In this document: piece after piece, positions 1-64,000 of the stretch | How positions within the stretch are numbered: the stretch's first letter is position 1 | Layout: every line of letters starts with the position of its first letter | Made by a program: the position numbers and the translations under genes | Source: Paenirhodobacter ferrireducens | Lineage (GTDB): Bacteria; Pseudomonadota; Alphaproteobacteria; Rhodobacterales; Rhodobacteraceae | DNA length: 64,000 bases | NCBI RefSeq assembly: GCF_004022265.1 | Contig: NZ_SAVB01000008.1 | Coordinates: 1 to 64,000 of the forward strand | Direction of reading: 5' to 3' | Notes under the pieces: model-generated | What the model was told of the DNA's origin: nothing | The model's database searches: none | The model's input: only the letters and a program-made list of their open reading frames with translations

Positions 1-375
1 CTGGTGGCGGCGCTGGTGGCGCGGCTGCCCGAGCTGGTCGCGGTGCCGGTGATCCTGGCCGAGGGGGCGCGGGTGGCGCTTGGCGACGCGATCGGGGCGG
101 CGACCGGGGCGGGGATGGTGCTGATGCTGATCGGCGAGCGTCCGGGGCTGACGGTGGCGGACAGTCTTGGCGCCTATCTGACGCTGGCGCCGCGGGTGGG
201 GCTGCGCGACAGCGCGCGCAATTGCGTGTCGAACATCCATGGCCATGGCGGGCTTGGCCCGGAGGCTGCGGCCGATCGCCTTGCCTGGCTGGTCGGTGCC
301 GCGCGTCAGCTCGGCGCGACCGGCGTTGCACTGAAGGACGAAAGCGCCGCCGCCGCAGCCCTGCCCGCTGGCTGA
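1..375 (+). CDS. eutC: Ethanolamine ammonia-lyase small subunit, C-terminal part (5' end outside window)
   Basis: EutC is the small subunit of the adenosylcobalamin-dependent lyase that splits ethanolamine into acetaldehyde and ammonia. The visible 124 codons contain the family signature LIGERPGL followed by [17 protein letters not shown] and RNCVSNIHG, the conserved C-terminal block of EutC. The frame is open from base 1, so the gene starts upstream of the window and only the C-terminal half is present. It ends at a TGA at 373-375 and converges with the next gene 67 nt away. The large subunit gene eutB would be expected just upstream, outside the window. The family call is firm; activity cannot be judged from a fragment. 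Confidence 0.9.
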
Positions 376-442
376 CGGGCTCAGGCCGCCGCGCCTGCAT
401 CCGCGGCGCGGCGGCGCCAGACCGCGGTTGCGGTGGCCCGCC

Positions 443-1711
443 TCACGTCGGGAGATGTTGCGGACGCCCGGCTTCCGTCCCGCGGCGCAGCGCCGGCACC
501 TGGTCTGAGGCGATGCACTCGGCCAGATGGCGCAACCCGGTCCAGGAGGGCATCCCGAGCGGGCCCTGCTCGACCATATGCGAGGCCAGCTCCGGCGTGA
601 TCCGGACGCTGGCCTTGGGGGCATCTTCTCGGGCATAGGCATGGCGGGGCGTTTCGCGGCGCGCGGTGATCGCCGCGACCGTCGCCGTCTCCCAGTCGAT
701 GCAGGGGACATCGCGCCAGAATGACGGGTCCGTATCGAAGGCCCGGGCGAGCTGCGGGGAAAGGTCCTGTGCTCCGGCCGAAACGAGGACCGGCACACAG
801 CGGTCGAGCGGCACCTGCTGCAGCATCTGGGCGATGCTGGGTTGTCCGGGGAGGCGCGTCAGCGGCGCCAGAACCAGCCCGCTCCCGGCCAGCCGCAAGG
901 CGCAATCCTTCCCCATGTAGCTCATCAGGGTATCGAGCCAGACCGAGCGGCCGGTCAGGAGCACAGCGCCCCCCTTGGCCCCAACGATCTTGCCGGCCAG
1001 GGCGAAAAGCTCGGCCTCGACATTGGCCACGGCCGATCGAAAGGCCTCGATCGGGTCCCGCCCTGCGCACAAGGCATCGTTGAGCAGCAGATATCCGATT
1101 TGCGACGGATGGCAGCTCGAGTCGATGAAGAGGCGCCGCACCTCATGCATCGGGGCGCCGAGGAGGGGCGAAAGATCGACGATATCCGCACCGGGAAACC
1201 GCCCGACCACATCAGCATAGTTGAACACCGGGTGGTGGTAGCGCCCGCCGCCGATGTGCTGGCCGGCCAGCCTGTCATGAACCTGCCGCCCGAACAGATC
1301 CCAGAACACGAATCGCACCCTGTCGCCGAACGCCTCTTGCCAGGCCTGCACCGCGGCCAGCCCGCGCTCCAGCATCCTGCGATCCAGCTCTGGCGTCATC
1401 GCGCGGGAATCGATGCCGAGATGACCATCCTGAAACAGTGGACCGGCCAGATCTTCCGGTGTCAGCGCGATATCGTTTCCGAACCGGAAATCCCCGACCA
1501 TCACGCCCACCTTGCCGCCCTCCGCAACGACCTGCCCGGCCCGCTCAAACAGGCGCTTCGACCAGACCGGGGCGCCACCGACGCCCCAAACCCGGTTCGA
1601 TGGCAAATTTGAATGCACCACTCCGTCGCGGATGTGCCAGCTCCACCTTACGGCATGGCTGGGTCCAACGATAAAAGATATGCCATTTCCATGCTGCACT
1701 TGCGACGACAA
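443..1711 (-). CDS. SGNH-hydrolase-like protein of unknown function
   Basis: A protein of about 422 aa that I do not recognise by name. Near the N-terminus it has GPSHAVRW, resembling the block I serine region of SGNH/GDSL hydrolases. Around residue 190 it has SSCHPSQIGY, resembling the block V Asp/His region, so an esterase or acetyl-transfer role on a glycan is possible but unproven. The second half (about 230-420) has no motif I know. The start is uncertain. I chose the TTG at 1711, preceded by AGGGA with 7-nt spacing; a GTG at 1780 would add 23 unconvincing residues. It opens the polysaccharide island and is transcribed in the same direction as the sulfotransferase and glycosyltransferase upstream of it. 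Confidence 0.6.
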   Translation of the reverse strand: MSSQVQHGNGISFIVGPSHAVRWSWHIRDGVVHSNLPSNRVWGVGGAPVWSKRLFERAGQVVAEGGKVGVMVGDFRFGNDIALTPEDLAGPLFQDGHLGIDSRAMTPELDRRMLERGLAAVQAWQEAFGDRVRFVFWDLFGRQVHDRLAGQHIGGGRYHHPVFNYADVVGRFPGADIVDLSPLLGAPMHEVRRLFIDSSCHPSQIGYLLLNDALCAGRDPIEAFRSAVANVEAELFALAGKIVGAKGGAVLLTGRSVWLDTLMSYMGKDCALRLAGSGLVLAPLTRLPGQPSIAQMLQQVPLDRCVPVLVSAGAQDLSPQLARAFDTDPSFWRDVPCIDWETATVAAITARRETPRHAYAREDAPKASVRITPELASHMVEQGPLGMPSWTGLRHLAECIASDQVPALRRGTEAGRPQHLPT

Positions 1712-1951
1712 GATCTCTTCCCTTTCGAACGGGTCGCGCGCGGGGGATGAACGCGTCCCGCCTCCCGCTCTACAGGTCACCTCCCGCCACTGGCAATATA
1801 ATTACAATCGCGATACAGCTAGCAAAGGCCACAGTCCGCCCATGTGGGGGGGGGCATCCTCGAGATCGGCCGTTGTGTCATCCGTCCGCCGAACGGCCAG
1901 TGGGCTGCTGGCTCCCGGTCCGCGTTTCGGAGAGATGGCCGTTTTACGGGC

Positions 1952-2680
1952 TCAGGCGTATTTGAGCAGCCGTTCGTAGGCCGAGAAATCTGCCTGCGCC
2001 TTGATGGTATCCAGTTTTTCCGCATCCGTGATAAATGAAGCCTCAGATTCTTTAAGATTTTCTTGGTAATGACGGGCTGCCTTTCTGAAGTCTTCAAGCA
2101 TTTTAGGGTGCAGGCTGACCCCGAGAAAATCGGTTACGCGTCTTAGTTCGGAAATATCGCCATCAAAGAACTTCTCGACCTGCACCACCAGCCAGTTATT
2201 CGGCCGATCTTCGATCGCCTTCAATACCTCAATATTGGCCCGATTCCACCGCTTAACTCCGTCTTTATAGTTCATCCCGCTGAGATCCGTGCGCCGATCC
2301 CAAGATTGGGCCACTTGGTATATATTTTTAGAAAGAGAAATGAACTTCGCTTCTGGGAAATCTTCCAGAACCTGAGGAAAGAATAAAAACAGGGAAGGTA
2401 ACTTGTCTCCGACAACGCGGGCTTGGTCCCAGCGTGCCTCAAGGTCGTCGTAAAAATCTTTCCAGATCGGACTGGTGTCCGGCCTTTTTGCATCACACTC
2501 TTCAAAGGTGAAGAAAATCTCTTTCTGGAGCAGGTTCTTGGGGAGCCGATTTGTTCTCCGTAAAAACGAAGTGGCTCTCTCAACGCCAACGCAGACATCC
2601 GGGTTGGTATTGAGAAGATGCGCAAATCTTGTCGTTCCTGAATGCGGACAGCCAAGGACAAACAGCTCCGTCTTTTCCAT
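1952..2680 (-). CDS. Sulfotransferase family protein
   Basis: A 242-aa cytosolic protein predicted to transfer sulfate from PAPS to an acceptor, here probably a cell-surface glycan. At residues 9-16 it carries the PAPS-binding 5'-phosphosulfate loop GCPHSGTT. A downstream segment, KFISLSKNIYQVAQSWDRR (about 114-132), sits where the 3'-phosphate-binding region lies in the family. The ATG at 2680 is supported by AAGGAG six nt upstream. The gene is visibly more AT-rich than its neighbours, suggesting separate acquisition. It lies 68 nt downstream of the large glycosyltransferase gene in the same direction, so co-transcription is plausible. The acceptor is unknown. Confidence 0.75.
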   Translation of the reverse strand: MEKTELFVLGCPHSGTTRFAHLLNTNPDVCVGVERATSFLRRTNRLPKNLLQKEIFFTFEECDAKRPDTSPIWKDFYDDLEARWDQARVVGDKLPSLFLFFPQVLEDFPEAKFISLSKNIYQVAQSWDRRTDLSGMNYKDGVKRWNRANIEVLKAIEDRPNNWLVVQVEKFFDGDISELRRVTDFLGVSLHPKMLEDFRKAARHYQENLKESEASFITDAEKLDTIKAQADFSAYERLLKYA

Positions 2681-2748
2681 TCAAATCTCCTTTAGGATCT
2701 TAGATGCATACGCTACAGGACGCGCATGCTCAAGCATGTCGCCATGCT

Positions 2749-5745
2749 TCACCAGATCAACGCCCCCTGTCCATCCTTCGTCTTGCGGGTGCGCAATTCC
2801 TTTTGGCGTTCGGTGAAATACGCATCCACCGTGATCGTTGCGGGCCTGGGGGCGACGTCGAGCGGCTGCCCGGGATCGACCGGGGCAGAGGCGAGGGCGT
2901 CGGTCCCGCTGCCGGCCGCCTGACCGAACAAGCGTTCGACCAGATGGGCCAGCGCCCCGTCGTTTGCCCCACTTTCCGGGGCAAAATGGGTCAGCTTGAG
3001 CTCTGCCAGCGGCCGCAGACAGGACAGGCGGACCCAGAACATCGTGCCGGCGTAGAACGCGCCGTCTTTCGCCCCGATGTCGTCCAGCAGGCTTTCGGCC
3101 AGCGTGCCATTGTCGTGATAGGGGTACTTGTCGAGAGACAGCAGGAAGGGCTCGGGGCCGACCATGTTCAGCGGCTTCCGGCTGCGGAATGCGTCGAGAA
3201 TCTCGGCGACCCGCTCGGGGCTGCCCAAAAGCGCACTGAGGGTCTCCTCTCGCCACATCTCGCCGAATTCGGGGATCATGCGATCGGCGCGGAAGTAGCC
3301 GCGCTTGGTCTGCAGCTTGAGGACCGCGTCATAGTCCTTTTCCAGCATTGCCGGCAGAAGGTCGATGAACGGGCCGATATCGCGCCCGCGATTGGGCGCG
3401 GCGTAGAACAGCGCGTCCGGATAGGCCGCCCGGACCATCTCGACGATGCGGCGGGTGCCCCAGTCCGGCATCGTCACGATCAGGTCGAAGGGCTCCCGGA
3501 TCGCCTTGAGATGCTCGAGAATCTCCGGCACGAGGTCGGTGTAATAGAGGTGCGCGACGACCGCGATCCGGTTTCCGGTGCGCTTTCCGATCGCGTGCAG
3601 CTGCGCCTGACGCCGCACCTCGACGTCCTCTGCAAAGGGAAATTCCGCAAGACCGAGCGCATCGGCGCTGGCCGCTTGCCGGAGGTTTTCCCATACCACG
3701 TCGGCTTTCACCGCCCGCAGGCTCTTGCGTGGCGCGCGCCCCTCGAGGATGCCGGCGTTGCAATAGTGCCGGACCGGATCGACCCCGGCCGCCCGCACGT
3801 CGCCATAGGTGGCGAGGTAGTATTCCGGGTCGACGAAGCCGCCCAGTTCGATGATCCTGCTGCGCCCGGCCGGGGTGCTCCACTGCGAGTCCAGCCAGGA
3901 CAGGAAGGTATCGTTGCTGTCGGCGCGCACATGCGCCACGAGGCGGCGGAACATCGGCAGGTAGTTTTCGGCAATCGCGTCATCGGGTGTTGTGACGAAA
4001 TCGGCGGATCCGCCGTTCGCCATGATCTCGGCGGCCCGCCTGAGATGGGAGAGCGTCTGCATGGCGGTCGCGGCGGGGATCGAGGGCGCCGGCGTCCGGG
4101 CCTCGGCGAAGCCCCTGTGCAGGAAGTGCTCGACCGGGGTGATTCCGGTTTTGGCCACGTCGCGGTTGACCGCCAGATAATAGTCGGGATCGACGAGGCG
4201 CCCGATCGTGATGACCTCGGCGCGGCCTTGCTCCGTGCTCCACATCGCATCGAGCCACTCGGTGGTGGCCTGGATGCTCTGGATCTCCAGGTGCTGGCGC
4301 AGCCGGCGCACGATCGGACGATAGCCGAGCGTCGCTCGGGGACGCGGTTCTTTCGGGGCGGCGGTCCGGGCTGCGGCCGGCGCCGATTTCGGCGGGATCG
4401 CCGGAACGCCGAACTCGGCCTGGTCGGGAACCGAGAGCCCCCAGAAGACCGCCGAGGAGGCGAGGGACTTGTGTGCCGGGGCGCAGGCCTTCCAGTACCC
4501 GCTGGCAAACTTGACCGGATCGCCCCCGCCGATCTGCTGCAGTTGGCGGATCAGGCTGAGCCGGCAGCCAAAGCCGGACGGATCGCGTCGGATGGCTTCC
4601 GGTTGCAGATAGCCCCCGAGCATGAAGTTGCGCAAGATCCCCGCGGCATCCAGGTAGGCGTCCCGATCGAAGCTTCCCGACAGGACGTCGTCGAGCGTGG
4701 GGAACATGCCCTTTGGCTTATAGACAGCATCGCCAAGCACGACCACGGGCTTGTCGTAATAGAGCGCCTCGAAGCCGACGGAACTGTTCACCGTCACCAC
4801 GATGTCGGCAAGGTTGAACAGGCGGGAATTGGCCAGGGGGGTGCTGTCGTCACACCAGATGATGCGGTCCGACCAGGGATGCAGCGCCCGGCGGGCAAAA
4901 GAGTTCGCATAGAGCGAGCCCTTGCGGACCTTCGAGGCCGGATGCGGCTTGATGATCGTCATGTAACCGGCTTCGGCCAGCTTGGGAACGACTTCGAGAA
5001 CGACGTCGCTCACCGTGTTGTAGGGCGAGAACCGCAACAGGTTCGCGTCGTCGAAAAGCTGCAGCGGCAGGAACGCCGCCTTCTGGTTCATCCAGCGCGC
5101 ATCCAGCTCGCCCGGCAGGGGCTGGAACTGCTGGGCATAGCCCGGGGCAGCGATGCTCTGCGAAAAGCCGAACAGCGCCTCGTGACGCGACATCGACTGG
5201 TTGTCGACGATCCCGCGCAGGTCCTCGATGGTCAGTTTCGGCACGACGCCGGCGCCATTGGTCCCATAGGGATCCATGACGAGCGAGTTGAGGAAGGGCG
5301 GCCGGGTGCAGCCGAGCTCCATCGCCACGCGGGTGACCGGGCGTTCCTCGAGGAAGCGGGTGACCGCACCGTTCTCGCCCCAATGGACGATGACCTCGAA
5401 GGGGAAGATGTTCCAGATCCGCCGCAGCAGGTCCAGCTGCTGTTCGCTGACCTTGCCCTTGCCCGACATCAGCTTGAGCCAGACCGGCAGGCCTTCGGTC
5501 TCCCAGGGCAGTTTCTGGTACTGGCTGAAGAGCGCTTCTTCGTCGCGGGTGGTATGGATCAGGCGGTTGTCGTGCGGTGACAGATGCGTCTTGCCGAGAT
5601 GGGTGAAGGTCGCCTCGTTGGCAAAAAGCCGAATGTCAAAGCCGGGTGCCGACGACAGAAGCGGCAGGAACTCCCGGACGATATCGGCGAAATGCGTTAG
5701 CGTGTCGCGAATGGGGTGCGGTTCGACATAAAGCAATACTCTCAT
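2749..5745 (-). CDS. Two-domain glycosyltransferase: capsule (KpsC/KpsS-like) domain plus RgpF-like rhamnan domain
   Basis: A 998-aa protein. Residues 1-about 400 resemble capsular polysaccharide/Kdo-transferase-type domains: the segment TVNSSVGFEALYYDKPVVVLGD (about 315-336) is the typical nucleotide-sugar-binding C-terminal lobe. The middle (about 490-680) has two copies of a short module of the form DPxYYLxxxxDVxxxGxxPxxHxxxxG. From about residue 720 the protein matches the rhamnan synthesis protein F (RgpF) type, with IAVVAHLYYTDLV and PNRGRDIGPF. I placed the start at ATG 5745, which overlaps the stop of the upstream glycosyltransferase by 4 nt (ATGA), instead of an upstream GTG/ATG in frame. 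It likely builds a rhamnose- or Kdo-containing glycan at the cytoplasmic face. Confidence 0.8.
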   Translation of the reverse strand: MRVLLYVEPHPIRDTLTHFADIVREFLPLLSSAPGFDIRLFANEATFTHLGKTHLSPHDNRLIHTTRDEEALFSQYQKLPWETEGLPVWLKLMSGKGKVSEQQLDLLRRIWNIFPFEVIVHWGENGAVTRFLEERPVTRVAMELGCTRPPFLNSLVMDPYGTNGAGVVPKLTIEDLRGIVDNQSMSRHEALFGFSQSIAAPGYAQQFQPLPGELDARWMNQKAAFLPLQLFDDANLLRFSPYNTVSDVVLEVVPKLAEAGYMTIIKPHPASKVRKGSLYANSFARRALHPWSDRIIWCDDSTPLANSRLFNLADIVVTVNSSVGFEALYYDKPVVVLGDAVYKPKGMFPTLDDVLSGSFDRDAYLDAAGILRNFMLGGYLQPEAIRRDPSGFGCRLSLIRQLQQIGGGDPVKFASGYWKACAPAHKSLASSAVFWGLSVPDQAEFGVPAIPPKSAPAAARTAAPKEPRPRATLGYRPIVRRLRQHLEIQSIQATTEWLDAMWSTEQGRAEVITIGRLVDPDYYLAVNRDVAKTGITPVEHFLHRGFAEARTPAPSIPAATAMQTLSHLRRAAEIMANGGSADFVTTPDDAIAENYLPMFRRLVAHVRADSNDTFLSWLDSQWSTPAGRSRIIELGGFVDPEYYLATYGDVRAAGVDPVRHYCNAGILEGRAPRKSLRAVKADVVWENLRQAASADALGLAEFPFAEDVEVRRQAQLHAIGKRTGNRIAVVAHLYYTDLVPEILEHLKAIREPFDLIVTMPDWGTRRIVEMVRAAYPDALFYAAPNRGRDIGPFIDLLPAMLEKDYDAVLKLQTKRGYFRADRMIPEFGEMWREETLSALLGSPERVAEILDAFRSRKPLNMVGPEPFLLSLDKYPYHDNGTLAESLLDDIGAKDGAFYAGTMFWVRLSCLRPLAELKLTHFAPESGANDGALAHLVERLFGQAAGSGTDALASAPVDPGQPLDVAPRPATITVDAYFTERQKELRTRKTKDGQGALIW

Positions 5746-6815
5746 TTCAATCCCGCCAGGCTCTTGAGTGCGTCGTTGTAGCTGGTGTTTTCGAGGAACG
5801 CGAAGTTGCGCTTCGCAAGCTCGATCCGGGCTTCCGGGGCCAGGGGCGCCGAAAGCGCCTCGTACCAATCGTCGGTGCTGGTCGCGAGGGTCAGGCGTTC
5901 CTCTCCGATCGCCTGCATGTCGGGGATCGGGCTTGCGATCAGCCGGCAGCCGCCGATTGCCGCTTCGAGGAATTTCACGCGGGATTTGCAGTCGTTGAAC
6001 TTGCTCGCCTCAAGCGGTGCGATCACCGAGGAGCACATGGACATGAGCGAGGGCAGGCGGAGAAAGTTCACCACCGGTGCGGTGTTGACATTCGGCAGCG
6101 CGGCCAGGCTGCGCGGCATGACCACCGGCCCGACCACCAGCAGGTTGAAGTGCGGGTTCTCGCACAGGACCCGGTGCAGCGCCGCCTCGACGATCGGGAA
6201 GTCCTTGTCGTGGCTGCGGGTGCCGGCGAAATAGCCGATGTTGGTCGCCGAGCGTTTCAGGAATGGGGTCCGGTTCGCCCGCTGGATCGACAGGATGGAT
6301 TCGGGGATGACATTGGGGGCGCAGCACACCTGGGCCTCGGGATTGAACTCCCGCGCCCGTGCCGCGAGCGGCTCGGTCGAGACTGTCACCTTGTCGAACT
6401 GGCGCAACCCGGCGAGGTTGCTCTTGAAGGCTACGATCGCCTTCTCTTCGGTGAGGGTCCCGTTCTTGACGGCGGAAGAAACCAGCGCCAGCTCCTCGTC
6501 GCCAAAGATCAGGTCGTCGTAATCGGCGATCAGGGTGGCGCCGAGCTTGCGGAGCCCGGCGAGCACCGGAGCGAAGTTGGCGCGTGCCATGTTCGGCCGG
6601 TGGAACACGTAAATATCGTGCTTGAGCAGGGGGTTTTCGTAAAACGTCGCGGCCGCGACGACGGTGCAGTCATGCCCCTCGGCGACCAGCGCTTCGGCTG
6701 GATGATAGCACCGATAGCGGACGGACGGATCTTGCAGCGGATCCTCGACCCGGCCGGTTTCGCTCACGAAGCAGATTGACCTTCGCTGCGTCAAGTCGAC
6801 GTGTTTCTTGCTCAT
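5742..6815 (-). CDS. Glycosyltransferase, GT-B fold (GT4-like)
   Basis: A 357-aa putative glycosyltransferase. It has the N-terminal segment SVRYRCYHPAEAL, the DYDDLIFGDE motif at about 110-119, and a C-terminal lobe with GYFAGTRSHDKDF (about 195-207) and SRVKFLEAAIGGCRLIAS (about 275-292). That lobe resembles the donor-binding region of family 4 enzymes. Sugar donor and acceptor are unknown. The start is set at the ATG at 6815; a TTG two codons earlier is also in frame. Its stop overlaps the start of the 998-aa glycosyltransferase by 4 nt, so the two are translationally coupled. Any promoter must lie in the noncoding stretch just upstream. Confidence 0.8.
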   Translation of the reverse strand: MSKKHVDLTQRRSICFVSETGRVEDPLQDPSVRYRCYHPAEALVAEGHDCTVVAAATFYENPLLKHDIYVFHRPNMARANFAPVLAGLRKLGATLIADYDDLIFGDEELALVSSAVKNGTLTEEKAIVAFKSNLAGLRQFDKVTVSTEPLAARAREFNPEAQVCCAPNVIPESILSIQRANRTPFLKRSATNIGYFAGTRSHDKDFPIVEAALHRVLCENPHFNLLVVGPVVMPRSLAALPNVNTAPVVNFLRLPSLMSMCSSVIAPLEASKFNDCKSRVKFLEAAIGGCRLIASPIPDMQAIGEERLTLATSTDDWYEALSAPLAPEARIELAKRNFAFLENTSYNDALKSLAGLK

Positions 6816-7179
6816 TCTCAATCTCTCGTCCTGGTCTGCATGTCGAACTTCAGGGCCGGTAGGGAGGCCTTTGTTTCGGGGATGGTCCCGAAGGTCTTTC
6901 CATCAGCAGTCAATTTGTTTCTGTTCGTGTCGGGGCTGGTGTGTCGGGATGGGCGAAACGGCTTCATGCATTGGCCGCGTTCTTGGTGAGTGCACCGATC
7001 TGGCACAAAAGCGTGATCGGCTGCGTCATCTGGTCTGAAGGGGCCCTGTTCGGCCCCTCCGAAGGCGTCTTGTTGGGGCCGGCGCACCCGAGAGAAAGAT
7101 CGAGACGCCGACGGCCGATGCTGCACCGTAGCATTGCCATGGTGCATGTCCTAGGGTCAACACTGGTATGGAAAATTCC
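6816..7179. other. Noncoding stretch with one GC-rich hairpin
   Basis: About 360 nt upstream of the minus-strand glycosyltransferase gene without a convincing gene. It contains an inverted repeat with 7-bp arms AGGGGCC (7039-7045) and GGCCCCT (7052-7058) around a 6-nt loop, which could be a terminator or leader structure but lacks a T-run. The promoter for the 5742-6815 operon probably lies here. I could not pick convincing -35/-10 boxes. Confidence 0.4.
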
Positions 7180-7467
7180 TCATGGATACGGCTGAGAACC
7201 GCCGGCTTCCTGCCGGTTCGCCTTCCCCGGATGAAGGTCGAGCGACGGTGTTCCGCCGGAGGCGAGCGTCGCCGCGATCTTGCGCGCGACATGTCCGGAT
7301 TTCCCCATCCCCGTCACGACGACCCGGCCGTTGGTTTCGACGAGGAGCCGGACGACCTTCTTAATGTGCTCCGGCAACCCGCCGGCGAAGTTCGTGAGCG
7401 CCTCTCCCTCGAGTTTCAGCGTTCGGCGGACAGTTCCGACGATTTTGGCAGAGCTCTGCTCGACGCT
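7180..7467 (-). pseudogene. kpsF: kpsF/kdsD (D-arabinose-5-phosphate isomerase) N-terminal remnant
   Basis: On the minus strand an open frame encodes the N-terminal part of a sugar isomerase of the KpsF/KdsD/GutQ family, which makes arabinose 5-phosphate for Kdo synthesis. Visible are TVRRTLKLEGEAL and the SIS-domain hallmark GRVVVTGMGKSGHVARK followed by IAATLASGGTPS. Homology decays right after LDLHPG, where intact enzymes continue with a SHGD-type active-site segment, and the frame ends at 7180. Only about 75-95 codons of an enzyme of about 320 aa remain, and there is no good start codon at the 5' side. I read it as a deletion remnant. The preceding 7468-7782 contains no gene I can support. 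Confidence 0.7.
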
Positions 7468-7782
7468 CGATCGGGGCAGCGTTCCTCACACGAAATCACC
7501 TCTTTGTTGCCGAATGAAGCGTTCGGACGCGGCAACGCGCGTGAGCCATACCATAATACGGTGCCGATCAGCCCTTTCCAGCCAGACGCATTCAACAGGT
7601 ACGGAACACCGTTCCAGAGCCGGGCCGTTGCCGCTTTTGTAGTCACCGAGCGCAGAGCGTGGCCCGAGATTGGACGGGAAGCCCCTGGCGACGGAAGGGG
7701 CGTTGCAGTTCAGGGATGCACGGTGACGCCCATGGCGGCCCGCGGCGGCAAAGGCGAGAGGCGGGGCGTGGGGGCGGTGGGG
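7468..7782. other. Noncoding or decayed stretch beside the kpsF remnant
   Basis: About 315 nt between the kpsF remnant and the stop of the next glycosyltransferase gene. A 76-codon minus-strand open frame (7416-7646) encodes a segment LLNASGWKGLIGTVLWYG that reads like part of a real protein, but I cannot assign it. It may be another fragment left by the rearrangement that truncated kpsF. Confidence 0.3.
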
Positions 7783-8979
7783 TCAGCCCGCGTCCTGTGG
7801 CGGCTGCGGTGGCGCCGGCGGATGCGGCAGGGCGCGCAGCGCGCGGAACCGGGCGATCTCGGTCAGCCCCGAAACCTGCCCGTCCAGACGATCGAGCCGC
7901 GCGTGCAGTGCCGCCACCCCTGCCGCAAGCGCCACGGTCTCTGCCTGGACCGCGCGCCCGCGCGCTTCCTGCTGCCAGCAGCCCACCGTTGCGGCGATCT
8001 CGCCCCGGCGCAGCGCTGCCGCCTGCTGCGGCGTGCTGTTCGTCGCTTCATATTGCGCCACGACCCGATCCCACAGTGCTTCCGGAACCGGCGTCAGCGC
8101 CCGCGCGGCGCGATCGGCATAGACCCAGAACGACTCCGGCTGAAGGCGCTCGAGATGCCAGCGCATGTTTGTCAGCAGCCAGCGCAGTGCGGCTTCGGCA
8201 TACGGGCTCTGCCAGTCGCCGATCAGCGCCTCGATCGTCTCGAAATGGGTGAAGAAGGCGGCAAGGCCCGGGCCGGTTGCAGCCATCGTCTGGCCGGGGC
8301 GATTGACCCGGTGCAGGCACAGGACGCGGTCGTGAAAGGCGATCGAGCCCGCCTTCAGGCACACCGCCCAGTGGAAGGGATTGTCCTCGTAGAAGAAATT
8401 CCCTTCCGGGAAGCGCAGGCCCTCGGCGCGCAGGAAATCGGCGCGGTAGAACTTGCGCCAGGGCACGGCGATCATCTCGAGCGCGCAGGCGCGGGCGGCC
8501 TCGCCCTCGCCCTTGCCGCGCGGCAGCGCCGCGGCGCGCGCCCAGGCGGCAAGATCGGCCGGGCGGCGGCTGGCCCCGGAGGCTTCGTCATGCTCGAGAT
8601 AATTGCCGAGCAGGATCTCGGCGCCGCTCGCCTCGAAGGCCGCGCGGCAGGCGGTAAAGCCCGCAGGCTCGAGCCAGTCGTCGCCGTCGACAAAGACCAC
8701 CGCTTCGCAGCCGGGATCGGCCAGAGCGTGATACAGGCCGGTGTTGGCGGCGATCGCCACCCCGCCGATGGTGTTCGTGCCAAGCGCGATCAGCTCGACC
8801 TGCGCCGCGCCCAGCTGGGCGCCCAGGCGACGTTCGAGATGCTCGGCGGTGCCATCGCCCGAGCCGTCATCCACCACCAGCACCCGGTCCCCGGGTCGCG
8901 TGCAGGGGCCGATCGTCTCGAGACAGCGGTCGATATAGGGCAGGATGTCGAAGCTGGTGACGATGAAGGTGGTTCTCAC
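7783..8979 (-). CDS. Glycosyltransferase family 2 with C-terminal coiled-coil tail
   Basis: A 398-aa protein whose first about 230 residues form a GT-A domain: FIVTSFD at the start, VLVVDDGSGDGT (about 33-44) binding the nucleotide, and FVDGDDW (about 95-101) as the metal-binding DxD region. Acceptor-side residues FYEDNPFHWA follow at about 193. The last about 80 residues, AETVALAAGVAALHARLDRLDG onward, are Ala/Leu-rich and predicted coiled coil, ending in a proline-rich tail. The start is GTG at 8979, overlapping the stop of the upstream glycosyltransferase by 4 nt, so the two GT2 genes are coupled. Sugar specificity is unknown. Confidence 0.85.
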   Translation of the reverse strand: MRTTFIVTSFDILPYIDRCLETIGPCTRPGDRVLVVDDGSGDGTAEHLERRLGAQLGAAQVELIALGTNTIGGVAIAANTGLYHALADPGCEAVVFVDGDDWLEPAGFTACRAAFEASGAEILLGNYLEHDEASGASRRPADLAAWARAAALPRGKGEGEAARACALEMIAVPWRKFYRADFLRAEGLRFPEGNFFYEDNPFHWAVCLKAGSIAFHDRVLCLHRVNRPGQTMAATGPGLAAFFTHFETIEALIGDWQSPYAEAALRWLLTNMRWHLERLQPESFWVYADRAARALTPVPEALWDRVVAQYEATNSTPQQAAALRRGEIAATVGCWQQEARGRAVQAETVALAAGVAALHARLDRLDGQVSGLTEIARFRALRALPHPPAPPQPPQDAG

Positions 8980-9968
8980 GCCGCATCCCCTGCCAGATAG
9001 TCGTTGAGGCGTACGGCGAGGCCCGGGTCGCGGGTGGCGATCAGGGTGAAGAGCGGCAGCTCGAAGCCCTCGCGCAGGAAGCCCTGCGCCTTCCAGCGAA
9101 AGGCCGGGCGCAGGGCTGCCCCGAGACCGTCCTCGATCCAGCGGAAGAGGGAGAGATAGAACTCGGCCACCGCATCGGCATAAAGCGCGGTGCGGATCGG
9201 ATCGGCCTGCAGATCGGCCTGAACCGGGTCGAGGGCGCGGAACACCTCGAAGCGCTCGGCGCCGGTGCGGTTGGTCAGGCGATGCCCGTCTTCCTCGACG
9301 AAATGCTCGGCGCAGAGCCGTGCCGTCGCGAGAATCCGGCGCGCCTCGAAGAAACTGCGCCAGTGCAGCTCAATGTCGTTGTGTACGGGGATCTCGGTGC
9401 AGCGGATCCCGGTCTCGTGCAGAAAGCCGGTGCGGTAGATCTTGTTCCACGGATAGGCCGAGATCCGCACGAGCCGCGCCGCCTGATCGGGGCGCAGCAG
9501 GACGGGCCGTTCGGGAATGCCGGCGCGCGTCCAGTGCAGCTGATCGGTATCGAGCGGGCCCGGCCGGCCCGCGGCGCGCAGCCGGCTGTCGACATGGCGG
9601 AACAGGCAGAAATCGAAGTCGGGGGTGCCGGGCGAGAGGAGATCATCGAGAAGGCCGGAAAAGGCCGGCAGCAGCAGGTCGTCGGAATCGAGGAACAGCA
9701 CGTGCGAGGTCTGCACCTGTGCAAGGCCGAGGTTGCGCGCATGGCCGGCCCCGCGCTGCAGCGCGCTGCGCAGCCAGGTCAGGCGGGGTTCCTCGGCCAG
9801 CTCGGGCAGGGCGAGCTCAGCCGCCGACAGCGGCACGTCCGAGGCATCGTCCACCACGATCACGCGCAGCCCCTGCGGCAGCGCAAGCAGCTGCCTCAGC
9901 AGCCGCGCCAGGCCTTCGGGGTCGTTCCAGACCGGGATGACGACCGAGAGGCCGGGGAGCGGGAGCAT
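8976..9968 (-). CDS. Glycosyltransferase family 2
   Basis: A 330-aa GT-A enzyme. It opens with LSVVIPVWNDPEGLARLL (about 7-24), has IVVDDASDVPLSAAE (about 36-50), the metal site FLDSDDLLLP (about 94-103) and an acceptor region with PWNKIYRTGFL. It is similar in architecture to the following GT2 but lacks the coiled-coil tail. It starts at ATG 9968, 13 nt downstream of the small 178-aa protein gene, and overlaps the next GT2 by 4 nt. That makes a three-gene unit 10518 to 7783. Donor and linkage cannot be read from the sequence. Confidence 0.85.
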   Translation of the reverse strand: MLPLPGLSVVIPVWNDPEGLARLLRQLLALPQGLRVIVVDDASDVPLSAAELALPELAEEPRLTWLRSALQRGAGHARNLGLAQVQTSHVLFLDSDDLLLPAFSGLLDDLLSPGTPDFDFCLFRHVDSRLRAAGRPGPLDTDQLHWTRAGIPERPVLLRPDQAARLVRISAYPWNKIYRTGFLHETGIRCTEIPVHNDIELHWRSFFEARRILATARLCAEHFVEEDGHRLTNRTGAERFEVFRALDPVQADLQADPIRTALYADAVAEFYLSLFRWIEDGLGAALRPAFRWKAQGFLREGFELPLFTLIATRDPGLAVRLNDYLAGDAA

Positions 9969-9981
9969 GGCTGCGCGCCGT

Positions 9982-10518
9982 TCAGAGCGCGAAGACCCGC
10001 AGGTCCTGCAGGTCGATCGCGCCGTTGTCGGGGCGGAAGAACAGGATCAGTTCCCGCCACGGCGCCGGTGCGGCCAGGGCAGGGTGATCGGCGAGGCTGA
10101 GGGCGTCGAGATGCAGGCTCGGTTCGGTGTAGGCGATGGCAGTCTTGCGGAAGAAGATGTCGTCGAAGCCACCCTCGCGGCCGTTGCGCAGGCACAGCCG
10201 GAAAGTCTGCGACACCGGCGCCTTGCTGCGGATCGCCACGCCGAGGAGCATTTTGCCCGCGAGCGGGCAGTCGTTGAGATTGATATGCAGCCCGAGCCAG
10301 CGCGCCTGACCCGCGACATCGAATTGCGCCGAGAGCAGTTCGCCGGGGCGGCTTGCGACGGTGACGGTGGTGGGGGCCTCGGGGTCGGTGTCGAAGAACA
10401 GGCCCGGCACCAGCGGTTCCTGGGGTGGCTGCGGCGTCGGCTCGAGGGTCAGCTGCCGCAGCACGGCCAGGCGGGAATTGACGCCGGCGTCGGAACCGAG
10501 ATCGAGGCTGTCGGACAT
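9982..10518 (-). CDS. Conserved-looking hypothetical protein, beta-rich
   Basis: A 178-aa protein that I do not recognise. It has no signal peptide or membrane segment. The middle (about 60-175) is rich in alternating hydrophobic residues and reads as a beta-sandwich, for example WLGLHINLNDCPLAGKMLLGVAI and ELILFFRPDNGAIDLQDLRVF. A similar small beta domain is fused to the N-terminus of the GlfT2-like enzyme at 52310 (residues about 30-140), so this may be a free-standing glycan-binding module. AAGGA lies seven nt before the ATG. It is the first gene of a unit with the two GT2 genes downstream, which suggests a role in the same glycan assembly. Confidence 0.6.
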   Translation of the reverse strand: MSDSLDLGSDAGVNSRLAVLRQLTLEPTPQPPQEPLVPGLFFDTDPEAPTTVTVASRPGELLSAQFDVAGQARWLGLHINLNDCPLAGKMLLGVAIRSKAPVSQTFRLCLRNGREGGFDDIFFRKTAIAYTEPSLHLDALSLADHPALAAPAPWRELILFFRPDNGAIDLQDLRVFAL

Positions 10519-10617
10519 GGGACGTTCCTTCTGCTGGGGCCCGAACTGATGGAAAATTCAGGGTGTTCCGGGCCTTGTTCATTCCCCTTCAGAGTTAGGA
10601 GGGGGAGCGGTGGAATG

Positions 10618-12354
10618 TCAATCTGGCGAGACGGGGGCGCCGGAACGGGCCAGCAGCATCCGTACCCGGGCGAGGATTTCCGTGGCGCGCCGGGCGAAGC
10701 TGTGCTGGTGGCGGACGGTTTCGTGCAGGGCTGCGGCGCGCCGGCGCCGTTCCTCCGGATGGGCAAGATAGTGGCGGATGGCCGCATCCAGCGCTGCGCC
10801 GCTGTCGACCTGAACGAGCGGATCGCCGAAGATCTCGGCGCCCTCCACCCGGTCCGAGATCAGGAACCCGCCCGCCATCGCCACGTCGAAGATCCGGTTC
10901 GAGAGGAAGCCGTGCTGCGCCATGTCCGGCCAGTGATCGTTGAGTACGATCGCGGCCCGGTGATACCAGGCGCCGAGGTCGCGGTTCGGCAGGCTCTCGC
11001 CCTGCACGAGGGCGGCAAAGGGGGTGTCGTCCCATTCGGCGCCATAGAGGGCCGGGACATGGCCGTGGGCCACCGCCTCGGCCACGATCCAGCGTTCAGC
11101 CCGGCGCGAATTGCCGACGAAGAGCAGCGGATGTGCGGGAATGGCATCCGTGCCCGGGGCGCGGGTGTCGGGGGCGAAACGGCTCGGGTCGGAACATTGC
11201 AGCAGCGCCGAGACGCGGTCGTGCAGGATCGGGCGCAGGGTCCGGGTGTAGCTTTCGGAGGCGACGAAGACATGGTCGTACCCCGCCATCTCCTCGGGCG
11301 AGACCCGGCCCGGATGGCTGATCATCCACATCAGCCGCAGCGCGCTGCCGAAGCGCGGTGCCGACCGCACGCCGCGCAGCAGCAGCGTTGCCTCCGGCGC
11401 CTGTGCGGCGGGGCGGTCGGCGAGTGCCCCCCAGGCGTCGGTCAGGCAGATCTCGGCCTGCGCGCCCTGTGCCTCGAGGGCCGCAGCCAGGCTCTCGGCG
11501 AAGTGGAAATCTCCCCAGCGATAGGCGCGGGCCTGATCGGGGGCGGGGCAGAGGAGCGCGATATGCGGGCCCCGCGCGCCGGCTGCCGGGCGCCGCGCGG
11601 GGTGCCGGGGCCGCGACGGGGGCGGGGGCAGGGGCAGGAGCAGCGGGTCCGGCCCGCCCTGTCCGCTGTCCTGTGCCACATCCGCCACCAGCGCGGCCAG
11701 TGCCGCGCCGGTGCTGTCGGCGGGGGCGGGGCTCAGCCGCAGCCGGCCCTGTCGCAAGGCCGCGGTCTCCTCCTGCGCAAGTTGCCGGGCGACGGCGTGA
11801 TCGGGGCTGGTGTCCAGCACCAGCCAGTCCGGGCCCGGCGGCGCGCGGCGCAGATGCGCGCGGACGGCGGGCAGGTCGGCGGCGGACTGCGCAGTCAGAA
11901 CGATCGTGCGCCGGGGCAGGAGCGGCACGAGGCCGTGGCCGTGCGGATCCGGATCGAGCCCGCGCGCCCAGCCTTCGCGGGCGTAATGCAGGATGGCGGC
12001 CTCCTGCGGCGCGACGCGGCGGGCCGAGAGCGTGTCATAGCCCGTGACGTCAAACCACGGGGCGGGGCGCCCGCCGCGTCGCCAGCCGCCTTGCAGATGT
12101 TCGTGCAGCGGCGCCGCGCCGCGCGGGTCTGCGGGCTCGAACAGGCAGACCAGTCGCCACAGGCTTTGCGGGTCGGGGCACAGGGCCCGCCAGGGGTGCA
12201 GCTCGGGGGGCTCGCTGCCCCAAAACCAGGCCGTCTCGAGCCAGTTTGCCGCACGTGCTGCCGCCTCAGGACCGAGGCCGCACAGGCGCTGCAGTCGCAG
12301 TGCCAGAAGAGGGGCCTGCGCAAGGGGGAGGAGGCGGGACGGCGGCAGGCTCAT
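10618..12354 (-). CDS. CgeB-like glycosyltransferase (GT-B)
   Basis: A 578-aa protein. The C-terminal about 300 residues resemble the CgeB/family 1-like glycosyltransferases. Landmarks are HIALLCPAPDQARAYRWGD (about 256-274), LMWMISHPG (about 337-345), YDHVFVASES (about 353-362), LLFVGNSRRAERW (about 402-414) and a donor-binding lobe RIFDVAMAGGFLISD (about 480-494). The first about 240 residues are unusual and helix-rich, including HPWRALCPDP and FDVTGYDT. I chose ATG 12354 because the in-frame extension upstream shows noncoding composition. The gene is divergent from rfbC, separated by about 210 nt that must hold both promoters. Sugar donor unknown. Confidence 0.75.
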   Translation of the reverse strand: MSLPPSRLLPLAQAPLLALRLQRLCGLGPEAAARAANWLETAWFWGSEPPELHPWRALCPDPQSLWRLVCLFEPADPRGAAPLHEHLQGGWRRGGRPAPWFDVTGYDTLSARRVAPQEAAILHYAREGWARGLDPDPHGHGLVPLLPRRTIVLTAQSAADLPAVRAHLRRAPPGPDWLVLDTSPDHAVARQLAQEETAALRQGRLRLSPAPADSTGAALAALVADVAQDSGQGGPDPLLLPLPPPPSRPRHPARRPAAGARGPHIALLCPAPDQARAYRWGDFHFAESLAAALEAQGAQAEICLTDAWGALADRPAAQAPEATLLLRGVRSAPRFGSALRLMWMISHPGRVSPEEMAGYDHVFVASESYTRTLRPILHDRVSALLQCSDPSRFAPDTRAPGTDAIPAHPLLFVGNSRRAERWIVAEAVAHGHVPALYGAEWDDTPFAALVQGESLPNRDLGAWYHRAAIVLNDHWPDMAQHGFLSNRIFDVAMAGGFLISDRVEGAEIFGDPLVQVDSGAALDAAIRHYLAHPEERRRRAAALHETVRHQHSFARRATEILARVRMLLARSGAPVSPD

Positions 12355-12563
12355 CGGCGGGATCGCTTGGCTGGGGACTTCTGATAAAGGCCAGGACGGG
12401 GAAGCCGTCGACCTCAGAACTGTACCCGGGCCGTGGCTTTTTGCAATGCGGCGCATGAAAATGCGGCAGTGCGGCGAAATCTGGCCGTCGCCTTCCGCGA
12501 GAGTTGCCACGATGCCGAAGCTGCGATACCTCTCGAAGCACCTTCCCTAGCGGAATTTCGAGA
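12355..12563. promoter_or_regulatory. Divergent intergenic region upstream of rfbCBDA
   Basis: This 209-nt gap separates the minus-strand CgeB-like gene from rfbC on the plus strand and should contain both promoters. A directly repeated AATGCGGC occurs twice within about 25 nt near 12445-12467, which could be a regulator site. I see no clear consensus -35/-10 pair, so this is placement by geometry. Confidence 0.35.
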
Positions 12564-13133
12564 ATGCAGATTGAAAAAACGGCACTGAGTGGCGTTGTCA
12601 TCATCACCCCGCGCCGCTTCGGCGACGCCCGGGGCTGGTTTTCCGAAACCTGGAATGCAGAGCGGATGGCGGAGGCCGGTCTCGATCTGGCCTTCGTGCA
12701 GGACAATCATTCCTTCTCGGCGACCAAGGGCACCCTGCGCGGGCTGCACTATCAGCGTCCGCCGCATGCGCAGGACAAGCTGGTGCGCTGCACCCGCGGC
12801 GAGATCTTCGACGTGGCCGTCGACATCCGCAAGGGCAGCCCGACCTATGGCCAATGGGTGGGCGAGGTGCTGAGCGCCGAGAATGGCCGCCAGCTGCTGA
12901 TCCCCAAGGGTTTCCTGCACGGCTTCGTCACCCTGACGGCCGATTGCGAGGTGCAGTACAAATGCACTGATGTCTATGCCCCGGACTGTGACGGTGGCAT
13001 CCGCTGGAACGACCCGACGATCGGTATCGACTGGGGACTTGGCGACACCGCGCCGGTGCTTTCGGCCAAGGACGAGGTCGCGCCGCTGCTGGCCGATTTC
13101 GACAGCCCCTTCACCTGGGAGGGGGCGGCATGA
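12564..13133 (+). CDS. rfbC: dTDP-4-dehydrorhamnose 3,5-epimerase
   Basis: RfbC/RmlC epimerises dTDP-4-keto-6-deoxyglucose at C3 and C5, the third step in making dTDP-L-rhamnose. The 189-aa product has the family's cupin core: RGWFSETWN (about 20-28), GTLRGLHYQ with the catalytic His (about 55-63), [18 protein letters not shown] (about 78-95) and IPKGFLHGF (about 113-121). Length is normal. The start is ATG 12564; a 20-codon upstream extension reads as noncoding. It is the first gene of rfbCBDA, and its stop overlaps rfbB by 4 nt. Cytosolic. Confidence 0.95.
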
Positions 13134-14179
13134 AACTGCTGGTGACCGGCGGTGCCGGCTTCATCGGGTCGGCCGTGGTGCGGCTCGCTGTCGCGCGTGG
13201 CCATGCGGTGGTCAACGTCGACGCCCTGACCTATGCCGCCTGCCTCGACAACGTGGCCTCGGTGGCGCAAAGCCCGCTTTATGCCTTCGAACAGGCCGAC
13301 ATCCGCGACCGCGCCGCCCTTGACCGGGTGTTCGCGAAGCACCGCCCCGATGCGGTGATGCATCTTGCCGCGGAAAGCCATGTCGACCGCTCGATCGACG
13401 GGCCGGGCGACTTCATCGAGACGAACGTGATCGGCACCTTCAACATGCTGGAAGCGGCGCGGAAATACTGGACCGAGGCGGGCCGCCCCGAGACCTTCCG
13501 CTTCCACCACATCTCGACCGACGAGGTCTTCGGCTCGCTGCCCAAGGACCCCTCGATCAAGTTCACCGAGGACACGCCCTACGATCCGCGCAGCCCCTAT
13601 TCGGCCTCGAAGGCCTCGTCCGACCATCTGGTGCGGGCCTGGCACGAGACCTATGGCCTGCCGGTGGTGCTGACGAACTGCTCGAACAATTACGGCCCGT
13701 TCCACTTCCCGGAAAAGCTGGTGCCGGTGATCATCCTCAACGCCCTCGCGGGCAAGCCGCTGCCTATCTATGGCGACGGTTCGAACATCCGCGACTGGCT
13801 GTTCGTCGAGGATCATGCCGACGCGCTGCTTTTGGTGGTGGAGAAGGGCGCGCTTGGCCGCAGCTACAACATTGGCGGCGAGAACGAACGCACCAATCTC
13901 GAGCTGGTGCGCACGCTCTGCGCCATTCTCGACGAGAAGCGGCCGAAGGCGCAGGGGAGCTATGCCGACCAGATCACCTTCGTCACCGACCGCCCGGGCC
14001 ATGACGCGCGCTATGCGATCGACCCGACGCGGATCCGCACCGAGCTGGGCTGGCGCCCCTCGGTCACCGTCGAGGAAGGCCTTGCCCGCACCGTGCAATG
14101 GTATCTCGACAACGAGCCGTGGTGGCGTGCGCTGCAGGGCCGCAAGGGCGTCGGCGAACGCCTGGGGGTCAAGGCATGA
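13130..14179 (+). CDS. rfbB: dTDP-glucose 4,6-dehydratase
   Basis: RfbB/RmlB converts dTDP-glucose to dTDP-4-keto-6-deoxyglucose with bound NAD. The 349-aa protein has the Rossmann motif [10 protein letters not shown] at residues 7-16, [15 protein letters not shown] (about 78-92), [10 protein letters not shown] (about 125-134) carrying the catalytic Thr-Asp-Glu, and the [10 protein letters not shown] signature (about 158-167) with the catalytic Tyr and Lys. All key residues are present and the length is normal. The ATG overlaps the rfbC stop (ATGA), and its own stop overlaps the rfbD start in the same way. Confidence 0.96.
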
Positions 14180-15024
14180 TCCTGGTTTTCGGCAAAACTG
14201 GACAGGTCGCGACCGAGCTGCAGGCGCTCGCCTCCGGGGCGCGGTTTCTCGGCCGTGACGAGGCCGACCTTTCGAACCCCGAGGCCTGCGCGGCGCAGAT
14301 CCGCGTGCTCGGACCCGCGGCGGTGATCAATGCCGCCGCCTGGACGGCGGTGGACAAGGCCGAGGCCGAGGAGGCGGCGGCGACCGTGGTCAACGGTGCC
14401 GCCCCGGCGGCGATGGCCGCGGTCTGTGCCGAGCTTGGCATCCCCTTCGTGCAGATCTCGACCGACTATGTCTTCGACGGTGCCGGCGAGGCCCCGTTCG
14501 CCCCCGATGCCCCGACCGCGCCGCTTGGCGCCTATGGGCGTTCGAAACTCGTGGGCGAAGAGGGCGTGCGTGCCGCGGGCGGGGTGCATGCGATCCTGCG
14601 CACCTCCTGGGTATTCTCGGCGCATGGTGCGAATTTCCTCAAGACCATGCGGCGGCTTGGTGCCGAACGCGAGAGGCTGACCGTGGTCGCCGACCAGATC
14701 GGCGGGCCGACGCCGGCGCGGGCGATCGCAGAGGCCTGCCTGACGATCGCGCAGGCGCTGATCGTCGATCCGGCGAAGACCGGCACCTATCACTTCTCGG
14801 GCGCGCCCGACGTGTCCTGGGCCGCATTCGCGCGCGAGATCATGGCGCAGGCCGGCCTGTCCTGTGCGATCGAGGAGATCCCGACCAGCGCCTATCCGAC
14901 GCCGGCACGCCGTCCGGCCAATTCCCGGATGGCCTGCGAGACCCTGTCCGCCTTCGGCCTGAGCCGCCCCGACTGGCGTGCGGCCACCCGCGAGGCCCTC
15001 ACGGAACTTGGAACAATCGCATGA
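14176..15024 (+). CDS. rfbD: dTDP-4-dehydrorhamnose reductase
   Basis: RfbD/RmlD reduces the 4-keto group to give dTDP-L-rhamnose, the last step. The 282-aa product starts [14 protein letters not shown], the NAD(P)H-binding loop, followed by [10 protein letters not shown] (about 56-65), [10 protein letters not shown] (about 94-103) with the catalytic Thr, and YGRSKLVGE (about 121-129) with the Tyr/Lys pair. It is a short-chain-dehydrogenase-fold cytosolic enzyme. The start was placed at ATG 14176, which overlaps the rfbB stop by 4 nt. A longer frame starting inside rfbB was discarded. Confidence 0.95.
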
Positions 15025-15902
15025 AACGCAAGGGCATCATCCTGGCCGGGGGCTCCGGCACGCGGCTTTATCCGATCACCATCGGCGTCTCGAAGCAGTT
15101 GCTGCCGGTCTATGACAAGCCGATGATCTATTATCCGCTGTCGGTGCTGATGCTGGCCGGGATCCGCGAGATCGCGGTGATCACCACGCCGCAGGATCAG
15201 GACCAGTTCAAGCGCACGCTGGGCGACGGCAGCCAGTGGGGGCTGAGCCTGACCTATATCGAGCAGCCCTCGCCCGACGGGCTGGCGCAGGCCTATCTGC
15301 TGGCCGAGGATTTCCTTGCCGGTGCGCCCTCGGCGATGGTTCTGGGCGACAACATCTTCTTCGGTCATGGCCTGCCCGAGCTGCTGTCGGCGGCGGGTGC
15401 CCAGGACGAGGGCGGCACCGTCTTCGGTTATCGCGTCGCCGATCCGGAGCGTTATGGCGTGGTCGATTTCGACGCCGACGGCAAGGTGCGCTCGATCATC
15501 GAGAAACCCGAGGTGCCGCCCTCGAACTATGCCGTTACCGGGCTTTATTTCCTGGACGGCTCGGCGCCCGAACGTGCACGCAAGGTGGCGCCCTCGCCGC
15601 GCGGCGAGCTCGAGATCGTGACGCTGCTCGAGATGTATCTCGCCGAGGGGCTGCTGAACGTGCAGCAGATGGGGCGCGGCTATGCCTGGCTCGACACCGG
15701 GACGCATGGCTCGCTGCTCGATGCCGGCAATTTCGTGCGCACGCTCTCGAGCCGGCAGGGATTGCAGACCGGCTCGCCTGAAGAAATCGCCTTCATGCAG
15801 GGGTGGATCGACCCGGCCCGGCTGGCCGAGATGGCCGAGACCTACAAGAAGACGGGGTACGGGCAATACCTGCAGGGGCTGCTGGCAGCCGCGCGGGAGT
15901 AA
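15021..15902 (+). CDS. rfbA: Glucose-1-phosphate thymidylyltransferase
   Basis: RfbA/RmlA makes dTDP-glucose from glucose 1-phosphate and dTTP, the committed step of the dTDP-L-rhamnose pathway. The 293-aa protein begins with GIILAGGSGTRLYPIT, the nucleotidyltransferase signature, and continues with KQLLPVYDKPMIYYPLS (about 26-42), VLGDNIFFGHG (about 109-119) and IIEKPEVPPSNYAVTG (about 157-172). It ends with the C-terminal LDTGTHGSLLDAGNF. All hallmark residues and the normal length are present. Its ATG overlaps the rfbD stop by 4 nt, closing a tightly coupled CBDA operon. Confidence 0.96.
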   Translation: MKRKGIILAGGSGTRLYPITIGVSKQLLPVYDKPMIYYPLSVLMLAGIREIAVITTPQDQDQFKRTLGDGSQWGLSLTYIEQPSPDGLAQAYLLAEDFLAGAPSAMVLGDNIFFGHGLPELLSAAGAQDEGGTVFGYRVADPERYGVVDFDADGKVRSIIEKPEVPPSNYAVTGLYFLDGSAPERARKVAPSPRGELEIVTLLEMYLAEGLLNVQQMGRGYAWLDTGTHGSLLDAGNFVRTLSSRQGLQTGSPEEIAFMQGWIDPARLAEMAETYKKTGYGQYLQGLLAAARE

Positions 15903-16009
15903 GGGACCGCTCTGCAGGGGCCGCGTTTGTGCAGCCACAGCCGATGGCAGTATCCCTGATGTTCTGATGAAACCTGTCTCGAAACTGCTCAGGAGCGATG
16001 AGGCGACGC

Positions 16010-19000
16010 ATGCCTGAAATGTCTTTCACTGACCGGAGGATTTCCTCAGATTTCTACGACCTGGTTGTCCACAGCGGCTATTTCGATGCCGACTGGTATT
16101 GCGCGCGCTATCCGGATGTGGCGGAGACCGGGCTCGACCCGCTGCAGCACTACCTGAAGATCGGGACGCTGTTGCGGCGCGATCCCTCGCCGCTTTTCGA
16201 GACAGCCTTCTATCTGCAGCAATGCGGAGCGGAGCGGCCGGTCGGAGTGCCGCCGCTGGTCGACTTCCTGACCCGCGGTCGCGGCAAGGGATGGAAGGCG
16301 CGGGCGAGCCAGGGGCAGGTGGCCCTGGTCGCGCATGTCTTCCATCTCGATGTGCTTGCCGACCTGTCGCACTATGCCGCGAACTTCCCGGCCGGCTTCG
16401 ATCGCTTCGTGACTTGCCCCGACAGCTTCGGTCCGACGGAGCTCGACCGGATCCGCGCGGCCCTGCCGGAAGCCCGGATTGTGCCGGTGCCGAATGCCGG
16501 GCAGGATGTCGGCGCGTTGATGGCACTGGACGCGCAAGTCGGCCTGACGCGCTATGACGTGATCTGCAAGATGCACAGCAAGAAGGGGGCGAAGGAACCC
16601 GCGCGCTGGCGCCATGCCCTGCTGCGCGGCATCCTCGGCTCGCGCGGGCAGGTCGATCAGATCCTCGAGGCCTTCGAGCGCGATCCGCGCCTGATGCTGG
16701 TCGGGGCGCGGCAGCTCTACCTGCATGGTCCCTCCTACATGTGGCAGAATGCCGAGACGCTGGGAGAGATGTTCTCCGGCCTGATCGGCGATTTCGACTA
16801 CCTGCGGCGGGACTGGGGCTTCATCGGCGGCACCTGCTTCTGGATCCGGGGCGCGGCCTTCGGCGAGATCCGCGCGGCCCTTGCCCCGGTTGAATTCCGG
16901 CCGGCCGCCTATACCGACGACGGCACCGTGGCGCATAGCGTCGAGCGTCTGTTCGGCATGGTGGCCGCCTTGCGCAACGGGACGGTGATGCTGTGTGACG
17001 TGAGCACCCCCGAGGTGATGGAAATCGTGCACGGGGGCTTTCCGGCGAACGGCCCGCGTGAGCGGGTGATGATCTCCGACCTGCTGCGCCAGATCGACTT
17101 TCCCGAAGAGCTGGTTCGCACCTGGATGCCGCACGGCGCGATCAACGGCAGCGGGGCCACTTTTGTGCGCGGCTGGCTGGCGCTGATCGGAGATCCGCTG
17201 CCCCGTCGCGGCTATCTGCAGATCGAAGGCGAGCGGGTGCCCTTCCTTGCCGGAGGCTTCCGCGCCGATCTCAAGCAGAACGGCGTCAACGAGGGCTGGC
17301 ACGCGTTTCAGGTCTCGGTTCCGGGCTCGCTGTGCGATGGCAAGCCGCATGAGGTGGTTCTGTTCGACGAACAGACCGGGGGCGAGCTTGACCGGTGCAC
17401 CTTCGCCTGGACGAAACCGAAGCGCGACTATTGGGATTTTCAGGGTTTTCTGAAAGCGTCGATGACCCAGCCGGAGGTGATGACCCCCTTCGTCGAAGAG
17501 GACAAGCGCGCCTTCGCGGTGATGGAGAACATCGCCAACCGCATGGCGCGCAAGGGCCTTGCGGCCGAGCCGCGGCCTCTTGTCTCGGTCGTCATGCCGA
17601 TGTTCAACCGCGCGAGCGTTGTCAGCGAGGCGATTGCATCGGTGCTGGCGCAGACCTATCCGGACTTCGAGCTGATCGTCGTTGACGACGGCAGCCGCGA
17701 CGACAGCGTGGCGGTGGTGCGGCGCTTTGACGACCCGCGCATCCGGCTGATCGAGCTGGGCGAGAACCGGGGGGTTACCGTGGCGCGCAATACTGCCTTA
17801 CGGCAGGCCCAGGGCGAGATCATTGCCTATCTCGACAGCGACAACACCTGGGACAGCCGCTTTCTTGCGGCGCATGTGGGCGCATTGCTCGAGCTGCCCG
17901 ACGCCGACATGATCTATTCCGGCGTGCTGCTCTACAGCGGCCAGGCGACAGAGCCCTATGCGATGCGCTATGGCCATCTGCACCGGGCGCTGCTCGAGAA
18001 CAAGAACTACATCGACAACAACATCATCGTTCACCGGCGGGCGTTTCTGGACCGGCTTGGCGGTTTCGACGAGTCCCTGCGCCGCTATGTCGACTGGGAT
18101 CTGGTCCTGCGCGCGACCGAGGTCGGGCGGGTCTATTCGGTGCCGATGCTGCTGTGCCACTACTACTACAGCCGCACCGAGAACGCGATCACCGACAACC
18201 CGACCCATGTCGCTCATCTCGATGTGCTGCGTGCGAACCTCGGGGCGCGGCAGAAGGCGCATCTGGCGCAGCTCGACACCGCCGATCTGGTCCGCCCGGT
18301 CAGCATCATCGTGCCGAACTGGCAGTCGCTCGAGGACATCCGGGACTGCATCGAGGCGCTGCACCGGCGCGACTGGCAGGGGATGCTCGACATCATCGTG
18401 GTCGACAACGATTCGACCGAGGAGGTGCGGGCCTATCTGCGCGCCGAGCACGAGGCCGGGCGCATCCGTTTCGAGCCGCTCGACGGCAATTACGGCTTCA
18501 CCTATGCGGTCAATATCGGCATCGCGCTGGCCCGGCCCGAGTCGGACGTGATCTTGCTCAACAACGACGCGATCGCCCAGCCCGGTTCGGTGCAGGCGCT
18601 GCAGCGTGCCTGTCTCGGCAATCCCCGCGCCGGCATGACCGTGCCGCGCCAGATCCTGCCCGCCGGCACCAAGACGCTGCGCACCCATGTGCCCTTCGCG
18701 CGCGAGACGAACGATTGCGACGTGAACATCTCGGCCCATCACCGCAATGTGGCGACTGTGCCGGTGTTCCATGACGGCGGGGGGCTCGAGCTGAACTATG
18801 CGGCCTTCTTTGCCGTCTACATCCGGCGCGAGCTTCTGGACGAGATCGGGCCGCTCGATGCCGAATACGGCCGTCACTATCGCTCGGACCGGGTCTATTC
18901 CGACCTGATGCGCAACCTGACCGACTACCGCATGTTCTATGTGCCGGAGTCGCATTTCATCCACAAGTTGCAGAAGGCGACGGACCATCTGCGAGAAGTG

Positions 19001-19105
19001 GGGGAAAAGGACAAGAGTTTCGAGCTGATGTTCAAGCGCAACCAGTGGGATGCCGAGACCGCCGGGAGGCTGAACTTCCGCGCGCCGCCCTGGGACGTGT
19101 TCTGA
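16010..19105 (+). CDS. Three-domain glycosyltransferase: RgpF-like plus two GT2 domains
   Basis: A 1031-aa cytosolic protein. Residues about 20-60 hold one copy of the module FDADWYCARYPDVAETGLDPLQHY in shortened consensus form. Residues about 103-330 are RgpF-like (VALVAHVFHLDVL, PNAGQDVGALM, KMHSKKG). A GT2 domain follows at about 523-740, with SVVMPMFNRAS, IVVDDGSRDDS and YLDSDN as DxD. A second GT2 domain follows at about 763-1000, with SIIVPNW, IIVVDNDS and LLNNDAI. I chose ATG 16010 because GAGG lies six nt upstream; ATG 15998 and 16019 are alternatives. Downstream of rfbA by about 107 nt and co-directional, it is a good candidate for a rhamnan-type polymer synthase using dTDP-L-rhamnose. 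Confidence 0.85.
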   Translation: MPEMSFTDRRISSDFYDLVVHSGYFDADWYCARYPDVAETGLDPLQHYLKIGTLLRRDPSPLFETAFYLQQCGAERPVGVPPLVDFLTRGRGKGWKARASQGQVALVAHVFHLDVLADLSHYAANFPAGFDRFVTCPDSFGPTELDRIRAALPEARIVPVPNAGQDVGALMALDAQVGLTRYDVICKMHSKKGAKEPARWRHALLRGILGSRGQVDQILEAFERDPRLMLVGARQLYLHGPSYMWQNAETLGEMFSGLIGDFDYLRRDWGFIGGTCFWIRGAAFGEIRAALAPVEFRPAAYTDDGTVAHSVERLFGMVAALRNGTVMLCDVSTPEVMEIVHGGFPANGPRERVMISDLLRQIDFPEELVRTWMPHGAINGSGATFVRGWLALIGDPLPRRGYLQIEGERVPFLAGGFRADLKQNGVNEGWHAFQVSVPGSLCDGKPHEVVLFDEQTGGELDRCTFAWTKPKRDYWDFQGFLKASMTQPEVMTPFVEEDKRAFAVMENIANRMARKGLAAEPRPLVSVVMPMFNRASVVSEAIASVLAQTYPDFELIVVDDGSRDDSVAVVRRFDDPRIRLIELGENRGVTVARNTALRQAQGEIIAYLDSDNTWDSRFLAAHVGALLELPDADMIYSGVLLYSGQATEPYAMRYGHLHRALLENKNYIDNNIIVHRRAFLDRLGGFDESLRRYVDWDLVLRATEVGRVYSVPMLLCHYYYSRTENAITDNPTHVAHLDVLRANLGARQKAHLAQLDTADLVRPVSIIVPNWQSLEDIRDCIEALHRRDWQGMLDIIVVDNDSTEEVRAYLRAEHEAGRIRFEPLDGNYGFTYAVNIGIALARPESDVILLNNDAIAQPGSVQALQRACLGNPRAGMTVPRQILPAGTKTLRTHVPFARETNDCDVNISAHHRNVATVPVFHDGGGLELNYAAFFAVYIRRELLDEIGPLDAEYGRHYRSDRVYSDLMRNLTDYRMFYVPESHFIHKLQKATDHLREVGEKDKSFELMFKRNQWDAETAGRLNFRAPPWDVF

Positions 19106-19120
19106 GGGAGGCATGCCGCA

Positions 19121-19157
19121 GCCCCGGAGAGCGGGGCAGCGACGCCCTTTTGAGGGC
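19121..19157 (+). terminator. Tandem hairpins after the RgpF/GT2 gene
   Basis: Two successive hairpins follow the stop codon: GCCCCG/CGGGGC around a 5-nt loop (19121-19137) and GCCCT/AGGGC around TTTG (19144-19157). There is no long T-run, so termination would be weak or factor-assisted. Confidence 0.35.
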
Positions 19158-19192
19158 CTCGGCGCGACACCGGTTGACGGGCGGCCGCCTTT

Positions 19193-19208
19193 CGTCAAGA
19201 TCTTGACG
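19193..19208. promoter_or_regulatory. Perfect 16-bp palindrome upstream of the 19238 gene
   Basis: CGTCAAGATCTTGACG is perfectly self-complementary and ends 29 nt before the ATG at 19238. It could be an operator for a dimeric regulator. It could instead act as a terminator stem, because an AT-rich stretch (AAATCTTATTTT) follows directly. The sequence change to AT-rich DNA begins here. Confidence 0.45.
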
Positions 19209-19237
19209 GAAATCTTATTTTGCAAGGATAAATCTCG

Positions 19238-20125
19238 ATGGACTTCAGGGCATTATGGCCTGCCAGGGAGACGGTGCGGCGGTTGGCATGCGTCACGATG
19301 GTGCGGGATGAAGACTACTTCATCGAGATGTATATCAAACACTATCTGATGAATTGCCCTGATGCGGATTTCTATATTATCGACCATGCCTCTACGAGGC
19401 CGGTCAGTTCCGTGATCCGGGAGAAATTTCATGATCTCGCTGAGGGGCGGGTGAATGTGATCCGGATTCCGGATATTCCGTTCGATGACGACTTCAAGTC
19501 GATGGCGCTTTCCTCGGTCGGCAGCATGGCTTGCGCGGCATATGAGATTGTCATCGTTTCCGATGTGGATGAGCTGGTCGTGCCGCTCAAGGGGGATCTC
19601 GTCGGAACCTGCCTTGCGCTGTCTGCCGATGTCATCGCGCCGCTCGGATTCGAGGTGATTCAGAATTCGGTCTTTGAGGCGCAATATGATGTCGACGCCC
19701 CGGTATTTTCCCAGCGGAAATACGGGTATTTCAAATCGTCGCAGACAAAGCCGGTGATCTGGAAAGCCGCGAGCATCGTGTCGGCTGGCATCCATAAATG
19801 CATGTATGATTATGTGTTTTCCCGCGACCTGATTACGGTGCATATGCGGTTTGCTGACCGCGAGCAGGCCCGATACCGAGTGAGCCATCGCCGGCAGGTG
19901 ATGTTTTCGAAAAATCAGATCAGCCGAAGATACGGGGTCTATTGGTCGGTTGCGGAAGATGTTCGGCTGCGGTTTTTCGAGCATATAACCAAGGCGGACT
20001 TTTCCCGGGCCAGCGATATCATTCCGGAATTTATGGAGCATTTGTCCAAAACCAAGCACCGGAATGCTCATGGATATTTCAGCCCCGACTTGCACCTGAA
20101 AACGAAGTATTGTTACTTCGACTGA
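19238..20125 (+). CDS. Glycosyltransferase family 2-like protein (GT92-type)
   Basis: A 295-aa protein with the opening VTMVRDEDYFIEMYIKHYL (about 20-38), the usual nucleotide-binding start of Glyco_tranf_2_4/GT92-type enzymes. FYIIDHAS follows (about 47-54), and a metal-binding site VSDVDELV sits at about 107-114. The C-terminus has IHKCMYDYVF and HMRFADREQARYR, again typical of that group. AAGGA lies nine nt before the ATG. The gene is clearly more AT-rich than its surroundings, a sign of recent transfer. It stands between the rhamnan-type glycosyltransferase and a sulfotransferase on the same strand. Donor unknown. Confidence 0.7.
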   Translation: MDFRALWPARETVRRLACVTMVRDEDYFIEMYIKHYLMNCPDADFYIIDHASTRPVSSVIREKFHDLAEGRVNVIRIPDIPFDDDFKSMALSSVGSMACAAYEIVIVSDVDELVVPLKGDLVGTCLALSADVIAPLGFEVIQNSVFEAQYDVDAPVFSQRKYGYFKSSQTKPVIWKAASIVSAGIHKCMYDYVFSRDLITVHMRFADREQARYRVSHRRQVMFSKNQISRRYGVYWSVAEDVRLRFFEHITKADFSRASDIIPEFMEHLSKTKHRNAHGYFSPDLHLKTKYCYFD

Positions 20126-20328
20126 GGTTGTGAAACCAGACGGCGACGCAGGGATGGGGTTCTCCAGGGGCAATGATGCACACCAGACTTCTGGAGGACC
20201 GGGTGGTCGAGCTGTTTTCTGCGGGGCGTGACGTCTTGGGGGCAGCCCCGAAGGGGGGGACGCGCGGCCGGTCTCGCCCTGTGCGGCGGCGCACGTCGGG
20301 CGGTTCCTCCGCGGACGGGGGCGCCGGG

Positions 20329-21258
20329 ATGCCCTCTGATGGAAACGCCGCACCGTCGTTTTCCGCGCCGGTGGCGATCGGCGGGCTGGGGGGGAGCGGC
20401 ACCCGTGTCGTTGCCCGGATGCTGCAGCTGAGCGGCTGCGAGATCGGGCCCCGGCTCAACGACGCGCTCGACAACCTGTGGTTCACGGTGCTGTTCAAGC
20501 GCATCGACTGGACGCGCCGCGCTCCTCGGCCCGAGGAGCTCGAGCTGGCCGCCGCACTGTTCCGGCGGGCAATGACCACAGGTCTCGGCGGCACGCCCGG
20601 CCCGGCCGGGGCGCAGCTCTTGGACAGCCTGCGGCGGGATCTGCCGCCGAACGGCGGCTGGCATTGCGGCGCGCGGGTGCCGGATCTCGACACGCTCCTG
20701 CACAGCCCGGGGGCGGGGGGCGACCGCTGGGGCTGGAAAGAGCCGAACACCCATGTCTTCCTGCCCGCGCTGGTGCGGCACCTGCCGGGGCTGCGCTACA
20801 TCCACGTCGTGCGCGACGGGCTCGACATGGCGTTCAGCCACAACATGAAGCAGGCGCGGAATTGGTCGTATCTCTACGGCCTGCCGCAAGATGAGCCGGA
20901 GTCTCCGGCGCGGCAGTTGCGCTACTGGACGGCGGCCAACCGCAGGGCGCTGGACATTGGTCGGACGCATCTTCCAGACCGTTTCCTTGTGGTGTCCTAC
21001 GAGGCGGTCTGTGCTGAACCGCTGCGGCACTGGCAGCGGCTGCTGCGCTTCCTGGGCCAGCCTGAGGACCGGCTGCTGCCGGAAGAGTTCCTGATCCGGC
21101 CGTGCTCGATCGGGCGGGCGCAGCAGCAGGACCTGTCATGCCTGCCGGCGGTGGAAATCGCGGCGGCGCAGGATCTGGCGGCCGAGGTCGCGCGGCTCGA
21201 TCAGGCCCCGTTCGCCGCGCGGCCCTTCTCCGCGCAAGCAATCCCCGAAGAGGATTGA
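20329..21258 (+). CDS. Sulfotransferase family protein
   Basis: A protein of about 309 aa with a P-loop-type PAPS motif GGLGGSGTR near residue 17 and, about 145 residues later, RYIHVVRDGLDMAFSHN, the typical second PAPS-binding segment (Arg and Ser contacting the 3'-phosphate). KEPNTH lies between. These features place it in the sulfotransferase superfamily. The start is ambiguous. ATG 20329 has GGGGGC six nt upstream and starts just before the domain, while ATG 20173 would add 52 residues of noncoding-looking composition. The substrate is probably a glycan residue given the neighbours, but this is inference. Confidence 0.75.
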   Translation: MPSDGNAAPSFSAPVAIGGLGGSGTRVVARMLQLSGCEIGPRLNDALDNLWFTVLFKRIDWTRRAPRPEELELAAALFRRAMTTGLGGTPGPAGAQLLDSLRRDLPPNGGWHCGARVPDLDTLLHSPGAGGDRWGWKEPNTHVFLPALVRHLPGLRYIHVVRDGLDMAFSHNMKQARNWSYLYGLPQDEPESPARQLRYWTAANRRALDIGRTHLPDRFLVVSYEAVCAEPLRHWQRLLRFLGQPEDRLLPEEFLIRPCSIGRAQQQDLSCLPAVEIAAAQDLAAEVARLDQAPFAARPFSAQAIPEED

Positions 21259-21344
21259 ATTGTAACGATATTGCTTTTGCATGAATGCCGGACCTGCCCC
21301 AAGCTGGCCTTTCCATTGGGAAGATTACTCAGGGCGGAGTTTTT

Positions 21345-21974
21345 ATGAAACAGCTTACGAAACCGGCGTGGCCGGCCGTGGCCGCGATGGCCGTTGCCGC
21401 AGTTCTCGCCTTCCCTGCACAGACGGCCCGGGCCGGGGATATGCCGTATCTCGGCGATATCATTGCGGTCGCCTATAGCTATTGTCCGGTCGGCTGGGAA
21501 CCCGCCGATGGGCAGCTTCTGCCGATCTCCAACTATTCGGCGCTTTTCGCACTCTACGGCACCACCTATGGCGGAGACGGGCGCAGCAGCTTCGGCCTGC
21601 CCGACCTGCGCAGCCGTGCGGCCTCCGAGCAGGGGGCGGCGGCTGCGCCGGGGCTGACGCCGCGCGACATCGGCGAGAAATATGGGCAGCCGACGCAGAC
21701 CCTGAGTGTTTCGCAGTTGCCGGCACATGTGCATACGGTCAATGCGAACAATCTCGACGGCAATTTCCCCGGCCCGGCCGGCAAGGTTCTGGCTGCTGCG
21801 CCGAGCGGGGGCAGCGGCAACGAGACGATCTATTCCGGTCAGCCGGCCGATACCACGATGTCGCCGCAGATGATCACCCCGACCGGTGGCGGACAGCCCC
21901 TGGCGACGCAAGATCCCTATCTGGCGATGCAATATTGCGTGGCCGTGTCCGGGGAATTCCCGATGCGGGAGTGA
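21345..21974 (+). CDS. Exported phage tail-collar domain protein, copy 1
   Basis: A 209-aa protein with a clear Sec signal peptide: KQLTKPAW, a hydrophobic Ala-rich core, then a predicted cut after ARA near residue 31. The mature part is a tail-collar (microcystin-dependent MdpB-like) domain with YLGDIIAVAYSYCP, GWEPADGQLLPI, LFALYGTTYGGDGR and FGLPDLRSR, then GNETIYS near residue 160. GGAG sits five nt upstream of ATG 21345. Two paralogues with the same layout follow. No capsid, portal, tail-tube or integrase gene is nearby, so this is not a prophage. An extracellular or glycan-associated structural role is possible but unproven. Confidence 0.85.
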   Translation: MKQLTKPAWPAVAAMAVAAVLAFPAQTARAGDMPYLGDIIAVAYSYCPVGWEPADGQLLPISNYSALFALYGTTYGGDGRSSFGLPDLRSRAASEQGAAAAPGLTPRDIGEKYGQPTQTLSVSQLPAHVHTVNANNLDGNFPGPAGKVLAAAPSGGSGNETIYSGQPADTTMSPQMITPTGGGQPLATQDPYLAMQYCVAVSGEFPMRE

Positions 21975-22056
21975 GCGTCCGGGAGAGCGCGTCTTCCCGC
22001 CGCCTGTGCGGCGTCAGGATACTTGACACAGAATTTTCAGACAGCGGAGACTCTTT

Positions 22057-22668
22057 ATGTCCTTTCTGAAATGCGCGATGGGGGCGAGCCTGCCCAGCCT
22101 CGCAGTGATCGCCGCCCTTGCCGGAGCGGGTCCGGCAAGGGCCGGCGAGGAGCCCTATATCGGCGACATCATGATCGTCGGGTTCAACTTCTGCCCGAAG
22201 TACTGGGTGCCGGCGCAGGGCCAACTCATGGCGATCGCGCAAAATCAGGCGCTTTTCGCATTGCTTGGCACCACTTATGGCGGAGATGGGCGGACCACCT
22301 TCGCGCTGCCGGACCTGCAGGGCCGTGTGACGGTCGGTTCCAATGCGCCGGCGGGGCTGTCGCGCGGCGCGAAGGGGGGGCAGGAAACGGTGGCGATGAC
22401 CAGCACCACGATGCCCGCCCATACGCATCCGGTTCTGGCGACCGAGGCGGATGGCGATCAGCCCGGCCCCGGCGGCAAGCTCCTGGCCGGCGCGCCGAGC
22501 GGTGGCACCGGCAACGAGACGATCTATTCCGATCAGCCGCCGAACAAGCTGATGTCGGATGCAATGATCTCGAATACCGGTGGCGGGGCCGCGTTCTCCG
22601 TGCTCGATCCCGGCCTGTCGCTGTTGCATTGCATCGCGGTCTCGGGCCTCTTCCCGCCGCGCAGCTGA
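22057..22668 (+). CDS. Exported phage tail-collar domain protein, copy 2
   Basis: A 203-aa paralogue of the preceding gene. The signal peptide has a core ASLPSLAVIAALAGAG and a predicted cut after PARA (about residue 29). The mature domain has YIGDIMIVGFNFCP, VPAQGQLMAI, LFALLGTTYGGDGR, FALPDLQGR and GNETIYSDQ. The conserved cysteines are kept: one after the first strand and one near the C-terminus (LLHCIAVSG). GGAG lies seven nt before the ATG. It is 82 nt downstream of copy 1 and 36 nt upstream of copy 3, consistent with one transcript. Function unknown. Confidence 0.85.
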   Translation: MSFLKCAMGASLPSLAVIAALAGAGPARAGEEPYIGDIMIVGFNFCPKYWVPAQGQLMAIAQNQALFALLGTTYGGDGRTTFALPDLQGRVTVGSNAPAGLSRGAKGGQETVAMTSTTMPAHTHPVLATEADGDQPGPGGKLLAGAPSGGTGNETIYSDQPPNKLMSDAMISNTGGGAAFSVLDPGLSLLHCIAVSGLFPPRS

Positions 22669-22704
22669 ACAGCCTTTCGGAGCAAGGATATTGTGGAGAT
22701 GACG

Positions 22705-23316
22705 ATGTTTCATTCGAAGATGGTCGCGGGCGCGGCGCTGGCGCTGGCCGGCATCTCGGCTCCCGGTCTCGCCCGGGCCGACAGCATGCCGTTCGTGGGC
22801 GAGATCTGGGCGACAGGCGTGGCCGGCTATTGCCCGCGCGGTTCGCTTCCTGCCGAGGGGCAGCTTCTGGCGATTGCCGAGTATGAGGCCCTGTATACTC
22901 TTTATGGCACGACCTATGGCGGCGACGGGAGGAGCTCCTTTGGCCTGCCCGACCTGCGCAGCCGGGTGCCGGTCGGAACCGGGGCCGGGGCGGGGCTGTC
23001 GCAGACGCCTCTTGGCCTCGAGCGCGGGCAGGAGGCGGTCACCCTGACCCAGGCCAATCTTGCCCCTCACCATCACGGGGTTGCGGCGAACAATCTGGAC
23101 GGCAATCTCGCCGGGCCGACCGGCAGGCTTCTGGCCGCGGCGCCGACCGGTGGCACCGGCAACGAGACGATCTATTCCGACCAGCCGCCGAACAAGCAGA
23201 TGTCGGTGCAGATGATTGCGCCTGTGGGGCAGAACATGCCGGTCTCGGTTCTCGATCCGACTCTGGCCGTGCGCTATTGCGTGGCCACCACCGGCCTCTA
23301 TCCGTCCCGTCAGTGA
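22705..23316 (+). CDS. Exported phage tail-collar domain protein, copy 3
   Basis: A 203-aa third paralogue. The signal peptide runs through MVAGAALALAGISAPG to a predicted cut after LARA (about residue 25). The collar domain follows with FVGEIWATGVAGYCP, LPAEGQLLAI, LYTLYGTTYGGDGR, FGLPDLRSR, a His-rich APHHHGVAAN and GNETIYSDQ. It is closer to copy 1 in the collar core and to copy 2 in the GTGNETIYSDQPPNK segment, suggesting gene conversion. I chose ATG 22705 because GGAG is six nt upstream, matching the layout of the other two copies; GTG 22693 and ATG 22699 are possible. The trio is followed by an SGNH hydrolase. Confidence 0.83.
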   Translation: MFHSKMVAGAALALAGISAPGLARADSMPFVGEIWATGVAGYCPRGSLPAEGQLLAIAEYEALYTLYGTTYGGDGRSSFGLPDLRSRVPVGTGAGAGLSQTPLGLERGQEAVTLTQANLAPHHHGVAANNLDGNLAGPTGRLLAAAPTGGTGNETIYSDQPPNKQMSVQMIAPVGQNMPVSVLDPTLAVRYCVATTGLYPSRQ

Positions 23317-23481
23317 GGATAGCTCGGGCAGTCCCGGGGGCGGCGAGGCGCTGCCTTCGGGCGTTTTCGCGCTTGATTTTTCGCCTATAACGTGTGGTCC
23401 TGCGCGGAGGAGTGGGCGCGTTTCGGCGGTGTTCGCCTGCGCCGGCCACTGCGCGCGCATCCGAGGACACTGGGCACTGAC

Positions 23482-24339
23482 ATGATCGTATCGAAACCCC
23501 GGCTGCTGTTCCGGCCGGACCCGGTTCTGGGCTGGTCGCTGACGCCCGGACATGCGGTGCAGGTCGCCTTTCGCGACGGTGTGGTCCAGCGGATCGGGGC
23601 GGATGGCTGGCGCCAGGTGCCCGGCCGCAGCGCCGCGACCGGGCCGCGGCTTGCGGTTTATGGCTGTTCCTTTACCTACGGCACCGGTCTTGCCGACGAG
23701 GAGACCTATGTCGCGCGGCTGCAGGCGGCCCTGCCGGAAATCTGCTTTCTCAATCGCGGCATCGGCGGTCAGGGCACGGTGCAGAACCTTCTGCAATTCC
23801 GCCGCGACATTGCAGCGGGAGCGGTGGATGCGGCGATCTTCGCGATCATCAGCGATCACCGCTTCCGCAATATCCCGCACCCGTCCCGGATGCGGCAGTA
23901 CCTGTCGCTTGAATGGTCCTCCCTGGGGGTTGGGCACGTCCCGGTGCTGCGCCGCGGCGGTGCCGGGCGGCCGCGCATCGTCTATCTGCCGATCTGGCAG
24001 CCGGTGATCGCGCGTGGCGGGTTCGAGGCCTTCCTGCCCGACGACTGGATGATCACCGACGCCACGCTTGCCGCGCTGGAGATGATCCGGGAAGAGGCGG
24101 CCGCGCACCAGATCCCGGTGGGCTTTGCACTGCTCGACGCGCTGGCGCCGGCATTCAACACCGTGGTCCGCGCGCGCTGCGAGAATTGCGTCGATATCTC
24201 GGTGCCGATGGACGCGGCCCATACCCATATGCCGCATGACCGCCATCCGAATGCCCATGCCAACGCCCTTTACGCCGAGCGGCTGCTGCCACTGGCGCGC
24301 GCCCTTGGCGAGACGGCGCACAGCGGAGAGCGGGCATGA
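23482..24339 (+). CDS. SGNH/GDSL-type hydrolase
   Basis: A 285-aa protein with the three blocks of the SGNH fold. The nucleophile region is YGCSFTYGTG (about 58-67), with Ser in place of the usual GDS. A glycine-bearing block GIGGQGTVQN lies at about 92-101, and a C-terminal catalytic pair DRHPNAHAN at about 253-261. No signal peptide is visible, so it acts in the cytosol unless exported another way. Members near polysaccharide genes often act as O-acyl esterases or transferases. ATG 23482 was chosen over an upstream frame of noncoding composition. Its stop overlaps the carbamoyltransferase start by 4 nt. Confidence 0.75.
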   Translation: MIVSKPRLLFRPDPVLGWSLTPGHAVQVAFRDGVVQRIGADGWRQVPGRSAATGPRLAVYGCSFTYGTGLADEETYVARLQAALPEICFLNRGIGGQGTVQNLLQFRRDIAAGAVDAAIFAIISDHRFRNIPHPSRMRQYLSLEWSSLGVGHVPVLRRGGAGRPRIVYLPIWQPVIARGGFEAFLPDDWMITDATLAALEMIREEAAAHQIPVGFALLDALAPAFNTVVRARCENCVDISVPMDAAHTHMPHDRHPNAHANALYAERLLPLARALGETAHSGERA

Positions 24340-26177
24340 GTTTCCGTGTTCTCGGGATCTCTGCCCATTTCCACGATTCGGCGGCGGCGCTGGTGCGGGA
24401 CGGGCAGATCCTGGCGGCCGCGCAGGAAGAGCGCTTTTCCCGTCGCAAGGGCGATGCACGCTGGCCTGCGGCGGCCATCGCCTCCTGTCTGGCGCATTTG
24501 CCCGCGGGGGAGCGCCCCGACCGCGTCGCCTATTACGAGGACCCGGGGCACAAGATCCGGCGCATCCTCGACACCGCGCGTGGGCTCGCGCCTTCCGGGG
24601 CGCTGCAATGGCCGCGGATGATGCACAGCCTGCACACGCTGGCCGCGGACCTGCCCGGGCAGCTGGCCGCGCTGGCGGGGGCGGCGGAGCGGGTGGTGCT
24701 GGTGCCGCATCACCGCAGCCATGCCGCCTCTGCCTTTTACCCCTCGCCCTGCGAGACTGCCGCGGTTCTGGTGCTTGACGGGGTCGGGGAAACTGCGAGC
24801 ACGACGCTGTGGCACGGAAGCCGCGGCACCGGCCTGACTGCGCTCGCCGAGACCCGCTTCCCGCATTCGCTGGGGCTGTTCTACAGCGCGTTCACCCAGT
24901 ATTGCGGCTTCAAGGTGAACTCGGGGGAATACAAGCTGATGGGGCTCGCCCCCTTCGGCACGCCGAGCTGGGCCGGACGCATCCTCGATCAGCTGATCGA
25001 CCTGCGGGAGGACGGCTCCTTCGCGCTCGACATGCGCTATTTCGATTTCGACCGTCGGCAGAGCGGCACCTCGCCGCTGTTCGAGGCCTTCTTCGGCCAG
25101 CCGCAGCGCCATCCCGACGAGCCGATCACGCCCTTCCACATGAATGTCGCGGCCTCGGTGCAGGCGGTGCTCGAAGCGGCGGTGGTGCGGCTGGGCCGCA
25201 CGGCGCTGGCACGGACGGGGGCACGCGCGCTGTGCCTTGCCGGCGGCGTCGCGCTCAACTGCCTTGCCAATCGCCGGCTGCGGCTCGATCTGCCAGAGCT
25301 CGAGACGCTGTGGATCCAGCCGGCGGCAGGGGATGCGGGCGGCGCGCTTGGTGCGGCGCTCGAGGTCGCCGAGGCAGAGGCACGGGCTGTGGGGCGGGTG
25401 GCTCCGGCGGGCGACCGGATGCAGCATGCCCTGCTCGGCCCCGGCTTTTCCGCCGGGGCGATCCGCGCTGCGTTGCAGGCGGCGGGGCTCGTCTTCGTCG
25501 AGCAGACCGACCCCGCGGCCTATGCCGATCAGGTCGCCGCGGCGTTGGCCGAGGGGCAGGTCATCGGCCATTTCGACGGCCGGATGGAATTCGGGCCGCG
25601 CGCGCTTGGCAATCGCTCGATCCTCGCCGATCCGCGCGGCCAGGAGACCTTGCAGCGGGTCAACCGCAGCATCAAGTTCCGCGAGGACTGGCGCCCCTTC
25701 GCGCCGATCGTTCTTGCGGCGCGGGCGGCGGAGATCTTCGAGGCACCGGTGGACAGCCCCTATATGTTGCTGGTGGCCGACCTGCGGCCGGAATTCTGCG
25801 GCGCGACCGACCTTGGCGCGGCGCGGGCGCAGGGGCTGAGCACGCCGATGGAGCTGCAAGGCGCGATCGGCAGCGCTTTCGATGCGGTGACGCATGTCGA
25901 TTTCAGTGCCCGGTTGCAGACGATCGACCCCGGCGACGGGCGTCGTGCCGGGGCGATCTTGCGGGCCTTCGAGGCGCGCACCGGCTGCCCGATGCTGCTC
26001 AATACCTCATTTAACGTCCGGGGCGAGCCGATCGTTTGCCGGCCGAAGGATGCGATCGACTGCTTCCTGAACACGGGGCTTGATCTGTTGGCGATCGGGC
26101 CGTTCCTGGTCCATCGTGCGGCGCAGGGGGAATGGGTGGAGGGCAGGGTGGGGAGGGCGCGCTTTGCAGCCGACTGA
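24336..26177 (+). CDS. Carbamoyltransferase (NodU/CmcH family)
   Basis: A 613-aa cytosolic enzyme that transfers a carbamoyl group from carbamoyl phosphate to a hydroxyl, by analogy with NodU (Nod factor sugars) and CmcH. The N-terminal domain (about 1-370) has GISAHFHDSAAALV at the start, HHRSHAASAFYPS near residue 130 with metal-binding His, and VLVLDGVGE. It continues with KLMGLAPFG and LAGGVALNC. The C-terminal domain has GRMEFGPRALGNRSILADPR (about 414-433) and CPMLLNTSFNVRGEPIV. It overlaps the SGNH gene by 4 nt and precedes a small gene by 1 nt. Context points to carbamoylation of a capsule sugar. Confidence 0.92.
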   Translation: MSFRVLGISAHFHDSAAALVRDGQILAAAQEERFSRRKGDARWPAAAIASCLAHLPAGERPDRVAYYEDPGHKIRRILDTARGLAPSGALQWPRMMHSLHTLAADLPGQLAALAGAAERVVLVPHHRSHAASAFYPSPCETAAVLVLDGVGETASTTLWHGSRGTGLTALAETRFPHSLGLFYSAFTQYCGFKVNSGEYKLMGLAPFGTPSWAGRILDQLIDLREDGSFALDMRYFDFDRRQSGTSPLFEAFFGQPQRHPDEPITPFHMNVAASVQAVLEAAVVRLGRTALARTGARALCLAGGVALNCLANRRLRLDLPELETLWIQPAAGDAGGALGAALEVAEAEARAVGRVAPAGDRMQHALLGPGFSAGAIRAALQAAGLVFVEQTDPAAYADQVAAALAEGQVIGHFDGRMEFGPRALGNRSILADPRGQETLQRVNRSIKFREDWRPFAPIVLAARAAEIFEAPVDSPYMLLVADLRPEFCGATDLGAARAQGLSTPMELQGAIGSAFDAVTHVDFSARLQTIDPGDGRRAGAILRAFEARTGCPMLLNTSFNVRGEPIVCRPKDAIDCFLNTGLDLLAIGPFLVHRAAQGEWVEGRVGRARFAAD

Positions 26178-26178
26178 G

Positions 26179-26514
26179 ATGTCTGATTTCTTCGAGCGGC
26201 TGGCCGCGGTGCTGGCACTGGCCCCGGCGCCCGAAGGGGCGGGGCGGGGCGGGGTCTCCTCATCGGGCACGGCCAGCCTGTTTGCGCCGCCAGGCGCGGC
26301 GCAGGCGGCCCCTTTGCGCAGCCTCGCGGAGCTGTGCGCCGCGGAGCCGGGGATCTGGCCGGCGCTCGCCGCCGAGGCCGAGGCGGCGGGCGATGCTGCG
26401 ATGGCGGCGTTGTGCCGGGCCCTCGCCGCCGGGCTTGCCGATGGCGGCCTGCGTCCGCCCGGGGAATGGCGCCCGATGCACCGCCTTGCCGACTTCGTCT
26501 ATCCAGTCATCTGA
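26179..26514 (+). CDS. Small hypothetical protein coupled to the carbamoyltransferase
   Basis: A 111-aa alanine-rich protein that I do not recognise. It has no signal peptide and no membrane segment. The visible order is a helical N-terminus FFERLAAVLALAP, a flexible Gly/Ser/Ala linker, then a helical stretch with LAELCAAEPGIWPALAAEAEAAGDAAMAALCRALAAGL, ending WRPMHRLADFVYPVI. It begins one nt after the carbamoyltransferase stop and is followed 29 nt later by a sulfotransferase-like gene, so it is likely in the same transcript. A partner or adaptor for the carbamoyltransferase is conceivable. The codon pattern supports real coding. Confidence 0.6.
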   Translation: MSDFFERLAAVLALAPAPEGAGRGGVSSSGTASLFAPPGAAQAAPLRSLAELCAAEPGIWPALAAEAEAAGDAAMAALCRALAAGLADGGLRPPGEWRPMHRLADFVYPVI

Positions 26515-26543
26515 GGGCCGTCGGCCATGGCGGGAGACGAAGG

Positions 26544-27635
26544 ATGAGGCGGATTGTCTTGCATGTGGGGCCGGGGAAATGCGGCTCTTCCTCTGTTCAG
26601 GCCGCGATTCTGCGCCCGGCGACCGCCTTGCGCGATCATCTGGCGGGGGTGCTGCTGCAGCCCGCAGAGCTGTTGGGGCTCGATCGTGAACAGCCCGAGG
26701 CCGCGGTCGAGGACCGGTTTCACCGGCTGATCGCACGGGCACAGGCGGACCATCCCGGCAAGGTTCTGGTGCTGAGCCACGAGATGATCTTCAAGATGGT
26801 GCCGGTGTTGCGCAACCTGGCTCGGATCGCGCGCGCCCATGCCGACGAGGTGATGGTCGTGGCCTATGTCCGGCGGCAGTCGGATTTCCTGGTCTCCGCC
26901 TTCGGGCAATGGTTGTTCCGCGCACCGGCGCGGATCGCCGAGACCGCCGCGGTCTTGCGCGATCACGGCCTTGATCCCGCGCTGTTCTGGGGCGTCGAGC
27001 GGCACCTGATCGCGGTGCTCCTCGGGGGATGGGAGGTCGGGCGGCAGCTCAGCGGGCATCTCTATTTCGACTGGTCGTCCAGCATGTCCGAACGGGCGGC
27101 GGCGCTGACGGTGCTTGGCGTGCCGCTGTCCGTCGGGCTGTTGCCTCGGCCCGGGTTCGAGCGGCCGCTCATCGCCGATTTTCTCGCGCGGATCGGTCTG
27201 CCGGCCAAGTTTCCGGCCGCGGTCGAGCAAGTCCGCAATCCCGGCTTTCCGCCAGCCCTCATTGAAGGCGTCTGCGCGGCGATCGAGGCGGGCTATGCCA
27301 TGCCCGGGCCGGGCGAGCATACGGATTTCTTCGACTCTATGGGGACGGTGAATGCGGACAGGGCAGGCCAGAACGAGACCTTTCTGGCCCAGCTCAAGGA
27401 CCGGGTGGACACGGCCTTTGCGCCGGCGAACGCGGCCTTCGCCCGGCAATTCAGCTTGCCTGTCTCCTATTTTGCGCCACGCCGACAGGTCACGCAGGCG
27501 CAGGTGCAGGATGAGATCTGGCGCGAGGTGCGCGTTCGGGCCGCACTGCCAGAGGCGTTGCGCCAACGCGAGCGGGCCGCCCGCGCAGCTCTGGCGCAGA
27601 TGGCCTGGGCCGCCTACAGCGGTCGGGGGGCATAG
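26544..27635 (+). CDS. Sulfotransferase-like protein
   Basis: A 363-aa protein starting RRIVLHVGPGKCGSSSVQ, whose GPGKCGSSS resembles the PAPS 5'-phosphosulfate loop of divergent sulfotransferases found beside glycan genes. A second segment, VMVVAYVRRQSDFLVSAFGQWL (about 108-129), fits the Arg/Ser 3'-phosphate-binding site. ATG 26544 is preceded by GGAG and AAGG; an in-frame extension into the preceding gene was discarded. The C-terminus (about 320-363) is Ala/Arg-rich and helical. It is the fourth gene of a unit with the SGNH hydrolase, carbamoyltransferase and small protein. Acceptor unknown. Confidence 0.65.
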   Translation: MRRIVLHVGPGKCGSSSVQAAILRPATALRDHLAGVLLQPAELLGLDREQPEAAVEDRFHRLIARAQADHPGKVLVLSHEMIFKMVPVLRNLARIARAHADEVMVVAYVRRQSDFLVSAFGQWLFRAPARIAETAAVLRDHGLDPALFWGVERHLIAVLLGGWEVGRQLSGHLYFDWSSSMSERAAALTVLGVPLSVGLLPRPGFERPLIADFLARIGLPAKFPAAVEQVRNPGFPPALIEGVCAAIEAGYAMPGPGEHTDFFDSMGTVNADRAGQNETFLAQLKDRVDTAFAPANAAFARQFSLPVSYFAPRRQVTQAQVQDEIWREVRVRAALPEALRQRERAARAALAQMAWAAYSGRGA

Positions 27636-27749
27636 GCCTGTGGGGGGAGAGTGGCTTGCCGCCTTTCCCAGGCTTGGCTTAGACTGCCCTACCACCAACG
27701 GGTCCGGCATATGCGCCGTGCCAGAAATCTGACGACGGACAGCGGGCAA

Positions 27750-29114
27750 ATGACGAATTCTGGACTGCAGGACTGCCGGGCCGTTTGTGTTTTTGTTGCC
27801 GAGGACGATCTCTTGGCCAGCTGCCGCGAAATGGGGGTTCGCGGATATCTCATCGACGGCGAGGACGGGCTCGTGCTGATGACCTCGGCCGCCGACGCCG
27901 CAGCGCTTGGGGCGCGTTTCGGCACGCTCACCTTCACCCGAATGGCGCCGGTGCGAACCCGGGAATTGCCCGACGAAATCCGCCGGCTGTCTCGCAAGGT
28001 TGCGACAACATCCCGGGGCAGGATCGACGGCTGCGACGGCAAGACGAAGATCTGGGGCTGGTTCCATCCCGATCGCGTTCCCGGTCGCGAAATCCAGATC
28101 TTCCGGGGGGGCGAGCGGATTGGTGCCGTCTCGACGGATGTCTTCCGGCCAGATCTGTTCGAAGCGGGCGTCGGCGATGGTGTGGCGGGGTTCATCTGCT
28201 CTCTGCCGGATCTTGCGGTGCGGTGCGGCGATGTGACCATCCGCAATCTCGACGGCGCTCTTCTTGGCACCTGGACCGATCCGGCGCCGAGCCCGGCCCA
28301 GACGGCCACGCCGGCGGCGCCCGCGGAACGCCGTAGCGTCGCCACGACGCTTGGCGCCGGAGAGCTGCCCGGCGCCGAGGCTGCGGGGCATTACAGTGTC
28401 GATCTGGGGCGGTTCGCGCTGGATTACTTCCTGGTTCCGGGCAAGACGAAGCGGATGATCGTGTTCTCGCCGGGCTTTCTGGACGCCGGGCGGTTTCCCT
28501 ACCCCTATTTCCAGCGGATGAAATGGGCGCAGCAATTCGAGGATACCTGCGTTTTCCTCACCGATCCGACCCTGCTTCTGGGCAATACCCAGATCGGCTG
28601 GTTCATCGGTGACAGGACGACCCATTACCTGCCGGTCGTCGCGCACTATCTCGAGGCGCTTGCCGCCTCACGCGGCACCGCCCCCGCTGAGATTCTGTTC
28701 TTCGGCTCGAGCGCGGGCGGCTTTTCCTCGATCGCGCTGGCGGCGCATGTCCGGGGCGCGCGGGCCCTGGCGGTGAACCCGCAGACCAACGGGCTGAAGC
28801 TGCACAGCCCGTCGCAGCTGACGAACACGCTCCGCTCGTGCCTTGCCATCAGCTCTTTGGTCGACGCCTATGGCGAGTACAAGGACCGGTTCGTTCTCAG
28901 CGAGATGCTCCGCCGGCTGGCCTATGTGCCGCGCATGACAATCTGGCAGAACTTCTACGATCGCTATCATGTCGAGCATCACCTGCTGCCCTTCCTGCAC
29001 GAGATCAAGGACCTCGCGCCGACGGAAGAGCTGGACGTGCATATCGCGGCCCGTCCCGACGAGGGGCACGACCCGCCGAACTTGGCGGTCATCAAGCACT
29101 TGTTCTGGCCGTAG
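27750..29114 (+). CDS. Alpha/beta-hydrolase-like protein with N-terminal sugar-enzyme-associated domain
   Basis: A protein of about 454 aa. The N-terminal part (about 75-165) has IWGWFHPDRVPG, VFRPDLFEAGVGDGVAGF and LPDLA. This WGW...RPDL...GxGDGxxGF module recurs in alphaproteobacterial glycan enzymes. The C-terminal part (about 215-454) looks like an alpha/beta hydrolase: MIVFSPGFL, a nucleophile elbow FFGSSAGGFSS at about 312-322 and a final GHD near residue 440 as the likely His. Deacylation of a polysaccharide is a reasonable guess. The start is uncertain between ATG 27750 and ATG 27711; no strong ribosome binding site favours either. It ends 45 nt before a convergent sulfotransferase gene. 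Confidence 0.6.
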   Translation: MTNSGLQDCRAVCVFVAEDDLLASCREMGVRGYLIDGEDGLVLMTSAADAAALGARFGTLTFTRMAPVRTRELPDEIRRLSRKVATTSRGRIDGCDGKTKIWGWFHPDRVPGREIQIFRGGERIGAVSTDVFRPDLFEAGVGDGVAGFICSLPDLAVRCGDVTIRNLDGALLGTWTDPAPSPAQTATPAAPAERRSVATTLGAGELPGAEAAGHYSVDLGRFALDYFLVPGKTKRMIVFSPGFLDAGRFPYPYFQRMKWAQQFEDTCVFLTDPTLLLGNTQIGWFIGDRTTHYLPVVAHYLEALAASRGTAPAEILFFGSSAGGFSSIALAAHVRGARALAVNPQTNGLKLHSPSQLTNTLRSCLAISSLVDAYGEYKDRFVLSEMLRRLAYVPRMTIWQNFYDRYHVEHHLLPFLHEIKDLAPTEELDVHIAARPDEGHDPPNLAVIKHLFWP

Positions 29115-29158
29115 GGGCCGGGGCGACGCGGGACGCCGGCCGCGAGGGGGCGGTGGTG

Positions 29159-30376
29159 TCAGCTCCTGCCGCGCCGCTCGGCAAGGCGATGCTCGTATTG
29201 CTCGACCTTCTTCAGGATAAGCGGGCCATCCGGACGGGCGCGGCGGGCCAGCAACATGAGTTTATAGGCATCGCTCAGGTCAAAATCCGCAGAGATCTCC
29301 ATGCGCATGGCGAGATCCCGCAGCATGTCGGCATCTTCCAGGCGAAGGCCGCCGCTGATCAGGGCCCGCATGTAGATTGAAATCAGAAGATTGTCGATGG
29401 AATCGCTTGTTTCGACGGGGGCGCCGATCAGATGAGCGATCTTGTGCAGGCGACTCACATCCAGATCGGACAGATCGTCCAGATATTCTTCGACCCCCTG
29501 CACATCCTCGGCTTCGGAGACCTTCGGATAGGCAATACCGAATTCAGAGTTCAGGTATGAAATTTCGTCGTTTTCGGCGGGAGAGAGGGCCATCGAGAGC
29601 ATGTTCCGGTCGAGTCGCCCCCCGTCCTCTTGGCGGAACTCGTTGGCGAGCAGGGCCATGACCCTGCTGCGCGCGCCGACACGCTGCCGGCTTCCGAATG
29701 TGTTGATCGGAAGCTTGTTCAGCCGGTAGATCAGCTTCGTCGCCGCGGATGAAAGCGATTCATTCGCCCGGACCGGAGATTTGATATCAAGCCCGACAAT
29801 TTTTGCGAACCCCGTTGAGATATCGCCAAATTCGGAGATGGTCTTCTGAAAATCCCTCACGATCAAACAATCCGCCGGCAGCCCCTTGCGGAACTCATCC
29901 AGTCTGACGCGATACCGGGTTGAGATTTTTGGCAGGGATTTTGCGCCGCCCTTGATGTGTTCCTGAATCGATGATGCGGCAAAATCCTGGGGGTCCCGGA
30001 CAAATGTGAAAACCCTGACGTTCAGACCGTGCGTCCTGAAAAAAGAGATCAGGTCTCTTTTCTCCTCCTCATAGAGGGTGCTCATATCCTCGCCCGATAT
30101 GATCAGTCTTTCGTGCCGATTGTCGGAAATGTCTTTTTCGAGAATATCGAGGTATTCCGCGCGTTTTCCTTCGACCTCTGAGCGGCTTAATCCAAGTTTT
30201 CTCCAGATGTGATAATCGTATCGATTCTTTGAGAAAATCGTCGTCATCGGGATGGAGTGATTGACTTCCTGGAAGCTTGCAGAGCGGGTGGTCTGGTCCG
30301 CATACCCCTTCAGGCTTTCCTGTATCGACGACGATCCGGTCTTGTGGATGCCGATGTGCAGCAAGACTTCCTTCAT
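29159..30376 (-). CDS. Sulfotransferase-like protein
   Basis: A 405-aa protein beginning EVLLHIGIHKTGSSSIQ, a clear PAPS-loop variant at residues 2-18, followed by NVRVFTFVRDPQDFAASSIQEHI (about 125-147) in the second PAPS-binding position. Residues 260-405 are helical and of unknown role. The gene is AT-richer than its flanks, like 1952-2680 and 19238-20125, and is probably a separate import. The start is set at ATG 30376, immediately before the domain; ATG 30412 would add 12 residues. It lies downstream of the coiled-coil sulfotransferase in the same direction with about 170 nt between. Substrate unknown. Confidence 0.7.
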   Translation of the reverse strand: MKEVLLHIGIHKTGSSSIQESLKGYADQTTRSASFQEVNHSIPMTTIFSKNRYDYHIWRKLGLSRSEVEGKRAEYLDILEKDISDNRHERLIISGEDMSTLYEEEKRDLISFFRTHGLNVRVFTFVRDPQDFAASSIQEHIKGGAKSLPKISTRYRVRLDEFRKGLPADCLIVRDFQKTISEFGDISTGFAKIVGLDIKSPVRANESLSSAATKLIYRLNKLPINTFGSRQRVGARSRVMALLANEFRQEDGGRLDRNMLSMALSPAENDEISYLNSEFGIAYPKVSEAEDVQGVEEYLDDLSDLDVSRLHKIAHLIGAPVETSDSIDNLLISIYMRALISGGLRLEDADMLRDLAMRMEISADFDLSDAYKLMLLARRARPDGPLILKKVEQYEHRLAERRGRS

Positions 30377-30549
30377 GTCGGATGAACGCCCCCCGATATT
30401 CTTTCCACTCATTGACCTGCAAGCCACATGCCCTTGCAACACAAAAATGCCGCGGCATAAAAGTCCCTTTGGCCCGCGGGGCGGGCTTCGGGACACCGGC
30501 GAAGGTGAGGCGGGGGGCGCCGTCTCGTGTCGGTGCTTCTGGCGTGCAG

Positions 30550-32604
30550 TCAGCTGCGGCGAAGGTGCCTGACGATCCATCGCATGGGGGAGGTGAGGCG
30601 CCACGAGGTCGAGTGCACCAGGGCATCGTTATGGGCACTCACCGCCGAGAGCTGCTCTTTCGTCTGCTCGTAGGTTCCTGCGAGGTCTTCGATCTGTCGG
30701 CGGAGCGCCGCGAGAAGATCCGAGAGGTCCTCGGCCGCGGCAGAGACGCGCGCCGCAGGCAGGTCAAATTTCTGTGACAGGAGCCCCTGCGTCTCGGCGA
30801 GGGTGGTGCGGGCGGTCTCGATCGAGCTGCGCTGCCGATCGGCGCGGGCCCGGGCATCTTCAAGGCCCTGCTGGTACTCCAAGATGATTTTGGCGACTTC
30901 CGAAAGCTCGGTGTCGCGTTCCGCATTGGAGGCGCTGAGGGCGGAAATCTCATCCGCCTGGATCTGAACCTTGCGCTCGAGCACGCCGTGTTGCGCGGCG
31001 AGGCGGGCCACGTCCGCTTCGGCCTCGGCGAGGCGGCCCGAGGCCCGGGCCAGATCACTTTCGCGCTGTGCGAGGGTCGTCTCGCTTTCGGCAAGCCCGC
31101 TCGTCAGCGCGAGATGCTCGGTTTGCAGCCGGGCCATCTCCGCCTCACGGCGCGCGAGCTCGGCCTGGGCCGCGGTAAGGTCGCTGCGGGCGGTTGCGAG
31201 GGATTTGGTGATTTCGGAAAGCTCGGTGTCGCGGCGGTCGCGCGCAGAGCGCAGCGCGGAGATCTCCTGCGCCTGCGACTCGATCCGCAGCTCGGCCCGG
31301 GTCAGGAGGTCCTGCGTGCGGTGGAGGGCGGCGGCGGCGTCGTCGATCTCGGCCTTGCGCTGCGTCAGGATGTTCTGCGTCCGGTTCAGCTCGTCCTGCA
31401 GGGCTTTCCGTTCGCTGCTGAGCACCTCATCCCGGCGGGCCCGTTCGGCCAGTTCCGCCGTCAGCCGGTCGCGTTCCGCACTGGCGGCATTGCGCTCGGC
31501 GGTGAGGGTGTCGACGGCCTTCGCCCGCTCGGCCATCTGCGGCTCGATTTCGGCGGCCCTGGCCCGCGCGGCATTGCGCTCGGCGGTGAGGGTCTCGATG
31601 GTCTTCGCCCGCTCGGCCAGCTGCGGCTCGATCTCGGCGAGTCTGGAGCGCGATTTTTCCAGCTCCTTGGCGCGAGCATCGCCCGTGGGCGTGACCAGCG
31701 AGCCGAGCAGCACCGCGCTTTCGTCGAAGGCGTCGCGGATCTCGTCAAGACGCGCATGGTCCTTGGGATTCTCGCCGGTCTCGGCCCAGGATTGCATGAT
31801 CCTGTAGGTCTCGCGCAGCCAGCCGGACAGCAGCGGATCTTGCAGCGTTGCCTCGGGGGGCGTGCTGTGGTGCTGCAGCCCGGGTTCGATGGCGTCGCGC
31901 AGCATCGGCATGTTGACCGGCGAGAACCGCGGCCAGGAAATGCGGAGCTCGCGGCCCAGCTTTTCGGCCACGCTGCCCCAGTTGTTCAGGAGCTGGTCAT
32001 AGCTGGTAAAGGCGCGCGGCAGCCCGCGGCTGCCGGCCTCGGCGTCGAGGACATGGCGCAGCCAGAGCAGGGAGCCGTATTCCGGGGCGAAGGCATTGCG
32101 GGTGTGCAGCGAGGCCGCGACCTCGAGCGGGTTGCGGTGCGTGTGCACGACGATCGGCTGGATCTGCATCTCATCGAGCAACTCGGTCCAGAGCGGCAGG
32201 AAGCGGCAGATGCGGGGGTCCTTCAGCGCGAAGAAGCCGGAGTCGCCATATTCGGTCTCGAGGGTGGTGCGGATGCGCTCGCGGAACTCGTCGGCCTTGG
32301 GCGAGCTCAGCCAGGAGGCGGGGAAGGGGCGATAATCGTTCCAGCTGCTGCCAGCAGAGGCAAGCAGCGCCTCGTGCTGTTTGAAGAGCGGAAAGGATTC
32401 GAAGAAGCCACGCGGATTTTCATCGGCCGCGGGCATTGGCGTGGCCGGACCGTCGCAGCCAAGGGCGATGAGCAGTTCCGACAGGGCAGAGGTGCCGGAA
32501 CGGTGCATGCCAAGGATCAAGACGACCTTGCGTTTGGGCGGACTCTTTCGGGCGGAACTGCGTGCCGTGGCACCGGAAACCTTGGAACGTTTGGATGTCG
32601 TCAT
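30550..32604 (-). CDS. Sulfotransferase with long C-terminal coiled coil
   Basis: A 684-aa protein. Residues 1-about 300 are a sulfotransferase domain. It has a basic N-terminus, VVLILGMHRSGTSALSELL (about 28-46) with the PAPS loop, ENPRGFFES, DPRICRFLPLW and IVVHTHRNPLEVAASL (about 131-146). Residues about 310-640 form a continuous heptad-type coiled coil rich in Ala, Arg and Glu, including an 84-bp (28-residue) tandem repeat. The protein ends STSWRLTSPMRWIVRHLRR, a motif common at the ends of glycosyltransferases with coiled coils. I chose ATG 32604. The coil may tether the enzyme in a membrane-associated assembly; this is inference. Confidence 0.8.
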   Translation of the reverse strand: MTTSKRSKVSGATARSSARKSPPKRKVVLILGMHRSGTSALSELLIALGCDGPATPMPAADENPRGFFESFPLFKQHEALLASAGSSWNDYRPFPASWLSSPKADEFRERIRTTLETEYGDSGFFALKDPRICRFLPLWTELLDEMQIQPIVVHTHRNPLEVAASLHTRNAFAPEYGSLLWLRHVLDAEAGSRGLPRAFTSYDQLLNNWGSVAEKLGRELRISWPRFSPVNMPMLRDAIEPGLQHHSTPPEATLQDPLLSGWLRETYRIMQSWAETGENPKDHARLDEIRDAFDESAVLLGSLVTPTGDARAKELEKSRSRLAEIEPQLAERAKTIETLTAERNAARARAAEIEPQMAERAKAVDTLTAERNAASAERDRLTAELAERARRDEVLSSERKALQDELNRTQNILTQRKAEIDDAAAALHRTQDLLTRAELRIESQAQEISALRSARDRRDTELSEITKSLATARSDLTAAQAELARREAEMARLQTEHLALTSGLAESETTLAQRESDLARASGRLAEAEADVARLAAQHGVLERKVQIQADEISALSASNAERDTELSEVAKIILEYQQGLEDARARADRQRSSIETARTTLAETQGLLSQKFDLPAARVSAAAEDLSDLLAALRRQIEDLAGTYEQTKEQLSAVSAHNDALVHSTSWRLTSPMRWIVRHLRRS
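31487..31640. repeat. 84-bp tandem repeat inside the coiled-coil sulfotransferase gene
   Basis: One full 84-bp unit (31487-31570) is followed by a second partial unit from 31571 with only a few substitutions. Each encodes 28 residues, exactly four heptads, including the core AERAK-x-x-x-TLTAERNAA. The length preserves the coiled-coil register, so the repeat arose by in-frame duplication and is not a mobile element. Confidence 0.8.
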
Positions 32605-32796
32605 GTCGCTGGTATATCGCAAAAAAGAGGCCTGTGAGCAGACCCTAGCTTGGAACTGCCGTGCCGGCTACCTCTTTGCACGCTTTGCGGGCGGCGGAGA
32701 CCGGCACGGGGCAAGTCGGTTGCGCGCGCAGGGGTAACCGGATCTTTGCCCAATCGCGGAACAGTCGGCGGCAGAGCATTTGCCCGGAGAGCCCCG

Positions 32797-33840
32797 ATGA
32801 CCGACACCACCGCTAATCTCGAACTGCCACGGATCCTGCCGGCGCAGGCCCAAAAACACGTTACCCACAACGAGGCGCTGCAGTTGCTTGACGCGGCGGT
32901 GCAGCTTGTCGTGCAGGGCTTTGACGCTGTGGCGCCACCCGAGACCGGGAGCGAGGGCGAGGTCTGGGCGCTTGGTGCCGGTCCGACCGGTGCCTGGGAC
33001 GGGCAGGCCGGCAAACTCGCGTTCCGCACCGAGACGGGCTGGCTGTTCCTGACCCCGCGCGCGGGCTGGCGGGCCTGGGGCCGGACCGAGGCGGATCTGC
33101 GGATCTGGCATGGAGACGGCTGGGTGTCGCTGTTCACCGGCCGCGCCGGGCTTGGCATCAACACCGGCTTCGATGCGGTGAACCGGCTCTCGGTTGCCGC
33201 GGCGGCGACGCTTCTGACCCACGATGGGGCGGGGCATCAGCTGAAGATCAACAAGGCCGCGGCGGGCAACACAGCGTCGCTGTTGTTCCAGAGCGGCTGG
33301 TCGGGCCGGGCCGAGATGGGGCTTGCCGGCAACAACGACTTCTCGGTCAAGGTCTCGGCCGACGGCACCTCTTGGGTGACCGGTCTGACGATCTCTGCGG
33401 GCGGCATTGCGGCCCTGCCGTCCGGGGCGACGATCGGCGGGACGCGGGCCTATGCGCGGGGCAATGTCCTCGGCGCGGTGGCGCAGGCGGCGGGGGTGCC
33501 GACCGGTGCGCTGATCGAACGCGGCAGCAATGCCAACGGAGAATACGTGCGCTTTGCCGACGGCACGCAGATCTGCACCTATTCTGCGGTCGGCGCGGCA
33601 GGGCCGATCACGACGGCCGAAGGTGCGATCTGGAAGTCGACGGAATATTCCTGGACCTTCCCGGCAAGTTTTGCCGCAACCGGCAATCTTGCGGTGAACG
33701 GGTCTTTGCGCACCAGCGCGGCGGCCTGGCTCAAGGTCCGGGTGAGCGGCATCTCATCGGCGAGCGTGATGCTGTTTGCCGCAACCTCCAACGCCAACAC
33801 CTTCACCGTCGATTTCAGTGCCATCGGCCGCTGGTACTGA
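32797..33840 (+). CDS. DUF2793 / phage tail-fibre-like protein
   Basis: A 347-aa protein. Residues 1-about 125 match the DUF2793 pattern: LPRILPAQAQKHVTHNEALQLLDAAVQLVV, then VWALGAGPTGAWDGQAGKLAF and GWLFLTPRAGWRAW. The C-terminal part has GSNANGEYVRFADGTQICTY (about 248-267), a segment common at the tips of phage tail fibres. There is no signal peptide. GGAG lies upstream of ATG 32797. From memory, related proteins serve as head spikes of the Rhodobacter gene transfer agent, which bind capsule; this link needs checking. It is followed 16 nt later by a small gene. No phage structural genes surround it; it stands beside the capsule exporter. Confidence 0.75.
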   Translation: MTDTTANLELPRILPAQAQKHVTHNEALQLLDAAVQLVVQGFDAVAPPETGSEGEVWALGAGPTGAWDGQAGKLAFRTETGWLFLTPRAGWRAWGRTEADLRIWHGDGWVSLFTGRAGLGINTGFDAVNRLSVAAAATLLTHDGAGHQLKINKAAAGNTASLLFQSGWSGRAEMGLAGNNDFSVKVSADGTSWVTGLTISAGGIAALPSGATIGGTRAYARGNVLGAVAQAAGVPTGALIERGSNANGEYVRFADGTQICTYSAVGAAGPITTAEGAIWKSTEYSWTFPASFAATGNLAVNGSLRTSAAAWLKVRVSGISSASVMLFAATSNANTFTVDFSAIGRWY

Positions 33841-33856
33841 GCGAAAGGAGCCTGAC

Positions 33857-34132
33857 ATGTTTCTCATCACCCTGAGCCCGATGCGCCGCGACGACACGCT
33901 GACGGTCTCTGTCGCCGGCGATGTTCTGGTGCTGAACGGTGTGGCGCTCGATCTCGGCGCCTACACCGCAGATCCTGAGGCGCCGCATGACTGGATCGTC
34001 GGTCAGCCGGTACAGGATGGGGGTCTCTGGCACCTGACGCTGGTCTTGCCGCATGGCACGGATGCCTCGGAGCAGACGCGGTTTCCGCCACCGATCACGG
34101 TGACGGCGGACGGGCCCGTTGCGCTGAGTTGA
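33857..34132 (+). CDS. Small protein paired with the DUF2793 protein
   Basis: A 91-aa protein that I do not recognise. It starts FLITLSPMRRDDTLTVSVAGDVLVLNGVALDLG, has GQPVQDGGLWHLTLVLPHG in the middle and ends PPITVTADGPVALS. It is beta-rich, acidic and without a signal peptide or membrane segment, resembling small proteins encoded next to phage tail fibres. AAGGAG sits six nt before ATG 33857, and the spacing of 16 nt to the DUF2793 gene implies co-expression. It could be a chaperone or accessory subunit of that protein. It converges with the next gene nine nt later. Confidence 0.6.
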   Translation: MFLITLSPMRRDDTLTVSVAGDVLVLNGVALDLGAYTADPEAPHDWIVGQPVQDGGLWHLTLVLPHGTDASEQTRFPPPITVTADGPVALS

Positions 34133-34141
34133 GCCGCCGCG

Positions 34142-35002
34142 TCAGGGCGTGAAAAGCCGCACTCCCGTGCCGGGATCCGCCGTGCGGTGGCGCAGCGCGG
34201 CGAGGTCGCGGGCCTCGATGGCCTGCAACAGGCTGCGTTCTCGCGCATCCCAGGGATCGAAGCCGGGCCGGCCGGCCGTGCGCGGCAGCGCCGTCGCCGT
34301 CGCCTTCACCTGGTCCGGACCGACCGGCCCCACTTCGGCCTGCGCGGCGATCGCGTCGAGCGCGGCCTGCGAAAAGCCCGGACGCTCGATCCCCTCGTGC
34401 AGGGTGAAGGAGGCGGGGGCGAGGCCGGTGATCTCGGCCAGAAGCTGCGCCTCCCGCCCGGGCAGGTCCTCGGCGCGATAGAGCAGCATCGGGCTTTCGG
34501 GGAAGGCCGCGCACAGCCGTTCGACCAGCGGCAGCCAGCTCATCGCCTCGGGAGGCCAGCGCAGGAAGGCGCGGAACGGCCGGAACGGCGTCGATTTCAG
34601 GGTCTCGCAATAGAGCGAGGGCAAGAAGCCCGCGAAGCCGCGCAGCCCCAGCACCAGAAGCGGGGCGCGCAGCCCGAGGTGGCGCGCCACGATCTGCGCG
34701 CGTTCCGCGCCTTGCGGATAGAGCCCGGCCGGGGTCACCACGTCCTGCACCAGGGCAAGGATGTTCTCGTCGAAGACGAGGCGGCGCGGGCCGGCGGGGA
34801 AGCTTTCGGCCGGGGCGGGGGGCTCGGGGTGGCCGGCATGCAGCAGTGGCCGCGTCCAGGCGGAGCGGAACGATTCCAGTCCGACCCAGCCCACGCCAGC
34901 CGCCCGCAGGGCCTGCTGCGAGCGGTCGAGCGACTTCTGCAGGAAGGTGGTGCCGGTCTTGTGCAGGCCGAGCCAGAGAATGTCACGCGGCATCAAATCC
35001 AT
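34142..35002 (-). CDS. Sulfotransferase-like protein
   Basis: A 286-aa protein with ILWLGLHKTGTTFLQKSL near the start, a typical PAPS-loop sequence, and LLVLGLRGFAGFLPSLY (about 110-126) at the expected second PAPS-contact position, though the usual Arg-Asp-Pro pattern is not kept. The middle contains LPLVERLCAAFPESPMLLYRAEDLPG, common in this group. The start is ATG 35002 with AAGG and a five-nt spacer; ATG 34993 is possible. It lies directly downstream (30 nt) of the capsule exporter permease gene and may be transcribed with it, which supports a role in capsule sulfation. Confidence 0.65.
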   Translation of the reverse strand: MDLMPRDILWLGLHKTGTTFLQKSLDRSQQALRAAGVGWVGLESFRSAWTRPLLHAGHPEPPAPAESFPAGPRRLVFDENILALVQDVVTPAGLYPQGAERAQIVARHLGLRAPLLVLGLRGFAGFLPSLYCETLKSTPFRPFRAFLRWPPEAMSWLPLVERLCAAFPESPMLLYRAEDLPGREAQLLAEITGLAPASFTLHEGIERPGFSQAALDAIAAQAEVGPVGPDQVKATATALPRTAGRPGFDPWDARERSLLQAIEARDLAALRHRTADPGTGVRLFTP

Positions 35003-35032
35003 TCCCGCCTTGCCCTGCGCCGGCCCGACCCG

Positions 35033-35848
35033 TCAGGTGCTCAGGATGTCCTTGTGATAGCGCATGAGCAGTACCAGCCCGAGCGCGCACAGGGCCAGCC
35101 CGACCGCCACCACATAGGCCGTCGAGACATAGGTGGCCTTGTACATCGGGTAGAAGCCGCGTCGCATCAGGCCGATGACGTGAAAAAGCGGGTTGTACCA
35201 GAGGACCTGCTGCACGGCGTGGGGCAGTCGCTCCATCAGCATCAGCACGCCCGAGGCCAGGAACAGCGGCCGGGTGATGATCGACCAGATCATGCTCCAG
35301 GCCGGGTAGAGGCCCGACAGCAGGCAGTTCATCAAGCCGACCCCAAGCCCCAGGAAGGCGGCCAGAGCCAGAGCTGTGAGGATCGGGCCGAAGCTGAGCA
35401 CCGAGCCGGTCTTGGCGATGATCAGGATGCCGGTGAACAGCAGACTGATGACCATGAGGTTGGTCAATGTGTTCAGGATGAACCGGGCGAGCGCCGCGTC
35501 GAGCCAGGTCACGCTTGGATAGCGCAGCAGCGGGCGCGAGAAGTTCAGGGAGTTGGCGATCGAGTTGGCCACGCTGTTGTAAAGCGTGAAGGGCATCATG
35601 CCGGTGGCATAGAACAGGATGAAACTGTTGCCCAGAGCGGGCGAACGCACGAGCAGCGAGAACCCCGCCGCAAGCACCAGAGTGCCGCCCAGTGGCTCGA
35701 GGATTGCCCAGAGATAGCCCCCCGGAGAGCGCCCGTAACGGGTCGACATCTCCCGCAGCATCAAAGCGATGATCGTGCGCAAGGTGGCGAAGTGGCGCGT
35801 TTGCACCCGGCTTGGCACGTTCGGGGGGGAGATGTCTGTGGAGGGCAT
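35033..35848 (-). CDS. kpsM: ABC-2 type polysaccharide export permease (KpsM/Wzm-like)
   Basis: A 271-aa integral inner-membrane protein, the membrane half of an ABC exporter moving capsular polysaccharide to the periplasm. After a short cytosolic N-terminus it has LRTIIALMLREMSTRYGRSPGGYLWAI, the signature cytoplasmic segment of KpsM-type permeases, followed by about six hydrophobic helices (for example SVLSFGPILTALALAAFLGLG and the final VVAVGLALCALGLVLLM). The segment VLWYNPLFHVIGLMRRGFY near the C-terminus is also characteristic. Length is normal for the family. It is divergent from the kpsE-like gene across 87 nt, and the ATPase subunit is encoded just beyond that. Confidence 0.88.
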   Translation of the reverse strand: MPSTDISPPNVPSRVQTRHFATLRTIIALMLREMSTRYGRSPGGYLWAILEPLGGTLVLAAGFSLLVRSPALGNSFILFYATGMMPFTLYNSVANSIANSLNFSRPLLRYPSVTWLDAALARFILNTLTNLMVISLLFTGILIIAKTGSVLSFGPILTALALAAFLGLGVGLMNCLLSGLYPAWSMIWSIITRPLFLASGVLMLMERLPHAVQQVLWYNPLFHVIGLMRRGFYPMYKATYVSTAYVVAVGLALCALGLVLLMRYHKDILST

Positions 35849-35935
35849 CGCACAAATTGTTGTTCTGGTTTTTCAGGCCCTCATTATGTAGAATAAGCTG
35901 CGCAAGATCAATTCCGGCGGCACCTGGATAATAGT
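35849..35935. promoter_or_regulatory. Divergent region between kpsM-like and kpsE-like genes
   Basis: This 87-nt AT-richer gap separates the two exporter transcription units and should hold both start sites. I cannot fix boxes with confidence. It contains TTGTTC followed 19 nt later by TATGTA on the plus strand, a weak candidate pair for the kpsET side. Confidence 0.35.
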
Positions 35936-37309
35936 TTGACAAAGCAAGACAATCTCAAAGACAGCAAAGACGCGCTGGAAACCGGGCCGAAGATCGAAGG
36001 GGCGGGGACCGCGTCGACCGGGGCTGCGGGGCCGGGAGAGCGGGCAGAACTTGTGCAGATGCCGCAGCGCCCCGGCGCCGGTCCCGGGCGTCGTCCCGGT
36101 GGCATGGGCGGTGGCAAGCCGGGGCGGGGCGCCGCCAAGGAACCGCCGACGGTCATCGTGCGGCCGCTGCCCGCCGCGGCGGCGGTGAAGCGCCGTCATC
36201 GCGGGCTGCTCTACAGCCTGGCGGCGGTGGTGCTGATCCCGCTCTTCGTCACCGCGCTCTATCTGGGGCTGGTCGCACGCAACCAATATGCCTCGACCGT
36301 GGGGTTCACCGTGCGCCAGGAGGACGGCACCTCGGGGGCGACCTCGCTTCTGGGCGGGCTGTCGCAATTCGTCGGCACCAGTGGCGGTTCGCGCGACAGT
36401 GATATCCTCTATGAGTTTATCCAGAGCCAGGAGATCGTTTCGGACATTTCGCAACGGATCGATCTGGTCGGCCTCTATTCGAAGAACTGGCCCTGGGACC
36501 CTGTCTTCGCGCTTTCGCCCGATGCCTCGATCGAGGATCTGCTGCGCTACTGGCAGCGGATGGTGCGGATCTCCTATGATCAGTCGGCCGGGCTGATCGA
36601 GGTGCGGGTGCTCGCCTTCTCGCCAGAGGATGCGCAGAAGATCGCCTCCGAGGTGGTGCGCGAGAGCCAGAAGATGATCAACGACCTCAACACGACGGCG
36701 CGCGAGGACACGATGCGCTACGCGCTCGAGGATCTCGACGCCTCGCTTTCCCGGCTGAAAGCCGCGCGCGAGGCGATGACCCAGTTCCGCACCCGGACGC
36801 AGATGGTCGATCCGGCCTCTGACCTGGCCGGACGGATGGGGGTGCTCAACAACCTGCAGCAGCAGCTGGCGCAGTCGCTGATCGACCGCGACCTGTTGCG
36901 CGACCAGAAGGGCAGCCCGGGCGACGATCCGCGGCTCGAACAGGCCAACCGCCGTATCGACGTGATCCGCCAGCAGATCGTCAAGGAGCGGCAGAGCTTC
37001 ACCAGCGCCACCGGCGAGCCGAACTCCCTGCCCGAGAACTATCCGAACCTGATCTCGGAATACGAGCGGCTGAATGTCGATCAGCAATTCGCCGAGGAGA
37101 CCTATCGCGCCGCCCTGGCCGCGGTCGATGTGGCCCGTGCCAATGCCGCGCGGCAAAGCCGCTATCTCGCCGCCTATGTCCGCCCGACCCTGCCACAGAC
37201 CTCGGAATTCCCGCGCAGCTGGGTCATTCTCGGCCTGATGGCCCTGTTCCTGACCCTCGCCTGGGCGATCGCGGCGATGGTCTTCTATTCGATCCGGGAC
37301 CGCCGCTGA
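35936..37309 (+). CDS. kpsE: Capsule polysaccharide export inner-membrane protein (KpsE/Wzz-like, PCP-3)
   Basis: A 457-aa protein of the polysaccharide co-polymerase type that links the ABC exporter to the outer-membrane channel. A low-complexity Gly/Pro/Arg-rich cytosolic N-terminus (about 1-80) precedes a transmembrane helix LLYSLAAVVLIPLFVTALYL. A periplasmic domain begins YASTVGFTVRQEDG and contains a long coiled coil (about 230-400), and a second helix lies at about 425-450 near the end. The start is TTG 35936, with only a weak ribosome binding site. ATG 36059 is an alternative but would drop much of the N-terminal tail. It is followed three nt later by the ATPase gene. Confidence 0.85.
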   Translation: MTKQDNLKDSKDALETGPKIEGAGTASTGAAGPGERAELVQMPQRPGAGPGRRPGGMGGGKPGRGAAKEPPTVIVRPLPAAAAVKRRHRGLLYSLAAVVLIPLFVTALYLGLVARNQYASTVGFTVRQEDGTSGATSLLGGLSQFVGTSGGSRDSDILYEFIQSQEIVSDISQRIDLVGLYSKNWPWDPVFALSPDASIEDLLRYWQRMVRISYDQSAGLIEVRVLAFSPEDAQKIASEVVRESQKMINDLNTTAREDTMRYALEDLDASLSRLKAAREAMTQFRTRTQMVDPASDLAGRMGVLNNLQQQLAQSLIDRDLLRDQKGSPGDDPRLEQANRRIDVIRQQIVKERQSFTSATGEPNSLPENYPNLISEYERLNVDQQFAEETYRAALAAVDVARANAARQSRYLAAYVRPTLPQTSEFPRSWVILGLMALFLTLAWAIAAMVFYSIRDRR

Positions 37310-37312
37310 TCC

Positions 37313-37969
37313 ATGATCCGTTTCGAGAACCTGACCAAGAGCTTCTGGGTGCAGGGCGAGCGCCGGGTGGTGATCGACAATCTCAACCTGACGCTGCCCA
37401 CCGGCTCGTCTCTGGCCCTGCTCGGGCGCAACGGCGCCGGGAAGTCGACACTGATGCAGATGATCGCCGGCACCATGCGCCCCGATCGCGGCCGTATCAC
37501 CTCGGACGGGACGATCTCGTTTCCGGTGGGCTTCGGCGGGTCCTTCCACGGTGAGCTGACGGGGGCGCAGAACACGCGCTTCATTGCCCGCATCTACGGC
37601 GTCGATACCGAGGAGCTGATGGCCTTTGTCGAGGATTTCGCCGAGCTTGGCGATTTCTTCTATGAACCGATCCGGGTCTATTCCTCGGGTATGCGCTCGC
37701 GTCTCGCTTTCGGGGTGTCGATGGGGATCCGCTTCGACACCTATCTGATCGACGAGGTGACGGCGGTCGGCGACGCCTCCTTCCGGCGCAAGAGCCAGGC
37801 TGTGTTCCGGGAGCGGATGAAGTCCTCGGATTCCATCCTCGTCAGCCACGACATGGGGCAGATCCGCGAGATGTGCAGCGCCGGTATCGTGCTCGACCAC
37901 GGCCGGCTCAATGTCTTCGATGATCTCGACGAGGCGATCGAGTATCACCGCAAGCTGATGCTGGGCTGA
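37313..37969 (+). CDS. kpsT: Capsule export ABC ATPase (KpsT/Wzt-like)
   Basis: A 218-aa cytosolic ATPase energising export through the KpsM-like permease. Walker A is GRNGAGKST (about 39-47). A GGSF segment lies at about 76, the ABC signature is VYSSGMRSRLAFG (about 121-133) and Walker B is YLIDEVTAVGD (about 144-154), with the switch His at SHDMG (about 179-183). The short length, without a C-terminal carbohydrate-binding domain, points to a KpsT-type instead of a Wzt-type ATPase. It starts three nt after the kpsE-like stop. Its own stop codon lies inside a palindrome shared with the convergent glycosyltransferase gene. Confidence 0.93.
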   Translation: MIRFENLTKSFWVQGERRVVIDNLNLTLPTGSSLALLGRNGAGKSTLMQMIAGTMRPDRGRITSDGTISFPVGFGGSFHGELTGAQNTRFIARIYGVDTEELMAFVEDFAELGDFFYEPIRVYSSGMRSRLAFGVSMGIRFDTYLIDEVTAVGDASFRRKSQAVFRERMKSSDSILVSHDMGQIREMCSAGIVLDHGRLNVFDDLDEAIEYHRKLMLG

Positions 37970-37979
37970 GCCGGCTCAG
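37966..37979. terminator. 14-bp palindrome spanning both convergent stop codons
   Basis: CTGAGCCGGCTCAG is perfectly self-complementary. It contains the TGA of the kpsT-like gene and, on the other strand, the TGA of the convergent glycosyltransferase, with six nt between them. It may act as a bidirectional transcription stop, though no T-run follows. Confidence 0.4.
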
Positions 37980-38953
37980 TCCTCGCCGCTCCAGCGCAGC
38001 ACCTCGGCATGCGGCACATGGCGCCGCCCGGTCAGCCCGTCGCGGATCGCCCGCCCGATCAGCGCGGTGAAGCGCCCGCGCGCCCCGCCATGCGCCCGCG
38101 CCTTCATCAGCCATTTCGGCAAGATCACCAGCAGCACCGGCCAGAACATCGGCCCCGCCGCCAAACGGTAGAGCAGCAGCAGATTGCGGTGATAGTAATA
38201 GGCCTTCCACAGCGGCCGGAACTCGCCGCGCTGCTGGCCCGAGAAGGTGCCCATGTCGTGCTCGAAGCGGATCCGCGGCTCGAAGCACATCCGCCCGCCC
38301 TTCGCCGTCAGGCCAAGGGTGTAAAGCCCGTCGTCGCCATAGATGAACAGGTCCGGGTCGGGATAGCCCGCCCGCGCGATCCCGGCGCGCGAGATGAAGA
38401 AGCCGACGAAGGAGGTCACGTCGATCGGGCTCGGCCGGTCGAGCGCATAGGCCGCCGGAGTCAGATGGAAGCCGCCGCGCCCGCCGCGCAGCGTGCGCAG
38501 GAACTCGCGCCCGTGCCAGAACGGGTTGCGTGAGGGGCGGTTCATCTCGCAGATCGTGCCGTCGGGGAAATAGACCGCGGCCGCCATCCCCTCGTAGCCG
38601 GTCTTGTCGAGCGCGTGGAAGGTGGCGAGCGCCCCCGGAGCGGGAGAGCCGTCATCATCCATCACCACCAGCCAGTCGGGATCGAAACGTGCCATCGCCT
38701 CGCGCATGCCGCGGGCGAAACCGCCGGCGCCGCCGCTGTTGACCGGTTCGCGCTGCACGACGAGGCGCGGGTCCTTGAGCGTGGCAAGCCAGGCCGGGGT
38801 GCCGTCATCCGAGGCATTGTCGACGACCAGCACATGAGCGAGCTCGCCCGCCGGGCTCTCGAGCAGCCGCGCCAGCGTCACCTTCAGCTTCTCGAGCCGG
38901 TTGAAGGTCACGACCACGGCGGCCAACCTGTCTGCGCCTGCTGTCCGCGTCAT
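37976..38953 (-). CDS. Glycosyltransferase family 2, galactofuranosyltransferase-like
   Basis: A 325-aa GT-A enzyme: AAVVVTFNRLEKLKVTL (about 11-27), VLVVDNASDDGTPAWL (about 41-56), the signature NSGGAGGFARGM (about 71-82), which is typical of galactofuranosyl/rhamnosyl transferases, and the metal site VVMDDDGSPAPGAL (about 96-109). FIYGDDGLYTLGL and a tail YYYHRNLLLLYRLA follow. The gene is 167 nt from the divergent UDP-galactopyranose mutase gene, which supplies UDP-Galf, supporting Galf as donor. It converges on the kpsT-like gene with a palindrome between. Cytosolic face of the membrane. Confidence 0.8.
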   Translation of the reverse strand: MTRTAGADRLAAVVVTFNRLEKLKVTLARLLESPAGELAHVLVVDNASDDGTPAWLATLKDPRLVVQREPVNSGGAGGFARGMREAMARFDPDWLVVMDDDGSPAPGALATFHALDKTGYEGMAAAVYFPDGTICEMNRPSRNPFWHGREFLRTLRGGRGGFHLTPAAYALDRPSPIDVTSFVGFFISRAGIARAGYPDPDLFIYGDDGLYTLGLTAKGGRMCFEPRIRFEHDMGTFSGQQRGEFRPLWKAYYYHRNLLLLYRLAAGPMFWPVLLVILPKWLMKARAHGGARGRFTALIGRAIRDGLTGRRHVPHAEVLRWSGED

Positions 38954-39089
38954 CTCGTCCCCGCCATCCGCCTCTCTCGGGAATAGCCAGTCCGGTACAG
39001 GCCGGCGGCCGTCAAGCCAAAACTGGGGCGTGGTGGCATGGGCAGAGAGCCGCCGAGTGCCATTGCCCTGCCCCGGAGACTGTTGCTAG

Positions 39090-40283
<1,194 letters not shown>

Positions 40284-40322
40284 GCTCCGCACCGCGGGCA
40301 AACCGGCGGTGCCGGTGCCCGG

Positions 40323-40973
40323 TTACTCGAGCGTGGTGATGACGGTGCGCAGCACATCGATGCCCTCGCCCTTTTCGGACGAGGTGACGATCAGCTCGGG
40401 ATGTGCAGCCGGGTGTTTCGCCAGCGCGCCCTTGACCTGCTCGAGCACCGCCTCGCGCTCGGCGCGGCTGATCTTGTCGACCTTGGTCAGCACCACCTGG
40501 AAGGTCACCGCTGAACGGTCGAGCAGGCTCAGGATCTCGTCATCGACCTTCTTCACGCCGTGGCGCGCGTCGATCAGCACGAAGGCGCGGCGCAGGTTCA
40601 CCCGGCCCGAGAGATAGGCCTTGAGCAGGTCCTGCCATTTCTTCACCACCGGCACCGGCGCCTCGGCAAAGCCATAGCCCGGAAGGTCGACGAGATAGGG
40701 CCCGCCGGTGGTGGTGAAGAAGTTGATCTCCTGCGTCCGGCCCGGCGTGTTCGAGGCGCGGGCAAGGTTCTTGCGGTTCGTCAGCGCGTTGATAAGCGAG
40801 GATTTGCCCACGTTCGAGCGGCCGGCAAAGCAGACCTCGACCCGGTCGGCGGGCGGCATCCCCGACATCGCGACGACACCTTTCAGGAAGTCGACAGGGG
40901 CGGCGAACAGCAGCCGGCCCTTCTCGCGGGCGAAGTCGTCGGGCTCGGGGGCGAGGGTGAACTGCATCTGCAT
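40323..40973 (-). CDS. engB: Ribosome biogenesis GTPase YsxC/EngB
   Basis: An essential-type GTPase for large ribosomal subunit assembly. The 216-aa protein has all G motifs: G1 GRSNVGKSS (about 50-58), G2 region TPGRTQ, G3 DLPGYG (about 96-101), G4 TKVDK (about 163-167) and G5 SSEKG near the end. Length is normal. The ATG at 40973 overlaps the stop of the MOSC gene by 4 nt. It is the last gene of the minus-strand core unit. Many relatives have argB next, but here the capsule gene glf follows on the opposite strand, so this is an island boundary. Confidence 0.95.
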   Translation of the reverse strand: MQMQFTLAPEPDDFAREKGRLLFAAPVDFLKGVVAMSGMPPADRVEVCFAGRSNVGKSSLINALTNRKNLARASNTPGRTQEINFFTTTGGPYLVDLPGYGFAEAPVPVVKKWQDLLKAYLSGRVNLRRAFVLIDARHGVKKVDDEILSLLDRSAVTFQVVLTKVDKISRAEREAVLEQVKGALAKHPAAHPELIVTSSEKGEGIDVLRTVITTLE

Positions 40974-41728
40974 CAGAGAATCTCCACGGTGTCGCCGCGC
41001 ACGATCTCGCCGCCGCGGGTGACTTTCGCGTAAAGCCCGAAGAGCGTGTCGCCGTTCAGCGCCTTGAGCGCGGCAAGCGTGTCGAGGTCTTCGGTGCCGG
41101 TTTCGGGATTGGCGCAGGTGGCGCGGCAGCGGGTGATCGGCATCGCCACCTCGAGTTCGGCCGCGCCGATGCGCAGGCGCCGGCCGACGAGGCCGCGCTC
41201 GGCCCAGGGCGCCCAGCCCTCGACCCAGAGATTGCCGCGGAAGCGGTGGCGCGACATCGGCGTGCCGGTCGCGTCCGACAGCGCCGCCAGCGAGGCGAGC
41301 GACAGGAGCGAGACATAGGGCTCGGCCACGTCGGCAAGCGTCACGCCCGGCACACGCTCGACCCGGCGCGGGGCAGGGCGGTTCGTGGGCCACAGCGGTG
41401 CCAGCCAGGCGATCAGCTTCGCCTGGTCCTCGGCCCGGTCGGGATCGACGACAAGGTGCCACAGATCGGGATGGGTCAGCTCGATCCGGCCATCATCCAT
41501 CGTCCGGGCCGTCACCGCCATCAGCCCGGGGGCCGCAGCGCCGCGCACGAAGTTGCGCTTGGCCGCCCATTCGGCCAGCGCCCCGTCGAAGCGCGCCTCT
41601 TCGTGCGAGATCGCCCAGAGCCGGTCAAAAGGCATGGCGCGCCCCTCGTCGAGGAGCGCGCCCGTGATGTCCTCGTGGCCCACCGACTTGATCGGGTGGC
41701 GCACGAGATGCGCAAGATGCGCCGTCAT
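40973..41728 (-). CDS. MOSC domain-containing protein
   Basis: A 251-aa protein with an N-terminal beta-barrel (AHLVRHPIKSVGHEDI) and a C-terminal MOSC core: SRHRFRGNLWVEG (about 153-165), MPITRCRATCANPETG with the conserved Cys (about 194-209) and LFGLYAKVTRGGEIVRGDTVEIL at the end. MOSC proteins are thought to handle sulfur in connection with molybdenum cofactor enzymes. The cofactor partner here is unknown. It overlaps yidC upstream and engB downstream by 4 nt each, and the yidC-MOSC-engB order is typical of Rhodobacterales. Cytosolic. Confidence 0.9.
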   Translation of the reverse strand: MTAHLAHLVRHPIKSVGHEDITGALLDEGRAMPFDRLWAISHEEARFDGALAEWAAKRNFVRGAAAPGLMAVTARTMDDGRIELTHPDLWHLVVDPDRAEDQAKLIAWLAPLWPTNRPAPRRVERVPGVTLADVAEPYVSLLSLASLAALSDATGTPMSRHRFRGNLWVEGWAPWAERGLVGRRLRIGAAELEVAMPITRCRATCANPETGTEDLDTLAALKALNGDTLFGLYAKVTRGGEIVRGDTVEIL

Positions 41729-43557
41729 TTCTTCGGTTTCTCGAGGGCCGGCTTCTTCTTGCGGAAGCCCGCCTTGATGTTGTCGAACAGCTCGGGCCGT
41801 TTTCCGTGCATCGACATGATCGTGTACTGCTGGATGAAGGTGATGGTGTTGTTGGTGATCCAATAGAGCACGAGGCCCGAGGCGAAGCTGCCCAGCATGA
41901 ACATGAACACCCAGGGCATCCAGGCGAAGATCATCGCCTGGCTCGGGTCGGTCGGCGCCGGGTTCAGCTTCTGCTGGAACCACATCGAGACGCCGAGCAG
42001 GATCGGCAGCACGCCGAGCGAGAACATGAAGAACATCGAGCCCGGTTCCGGCGTGGCGAAGGGCAGCAGGCCGAAGAGGTTCAGGATCGACGACGGATCG
42101 GGCGCGGACAGGTCACGGATCCAGCCGATGAACGGTGCGTGATAGAGCTCGATCGTGACGTAGATCACCTTGTAGAGCGAGAAGAAGATCGGGATCTGCA
42201 GCAGCACCGGCAGACAGCCCGCGGCGGGGTTGACCTTCTCGCGCTTGTAGAGGGCCATCATCTCCTGCTGCATCTGCTGCGGGTTGCCCTTGGTGCGTTC
42301 CTTCATCGCCTCCATCTCGGGCTGCAGTTCCTTCATCTTCGCCATCGAGATGTAGGATTTGCGCGCCAGCGGGAAGACCAGGGCCTTGATGATGAGGGTC
42401 AGGCACATGATCGCCCAGCCCATGTTGCCGATCGCGCCGTGCAGCCAGTGCAGCAGGCGGAACATCGGCTTGGTCAGGAAGAAGAACCAGCCCCAGTCGA
42501 TCGAGTCGACGAAACGGGTGATGCCGGCGTCGTCCTGATAGCGCTTGATCACCTCCCATTCCTTCGCGCCGGCGAAGAGGCGGGTCTGGGCGACGACCGA
42601 GGCGCCCGGGGCAACCTCCATCACCGGCAGGCGGGTCTCGGCCTGATAGAGGTCGGCGCCGGGGGTGTACTTGACGACCGAGGTGAAGGCTCCGTCATTC
42701 GGGATCAGCGTGGTCATCCAGTACTTGTCGGTGAAGCCGATCCAGCCGTTCTGGCTGGCCGAGGTCAGTTCGGCCTGGCCTTCGCCGGCGACGGCGTCGA
42801 GCTTGGTCAGGTTCTTGTACTTGATCTCTTCAAGCGTGCTGTCGGTCATCCGCACCGCACCCTCGTGCAGCACGTAGACGCGGTTGCTCTGCGGAATGCC
42901 GTGGCGGGCGATGATGCCGTAGGGCGCCAGGCGCACCGGCGCGGCAGTGTTGTTCTCGACGCCCTGCGCGACGGTGAAGAGGTAGTTGTCGTCAACCGAG
43001 ATCGTGCGGGTGAAGCGCAGGCCCGCGCCATTGTCCCAGCTCAGCGTGACCGGGGTCTCGGGGGTCAGCACGGCATCGGCGGGCGCGGTCCACAACGTCT
43101 TCGGCCCGGGCACCAGCGCGGGGTCGAGCCCGCCGGCGGGCGACCAGCCATAGACGGTGTAATAGGGCTTTGCCGCGCCGAGATCGGTGCCGCCCACCGG
43201 GGCAAGCAGCCGCACCAGCGGCGAGTCGGCGTCGAGCGTTTCCTTGTATTTCTTCAGCGACAGGTCGTCGAACCGGCCGCCGAGCAGCGAGATCGTGCCG
43301 GTCAGCGCGGGCGTGTCGATCTTGATGCGCGGAGCGTTCGCGTCGCTCGCCTGCGCTGCGGCTGTCGCGGCGTCGAGCACGGCGCCGGCCACGGCCTCGG
43401 GCGTTGCCGCGGGCGCGGCCGGGGTGGCGGTCTGTTCCGCGACCGGGGCGCCGTCTGTCGGGGCCGCGGGCTCCGGCGGGAAGAAGTAGGTCCAACCGAT
43501 CAGCACGAGCGCCGAAAGGACGGTCGCGATGATGAGGTTCTTGTTCTGGCTATCCAT
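41725..43557 (-). CDS. yidC: Membrane protein insertase YidC
   Basis: YidC inserts and folds inner-membrane proteins, alone or with SecYEG. The 610-aa protein has an N-terminal signal-anchor (NLIIATVLSALVLIGWTYFF), an Ala/Pro-rich linker, a periplasmic beta-domain (about 80-350) and the C-terminal insertase core. The core contains FRLLHWLHGAIGNMGWAIMCLTLIIK, RKSYISMAKMKELQPEM, NPAAGCLPVLLQIPIFFSLYKV and two final helices. It is a Gram-negative-type YidC of normal length. ATG 43557 is chosen over an in-frame extension of 14 codons. It overlaps the MOSC gene by 4 nt. Confidence 0.97.
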   Translation of the reverse strand: MDSQNKNLIIATVLSALVLIGWTYFFPPEPAAPTDGAPVAEQTATPAAPAATPEAVAGAVLDAATAAAQASDANAPRIKIDTPALTGTISLLGGRFDDLSLKKYKETLDADSPLVRLLAPVGGTDLGAAKPYYTVYGWSPAGGLDPALVPGPKTLWTAPADAVLTPETPVTLSWDNGAGLRFTRTISVDDNYLFTVAQGVENNTAAPVRLAPYGIIARHGIPQSNRVYVLHEGAVRMTDSTLEEIKYKNLTKLDAVAGEGQAELTSASQNGWIGFTDKYWMTTLIPNDGAFTSVVKYTPGADLYQAETRLPVMEVAPGASVVAQTRLFAGAKEWEVIKRYQDDAGITRFVDSIDWGWFFFLTKPMFRLLHWLHGAIGNMGWAIMCLTLIIKALVFPLARKSYISMAKMKELQPEMEAMKERTKGNPQQMQQEMMALYKREKVNPAAGCLPVLLQIPIFFSLYKVIYVTIELYHAPFIGWIRDLSAPDPSSILNLFGLLPFATPEPGSMFFMFSLGVLPILLGVSMWFQQKLNPAPTDPSQAMIFAWMPWVFMFMLGSFASGLVLYWITNNTITFIQQYTIMSMHGKRPELFDNIKAGFRKKKPALEKPKK

Positions 43558-43713
43558 GGGGGTCCATCCGCCTGCCGGTCCGGGTTTGCGGTGGTTCAAT
43601 CGAAGGGGCGGCCAAAGGTCAAGCGCTTTTCCCCGAAATCACGAGGAAACCATGGGCTCTGACCGGGGCGGCGGCGGGTTTGGTCCGGTCTGCACCGCCG
43701 CCCGCCGCCCGGC

Positions 43714-45255
43714 TCAGCTGCCCTGGATGCGGGGCGTCGCCGCCAGCTTCTCGGTGTGGCGCTCGAGCCAGTCGAAGGTCTCCTCGAGGCGCATCGGCGG
43801 GGCGATCGCGTCGCCCTGGACGTGGTTCGCGCCGAGCTGGGAGAGCATCGCATGCTCGCCAATGCTCGATACCCCCTCGGCGAGGGTCTCGATGCCGATC
43901 TGTTCGGCCATGGTAATGATCGCAGCGACAAGGCGCTGCTGATCGGGGTCGGTGTCGACATTGCGCACAAAGCTTGCATGGATGCGCACGCGCTGCGCGC
44001 CGGTGCTGCGGATCGCGCTGACCGGCACCTCGCCGGTGCCGAGTCCGGCAAGCTCGAGCTGGCAGCCAAGCGCGGTGCAATGCACGAGATTGCGCCGGAT
44101 CACCTCGTCGTCGAAGCGCGAGACTGCGCCGCCGCTCAGCACCAGGCGCAGCCGCTCCGGCTCGATGTCGAAGCGTTCGAGCTCCCATTTCAGCCGCGTC
44201 GCCATCTTCGGGTTCGACAGCACCTCGGGCGAGATGCCGATCGACAGCGTGCTGACCGGCAGCCCGACCCGCTGCCAGCTGCGCAGCGCGCCGAAGCCCT
44301 GGTAGAACATCAGCTCCGCCAGCCTTTCGCGCAGCCCCTCCGAATCGATCGCGGGCAGGATCTCGGCCTCGGTGAGGATGCCGCGCTCGCGGTGCAGCCA
44401 GCGCGGCACCGCCTCCATCCCCGAGACCTCGCCGGTGTCGGTGGAAAGCTGCGGGCGGAAATGGCAGACGATCTGGGCGGCTTCGAGCGCCTCGAACACC
44501 TCGGCGGCGAGCGCGCTGTGGCTGCGCTGGCTGTGCTGCACCTCGGAGGAGAAGGCGCGGATCGCACTTGGCCCGTTGCGCCGGGCCTCTTCCGCCGCCC
44601 CCTCGGCCGCGGCGATCAGCCCGGCCCCGGTCGGCACCGGCGCGCGCCGCATCAGGCAAAAGCCGACATGGACGCTGGGTGCGAGGCTGCGCCCCTTCAC
44701 CGAATAGGGTTCCTCGCAGCCGGTCTGCAGCCGCGCGGCAAGCTGGATCAGGCTTTCAAGGTCCTGCCGCTGCGTCGGGTGCAGCATCACCGCGAAGCGC
44801 GTGCCGCCAAGCCGGCCGATCCGGTCGCTTTCGCGCACCGCCCCGCGCAGCCGGTCCGCAAGCAGTTGCAGCAGGGTCTCGAATTCGTCGGGAAGGAGCT
44901 GCCGCTCCAGCCGCTCGCTCTCGTCACAGCCGATCACCAGGCAGGCGGTGTGCCGCCCGGTCCGCTCCGCCTCGCGCAGCAGATCGTCCATCAGCAGCTC
45001 GCTTTCGCGGCGCAGTGGCAGGCCGGTGACGCCGTCGCCGCCGGCACTGTCAGCGGCGGGGGCGAGGGGGCGGGTCAGCCAGGCGACGGCAAGCGCGGTG
45101 ACGCCGATCACCAGCATCGCGTCGATGCCGAACCAGACCCCGGCCAGCAGCATCGCCGGCAGGAAGGGCAACAGTTCCTTGCGGCCGAAGACCGGTCCGA
45201 TGCGCGTGCGTCGCAGGGCGCCGCCCCTGCCCATGTGCCAGAACCTGACCATCAT
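43714..45255 (-). CDS. Degenerate GGDEF-EAL domain membrane protein
   Basis: A 513-aa protein with two N-terminal membrane helices (LLPFLPAMLLAGVWFGIDAMLVIGVTALAVAWL), then a GGDEF-like domain (about 75-220) and an EAL-like domain (about 245-500). The diguanylate cyclase motif reads GGTRF in place of GGDEF. The EAL motif reads EAV, and the usual DDFGTG loop is AGLGTG, lacking both catalytic Asp residues. It is therefore unlikely to make or cleave cyclic di-GMP and more likely senses or transmits. ATG 45255 has GGGGGA six nt upstream; ATG 45258 is possible. It sits inside the core unit between ttcA and yidC. Confidence 0.8.
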   Translation of the reverse strand: MMVRFWHMGRGGALRRTRIGPVFGRKELLPFLPAMLLAGVWFGIDAMLVIGVTALAVAWLTRPLAPAADSAGGDGVTGLPLRRESELLMDDLLREAERTGRHTACLVIGCDESERLERQLLPDEFETLLQLLADRLRGAVRESDRIGRLGGTRFAVMLHPTQRQDLESLIQLAARLQTGCEEPYSVKGRSLAPSVHVGFCLMRRAPVPTGAGLIAAAEGAAEEARRNGPSAIRAFSSEVQHSQRSHSALAAEVFEALEAAQIVCHFRPQLSTDTGEVSGMEAVPRWLHRERGILTEAEILPAIDSEGLRERLAELMFYQGFGALRSWQRVGLPVSTLSIGISPEVLSNPKMATRLKWELERFDIEPERLRLVLSGGAVSRFDDEVIRRNLVHCTALGCQLELAGLGTGEVPVSAIRSTGAQRVRIHASFVRNVDTDPDQQRLVAAIITMAEQIGIETLAEGVSSIGEHAMLSQLGANHVQGDAIAPPMRLEETFDWLERHTEKLAATPRIQGS

Positions 45256-45331
45256 CCTTCCCCCAAGCCGTGCCGCACGGGTCCCGCCCGCAGCCGTCAC
45301 GCTAGGCCGAAGAAGTCAGCGGAAGGTTAAT

Positions 45332-46210
45332 TCAGCCGCGCAAATCCGGGACCCCGGGGGGTGCGGGCATCCCCTCGGCCGGCGCGCCGCGCATCAGCGC
45401 CGCGAAATCGAAGATCGAGGGATCGCACAGATGCGACGGGCGCACATTCATCAGGGCGCGGAACATGATCTGCCGCCGGCCCGGGCTGCGCGCCTCCCAG
45501 CCGTCGAGAATCTGTTTCACCTGAACGCGTTGCAGCCCTTCCTGACTGCCGCACAGATCGCAGGGGATGATCGGATAGTTCATCGCGCGGGCGAATCGCT
45601 CGCAATCGGCCTCGGCGACGAAGGCGAGGGGGCGATAGACGAAGAGATCGCCTTCCTCGTTCACCAGTTTCGGCGGCATCGTCGCCAGCCGTCCGCCGTG
45701 GAACAGGTTCATGAAGAAGGTTTCGAGGATGTCGTCGCGGTGATGGCCGAGCACGACGGCGGAACAGCCTTCCTCGCGCGCGATGCGGTAGAGGTTGCCG
45801 CGCCGCAGCCGCGAGCACAGCGAGCAATAGGTCCGGCCTTCGGGGATCTTCTCCTTCACCACCGAATAGGTGTCCTGATACTCGATCCGGTGCGGCACGC
45901 CCATGTCCTCGAGGAACTTCGGTAGCACCGTCGAGGGAAAACCGGGCTGGCCCTGGTCGAGATTGCAGGCGAGCAGGTCGACCGGCAGCAGGCCGCGCCA
46001 TTTCAGCTCGTGCAGCACGGCGAGCAACGTGTAGCTGTCCTTGCCGCCCGACAGGCAGACAAGCCAGCGCGCACCGCGTTCGATCATGCCGTATTTCTCG
46101 ATCGCGTCGCGGGTCTCGCGCACGATGCGCTTGCGCAGCTTCTTGAACTCGGTCGAGGAGGGCGCGCCGGCGAACAGCGGGTGGATCGGGGCGTTTTCGT
46201 CGTCAAGCAT
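45332..46210 (-). CDS. ttcA: tRNA 2-thiocytidine biosynthesis protein TtcA
   Basis: TtcA makes 2-thiocytidine at position 32 of tRNA using ATP, an iron-sulfur cluster and a sulfur donor. The 292-aa protein has the PP-loop [12 protein letters not shown] (about 50-61), the first cysteine pair [10 protein letters not shown] (about 125-134), [17 protein letters not shown] (about 146-162) and the third cluster cysteine in IPCDLCGS. The C-terminal segment [20 protein letters not shown] is typical of the family. The start is ATG 46210, overlapping the yidD stop by eight nt; an upstream frame extension was discarded. Cytosolic. Confidence 0.95.
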
Positions 46211-46475
46211 GGTCGTGGTCCTTGCAACGGCGCTGCGCGTCGAACTCGGGATCGGCGCCGGGCACCGGATCATAGCCATGGCCGCCCCAGGGGTGGCAGC
46301 TGAGCACCCGTTTTGCCGCGAGATAGGCCCCTTTCAGCGCGCCATGCCGCTCGAGTGCCTCAAGCGCATAGGCGGAGCAGGTCGGCTGATAGCGGCAGCC
46401 ATGCCCGACCCAGGGGCTGAAGAACAGCCGGTAGGCGCGCACCGGAAGGGCGACGATCTGCGCAAGCGGGCTCAT
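46203..46475 (-). CDS. yidD: Membrane protein insertion efficiency factor YidD
   Basis: A 90-aa membrane-associated protein thought to assist insertion of membrane proteins with YidC. It carries the family signature [31 protein letters not shown], including the two conserved cysteines, and [17 protein letters not shown] near the end. The start is ATG 46475, overlapping the rnpA stop (ATGA), and its 3' end overlaps ttcA. Position between rnpA and yidC is the usual one in bacteria, although here ttcA and a degenerate GGDEF-EAL gene lie before yidC. Confidence 0.95.
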
Positions 46476-46975
46476 CCCTTGCCCCGACGCCGGCCCTTGG
46501 CCGGTTCGCTGCGGGGGCGGGCCTTTTGTGCGCGGCCGGAATGGACATCGCGAAGCGCCCGGGCCAGATCGGCCTGCAGCGCGGCGAAATCGCGGCTGAT
46601 GGTCGCCTCGGGGCGGCCGACGAGCACGTAATCCCAGCCGGGCTGCGCCAGTTCGGGCAGCACCAGCCGCGCGATTTCGCGCAGGCGCCGACGGGCCCGG
46701 TTGCGCAGCACCGAGTTGCCGACCTTCTTCGAGCAGGTGAAGCCGATGCGCACGAGGCCCGGAAGGGCGGTTTCCTCCGGGCTGCGCGCACGGGCCTGCA
46801 GCAGGAAACCCGAGGTCCCCTGACGCAGTGCCGCAGCGGCACGCAGAAAATCCGCCCGCTTGCGCAGCACGTCGATGCGCTGCACGGGGGCGGCCTGCGG
46901 ACAAACGGAAACCGCCGGGGCGCTGCCCGCACCCCGACCCTGCGGGTCAGTCACGGGAGCCTCCGGCGGTGTCAT
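46472..46975 (-). CDS. rnpA: Ribonuclease P protein component
   Basis: RnpA is the protein subunit of RNase P, which matures the 5' ends of tRNAs. The 167-aa protein has RIGFTCSKKVGNSVLRNRARRRLRE (about 75-99) as the RNR-type RNA-binding signature and WDYVLVGRPEATI in the core. It carries an N-terminal extension of about 30 residues and a basic C-terminal tail (KARPRSEPAKGRRRG), both common in alphaproteobacteria. It starts 21 nt downstream of rpmH on the same strand and overlaps yidD by 4 nt. The exact start is not fixed by a strong ribosome binding site. Confidence 0.93.
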   Translation of the reverse strand: MTPPEAPVTDPQGRGAGSAPAVSVCPQAAPVQRIDVLRKRADFLRAAAALRQGTSGFLLQARARSPEETALPGLVRIGFTCSKKVGNSVLRNRARRRLREIARLVLPELAQPGWDYVLVGRPEATISRDFAALQADLARALRDVHSGRAQKARPRSEPAKGRRRGKG

Positions 46976-46996
46976 GGCGTGCAGATCTGTGCGGCC

Positions 46997-47131
46997 TTAC
47001 GCCGACAGAACCTTACGGCCCTTGGCGCGACGGGCGTTCAGGACCTTACGGCCGCCCTTGGTCGCCATGCGCGCGCGGAAGCCGTGACGGCGGGCGCGCA
47101 CGAGTTTCGACGGCTGGTAGGTGCGTTTCAT
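46997..47131 (-). CDS. rpmH: 50S ribosomal protein L34
   Basis: A 44-residue highly basic protein reading [17 protein letters not shown] and onward to AKGRKVLSA, the universal L34 sequence. It is the first gene of the rpmH-rnpA-yidD-ttcA unit. A well-formed promoter lies about 75 nt upstream, with TTGACT and TAAAGC separated by 17 nt. L34 is a late-assembling component of the large ribosomal subunit. Confidence 0.97.
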
Positions 47132-47209
47132 CGCGGTTACTCCGGTTCGTTCTACGGTCGGGCAACACAAACCTGCCGGATTCGGCTGCCGCTCATATTC
47201 GAGGCCCGT

Positions 47210-47238
47210 GCTTTAGGGGCAACCGGGCGGCAAGTCAA
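47210..47238 (-). promoter_or_regulatory. Sigma-70-type promoter of the rpmH operon
   Basis: On the minus strand a -35 box TTGACT (47233-47238) is followed after exactly 17 nt by TAAAGC (47210-47215). Transcription would start near 47203, about 70 nt before the rpmH start codon. The -35 is near consensus and the -10 is typical of Rhodobacterales housekeeping promoters. Confidence 0.6.
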
Positions 47239-47436
47239 TTGATCTGTGCGTCTTTTTCTCGCGCCAGATGCGCCGGCTGGCGCTCACGGAAGTGCGACAG
47301 CGATGCGCGCCCTTCCGCCCGCCTCCGCCTGCACCTATTTATTCCCGGTAACAACTGGTATTTCATGCGAAATGCCGCGTTCGGTGTTACAGGCGGGGAA
47401 AGGGCCCGCGGCAGGCGGCCCGCAGCGCGTATCAGG

Positions 47437-48837
47437 ATGAAGATCAACACACTCTCCGGCCGGTTCCTCTTGCTCACGACGATCTTCGTCGTGCTGGCCG
47501 AAGTGCTCATCCTTCTGCCGGGGCTTGCCAATTTTCGCGAGGACTACCTTCTGACGCGACTCGAGCGGGCGCAGATCGCCTCGCTGGCGTTGCTGACGAC
47601 CGATCAGATGATCGAGCCGGACCTCGAGCAGGAGCTGTTGAACAACGCCGGCGTCTACAACGTCGTGCTGCGGCGCGATGCGGTGCGGCAGCTGGTTCTC
47701 TCCTCGCCGATTCCGCAGCCGATCGCCGACACCTATGACCTGCGCGAATCGACGTTCTGGACCCGGGTGCGCGATGCGCTCTCGGTTCTCGCCGATCCCG
47801 AGAATCACGTGATCCGGGTGATCGGCGATCCGGTGCAGAAGGGGGGGCTGGTGATCGAAGTCACGCTCGCCACCGGGCCGATGCGGATCGCGATGATCGA
47901 ATACGGGCTGCGGCTGCTGTCGCTTTCGGCAATCGTCTCGGGGATCACCGCCTTCCTGCTGTTCTGGCTGGTGCGGCGGCTGATGGTGGTGCCGATCAAG
48001 CGCGTCGTCGCCCATATGGCGGCCTATGCCGAGGCGCCCGAGGATGCGCGCCGGATCATCGCCCCCGAGGCCAGCATCGAGGAGCTGCGCGTGGCCGAGG
48101 ATGCGCTGGCCTCGATGCAGCGGCAGCTGACCGCCGCGCTGAAACAGAAGGAGCGGCTCGCCCAGCTTGGTCAGGCGGTGGCGAAGATCAGCCACGATCT
48201 GCGCAACATCCTGACCACGGCGCAGCTTTTCGCCGACCGCATGGAGGGGTCTGACGATCCGGTGGTGCAGCGCGCCGCGCCGAAGCTGATGAGCTCGATC
48301 GGCCGCGCGGTGAACCTGTGCGAGACGACGCTCGCCTTCGGCCGGGCCGAGGAGCCGCCGCCCAGCCTGTGCCGCTTCCCGCTCGCCGCGCTGGTGCAGG
48401 AAGTGACGGAGAGCGAGCAGCCCCCCGCCGATGCCGCGCAGATCGACTTCGTCACCGACGTTCCGCCTGCGCTCGAGATCCGGGCCGATCGCGAACAGCT
48501 CTACCGCGTGCTGTCGAACCTCGTGCGCAACGCGCGCCAGGCAATCGAGGCGACGGGCAAGCCCGGCACCATCGAGATCGGCGCGGGCGAAGAGCCCGAG
48601 GGCTGGTGGATTCGCGTGCAGGACACCGGACCCGGCCTGCCCGAGCGCGCCCGCGAACACCTGTTCCAGCCGTTCTCGGGCGGGGTGAAGAAGGGCGGCA
48701 CCGGGCTTGGCCTTGCGATCTCGGCGGAACTCATCCGCGGCCATGGTGGGCGGCTCGACCTCGTGCGCACCGATGCCGACGGCACCGAGTTCAAGATGCA
48801 CCTGCCGCGCGAATTCGCGATCGCGTCGCAGGACTAG
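47437..48837 (+). CDS. Sensor histidine kinase
   Basis: A 466-aa inner-membrane two-component sensor. It has a first helix LLLTTIFVVLAEVLILLPGLA (about 11-31), a periplasmic sensing segment (about 35-155), a second helix at about 165-188, a HAMP-like linker, and a dimerisation/phosphoacceptor helix with LAQLGQAVAKISHDLRNIL whose His is the likely phosphorylation site (about 250). The ATPase domain has the N box LSNLVRNARQAI, the G1 box VQDTGPGLP and the G2 box GGTGLGLAIS. No response regulator is adjacent, so the partner is elsewhere. The start at ATG 47437 lacks a strong ribosome binding site. It is divergent from rpmH. Confidence 0.88.
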   Translation: MKINTLSGRFLLLTTIFVVLAEVLILLPGLANFREDYLLTRLERAQIASLALLTTDQMIEPDLEQELLNNAGVYNVVLRRDAVRQLVLSSPIPQPIADTYDLRESTFWTRVRDALSVLADPENHVIRVIGDPVQKGGLVIEVTLATGPMRIAMIEYGLRLLSLSAIVSGITAFLLFWLVRRLMVVPIKRVVAHMAAYAEAPEDARRIIAPEASIEELRVAEDALASMQRQLTAALKQKERLAQLGQAVAKISHDLRNILTTAQLFADRMEGSDDPVVQRAAPKLMSSIGRAVNLCETTLAFGRAEEPPPSLCRFPLAALVQEVTESEQPPADAAQIDFVTDVPPALEIRADREQLYRVLSNLVRNARQAIEATGKPGTIEIGAGEEPEGWWIRVQDTGPGLPERAREHLFQPFSGGVKKGGTGLGLAISAELIRGHGGRLDLVRTDADGTEFKMHLPREFAIASQD

Positions 48838-48896
48838 CCGGCCTGCGACGTCCTGTCGCGACGGAACCGGGCCGGGCGGGCGTTGCACTGCCAGCA

Positions 48897-49421
48897 ATGT
48901 TGCGAAAGGCCAAAACCGTGTCTCTGCGTTCCTGGGCTACCCCGCTCGTCATCGGTTCCTTCCTCCTGATGGGGGTGACCGGGGTGCTGATGTTCTTCCA
49001 TCTCGACACCGCGACGATGAAGACGGTGCACGAATGGGCGGGCTTCGTTCTGGTGGCGGGCGCCATCGCCCATCTGGTGCTCAACTGGCGTCCCTTCACG
49101 CTGTATCTGCGCCGGCCGCTCGCCGCGGCGATCATCGGGTTTGGCGCACTCGCGCTGGTCGCGACCTTCGTACCGAATCTGATCCCCGGCGTGGTCGAGG
49201 GTGCGGGGCTTGGTCCGAAGGTGGTGATGGATGCGATGGGCAATGCCACGATCCCCGCGCTTGCCGAGATGGCGGGCAAGCCCACCGACGCGCTGATGGC
49301 GCAGTTCGAGGCGGCGGGCCTGACCGCCATCGATCCGGCGAAAACCGTCAAGCAGAACGCTGCGGGCGACGGCGGCAAGCTGCGTGAGATCCTGAGCGTC
49401 GCGCTGGTGCCGCAGGGGTGA
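48897..49421 (+). CDS. DUF4405-like small membrane protein
   Basis: A 174-aa protein with two or three hydrophobic helices: ATPLVIGSFLLMGVTGVLMFFHLDT (about 14-38), WAGFVLVAGAIAHLVLNW with a His (about 47-64) and LAAAIIGFGALALVATFVPNLIPG (about 75-98). The helix pair with spaced His residues resembles DUF4405/cytochrome b-like membrane domains, which could bind haem. The C-terminal about 65 residues are soluble, with repeated Ala and Lys. The start is ATG 48897, though GTG 48918 with GAAAGG upstream is also plausible. It precedes tRNA-Arg. Confidence 0.65.
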   Translation: MLRKAKTVSLRSWATPLVIGSFLLMGVTGVLMFFHLDTATMKTVHEWAGFVLVAGAIAHLVLNWRPFTLYLRRPLAAAIIGFGALALVATFVPNLIPGVVEGAGLGPKVVMDAMGNATIPALAEMAGKPTDALMAQFEAAGLTAIDPAKTVKQNAAGDGGKLREILSVALVPQG

Positions 49422-49532
49422 GCCGCAGGGGGCGCAAAAGGCCCGCCGGAGGGGCGGTTGAAAAAACTTTCCGAGAATCCGGATTTAGCCCTTGCGCCCC
49501 CCCGAAGCAGAGGCTAAATCCCGCCGCACAGT

Positions 49533-49609
49533 GCACCCGTAGCTCAGCTGGATAGAGCATCAGACTACGAATCTGAGGGTCGGGCGTTCGAATCGCTCCG
49601 GGTGCACCA
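49533..49609 (+). tRNA. tRNA-Arg (anticodon ACG)
   Basis: A complete 77-nt tRNA with encoded CCA. The acceptor arms GCACCCG (49533-49539) and CGGGTGC (49599-49605) pair perfectly. The anticodon stem-loop is TCAGA-CTACGAA-TCTGA, giving anticodon ACG, and the T-arm contains GTTCGAATC. It reads the CGN arginine box after A-to-I editing at position 34. Confidence 0.97.
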
Positions 49610-49624
49610 CTTCTCCCCAACTGT

Positions 49625-49639
49625 CAGAGATGATCTCTG
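49625..49639 (+). terminator. Hairpin downstream of tRNA-Arg
   Basis: CAGAGAT and ATCTCTG form a 7-bp stem with a one-nt centre, 15 nt after the tRNA CCA end, followed by CTTTG. Position fits transcription termination of the tRNA gene, but the T-run is short. Confidence 0.4.
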
Positions 49640-49971
49640 CTTTGCCGGTTTTCGAGGCCGCAGATCTGCTCCGCCCGGCGGGTGTCTTCTGGTCTCTGGC
49701 GTAGCGCGACCCGATCAGACTGCGGCGCGTGAGACGGGAGCGAACCCGGTTTCCTGCCAGCTCTGGCCTTTTGCACCGGCGCCGCGCCCTTTCTGCACGA
49801 TCCGGTCGCATCTTGTCGCCGCTTCCTGGCGGCAGGGGCTGCTGCCTGTCCTTTGCGCTGACGTGACGTCTGCCGCGGGGGCGCGGCGCTTCTGGCGAGT
49901 GCTGAGGCTTTTCCTGCCACTGTGTTGTGCCTAAGCTGGAAAGGGCCGTCCCGGAGGTGGATGGGGCAGAA
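49640..49971. other. Noncoding stretch between tRNA-Arg and the next glycosyltransferase
   Basis: About 330 nt without a gene or RNA that I can support. No integrase, att repeat of the tRNA end or clear promoter boxes were found here, so tRNA-Arg does not look like an integration site. Confidence 0.4.
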
Positions 49972-51033
49972 ATGAGGAGCTTTCCCGTGGCAAGCTGGAC
50001 TGTGTGTTCGACCGTGGCGGAACCCCCCGAGCTGCTCTGTGCCTTCGCGGCGCATTATCTCGACCTCGGGGCCGAGGAGGTGCATCTCTTTCTGGATTCC
50101 CCCGACGAAGAGACGATCGACATCCTCTCGGCCATGGACGGGGTGCGGCTGACGCTGTGCACCGACGAATACTGGCGGGAGGTTGGTGGCAGCCGGCCGC
50201 AGGGGCAAGTGATGCGGCAGTTGCGGAACGCCAACCTCGGCTATGCAGAGTGTCGGAGCGACTGGTTCTTCTTCTGTGACGCGGATGAATTCCTCGCGGT
50301 CTCGCGCGATGTGGGGGCGCTGCTGGACGGTTTGCCCGGCACCTTGCCCTTCTGCCGCCCGAGGATGAGCGAGCGGGTCTTCTCCGAGGCCAGCCCGCAG
50401 CAGGGGCTTTTCGATGGCCGGTACCGGCGGATGCTGTTGCGCCCGGCAGCCGAGCGCAGGGTCTATGGCGAGCTGGCGCCGATGGTGACCCGGGGGCTGA
50501 CGGGCCATGTGGCGGGCAAATCCTTTGTCCGGACCGGGCAGGACCTGCGTATCCGGATCCATTTTCCCGTGCCGCTGAGCGAAAAGGAGGAAGCCCTGCG
50601 CAAGGCCGGCGGCGACCTCGTTCCCGGTCCCTATCTGGACGAGAGCTGGCTGGTGCATTTCGACGGCATGACGCCGCTGCACTGGCAGCTGAAGCTGCTG
50701 CGCTACTATCTGTCCTATGCGCCGCAGTTGAAGGCCGAGGGCCGGACCGGGTTCCTGCAGCGCACCCCCGCACGTTCGGCGCAGCTGATGGCGCTTTACG
50801 AGAGCAGCGGTGACCCGGCCGAATTGGCGCGACTGCTGCGTCTGATCCGTCTGACCCCGGAGATGGTGGCGGAGCTGGAGCAGATCGACGGGTTTCTCGA
50901 CCTGTCCCTTGATCCGACCGCTTCCGCGCGCAACAGGACGGGGCGGAACATGACCTTCAGCGCGGCGAATTTCGACGCCGTCCTGCGGGCGCGGCACGGG
51001 GAGCTGATCCGCGAATACGGGCTTCTGGGGTGA
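49972..51033 (+). CDS. Glycosyltransferase family 2-like protein (Glyco_tranf_2_4 type)
   Basis: A 353-aa protein with WTVCSTVAEPPELLCAFAAHYLDLGAEEVHLFLDS near the start, the usual arrangement of Glyco_tranf_2_4 enzymes. A metal-binding DWFFFCDADEFL lies at about 97-108, and GRYRRMLLRPA and HFDGMTPLHWQLKLLRYY follow in the C-terminal half. It is related in layout to the 19238 protein but with the GC content of the host. The start at ATG 49972 was chosen; GTG 49927 is in frame upstream. It is the first of three co-directional glycan genes to 54190. Donor and acceptor unknown. Confidence 0.7.
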   Translation: MRSFPVASWTVCSTVAEPPELLCAFAAHYLDLGAEEVHLFLDSPDEETIDILSAMDGVRLTLCTDEYWREVGGSRPQGQVMRQLRNANLGYAECRSDWFFFCDADEFLAVSRDVGALLDGLPGTLPFCRPRMSERVFSEASPQQGLFDGRYRRMLLRPAAERRVYGELAPMVTRGLTGHVAGKSFVRTGQDLRIRIHFPVPLSEKEEALRKAGGDLVPGPYLDESWLVHFDGMTPLHWQLKLLRYYLSYAPQLKAEGRTGFLQRTPARSAQLMALYESSGDPAELARLLRLIRLTPEMVAELEQIDGFLDLSLDPTASARNRTGRNMTFSAANFDAVLRARHGELIREYGLLG

Positions 51034-51285
51034 CCGTCCCGATCGCCCGGTCATCCGCCGTCAAGGGCGGTGACCGCGGTCTTGGGCGGGCTTGCCGCGG
51101 CGCTGCGGGAGACGCGGCGCAGGCACACGGCCTGCGCGCGTCAGCTCTGCATTTCCGGGGAGGGCGGCTCCCTGCTCATCAGGGTGACAGCCCAATTGCG
51201 AGAGGGGGCAAAACCTGCCAAATGTTGGGGTGATCGGTATTTCCCCGCTCAGACCCCGCGATCCGTCTGTTCAAAAGGAAGATCC

Positions 51286-52308
51286 ATGCAAAGGAAGCTT
51301 TTCCTGCATATCGGCAGCCATCGTACGGCAACCACCTCCATCCAGCAATTTATGCACCAGAATTTCGAGCCGTTGAAAACGCAGGGAATTTTCTATCCGC
51401 TTCGGGTGCCCCGGCATATCCGCCTGATGAACGAGATCTTCTCGGGCCGGGACAAGGCGGGGGATGTCGCCATCAGCCTGAGCCGCCGGGCGGACAATCA
51501 GCCCGAGGACATCCACACGCTGGTGCTGAGCGATGAAGATGTCAGCATGCGTCGGGATCTGCGCGCACTGGTGCCTTTCACCGAACGTTTCGACGTCAAG
51601 ATCATCTATTCGATGCGACGTCAGGACCTCTGGCTGGAAAGCTGGTACTTCCAGAACATCAAGTGGCAGTGGAACCCGGCGCTGAGCCATTGCACTTTTG
51701 AGGAGTTCTTGCAGCAGCGTGACGCCTTCCACTGGATCCACTACGATCGCTTCGTCCGCCATCTCGAAGATCTCTTCGGGGCCGAGAACCTGATCCTGAA
51801 TGTGTTCGAGAAGCAGCAGATGCCGGAGGGGCCCGTTGTCGCCTTCTGCAACAGCATCGGGCTGACCGATCTGACGGGGTTCCCGCCGCCGCCGCATGTC
51901 AACTCGTCGATGTCGGCCGAGATGGTGGAATTCGTCCGCCACATGCCGCTCGACAGCCTGGAGCCACCGGAGCGTGATCTGCTGCGGCGGGCCCTCGAAC
52001 AGGTCGACCGCGACATCCTGGGCCATACCGGCAAGCAGAGCGAACAGTTGCTGCCCCGGGATCTTCGGGAGGCGATCCTTGCCGAATATGCCGAGGGCAA
52101 TGCCGCGATCGCCAGGCGGTATTTCGACCGGGAAACGCTGTTCCTGGATCCGCTGCCCGCCGCCGATGCTCCGCTCGCCAAGCTGGAGATCCCGCAAGAC
52201 AGCGCGACGCTGATGCAGCGCTTCGTTGCCCCGCTGCTGCAGCAACTGGTGGCCAACGGCACGATCTCGGCGGCCAACAAGGCCGCGCCTCAGCAGGATC
52301 GGACATGA
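51286..52308 (+). CDS. Sulfotransferase-like protein
   Basis: A 340-aa protein beginning KLFLHIGSHRTATTSIQ, where GSHRTATTS stands in the PAPS-loop position of the other sulfotransferase-like proteins here but with Thr-Ala in place of Thr-Gly or Ser-Gly. A second segment, VKIIYSMRRQDLWLESWYFQ (about 104-123), fits the 3'-phosphate contact region. AAAGGA precedes ATG 51286 with normal spacing, and the in-frame extension upstream was discarded. It is followed one nt later by the GlfT2-like gene, implying that the two act on the same glycan. Substrate unknown. Confidence 0.65.
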   Translation: MQRKLFLHIGSHRTATTSIQQFMHQNFEPLKTQGIFYPLRVPRHIRLMNEIFSGRDKAGDVAISLSRRADNQPEDIHTLVLSDEDVSMRRDLRALVPFTERFDVKIIYSMRRQDLWLESWYFQNIKWQWNPALSHCTFEEFLQQRDAFHWIHYDRFVRHLEDLFGAENLILNVFEKQQMPEGPVVAFCNSIGLTDLTGFPPPPHVNSSMSAEMVEFVRHMPLDSLEPPERDLLRRALEQVDRDILGHTGKQSEQLLPRDLREAILAEYAEGNAAIARRYFDRETLFLDPLPAADAPLAKLEIPQDSATLMQRFVAPLLQQLVANGTISAANKAAPQQDRT

Positions 52309-52309
52309 G

Positions 52310-54190
52310 ATGACGGATCAAGGCGCTCAGCAGGGCACCGTTCTGCAAGGCCTGATCTGGCCCGAGGCCGGGCTTTGCACGGAACGCGATCTCTACATGC
52401 GGCTGTCCGACCAGGCCGCGATGTCGCTGCGCGACCACGAGATCTACTTCCTGAAGGGGGGGCGGGTCTCCTTCGACACCTATTACAACCTCTTCAACGT
52501 CGGGAAGTGGTCGAAGAACTGCAACCTCAGGACCCTGTCGCTTGCGCTTGAGGGCGAGGGCACCTTCGAGCTGATTGTCTTTCTCGTTCAGCCCGGGCGC
52601 TCCTGGGGGCGTCTGGCAAACGAGGTGGTGACGCTGACGCCCGGCCGGCCGCTGTCGGTGCGGCTCGACACGCCGCATGGGTTCGACAGCCGCGGCGTCG
52701 CCTTCTTCGAACTGCGGGCCCTCGATGACGCCGGCGGCCGGCTGCGCGCTGCATCCTGGCAGACCGCGGATGCCCCCGCCCGCACCCCCGAGCTGATGCT
52801 CTCGATCACCACCTTCCGGCGCGAGGCCGCCGTGGCCCGCACCGTGGCCCGCTTCGAGGCGTTCCTGAGCCGTTCGGCGCTGGCCAATCACCTCCATCTC
52901 ACCGTGGTGGACAATGGTCAGAGCGCGGCGATTCCCGTCTCGGATCACGTCACGCTGGTGCCGAATGAAAACCTTGGCGGCTCGGGCGGCTTTGCCCGCG
53001 GGCTGCTGGAGGCCCAGAACCGCGGCGCCAGCCATTGCCTGTTCATGGACGACGATGCGGCCGTCCACATGGAGGCGATCGAACGGACCTGGATGTTCCT
53101 CGCCTATGCGACCGATCCGAAGACTGCGGTCGCGGGGGCCGTCTCGAATGCCCAGCACCGCTGGCAGCTGTGGGAGAACGGCGCGCTCTTCGACAAGGTC
53201 TGCCAGCCGCAGCATATGGGGCTCGATCTGCGCGACTTCGGCCAGGTCCTGCAGCTCGAGTTCGACAGCACCGCGACGCAACCGCACAACTTCTATGGCG
53301 GTTGGTGGTACTTCGCCTTCCCGGTCGCGGAAGTGACCCATATGCCCTTCCCCTTCTTCGTGCGCGGCGACGATGTCAGTTTCAGCCTCGTGCATGATTT
53401 CAACATCGTGACGCTGCCCGGGGTGATTTCCTATCAGGACGAGGATTTCTCGGTGAAGGAGAGCCCCCTCACCGTCTATCTCGACCTGCGCAGCCACATG
53501 GCGCATCATCTCGCACTGAGCTCGATGGAGATCGGGCGCAAGGGGCTGGCAAGGATCATGCTGCGCTTCTATCTGCGCAGCCTGCTGTCGTGCCATTACG
53601 AGACCCTCGAAGCAGTGGCGCTGGCGCTCGAGGACGTGCAGGCGGGCCCGGGCTATTTCGCGGGCAATGCCGACGTGGCCGCCCGGCGCAAGCAGATCGG
53701 GGCGCTGACCGTTGCCGAACGCTGGAAGCCCGAAGAGAGCGAAGCGGCACAGCGTGGCCGGGGCCGGGGCCGAGGCTGGTTGTCGCCGCACCGGCGGCTG
53801 TCGCGCGCCTTCATGAAGATCACCCTGAACGGCCACCTGCTGCCCGGTTTCCGGCTGATCGGGAACCGGATCGTGCTGCCCGCCGCGGCGCGCGGCCAGA
53901 TCCGTCCGATCTGGGGCGCGATGGACATCGCCTATGTCTCCATCGACGGCAAGCGCAGCTACACGGTCCGGCATTCGAAGCGCCGTGCCGTTCAGGTCAG
54001 CTTGCCGATCCTGCGCAGTATGTGGCGGATCTGGCGGGGCTACGACGGGTTGCGGCAGACGTGGCGGTCCGGCTACGAGACCCTGACCGCCCGCCAGTTC
54101 TGGCTGGCCCGTCTCGGCGCCGAGACCGGCCAGGGGGCACTGGTCGAGGCCTCGGTGTCGGCTCCTGCCACGGGCGAGAGCGCGGCCTGA
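52310..54190 (+). CDS. GlfT2-like galactofuranosyltransferase
   Basis: A 626-aa protein arranged like mycobacterial GlfT2. It has an N-terminal beta-rich domain (about 20-155), a GT-A domain (about 160-420) and a helical C-terminal region with an RGRGRGRG linker near residue 485. The GT-A part has LMLSITTFRREAAVARTV, LTVVDNGQS, NENLGGSGGFARGLLEAQ (about 218-235), the metal site LFMDDDAAVH (about 242-251) and the GWWYFAFP/FVRGDDVSFSL acceptor region. It likely polymerises galactofuranose from UDP-Galf made by Glf at 39-40 kb. It starts one nt after the sulfotransferase stop. Confidence 0.82.
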   Translation: MTDQGAQQGTVLQGLIWPEAGLCTERDLYMRLSDQAAMSLRDHEIYFLKGGRVSFDTYYNLFNVGKWSKNCNLRTLSLALEGEGTFELIVFLVQPGRSWGRLANEVVTLTPGRPLSVRLDTPHGFDSRGVAFFELRALDDAGGRLRAASWQTADAPARTPELMLSITTFRREAAVARTVARFEAFLSRSALANHLHLTVVDNGQSAAIPVSDHVTLVPNENLGGSGGFARGLLEAQNRGASHCLFMDDDAAVHMEAIERTWMFLAYATDPKTAVAGAVSNAQHRWQLWENGALFDKVCQPQHMGLDLRDFGQVLQLEFDSTATQPHNFYGGWWYFAFPVAEVTHMPFPFFVRGDDVSFSLVHDFNIVTLPGVISYQDEDFSVKESPLTVYLDLRSHMAHHLALSSMEIGRKGLARIMLRFYLRSLLSCHYETLEAVALALEDVQAGPGYFAGNADVAARRKQIGALTVAERWKPEESEAAQRGRGRGRGWLSPHRRLSRAFMKITLNGHLLPGFRLIGNRIVLPAAARGQIRPIWGAMDIAYVSIDGKRSYTVRHSKRRAVQVSLPILRSMWRIWRGYDGLRQTWRSGYETLTARQFWLARLGAETGQGALVEASVSAPATGESAA

Positions 54191-54374
54191 TTGCCGCGCG
54201 GCGACTCGGGCGGGCCGTGTGGCCTGCCTGTGTGGCGCCAGGAGGCCGGATGGGGCCCGGCGCGGACTGCCTGCGTGAGACCTGAACGGCACCCCTGCCG
54301 CGGCCGTGGCGCCGTCGGCGCAGCCCGCAGCGACGCCCTCATCGGGCATCTTCATCGAAGTCGCTGGAAAGATT

Positions 54375-54425
54375 TGGAGGCGGGTACCGGAATCGAACCG
54401 GTCTTCACGGATTTGCAATCCGGAT
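54375..54425 (-). tRNA. tRNA-Cys (GCA) 3' fragment, probable integrase attachment site
   Basis: The minus strand reads anticodon loop TTGCAAA (GCA), T-arm ACCGG-TTCGATT-CCGGT and TACCCGCCT-CCA, the 3' half of a tRNA-Cys. The 5' half is missing: the D-arm and the partner strand of the acceptor stem are replaced by AT-rich DNA unrelated to tRNA. A 3' tRNA fragment ending exactly at CCA is the usual scar left where an element integrated by a tyrosine recombinase meets the chromosome. The element lies to the right of this point. Confidence 0.75.
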
Positions 54426-54544
54426 CAACCCCTTGAAAATATTGGCACTAAGTGTAAACGCCCCCGGTTTGTTCATGGGCGTAAATCAATGGGTTACAGG
54501 TCGTTTGTAAACCGTTTCGGCGGCCTGTCAGGTGAAAATGAAAA

Positions 54545-54603
54545 CGTCGAGGGGGCTGGTACCCGCCTCGACGCAATTCAAAGTCTTGGTAAGCGTCGAC
54601 GCT
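54545..54603. promoter_or_regulatory. Inverted repeats upstream of the element's first gene
   Basis: CGTCGAGG (54545-54552) and CCTCGACG (54566-54573) form an 8-bp inverted repeat. A 12-bp perfect palindrome AGCGTCGACGCT follows at 54592-54603, sharing the GTCGA core. They lie 44-100 nt before the ATG at 54647 and may be operator or replication-control sites. GGTACCCGCCTC at 54558-54569 is an inverted copy of the tRNA-Cys 3' end at 54377-54388. Confidence 0.4.
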
Positions 54604-54646
54604 ACATTCTTCCGCCGTGCCTCGCAAGTTTTGTGGAGGCTGCGCG

Positions 54647-55525
54647 ATGAGCTACCACGTCGAGTCCATTTGTGATCGCCGCAGATTTGGCAGCGCAACG
54701 CGCAAGCAGATCGTGATGTATCTGGCCAACAAGGCCAGCGATGACGGCACCGGGATCTGGTGTTCGAAGCACACCATCGCGCGGCATACCGAGCTGAGCC
54801 TCGCAACGGTCAAGCGTGTTATCCGCGACTTCCTGGCTGAGGGCATTTTGCTTGCCACCGGGCTGCGCGACACCTCGCGCCACGGGCAGACCGTTGTCTA
54901 TCGCATCGTGCTGGAGGCGGTTGAAGAGCTGGAGCTTTTGCAGTGGAGCACAGGTTCATCGACAACCGGGGTCACACTGAACCCGGTTCCTCCGGTGCCC
55001 GCAACCGGGGTCACGGTGAGCCCGCAACCGGGGTCAGGGCGACCCCCAAACAATCCTAAGAACCATCCTGAGAATCCCCCTTCCGCGCGCACGTCTGCAC
55101 GCGAGGCGGCGGATGCTGATCTTGAACCACTTTGGGAGGCCTACCCGGCAGATCGGCGAAGGGATCGCAAAGCGTGCGGGCAGATTCTCGCGGGGGCTCA
55201 GGCCGAGGCCAGTTCCGAAGAACTGACTGAGGCGGCCCGGACCTATGCCGCAGAGACCGCCGATTACACCCGGACGAAGGTGATGTTTCTCGACAACTGG
55301 CTGCGCACGGGGAAGTGGCGGCGGTACGTCGAAGAAGCCCGCGGGCGGGCACGCGAGAAGGAATCCCGGGCAAGAACCGATGAGGAGACGATGATCCGCA
55401 GCGCCGCGCGGTGGATCCTGGAGCGCAGTGCGATGTGCCGGCATGTGCCCCGAAAATACGCGCTGAAGGCCGTCGAGCGCGGGCTCATCACTCTGCGGGA
55501 TGCGCAAGCGGCGGGGGTGTTGTGA
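54647..55525 (+). CDS. Helix-turn-helix replication-type protein
   Basis: A 292-aa protein. Residues about 5-85 form a winged helix-turn-helix resembling plasmid replication or partition regulators: RKQIVMYLANKASDDGTGIWCSKHTIARHTELSLATVKRVIRDFLAEG in conserved order. A Pro/Thr-rich linker with repeated TGVT segments (about 108-140) joins it to a C-terminal helical domain (about 160-292) with LWEAYPADRRRDRKAC and TKVMFLDNWLRTGKWR, the latter common in plasmid/phage replication proteins. GGAGG lies seven nt before ATG 54647. It is the first gene inside the element. Initiator or copy-control function is inference. Confidence 0.6.
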   Translation: MSYHVESICDRRRFGSATRKQIVMYLANKASDDGTGIWCSKHTIARHTELSLATVKRVIRDFLAEGILLATGLRDTSRHGQTVVYRIVLEAVEELELLQWSTGSSTTGVTLNPVPPVPATGVTVSPQPGSGRPPNNPKNHPENPPSARTSAREAADADLEPLWEAYPADRRRDRKACGQILAGAQAEASSEELTEAARTYAAETADYTRTKVMFLDNWLRTGKWRRYVEEARGRAREKESRARTDEETMIRSAARWILERSAMCRHVPRKYALKAVERGLITLRDAQAAGVL

Positions 55526-55620
55526 TGGTCGACACCAGCGTTGTCTCCCCGGTCGCGCGCGTTCGGTCGTCGCTTCTGTCAGGTGTTGGTTTGCTTATCA
55601 GAACCCGGGTGGGCCTCTTC

Positions 55621-55770
55621 GCAAACCCCGACCGGAGCGCCGGTCACAAGGCTGGCGAAGGTCGGGTTTTGCAGCCGCCATTGGCGGCTTCGATCCGGGA
55701 CGGATCGGCGGCGGAGCCGCTGGCTGGGTCGAGGGGCGCAGCGCCTTCGCCGACATGTTGCTTGCAACAT
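55621..55770 (+). other. Cluster of inverted repeats, candidate origin of transfer (oriT)
   Basis: Four inverted repeats lie within 150 nt just before the relaxase gene. The first has 13-bp arms at 55621-55633 and 55660-55672 with one mismatch, enclosing ACCGG/CCGGT (55631-55644). The others are GCCGCCA/TGGCGGC (55674-55688), CGATCCG/CGGATCG (55691-55707) and ATGTTGC/GCAACAT (55755-55770). Density and position next to a relaxase gene match known oriT regions. No gene is supported between 55526 and 55815. Confidence 0.55.
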
Positions 55771-55815
55771 AATAGTCGGTCCATATTGCGTTTCTCCGGC
55801 AACGGGGGCTGAGCC

Positions 55816-57243
55816 ATGGCCGGACCCCAGTTTTTCCACCTGCAGACCTATTCCCGAAAGCCCAACAAGACAGGCCAGTCGGTCGAACAGGTTCTGGCAG
55901 AGGCACGCCGCGATCCGATGTTCTCGACGCACGTTTCCGAGCCGCGCCCCTTCCGGGTGATCGCCGGCGTGTCGCCTCACGAGGTGCAGCGCCTGCATGA
56001 CGAGATGGTGGCCGCGGGCAGTGTCGCGGTCACGCTGAAGGATGGCCGGGTGGCGCGCCGGAGTATCCGGACTGACCGTCACACCCTGCTGACGGCGGTG
56101 GCCTCGCATCCGCATCTGACCGCGCAGATCATGGAACGCCCCGAAGCGCGGCGAGACTATGACGCCTGGGTGGAGCGGAACCTGACGTTTCTGCGCGGCC
56201 TCTTTGGCGAGCGTCTGGTGAGCGTGATCGAACATGTCGACGAGGAGCACCCGCATCTTCACGCCTACGTCTTGCCGCTGGATGATCCCGCCTGTTCTGC
56301 CCGGGATCTGAACCCGTGCTGGCTGGCCAAGAGCGAGGCCGAAGCCGGCGCGCGGGCCGAAGGACATGACGACAAGACGGCGGTGAAGCATGGCAATCAT
56401 GCCTATCGCGAACGGGCGCGTGCGCTTCAAGACCAGTATCACCGCGAAGTGGGGCTGCCGTCCGGTCTGACCCGCACCGGCCCGAAACGGGAGCGGCTGT
56501 CGCGGCAGCAATGGCGCGCCCGGAAGGACGAGGCCAGCCGCAACGCCCGCACTCTGAGGCAGATGGAGGAGATGGTCAGCGACCTCGCCGATCAGGAGGA
56601 TGAGCTGAGTGCCTCGGCGGAGAGAATGGCACGCGATCTTGAGGCGAGGCTTCATCAGGCGGAGGTGCTCCATGCCGAGGCAGAAGCCGAACGACATGCG
56701 GCGGCGCAGGACCGGGCCGCGGCGGCGGCAGGCAGAAAAGAAGTCGCCGCCCTCCGGTTGGCGGCGGAGGAGGAGGTCCGCAAGATCAGGAGCGCGGCAG
56801 AACAGAAGGCGACGGATCTGATTTCCGCCGCCGAAGAGATCAGGGCCGCCGCCGGAAGGGAGGCCGAAGCGGGCGCTCGCAAGATCCAAGACGACAGGCG
56901 GGCGTTCGAGGCCGAAAAGGCGATGATCGCACGTCGCGTCGCGCAGGAAGCGGCGGCTGTCGCGGTGCTGGTCCTCGTTGGAGTGCTGACCGGCAAGGTC
57001 GGCCGTCCGGCGCAGGGCTCCGGGTGGGAGATCCGCGACAGGGCGCTGCGCGAACGGGTCGAGGCCCTGCAGATCGGCTCGTCGCTGCGAGAAGCGGTGA
57101 CGGTCGTCACCTCGCTCTGGGACCGGCTGAAAGCGCGTCTGTCTGCCCCGGAGCTGGCCCGGGAGCAGGAAAATGCGGCCGAGCGGGTGCGGGAGCACGA
57201 TCTTCCGGCCCCGGCCTTTCGGAACAGGGAGATCGGGCGATGA
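55816..57243 (+). CDS. Mobilization relaxase (Mob/Pre-type)
   Basis: A 475-aa relaxase expected to nick one strand at oriT and lead it into a recipient. The catalytic domain (about 1-240) contains VIEHVDEEHPHLHAYVLP near residues 136-153, the HxDExxPHxH metal-binding motif of Mob/Pre (MobV) enzymes; FHLQTY near the start is a motif I candidate. Residues about 240-390 are a long Ala/Glu/Arg-rich coiled coil (EVLHAEAEAERHAAAQDRAAA). A short hydrophobic stretch AAAVAVLVLVGVL lies near residue 380. Start ATG 55816 lies 45 nt after the last inverted repeat. Its stop overlaps the next gene by 4 nt. No coupling protein is visible. Confidence 0.85.
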   Translation: MAGPQFFHLQTYSRKPNKTGQSVEQVLAEARRDPMFSTHVSEPRPFRVIAGVSPHEVQRLHDEMVAAGSVAVTLKDGRVARRSIRTDRHTLLTAVASHPHLTAQIMERPEARRDYDAWVERNLTFLRGLFGERLVSVIEHVDEEHPHLHAYVLPLDDPACSARDLNPCWLAKSEAEAGARAEGHDDKTAVKHGNHAYRERARALQDQYHREVGLPSGLTRTGPKRERLSRQQWRARKDEASRNARTLRQMEEMVSDLADQEDELSASAERMARDLEARLHQAEVLHAEAEAERHAAAQDRAAAAAGRKEVAALRLAAEEEVRKIRSAAEQKATDLISAAEEIRAAAGREAEAGARKIQDDRRAFEAEKAMIARRVAQEAAAVAVLVLVGVLTGKVGRPAQGSGWEIRDRALRERVEALQIGSSLREAVTVVTSLWDRLKARLSAPELAREQENAAERVREHDLPAPAFRNREIGR

Positions 57244-57986
57244 CCATTGATCTGGACGCGCGGATCGCGGAATTGCGGCAACGGCGTCGGGCTGAAGAAG
57301 ACGATGCCGCGGGCGAGCAGGATCGCCTGAAGCAAGGCCTCGCGGAGCATGCCGACGGCATCGGGCGGAAACTCGACGCCGAAGGAAAGCAGATCCGGCT
57401 GATGATGCTCTCGGTTTCGGGGCATGTCGCTGCGGAGCAGGCAAGGCTGGAGGCTTTGCGGACCGGCAACGAGGAGCTGAGAACCCGGCTGGACGCCAAC
57501 GGGATCTTGCTCCGGCGACAGGTGAAATGGACGTGGGCTGCGCTCGGTGGGATCTGTCTCGTCGCCGCAGGCATCCTTCTGTTGGCGGTATGGGGCGCTG
57601 GCCGCCTGGTGAGTGAGGCGCGGCAGGAAGCGGATGCGATCCGGACTGCGAATGCAGAGGAACTGGCGGCGGCCCGGGAAGACGGCGCGCGCGCCCTCGC
57701 GGCCCTTGAGGAACAGCTTGCGGCGCAGCGGGTGAGTGTCGAACAAAGCCTTGGCGCCGCCGGGGCGGAACTCGCGGGGCTGGAGGCTGAGCGGGCCTCC
57801 GTCAAGGCGGAGCTTGAACAGTTCGTCACCCTGCGCGACCGCATCGGCATCCGGCTTGTCGAGAGCCACACCCGCCCGGTCATCGTTGTCCCGGAAGGAT
57901 ACGAGCTGAGGGGCTGGCGGGCGGCCGGGCTGTCCGATCTCGCCCGCTACAACGGCCGGATGTACCGGGTGATGGCGCGGAAATGA
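57240..57986 (+). CDS. Coiled-coil membrane protein coupled to the relaxase
   Basis: A 248-aa protein probably helping mobilization, as small MobB-type membrane proteins do. It has an N-terminal coiled coil (about 5-90, AELRQRRRAEEDDAAGEQDRL), one membrane helix WTWAALGGICLVAAGILLLAVWGAG (about 98-122), a second coiled coil (about 125-205) and a compact C-terminus with RPVIVVPEGYELRGW. ATG 57240 overlaps the relaxase stop by 4 nt, the strongest evidence for a joint role. The specific family is not recognised. Confidence 0.65.
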   Translation: MTIDLDARIAELRQRRRAEEDDAAGEQDRLKQGLAEHADGIGRKLDAEGKQIRLMMLSVSGHVAAEQARLEALRTGNEELRTRLDANGILLRRQVKWTWAALGGICLVAAGILLLAVWGAGRLVSEARQEADAIRTANAEELAAAREDGARALAALEEQLAAQRVSVEQSLGAAGAELAGLEAERASVKAELEQFVTLRDRIGIRLVESHTRPVIVVPEGYELRGWRAAGLSDLARYNGRMYRVMARK

Positions 57987-58021
57987 CGGGGCGCGGCCAT
58001 GGGGCTGACCGCGCCACCCCG

Positions 58022-58864
58022 TTACAGATCCATGTTCGAGGCCTTGGCCGTCCCGGTCAGGGCCTCGTTGATCTGGCGATCCGTTTCCTCGCGGGCCTTG
58101 CGCGCCCGTGCGAAATCGGTGAGCGAGAACCGGATCTTCGATTGCCCGGCCTTCGAGTCGTAAACGACCTGATAGCTGGCCGAACATCCCGGTGCGATGG
58201 GCTTGTCGCTGTTCAGCTTTTTGTAATCCACCTGCATCGTGCCGAAGCCCGAGGACACGCAGGGGACGTATTCTGTCGTCGAGGTCCCGGATCTGGTCGT
58301 CTCCTCCATCTCCAGCGGGGCCGCCTGATCCAGCGCGGTCAGCTTCGCGCCCGCCTCGTCCCAGCCGTAAAGGATCGTCATCTTCCCGCCGTGATCGACC
58401 TCCACGAGCGAGGGCTCGCCATATTCCCCGGTGAGCTGCGCGAGCAGCTCTTCCGGCTTCGGCAGATCGGCGTTGCTGCCCTGGATCATGCGGCCGACCG
58501 AGATGACCCTGCCGCCAAGCGCGCCCAGATCCACCGTGCCGCTGACCTCCTCATAGCCGGCCCCGGACATGCGCGTGCTGAGGCCCACGCCGGCCGTGCC
58601 GAACTTTGCCACGGTCGACAGATCGAAGGTCTTGCCTTTGGGCGAGGAGGCACGCAGGTCGACCTTCCCGGTCGACAGCTCCATGCCGCGTTTCGCCATC
58701 GCTGCGCGGGCCTCGTCCAGCGTCATACCCGGAACGATCCCGATCACGGCGAGCTTGCCGGAGGCCGGCGGTGCGGAATAGTCCACCTCTTTCAGCGTGT
58801 CGGCGGACACCAGACCGGGAAACAGGACGGCGCAGACCGAGGCGGCAAGGCATTTCTTCAACAT
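58022..58864 (-). CDS. Exported hypothetical protein
   Basis: A 280-aa protein with a Sec signal peptide (KKCLAASVCAVLFPGLVSA, predicted cut after VSA near residue 20), so it acts in the periplasm or outside. The mature part starts with a short repeat-like helix-turn, IGIVPGMTLDEARAAMAKRG (about 40-59), of the type found in many small envelope proteins. It has two cysteines (CVSSGFG, APGCSASYQ) near residues 200-230 that could pair. ATG 58864 has AGGAG six nt upstream. It is the last of three minus-strand genes. Function unknown. Confidence 0.65.
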   Translation of the reverse strand: MLKKCLAASVCAVLFPGLVSADTLKEVDYSAPPASGKLAVIGIVPGMTLDEARAAMAKRGMELSTGKVDLRASSPKGKTFDLSTVAKFGTAGVGLSTRMSGAGYEEVSGTVDLGALGGRVISVGRMIQGSNADLPKPEELLAQLTGEYGEPSLVEVDHGGKMTILYGWDEAGAKLTALDQAAPLEMEETTRSGTSTTEYVPCVSSGFGTMQVDYKKLNSDKPIAPGCSASYQVVYDSKAGQSKIRFSLTDFARARKAREETDRQINEALTGTAKASNMDL

Positions 58865-58926
58865 AATGGACTCCTGACGATACGATGGGGTGCAATCCGC
58901 GGCATCGGTGGCTGAAACGCGCCCCG

Positions 58927-59550
58927 TCATTTCACGAAGCATCCGCGCCCCCCTTCAAAGGACAGCAGGCTCGACACGCCGCCGACCTTCGCATCATCGG
59001 TGACGCGCGTGGGTCTGGGCGGTGCTTCACCATCAAGTTCGGCGGACAGGATATTCGCGAAGAAGAAGTTCTTCTTCGCACCGCCCGGCATCGTGCCGCC
59101 CATTTCCCATTCGCCGGCGATGGCTTCGAGCTGCCGACTGCCCTCCTCGAAGATCAGGGCATCGGTGTCGGAGAAATTGATCTTCGCGTCCCACATGGCA
59201 TTGTTCTTGAGATCGCCGTCTCCGTTCGGCTTGTGATGCGTGATCAGAAGATTATCCCGGCCCCACCTGGAGCAGACCTTGAACCCCGCTGCCTTGAAAT
59301 CGGCACGCGCCTGATCATCCAAGAACATGTCGCCATAGACGCCGACCGCCACCCGCGACTTGATCGGCGCGAGGATCTTGATCGCCTCGTCGATCTTCTC
59401 GCGCGAGACCGCGCCGTAGATCAGCCAGACAGCTTTTCCGTTGGACGCCATCGCCCGGTCCAGATCCTGCCGGATCGGAGCCAGATCGAGCCCTTCGGCA
59501 TAGGCGGGCGACGCGAGGGCCAGCAGAAGCCCGACCACAATTTTCTTCAT
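58927..59550 (-). CDS. Exported hypothetical protein
   Basis: A 207-aa protein with signal peptide KKIVVGLLLALASPAYA (cut after about residue 18). The mature domain begins LDLAPIRQDLDRAMASNGKAVWLIYGAVSREKIDEAI and contains LLITHHKPN near residue 102. The order is loosely reminiscent of phospholipase D-like nucleases, which carry an HxK motif, but the motif is not clearly present, so I leave it unnamed. GAGGA lies seven nt before ATG 59550. It sits 62 nt upstream of the 280-aa exported protein gene in the same direction. Confidence 0.6.
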   Translation of the reverse strand: MKKIVVGLLLALASPAYAEGLDLAPIRQDLDRAMASNGKAVWLIYGAVSREKIDEAIKILAPIKSRVAVGVYGDMFLDDQARADFKAAGFKVCSRWGRDNLLITHHKPNGDGDLKNNAMWDAKINFSDTDALIFEEGSRQLEAIAGEWEMGGTMPGGAKKNFFFANILSAELDGEAPPRPTRVTDDAKVGGVSSLLSFEGGRGCFVK

Positions 59551-59587
59551 TATCAATTCCTCAAACCAAAATCGTCGCAGTCGGGAC

Positions 59588-60190
59588 CTATCCGTCGATC
59601 AGCCCCGACTTCGCACCGCCGGTGTTCGCGGGCAGACCGAGCTGGAACCGTTCCGCGTGGCTCAGCACGCGCCCGCTGCCATCCGCATAGACACCCGAGT
59701 TGCGATAGCTGGCTTCCGCCTCGGCCTTCCGACCGGCCATCGACAGGCGATGCGGCCTCGCCGCTTCCTCCGCCATTCGGGCCGCGTAGTTCGCATCCCG
59801 GCGCGCCTGATCTTCGGCCATGGCAGCACTGACAGCGGCGCGCGACAGCTCTCTGGTCGCATCGCTCCACTGCTCGGCACGGAGAATGACCAGCCGCTCG
59901 ACCAGCGCCTCCCGGCGGGATGCCGGATCGGAAGGAAATCTCTCGTCCACATAAGCCCGGTAGATTGCAGGGCCTTCCCGCAGCGACTCCTGATTGAGAA
60001 CCCAATAATCCTCGCGCCACAGGTGCGCGGGCATCGGGACAGCAGCCACGATCTCTTCCAGCATGGCCTTCGGCAGAGCCTTCGCCCACGCCTTCGCTTC
60101 ACGCTTCGCGGCAGCCTGCTCCGCCCGGGTCCGGAACCAAAGTCCCACGCCGGCCAACAGATCGTTTGCAGCAGAGATGGCGTCTTTCAT
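59588..60190 (-). CDS. Hypothetical protein, Ala/Arg-rich helical
   Basis: A 200-aa protein with no signal peptide. The N-terminal half has RAEQAAAKREAKAWAKALPKAMLEEIVAAVP then WREDYWVLNQESL. The middle (about 95-165) is helical and charged, and a short C-terminal segment reads NSGVYADGSGRVLSHAERFQLGLP. I do not recognise it. It is the first gene of the three-gene minus-strand unit and is divergent from the XRE regulator across an intergenic palindrome, so it is probably controlled by that regulator. Confidence 0.55.
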   Translation of the reverse strand: MKDAISAANDLLAGVGLWFRTRAEQAAAKREAKAWAKALPKAMLEEIVAAVPMPAHLWREDYWVLNQESLREGPAIYRAYVDERFPSDPASRREALVERLVILRAEQWSDATRELSRAAVSAAMAEDQARRDANYAARMAEEAARPHRLSMAGRKAEAEASYRNSGVYADGSGRVLSHAERFQLGLPANTGGAKSGLIDG

Positions 60191-60208
60191 TGCGGACCTC
60201 CAATCGTC

Positions 60209-60241
60209 ACCCCCATTTTGGGGTTAAACCCATAATGGGGT
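60209..60241. promoter_or_regulatory. Operator-like inverted repeat in the divergent XRE intergenic region
   Basis: ACCCCCATT (60209-60217) and AATGGGGT (60234-60241) are inverted, with further CCCC/GGGG symmetry inside (CCCCATTTTGGGG). The site lies 19 nt from the start of the 200-aa protein gene and 40 nt from the XRE gene. This is the expected place for autoregulation. Confidence 0.5.
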
Positions 60242-60280
60242 CAATAGCTGAACCTGTCGAAATCAAAGGCAGGCGGACTA

Positions 60281-60532
60281 TTGGCGGGCAGCGTTCATTC
60301 AGATGCGTATCGCAGTCTTCTGAAGGCGCTGATTGCCCTTCGGACGGAGCGCGCCATGTCGCAGGCCGATCTGGCCGCTAAGCTGCACAAGCCGCCGTCC
60401 TTTGTTGGAAAATATGAGCTGGGCGAGCGCCGGCTTGACGTGATCGAGCTGATGGTGATCCTGCGCGAGCTTGATGCAGATTTCGAGAGCTTCTGGACCC
60501 ACGCCGCGATCACGCTGCCGGATCGGCTGTAA
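60281..60532 (+). CDS. XRE-family transcriptional regulator
   Basis: An 83-aa DNA-binding protein with a Cro/CI-type helix-turn-helix: LIALRTERAMSQADLAAKL (about 17-35), then KPPSFVGKYELGERRLDVIELMVIL, in which FVGKYELGERRL carries the recognition-helix region. The start appears to be TTG 60281, preceded by AGGCGG; no better start lies downstream before the domain. It is divergent from the 200-aa protein gene across an operator-like palindrome and probably represses that unit and itself. Confidence 0.75.
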   Translation: MAGSVHSDAYRSLLKALIALRTERAMSQADLAAKLHKPPSFVGKYELGERRLDVIELMVILRELDADFESFWTHAAITLPDRL

Positions 60533-60611
60533 CGGCAGCTCTTGCGGGCTATTGACCCGGCCCCCGCTGGTGCGGCACAACCGCGGCCCCGCCTGCAACG
60601 GATCTTTCACG

Positions 60612-61169
60612 ATGACGCATTGGTACACTGCCGACCCGCATTTCGGGCACGAGAACATCATCCGGAACGCGCATCGCCCGTTCCGGGACACGAGCCATAT
60701 GGACTCGGTGCTGATCGAGCGGCTTTGGGAGAAGGTCGGTCCCGAGGATGACCTGTGGATCGTCGGAGATTTCGCCTTCGGCCCGCAGGCCAAGGATGAA
60801 AGCTGGCTGCTGACGATCTTCGGACAGCTTCCCGGAGCACGCCGGCATCTGATCGTCGGCAACCACGACGGCGCCCTGACGCAGGCGCTGCCCTGGGACA
60901 GCGTAGCGCTTCTGGCCGAGGTGGAGGATCCGTCGGCGGAGCGACCGGTGACGCTCTGCCACTACCCGATGATGACCTGGAACCACGCCCGCAAGGGCGT
61001 GCTGCATCTGTTCGGCCATGTGCATGGCAACTGGAAGGGAAGCGCGAACGCGGTCAATGTCGGGGTAGACGTCTGGGATTACTACCCCGTCACGTTGCAG
61101 GACGCCGCCCGGCGGGCAAAGGCATTGCCGGCGAACCGCCACTGGAAGGATGTCGAGCCGAGGGCGTGA
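60612..61169 (+). CDS. Metallophosphoesterase
   Basis: A 185-aa calcineurin-like phosphoesterase. Motifs in order are YTADPHFGHENI (about 5-16) with the first metal-binding Asp and His, DDLWIVGDFAFG (about 46-57), HLIVGNHDG (about 77-85), the His in CHYPMMTW (about 117-124) and FGHVHGNW (about 137-144). All metal ligands are present. The substrate cannot be inferred; related small phosphoesterases on plasmids and phages act on nucleotides or phosphoproteins. It follows the XRE gene on the same strand after 79 nt. Confidence 0.85.
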   Translation: MTHWYTADPHFGHENIIRNAHRPFRDTSHMDSVLIERLWEKVGPEDDLWIVGDFAFGPQAKDESWLLTIFGQLPGARRHLIVGNHDGALTQALPWDSVALLAEVEDPSAERPVTLCHYPMMTWNHARKGVLHLFGHVHGNWKGSANAVNVGVDVWDYYPVTLQDAARRAKALPANRHWKDVEPRA

Positions 61170-61561
61170 AGACACGCTGGTCTGGCTCGGCCGGCGACAT
61201 GGGCAATGAAAAGGGAATAGCAACATTCCGCAATTTGCTTCCGTTCGCACGTCCCGCCGGGCAACCCAGCTAGCGCCCGGCCCAATGCCGACATTCAGGT
61301 GTCCTGCGGCGGAAGTCCGGTCCCAGCCCAAAGCGGGCGGAGGTGCCGGGCGCAGCATGGCATGTCTCGCTGGATCGGAGGGCGGGTCGCTGCGGGAACT
61401 AGATTGACGGTGTGGCCGAGCGACAACGCCATCGCTCAGCCCATCAGCAGGCAACCCGGACAGATACCCTGTAAACCGACCCAACCCTCACCTCATCTAT
61501 CCGGCACCTACTTTCGATAAATGTTCAGGCGTAAGTAAACCGAAAGCACAAAAGGATGAGC
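61170..61561. other. Noncoding stretch between the phosphoesterase and TIR-NTPase genes
   Basis: About 390 nt between convergent genes in which I see no gene, RNA or strong hairpin. The base composition falls sharply from GC-rich to AT-rich at about 61480, marking the border of the TIR gene block. Confidence 0.4.
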
Positions 61562-64000
61562 TTACTTCCGGAAATATGCTTCGGCCGTGTCTATCTTCCT
61601 CCTAGCTTCGGAAATTTCACCATCCGTGAACAAGTTAGCCTTCGTGAATATGGCGCGCGCCTTCCCAAAATCATGGGTTTCCGTGAAGAACTCCGCCTGC
61701 GTCTCAAGATACATGCGATAGTTCTGCCGCGATTCGTCGCTTCGACCTTGAGTGGTTCGCTCACGCATCCAATTCAGCTCTGTTTGAGCAGGCCCAAATC
61801 TTCTTGCGGCAATAAGTATCTGCGCACTTATCCGATGTGCCTCAAACACATTAGGAGTCATGTTAAGTGCCGACCGTATAGTATTCGTTGCGCCAGAAAT
61901 ATCTCCAGTGACGAGCTCAAGTTCGGCGCGCCTCGTGAGAAAGAAGGATCGGCCGTCTTCAGCCGACAGCACCTCCAACTTCCCCAGAATATCCTGAAGC
62001 TCCCAATTCTCTTGAGCGTTTTTCCCAAGTTTCCTAATCAGTGCGGCCGCGAGGACATCGTAGATGAATGAGTTCGTGGATCCAGCGGCGAGGACTTCTC
62101 TCGCAAATGATTCGGCATCCTCAAGCAACCCGCGTGCAAGACAGATTGACGCAAGCTCGCGAGCGGGAGATGCGCTGCCTGGCGATAGCCGGTAGGCCTC
62201 ACGGAAGAAATTCTCGGCGATTGGCAAATTCCCTTTCAACCTTTCACGAAAGCCCTTCAAGAAGTTGATGTTGCTCTGCGCAAATGCGTCACCTCCATAA
62301 CCTTCCAATAACTCGATGCCGCGCGTAAATTCATCATCATCAAATCGCCTGGACGCTGCTAGGCACAGATACCGACATGCCGTAACGCGACCTTTGAAGG
62401 AAAGACGTTCAGACCTATTTAGGGCTTCTTTGGCTAGCCTTATAGCTTCCGTATAATCGCCCTGATCGTATTTCTCCTTCATCAACCAAACGAAATGAGA
62501 TGGGAGAATAAGAGCGGATACGTAGGACTGCGCCTCAATGCCGGAGTCGATCGAAGAGATGATCGCGGTATCAAGAAGCTGAATCGGTGCAGTTCCATCC
62601 CCGAAGCGAACATTTAGGCCGTCTGCAATTGCACTCACTGCTCGACGCACCTCCGACGTCGAAGCCGCAGCCCGAGGATCTTTTTCGGCCGCAATTCTCA
62701 AGGGGGGGGCAATTTTGTATACAGACCCGGCTGTTTCCAAAACATGAAGGTCGATCAGCCGCTCGAGAGCCTTAGCTACTTGTTCAGGGGCCAAGTCGCA
62801 TCCGGCGACCAGCGTCTCAAAGTCTAGACTCGGAACCATTGTTAGGACTGCAACTACCTTTCTCTCATCATCGTTTAGCTCAATCTGATGAAGATATTCC
62901 GTTCCCTGCCGATGTTTCCAAATATAAAACTCATCCGCTTCCGCCAAGAACACGTCGAGCGTGCGGGCCTGGATTTCCTCAACTATCCGGTAGTGATTGT
63001 ATGGGTGACCCTCGCTCATCTCCGTCAGTTGATCAACCTGAGCGGGATTTGCCGAAATGCCCGCTGCCGATATAACTTTTGACATTAACCGGCGCGATGT
63101 TTTATGGTCGAATGATGTTAGATTGGCATAGGCAACATCATTTCGTCGAAATCGCATTGGCATCATTCTGCGCGCCACAACGGCAAGTGGCGGGTGCGGG
63201 CGGTTGGCTATCTCTTTGATAACCGACTCCGCATCCGGGGTGAAATCGCCAGAGTCCTCTAATAGCCCGCCCTCATCCTCCATAATTAAGGCTTCTCCTT
63301 GCGAGATAAACGAACTAATTAGATCTGCTACTGTTTTGGCTTTTTTCTCGGGCGCCTGCATCGAGAAGTCAAGGTCATACGCCTGAAGATTTTTTACAGA
63401 AATATTTGGATGGGCTGCGAACAAAACCAATCTAAATAATTCTTCAATACCCACATCGGATGGAATAGAAACTTTGGGAAAAACCTGGTTCACTTCAGGA
63501 AACTGGTCGGAGTAAAACTTTCGCACAAGAGTGCGGCGTCCAGACCCATAGATTCCAGATACATATAGCGCCTTGGATGGCGGCCGATTTGGGTCAGCTG
63601 TTTGCGCCTCCAGTGCTTCAATTTCCCTCTCTCTCCCAATGAATGGATGCGCGCCCATTTGCTTTTCAGAACCAACTGAAATCATGGTTCCTTGAATCAA
63701 TCTGGCGGCGCTTTCTGGCGATATTTGTTTGCGAACAATATTAAATAGCTTAAGCACAGACGATGCACGCTGGAAGGATGTCTCATCGAGGCATATTGGC
63801 AAAATGCGTTGAATCGTTCCCCTTGCGGCGAGCTCTATCGCCAATCCCGTCTCGAAGTCTACATAATGTGAGTCAATCGCCGGGCCGCTAAGAAAAATAC
63901 AAAATATATCTGCACGATTTAGAGCCTTGATGATTGCTGCTGAGTTCAAGATTCCCGCGTCGAACGTCTCGGAATCAAGCTCGTAGGTTCCAGGCTTCAG
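61562..64000 (-). CDS. TIR-NTPase-TPR protein, NLR-like candidate antiphage sensor (5' end outside window)
   Basis: The frame is open to the window edge, so at least 812 residues are encoded and the N-terminus is missing. The visible N-terminal part is TIR-like: ALNRADIFCIFLSGPAIDSHYVDFETGLA, where the Glu of VDFE occupies the position of the catalytic NADase Glu. An NTPase domain follows, with a Walker A variant GIYGSGRRT (Arg in place of Lys) and Walker B-like ALIMEDEGG. The second half holds helical TPR-type repeats (RGIELLEGYGG, AENFFREAYRLSPGSASPARELA). Such proteins sense phage products and deplete NAD. Base composition is much more AT-rich than all neighbours. Confidence 0.75.
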   Translation of the reverse strand: MKPGTYELDSETFDAGILNSAAIIKALNRADIFCIFLSGPAIDSHYVDFETGLAIELAARGTIQRILPICLDETSFQRASSVLKLFNIVRKQISPESAARLIQGTMISVGSEKQMGAHPFIGREREIEALEAQTADPNRPPSKALYVSGIYGSGRRTLVRKFYSDQFPEVNQVFPKVSIPSDVGIEELFRLVLFAAHPNISVKNLQAYDLDFSMQAPEKKAKTVADLISSFISQGEALIMEDEGGLLEDSGDFTPDAESVIKEIANRPHPPLAVVARRMMPMRFRRNDVAYANLTSFDHKTSRRLMSKVISAAGISANPAQVDQLTEMSEGHPYNHYRIVEEIQARTLDVFLAEADEFYIWKHRQGTEYLHQIELNDDERKVVAVLTMVPSLDFETLVAGCDLAPEQVAKALERLIDLHVLETAGSVYKIAPPLRIAAEKDPRAAASTSEVRRAVSAIADGLNVRFGDGTAPIQLLDTAIISSIDSGIEAQSYVSALILPSHFVWLMKEKYDQGDYTEAIRLAKEALNRSERLSFKGRVTACRYLCLAASRRFDDDEFTRGIELLEGYGGDAFAQSNINFLKGFRERLKGNLPIAENFFREAYRLSPGSASPARELASICLARGLLEDAESFAREVLAAGSTNSFIYDVLAAALIRKLGKNAQENWELQDILGKLEVLSAEDGRSFFLTRRAELELVTGDISGATNTIRSALNMTPNVFEAHRISAQILIAARRFGPAQTELNWMRERTTQGRSDESRQNYRMYLETQAEFFTETHDFGKARAIFTKANLFTDGEISEARRKIDTAEAYFRK

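Follow-up and report, generated by a model that had tools for sequence, protein, structure and literature searches.

A divergent TIR-NLR homolog with an arginine P-loop on a mobile element at tRNA-Cys in Paenirhodobacter ferrireducens

At the end of the DNA stretch analysed here (the window, i.e. bases 1-64000 of a contig of 163,767 bases) lies a gene whose product, as judged by homology, belongs to the known TIR-NLR defence family as a divergent member, and which probably encodes a single-gene anti-phage receptor that would sense its trigger by means of TPR repeats, switch via a STAND core without a canonical ATP-hydrolysis cycle and act through NAD+ cleavage by its TIR domain. The protein has the TIR-STAND-TPR architecture, is intact and is carried by a mobile element, and both its TIR glutamate and the arginine of its P-loop are invariant in the compared homologs.

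Within the window the frame (61562..64000, minus strand) is truncated by the window edge, and the contig was therefore read onward over 66 more bases (22 codons) up to a start ATG at 64066. The full ORF (contig 61562-64066, minus strand) encodes 834 amino acids without an internal stop, which rules out that the gene is a fragment, and the N-terminus of the product, MMRVFLSHSSVDK, is a typical TIR start. The GC content of the gene is 0.499, compared to 0.654 for the whole window; the gene is, in agreement with what had been noted earlier, far more AT-rich than its flanks, that is, the remainder of the element (0.644 to the left and 0.598 to the right). Foreign DNA is often AT-rich. This composition, together with the finding of the gene in 0/17 of the other searched genomes of the genus, would suit a decaying or regulatory TPR protein that has no part in defence and is a passive passenger of the element. 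We hold such a role to be highly improbable, considering that the frame is unbroken over 834 residues, that the catalytic glutamate and the P-loop are under strong constraint and that the protein is a homolog of a tested defence protein.

The mobile setting follows from a 55-bp perfect direct repeat, of which one copy, an attachment-site copy, is located at 54368..54422 (plus strand) and the other at contig 69877-69931, where it carries the 3' part of tRNA-Cys(gca) plus adjoining bases. The intact tRNA-Cys(gca) is found at contig 69884-69957, outside the window; within the window ARAGORN detected only a tRNA-Arg (49533-49609). The repeats thus bound an element of ~15.5 kb at tRNA-Cys, which agrees with the sequence-only reading that the gene is cargo of a tRNA-Cys element. 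Adjoining the tRNA-Cys the element carries a tyrosine integrase (Pfam Phage_integrase), and just past the window (contig 64388-67599), on the strand of the TIR-NLR gene, the genes for a restriction enzyme of the EcoRII-C type, a Vsr nuclease and a cytosine methyltransferase that resembles Dcm and has a helix-turn-helix at its N-terminus make up the EcoRII-type restriction-modification set of the element. The other part of the element includes a replication-initiation-like protein (54617..55525, plus strand; PHROGs phrog_270, 57.7 bits; Pfam HTH_36 below cut-off), a candidate Mob_Pre-like relaxase (55816..57243, plus strand; Pfam Mob_Pre E=0.0017, below cut-off), an XRE-type HTH regulator (60281..60532, plus strand; Pfam HTH_3, 34.8 bits) and three proteins without a family (58025-58942, 58930-59556 and 59591-60190, minus strand), for which no match was obtained with Pfam at E<=0.01 or with PADLOC or PHROGs at E<=0.001. 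A phosphoesterase-like protein (PHROGs phrog_547, 151.8 bits) is encoded next to the TIR-NLR gene but on the other strand (window 60471-61169). No virion protein appeared among the Pfam matches of 14 element proteins (TIR-NLR included), nor among the PHROGs matches of nine of them. The tRNA-Cys end was found in 16 of 18 genomes of the genus, the own genome included. Extra copies of that end occur in other genomes of the genus, at G002:C15:243614-254326 and G009:C22:18622, and ARAGORN reported no tRNA in the two respective loci (L058 and L061); the two copies in the former genome, ~10.6 kb apart, suggest other elements at the same site.

The TIR effector domain covers approximately residues 23-125 of the 834 within the window (63692..64000, minus strand; residues 1-22 lie outside it), where the end at residue 125 is an estimate and the Pfam TIR_2 match itself covers residues 4-97. 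On the full protein this match scores 45.6 bits (Pfam cut-off 28), versus 23.1 bits, i.e. below the cut-off, without the N-terminal 22 residues. The predicted catalytic glutamate of the TIR pocket, E72 of the full protein (63851..63853, minus strand), is read in the segment PAIDSHYVDFETGL, which rules out a missing TIR Glu, and it is invariant in 18/18 homologs. The TIR-like segment with a conserved Glu that had been noticed beforehand is thus found again, also once the absent N-terminus is added. The Pfam search of the full protein, as had been proposed, in addition places TPR_19 (34.9 bits, cut-off 25) and TPR_14 (26.2 bits, cut-off 23.5) above their cut-offs and AAA_16 below (21.3 bits, cut-off 32.6). 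The TPR-like helical repeats named in the same reading are thereby retained; they form the predicted sensor (approximately residues 520-834; 61565..62509, minus strand) and are also seen as helical pairs in the AlphaFold (AF2) model.

For the window fragment the AF2 model has a mean pLDDT of 72.4 (the model of a full-length relative has 64.9), and its TIR part is poor, with block means <60 for an input from which the 22 N-terminal residues are absent. The best Foldseek match of the fragment model is 6mfv, a STAND protein with TPRs (E=2.3e-9; poor superposition, with an rmsd of 16 and a TM of ~0.3); after it come spliceosomal and TTC7B chains and further chains with helical repeats. A modelling of the TIR pocket had been proposed; the models lend support to the core and the repeats in outline, but not to the fine structure of that pocket.

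A central STAND-type core is indicated by this best Foldseek match and by a sequence alignment with the E. coli TIR-NLR protein (see below) that runs through the core. It contains the P-loop GIYGSGRRT (residues 171-179; 63530..63556, minus strand), in which, as read before, Arg takes the place of Lys, and which does not have the Walker A GK[ST] of a canonical STAND NTPase. The Walker B segment ALIMEDEGG (residues 259-267; 63266..63292, minus strand) retains acidic residues (IMEDE), and at residues 353-355 (63002..63010, minus strand) there is a GHP that we take to be the GxP-type STAND motif.

TIR-NLR (PDLC03015; E=3.6e-27) is the sole PADLOC family that the protein matches at E<=0.001, a threshold used here in place of PADLOC's own cut-offs. 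The best stretch of the protein aligns to positions 1-373 of the 824 of this profile, and a Zymomonas relative matches positions 3-819. Neither an Avs nor a ThsB profile was matched by the protein at this threshold, and no ThsA match occurred among the 13 other element proteins scanned (for one of these, among the best 25 of 59 families); membership of Avs (AVAST) and of Thoeris was rejected on these grounds. The PDB contains a single strong relative (E=7.6e-24), the 824-aa "Tetratricopeptide repeat protein" of 9m0n/9umd, to which the similarity spans residues 9-683 of the 812 submitted; it was not among the best 50 Foldseek matches of the fragment model (library to April 2026), and no paper naming 9M0N/9UMD was found in the open-access literature. 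A distant DNA search with a Photobacterium relative matched at least 26 of 5426 E. coli genomes, a lower bound (in the ten matches listed 16% of the query is covered). In E. coli KL53 the TIR-NLR gene resides between a psu (phage polarity suppression) remnant and an integrase, beside tRNA-Leu, a position consistent with the psu-int hotspot that Rousset 2022 describes for P4-like satellites (PMC9122126). The 824-aa protein encoded there aligns with 9m0n end to end (1781 bits) and reaches 1879 bits with the PADLOC profile; 9m0n/9umd is nearly identical to this KL53 TIR-NLR, a member of the family tested in Rousset 2022. In that study TIR-NLR is reported to give E. coli protection from phages, P2 among them, and is described as a single-gene system (PMC9122126). 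The protein studied here and the E. coli protein are 23% identical across the 727 positions of their alignment, and they share the GRR-type P-loop (GLIGVGRRS in E. coli). A role in defence is suggested by homology to this experimentally tested family. The sequence-only reading of a TIR-NTPase-TPR protein and candidate defence system is in this way given a family.

Four full-length relatives with 40-42% identity to the protein were recovered from genome contigs. In the tree, the protein falls within a clade of six (support 100/100), of which the other five are alphaproteobacterial; the RK, RT and RG forms of the loop are in separate groups, except for one RG and one RT that are sisters. Uncertainty attaches to the deep splits of this tree and to L047, whose branch is very long. 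The family-alignment search matched 4/385 genomes of the class at E<=1e-15, the own genome included, and 8/397 genomes of the phylum, three of these with TPR-only proteins. The PADLOC-profile search matched 22/398 genomes at E<=0.001, most of them over the TIR or TPR part alone; the family is rare in the genomes sampled. Nothing useful came from the first genome-contig scan, the viral-contig scan and the phage-collection search. The TIR-NLR proteins of a Zymomonas plasmid (L008) and of Acetobacter musti (L053) are 87% identical. These genera belong to different orders, and such identity hints at recent transfer.

At 11 loci the neighbours of the TIR-NLR gene were compared and none was shared save for one weak methyltransferase match, with the sequence of several loci reaching no more than 0.4 kb beyond the gene on one side; the absence of conserved neighbours implies that TIR-NLR is probably a single-gene system. 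The comparison bears on the possibility that the TIR domain, as in Thoeris, produces a signal nucleotide for a partner rather than draining NAD+. Bacterial TIRs often produce cyclic ADPR isomers (PMC10022894), and six of the seven relatives that matched PADLOC TIR-NLR have weak ThsB-profile matches as well. Yet the partner that this scheme calls for did not appear: the 13 other element proteins scanned gave no ThsA match (for one of them, among the best 25 of 59 families), the neighbours are not conserved among the 11 loci, and Rousset 2022 (PMC9122126) describes the system as consisting of one gene. We therefore regard signalling to a partner as unlikely, and direct NAD+ cleavage as the preferred activity.

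The P-loop was compared in 18 homologs, namely the protein itself, the four from genome contigs, six from plasmids and seven from other genomes. Left out of these 18 rows were three proteins matched in the TPR part alone and without a TIR motif (L046 and L048, which were shown to be TPR-only, and L049, which was judged so from its match region and the absent motif), the duplicates L004, L038, L039 and L044, and short TIR-only or TPR-only matches. Eleven columns are invariant (F5, S7, S60, E72, R145, G171, G176, R177, P355, F606 and A617). The Walker A Lys position is thus Arg in all 18, and the Ser/Thr position is R in 13, K in two, T in two and G in one. Ranked by conservation, the P-loop 9-mer is number 9 of 826, and the eight higher ones are all overlapping windows at the TIR start, so that it is the best conserved 9-mer outside that start. 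By contrast, GK[S/T] was found in 59/59 NACHT/NB-ARC control loci, a contrast that is somewhat flattered because the NACHT and NB-ARC selection profiles themselves favour Lys, and in which some NB-ARC loci are weak matches that may be other P-loop ATPases. These loci represent 56 distinct proteins (three occur twice); 57 of the 59 carry [G/A]x4GK[S/T] close to the profile match and the remaining two read GKS and GKT. The control comprises the 60 retrieved loci minus L087, excluded because its match begins after the P-loop; listed matches without a retrieved locus fall outside it.

A local mutation or decay of the loop is ruled out by its presence in all 18 homologs. The P-loop is the best-kept part of the switch and therefore not merely decayed; its strong conservation makes the Arg loop look to be under selection. 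Because the 18 homologs and the E. coli protein all have it, the Arg does not set our protein apart: the loop departs from the canonical form, but this property is common to the homologs and not peculiar to one of them. Altered nucleotide handling may fairly be supposed for the whole family rather than for this protein alone. A very divergent TIR protein (L047, genome G309) has the P-loop GFNGYGRRTA without a PADLOC match at E<=0.001, and the GRR signature may hence extend past the described family. In the open-access literature, outside of which most subscription papers fall, no paper on the Arg P-loop of TIR-NLR was found, and the word "Walker" is absent from the main text of Rousset 2022 (PMC9122126).

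The Arg P-loop hints at a switch that resembles that of NLRs but dispenses with canonical ATP hydrolysis. The Walker B motif is less strictly kept (Asp264 in 14/18, FFLDDG in the E. coli protein, and a neighbouring acidic residue in 5/18, the own protein included), but its acidic residues in the own protein and the strong conservation of the P-loop imply that nucleotide binding, and perhaps slow hydrolysis, is likely retained; with moderate confidence we propose that the TIR-NLR homologs bind nucleotide without hydrolysing it canonically. The retained residues are also what an ordinary ATP switch would predict, in which Arg stands in for Lys, ATP is bound and slowly hydrolysed, and ADP/ATP exchange controls activation: the Pro of GxP, the Arg of FxGR and the two P-loop glycines are invariant in 18/18, and the Walker B of Avs5 appears to matter more for binding than for hydrolysis (PMC12931631). 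Such a switch is possible, but we do not favour it, as both key Walker A positions are altered (the Lys in 18/18, the Ser/Thr in 16/18) and a Lys-to-Ala exchange in Walker A of Avs5 abolishes immunity, with no Lys-to-Arg exchange mentioned alongside it (PMC12931631). For TIR-NLR itself, Rousset 2022 (PMC9122126) proposes that the TPRs sense infection and that ATP or GTP drives oligomerisation.

In the mechanism that we favour, the C-terminal TPR solenoid would sense a phage component; the STAND core, with G-x4-G-R-R-[ST] instead of G-x4-G-K-[ST], would keep the protein off until, upon release, it could oligomerise without a canonical ATP-hydrolysis cycle; and the clustered TIR domains would then cleave NAD+, whereby the infected cell would be arrested. 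For this protein we infer that the TPRs recognise the trigger, that the protein oligomerises and cleaves NAD+, and that hydrolysis has been lost. More speculatively, TIR-NLR could represent an NLR-like branch that lost ATP hydrolysis long ago, in which the selected Arg-Arg loop would act as a fixed clamp for a ligand (ATP, ADP or a nucleotide derived from NAD, for instance the product of the TIR domain), and activation would come from the sensor alone or be amplified by that product, without an ATP/ADP cycle.

With this protein, a single-gene phage defence that has been tested in E. coli reaches into a clade that is mainly alphaproteobacterial. The comparison also yields an NLR-like family with a proven member in which every compared relative is without the Walker A Lys that Avs5 needs. 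It thereby makes testable the question whether NLR-like receptors are switched on by ATP hydrolysis, or by a bound ligand alone.

Plant TIR-NLR (TNL) and animal NLR receptors follow the same effector-switch-repeat plan, a likeness of plan only; their P-loops are of the canonical GK[ST] type and their sensors are LRRs. Avs5 (AVAST) likewise combines an N-terminal NAD+-directed effector, a central STAND core and C-terminal repeats. The effector of PaAvs5-1 is SIR2-like and its P-loop is the canonical GPAGSGKT with a required Lys (PMC12931631), and our protein is without any Avs profile match at E<=0.001. The TIR-NLR found in P4-like satellites of E. coli (PDLC03015; 9m0n/9umd) is alike in the order TIR-STAND-TPR and in size (824 versus 834 aa), in the TIR Glu, the GRR[ST] P-loop and the GxP, and in forming a one-gene system on an element that carries an integrase and lies at a tRNA gene. 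It differs in that the present protein is 23% identical to it and belongs to a separate clade of six, the others of which are alphaproteobacterial, and in the setting, namely a tRNA-Cys element with a restriction-modification set here versus a P4-like satellite at tRNA-Leu in E. coli.
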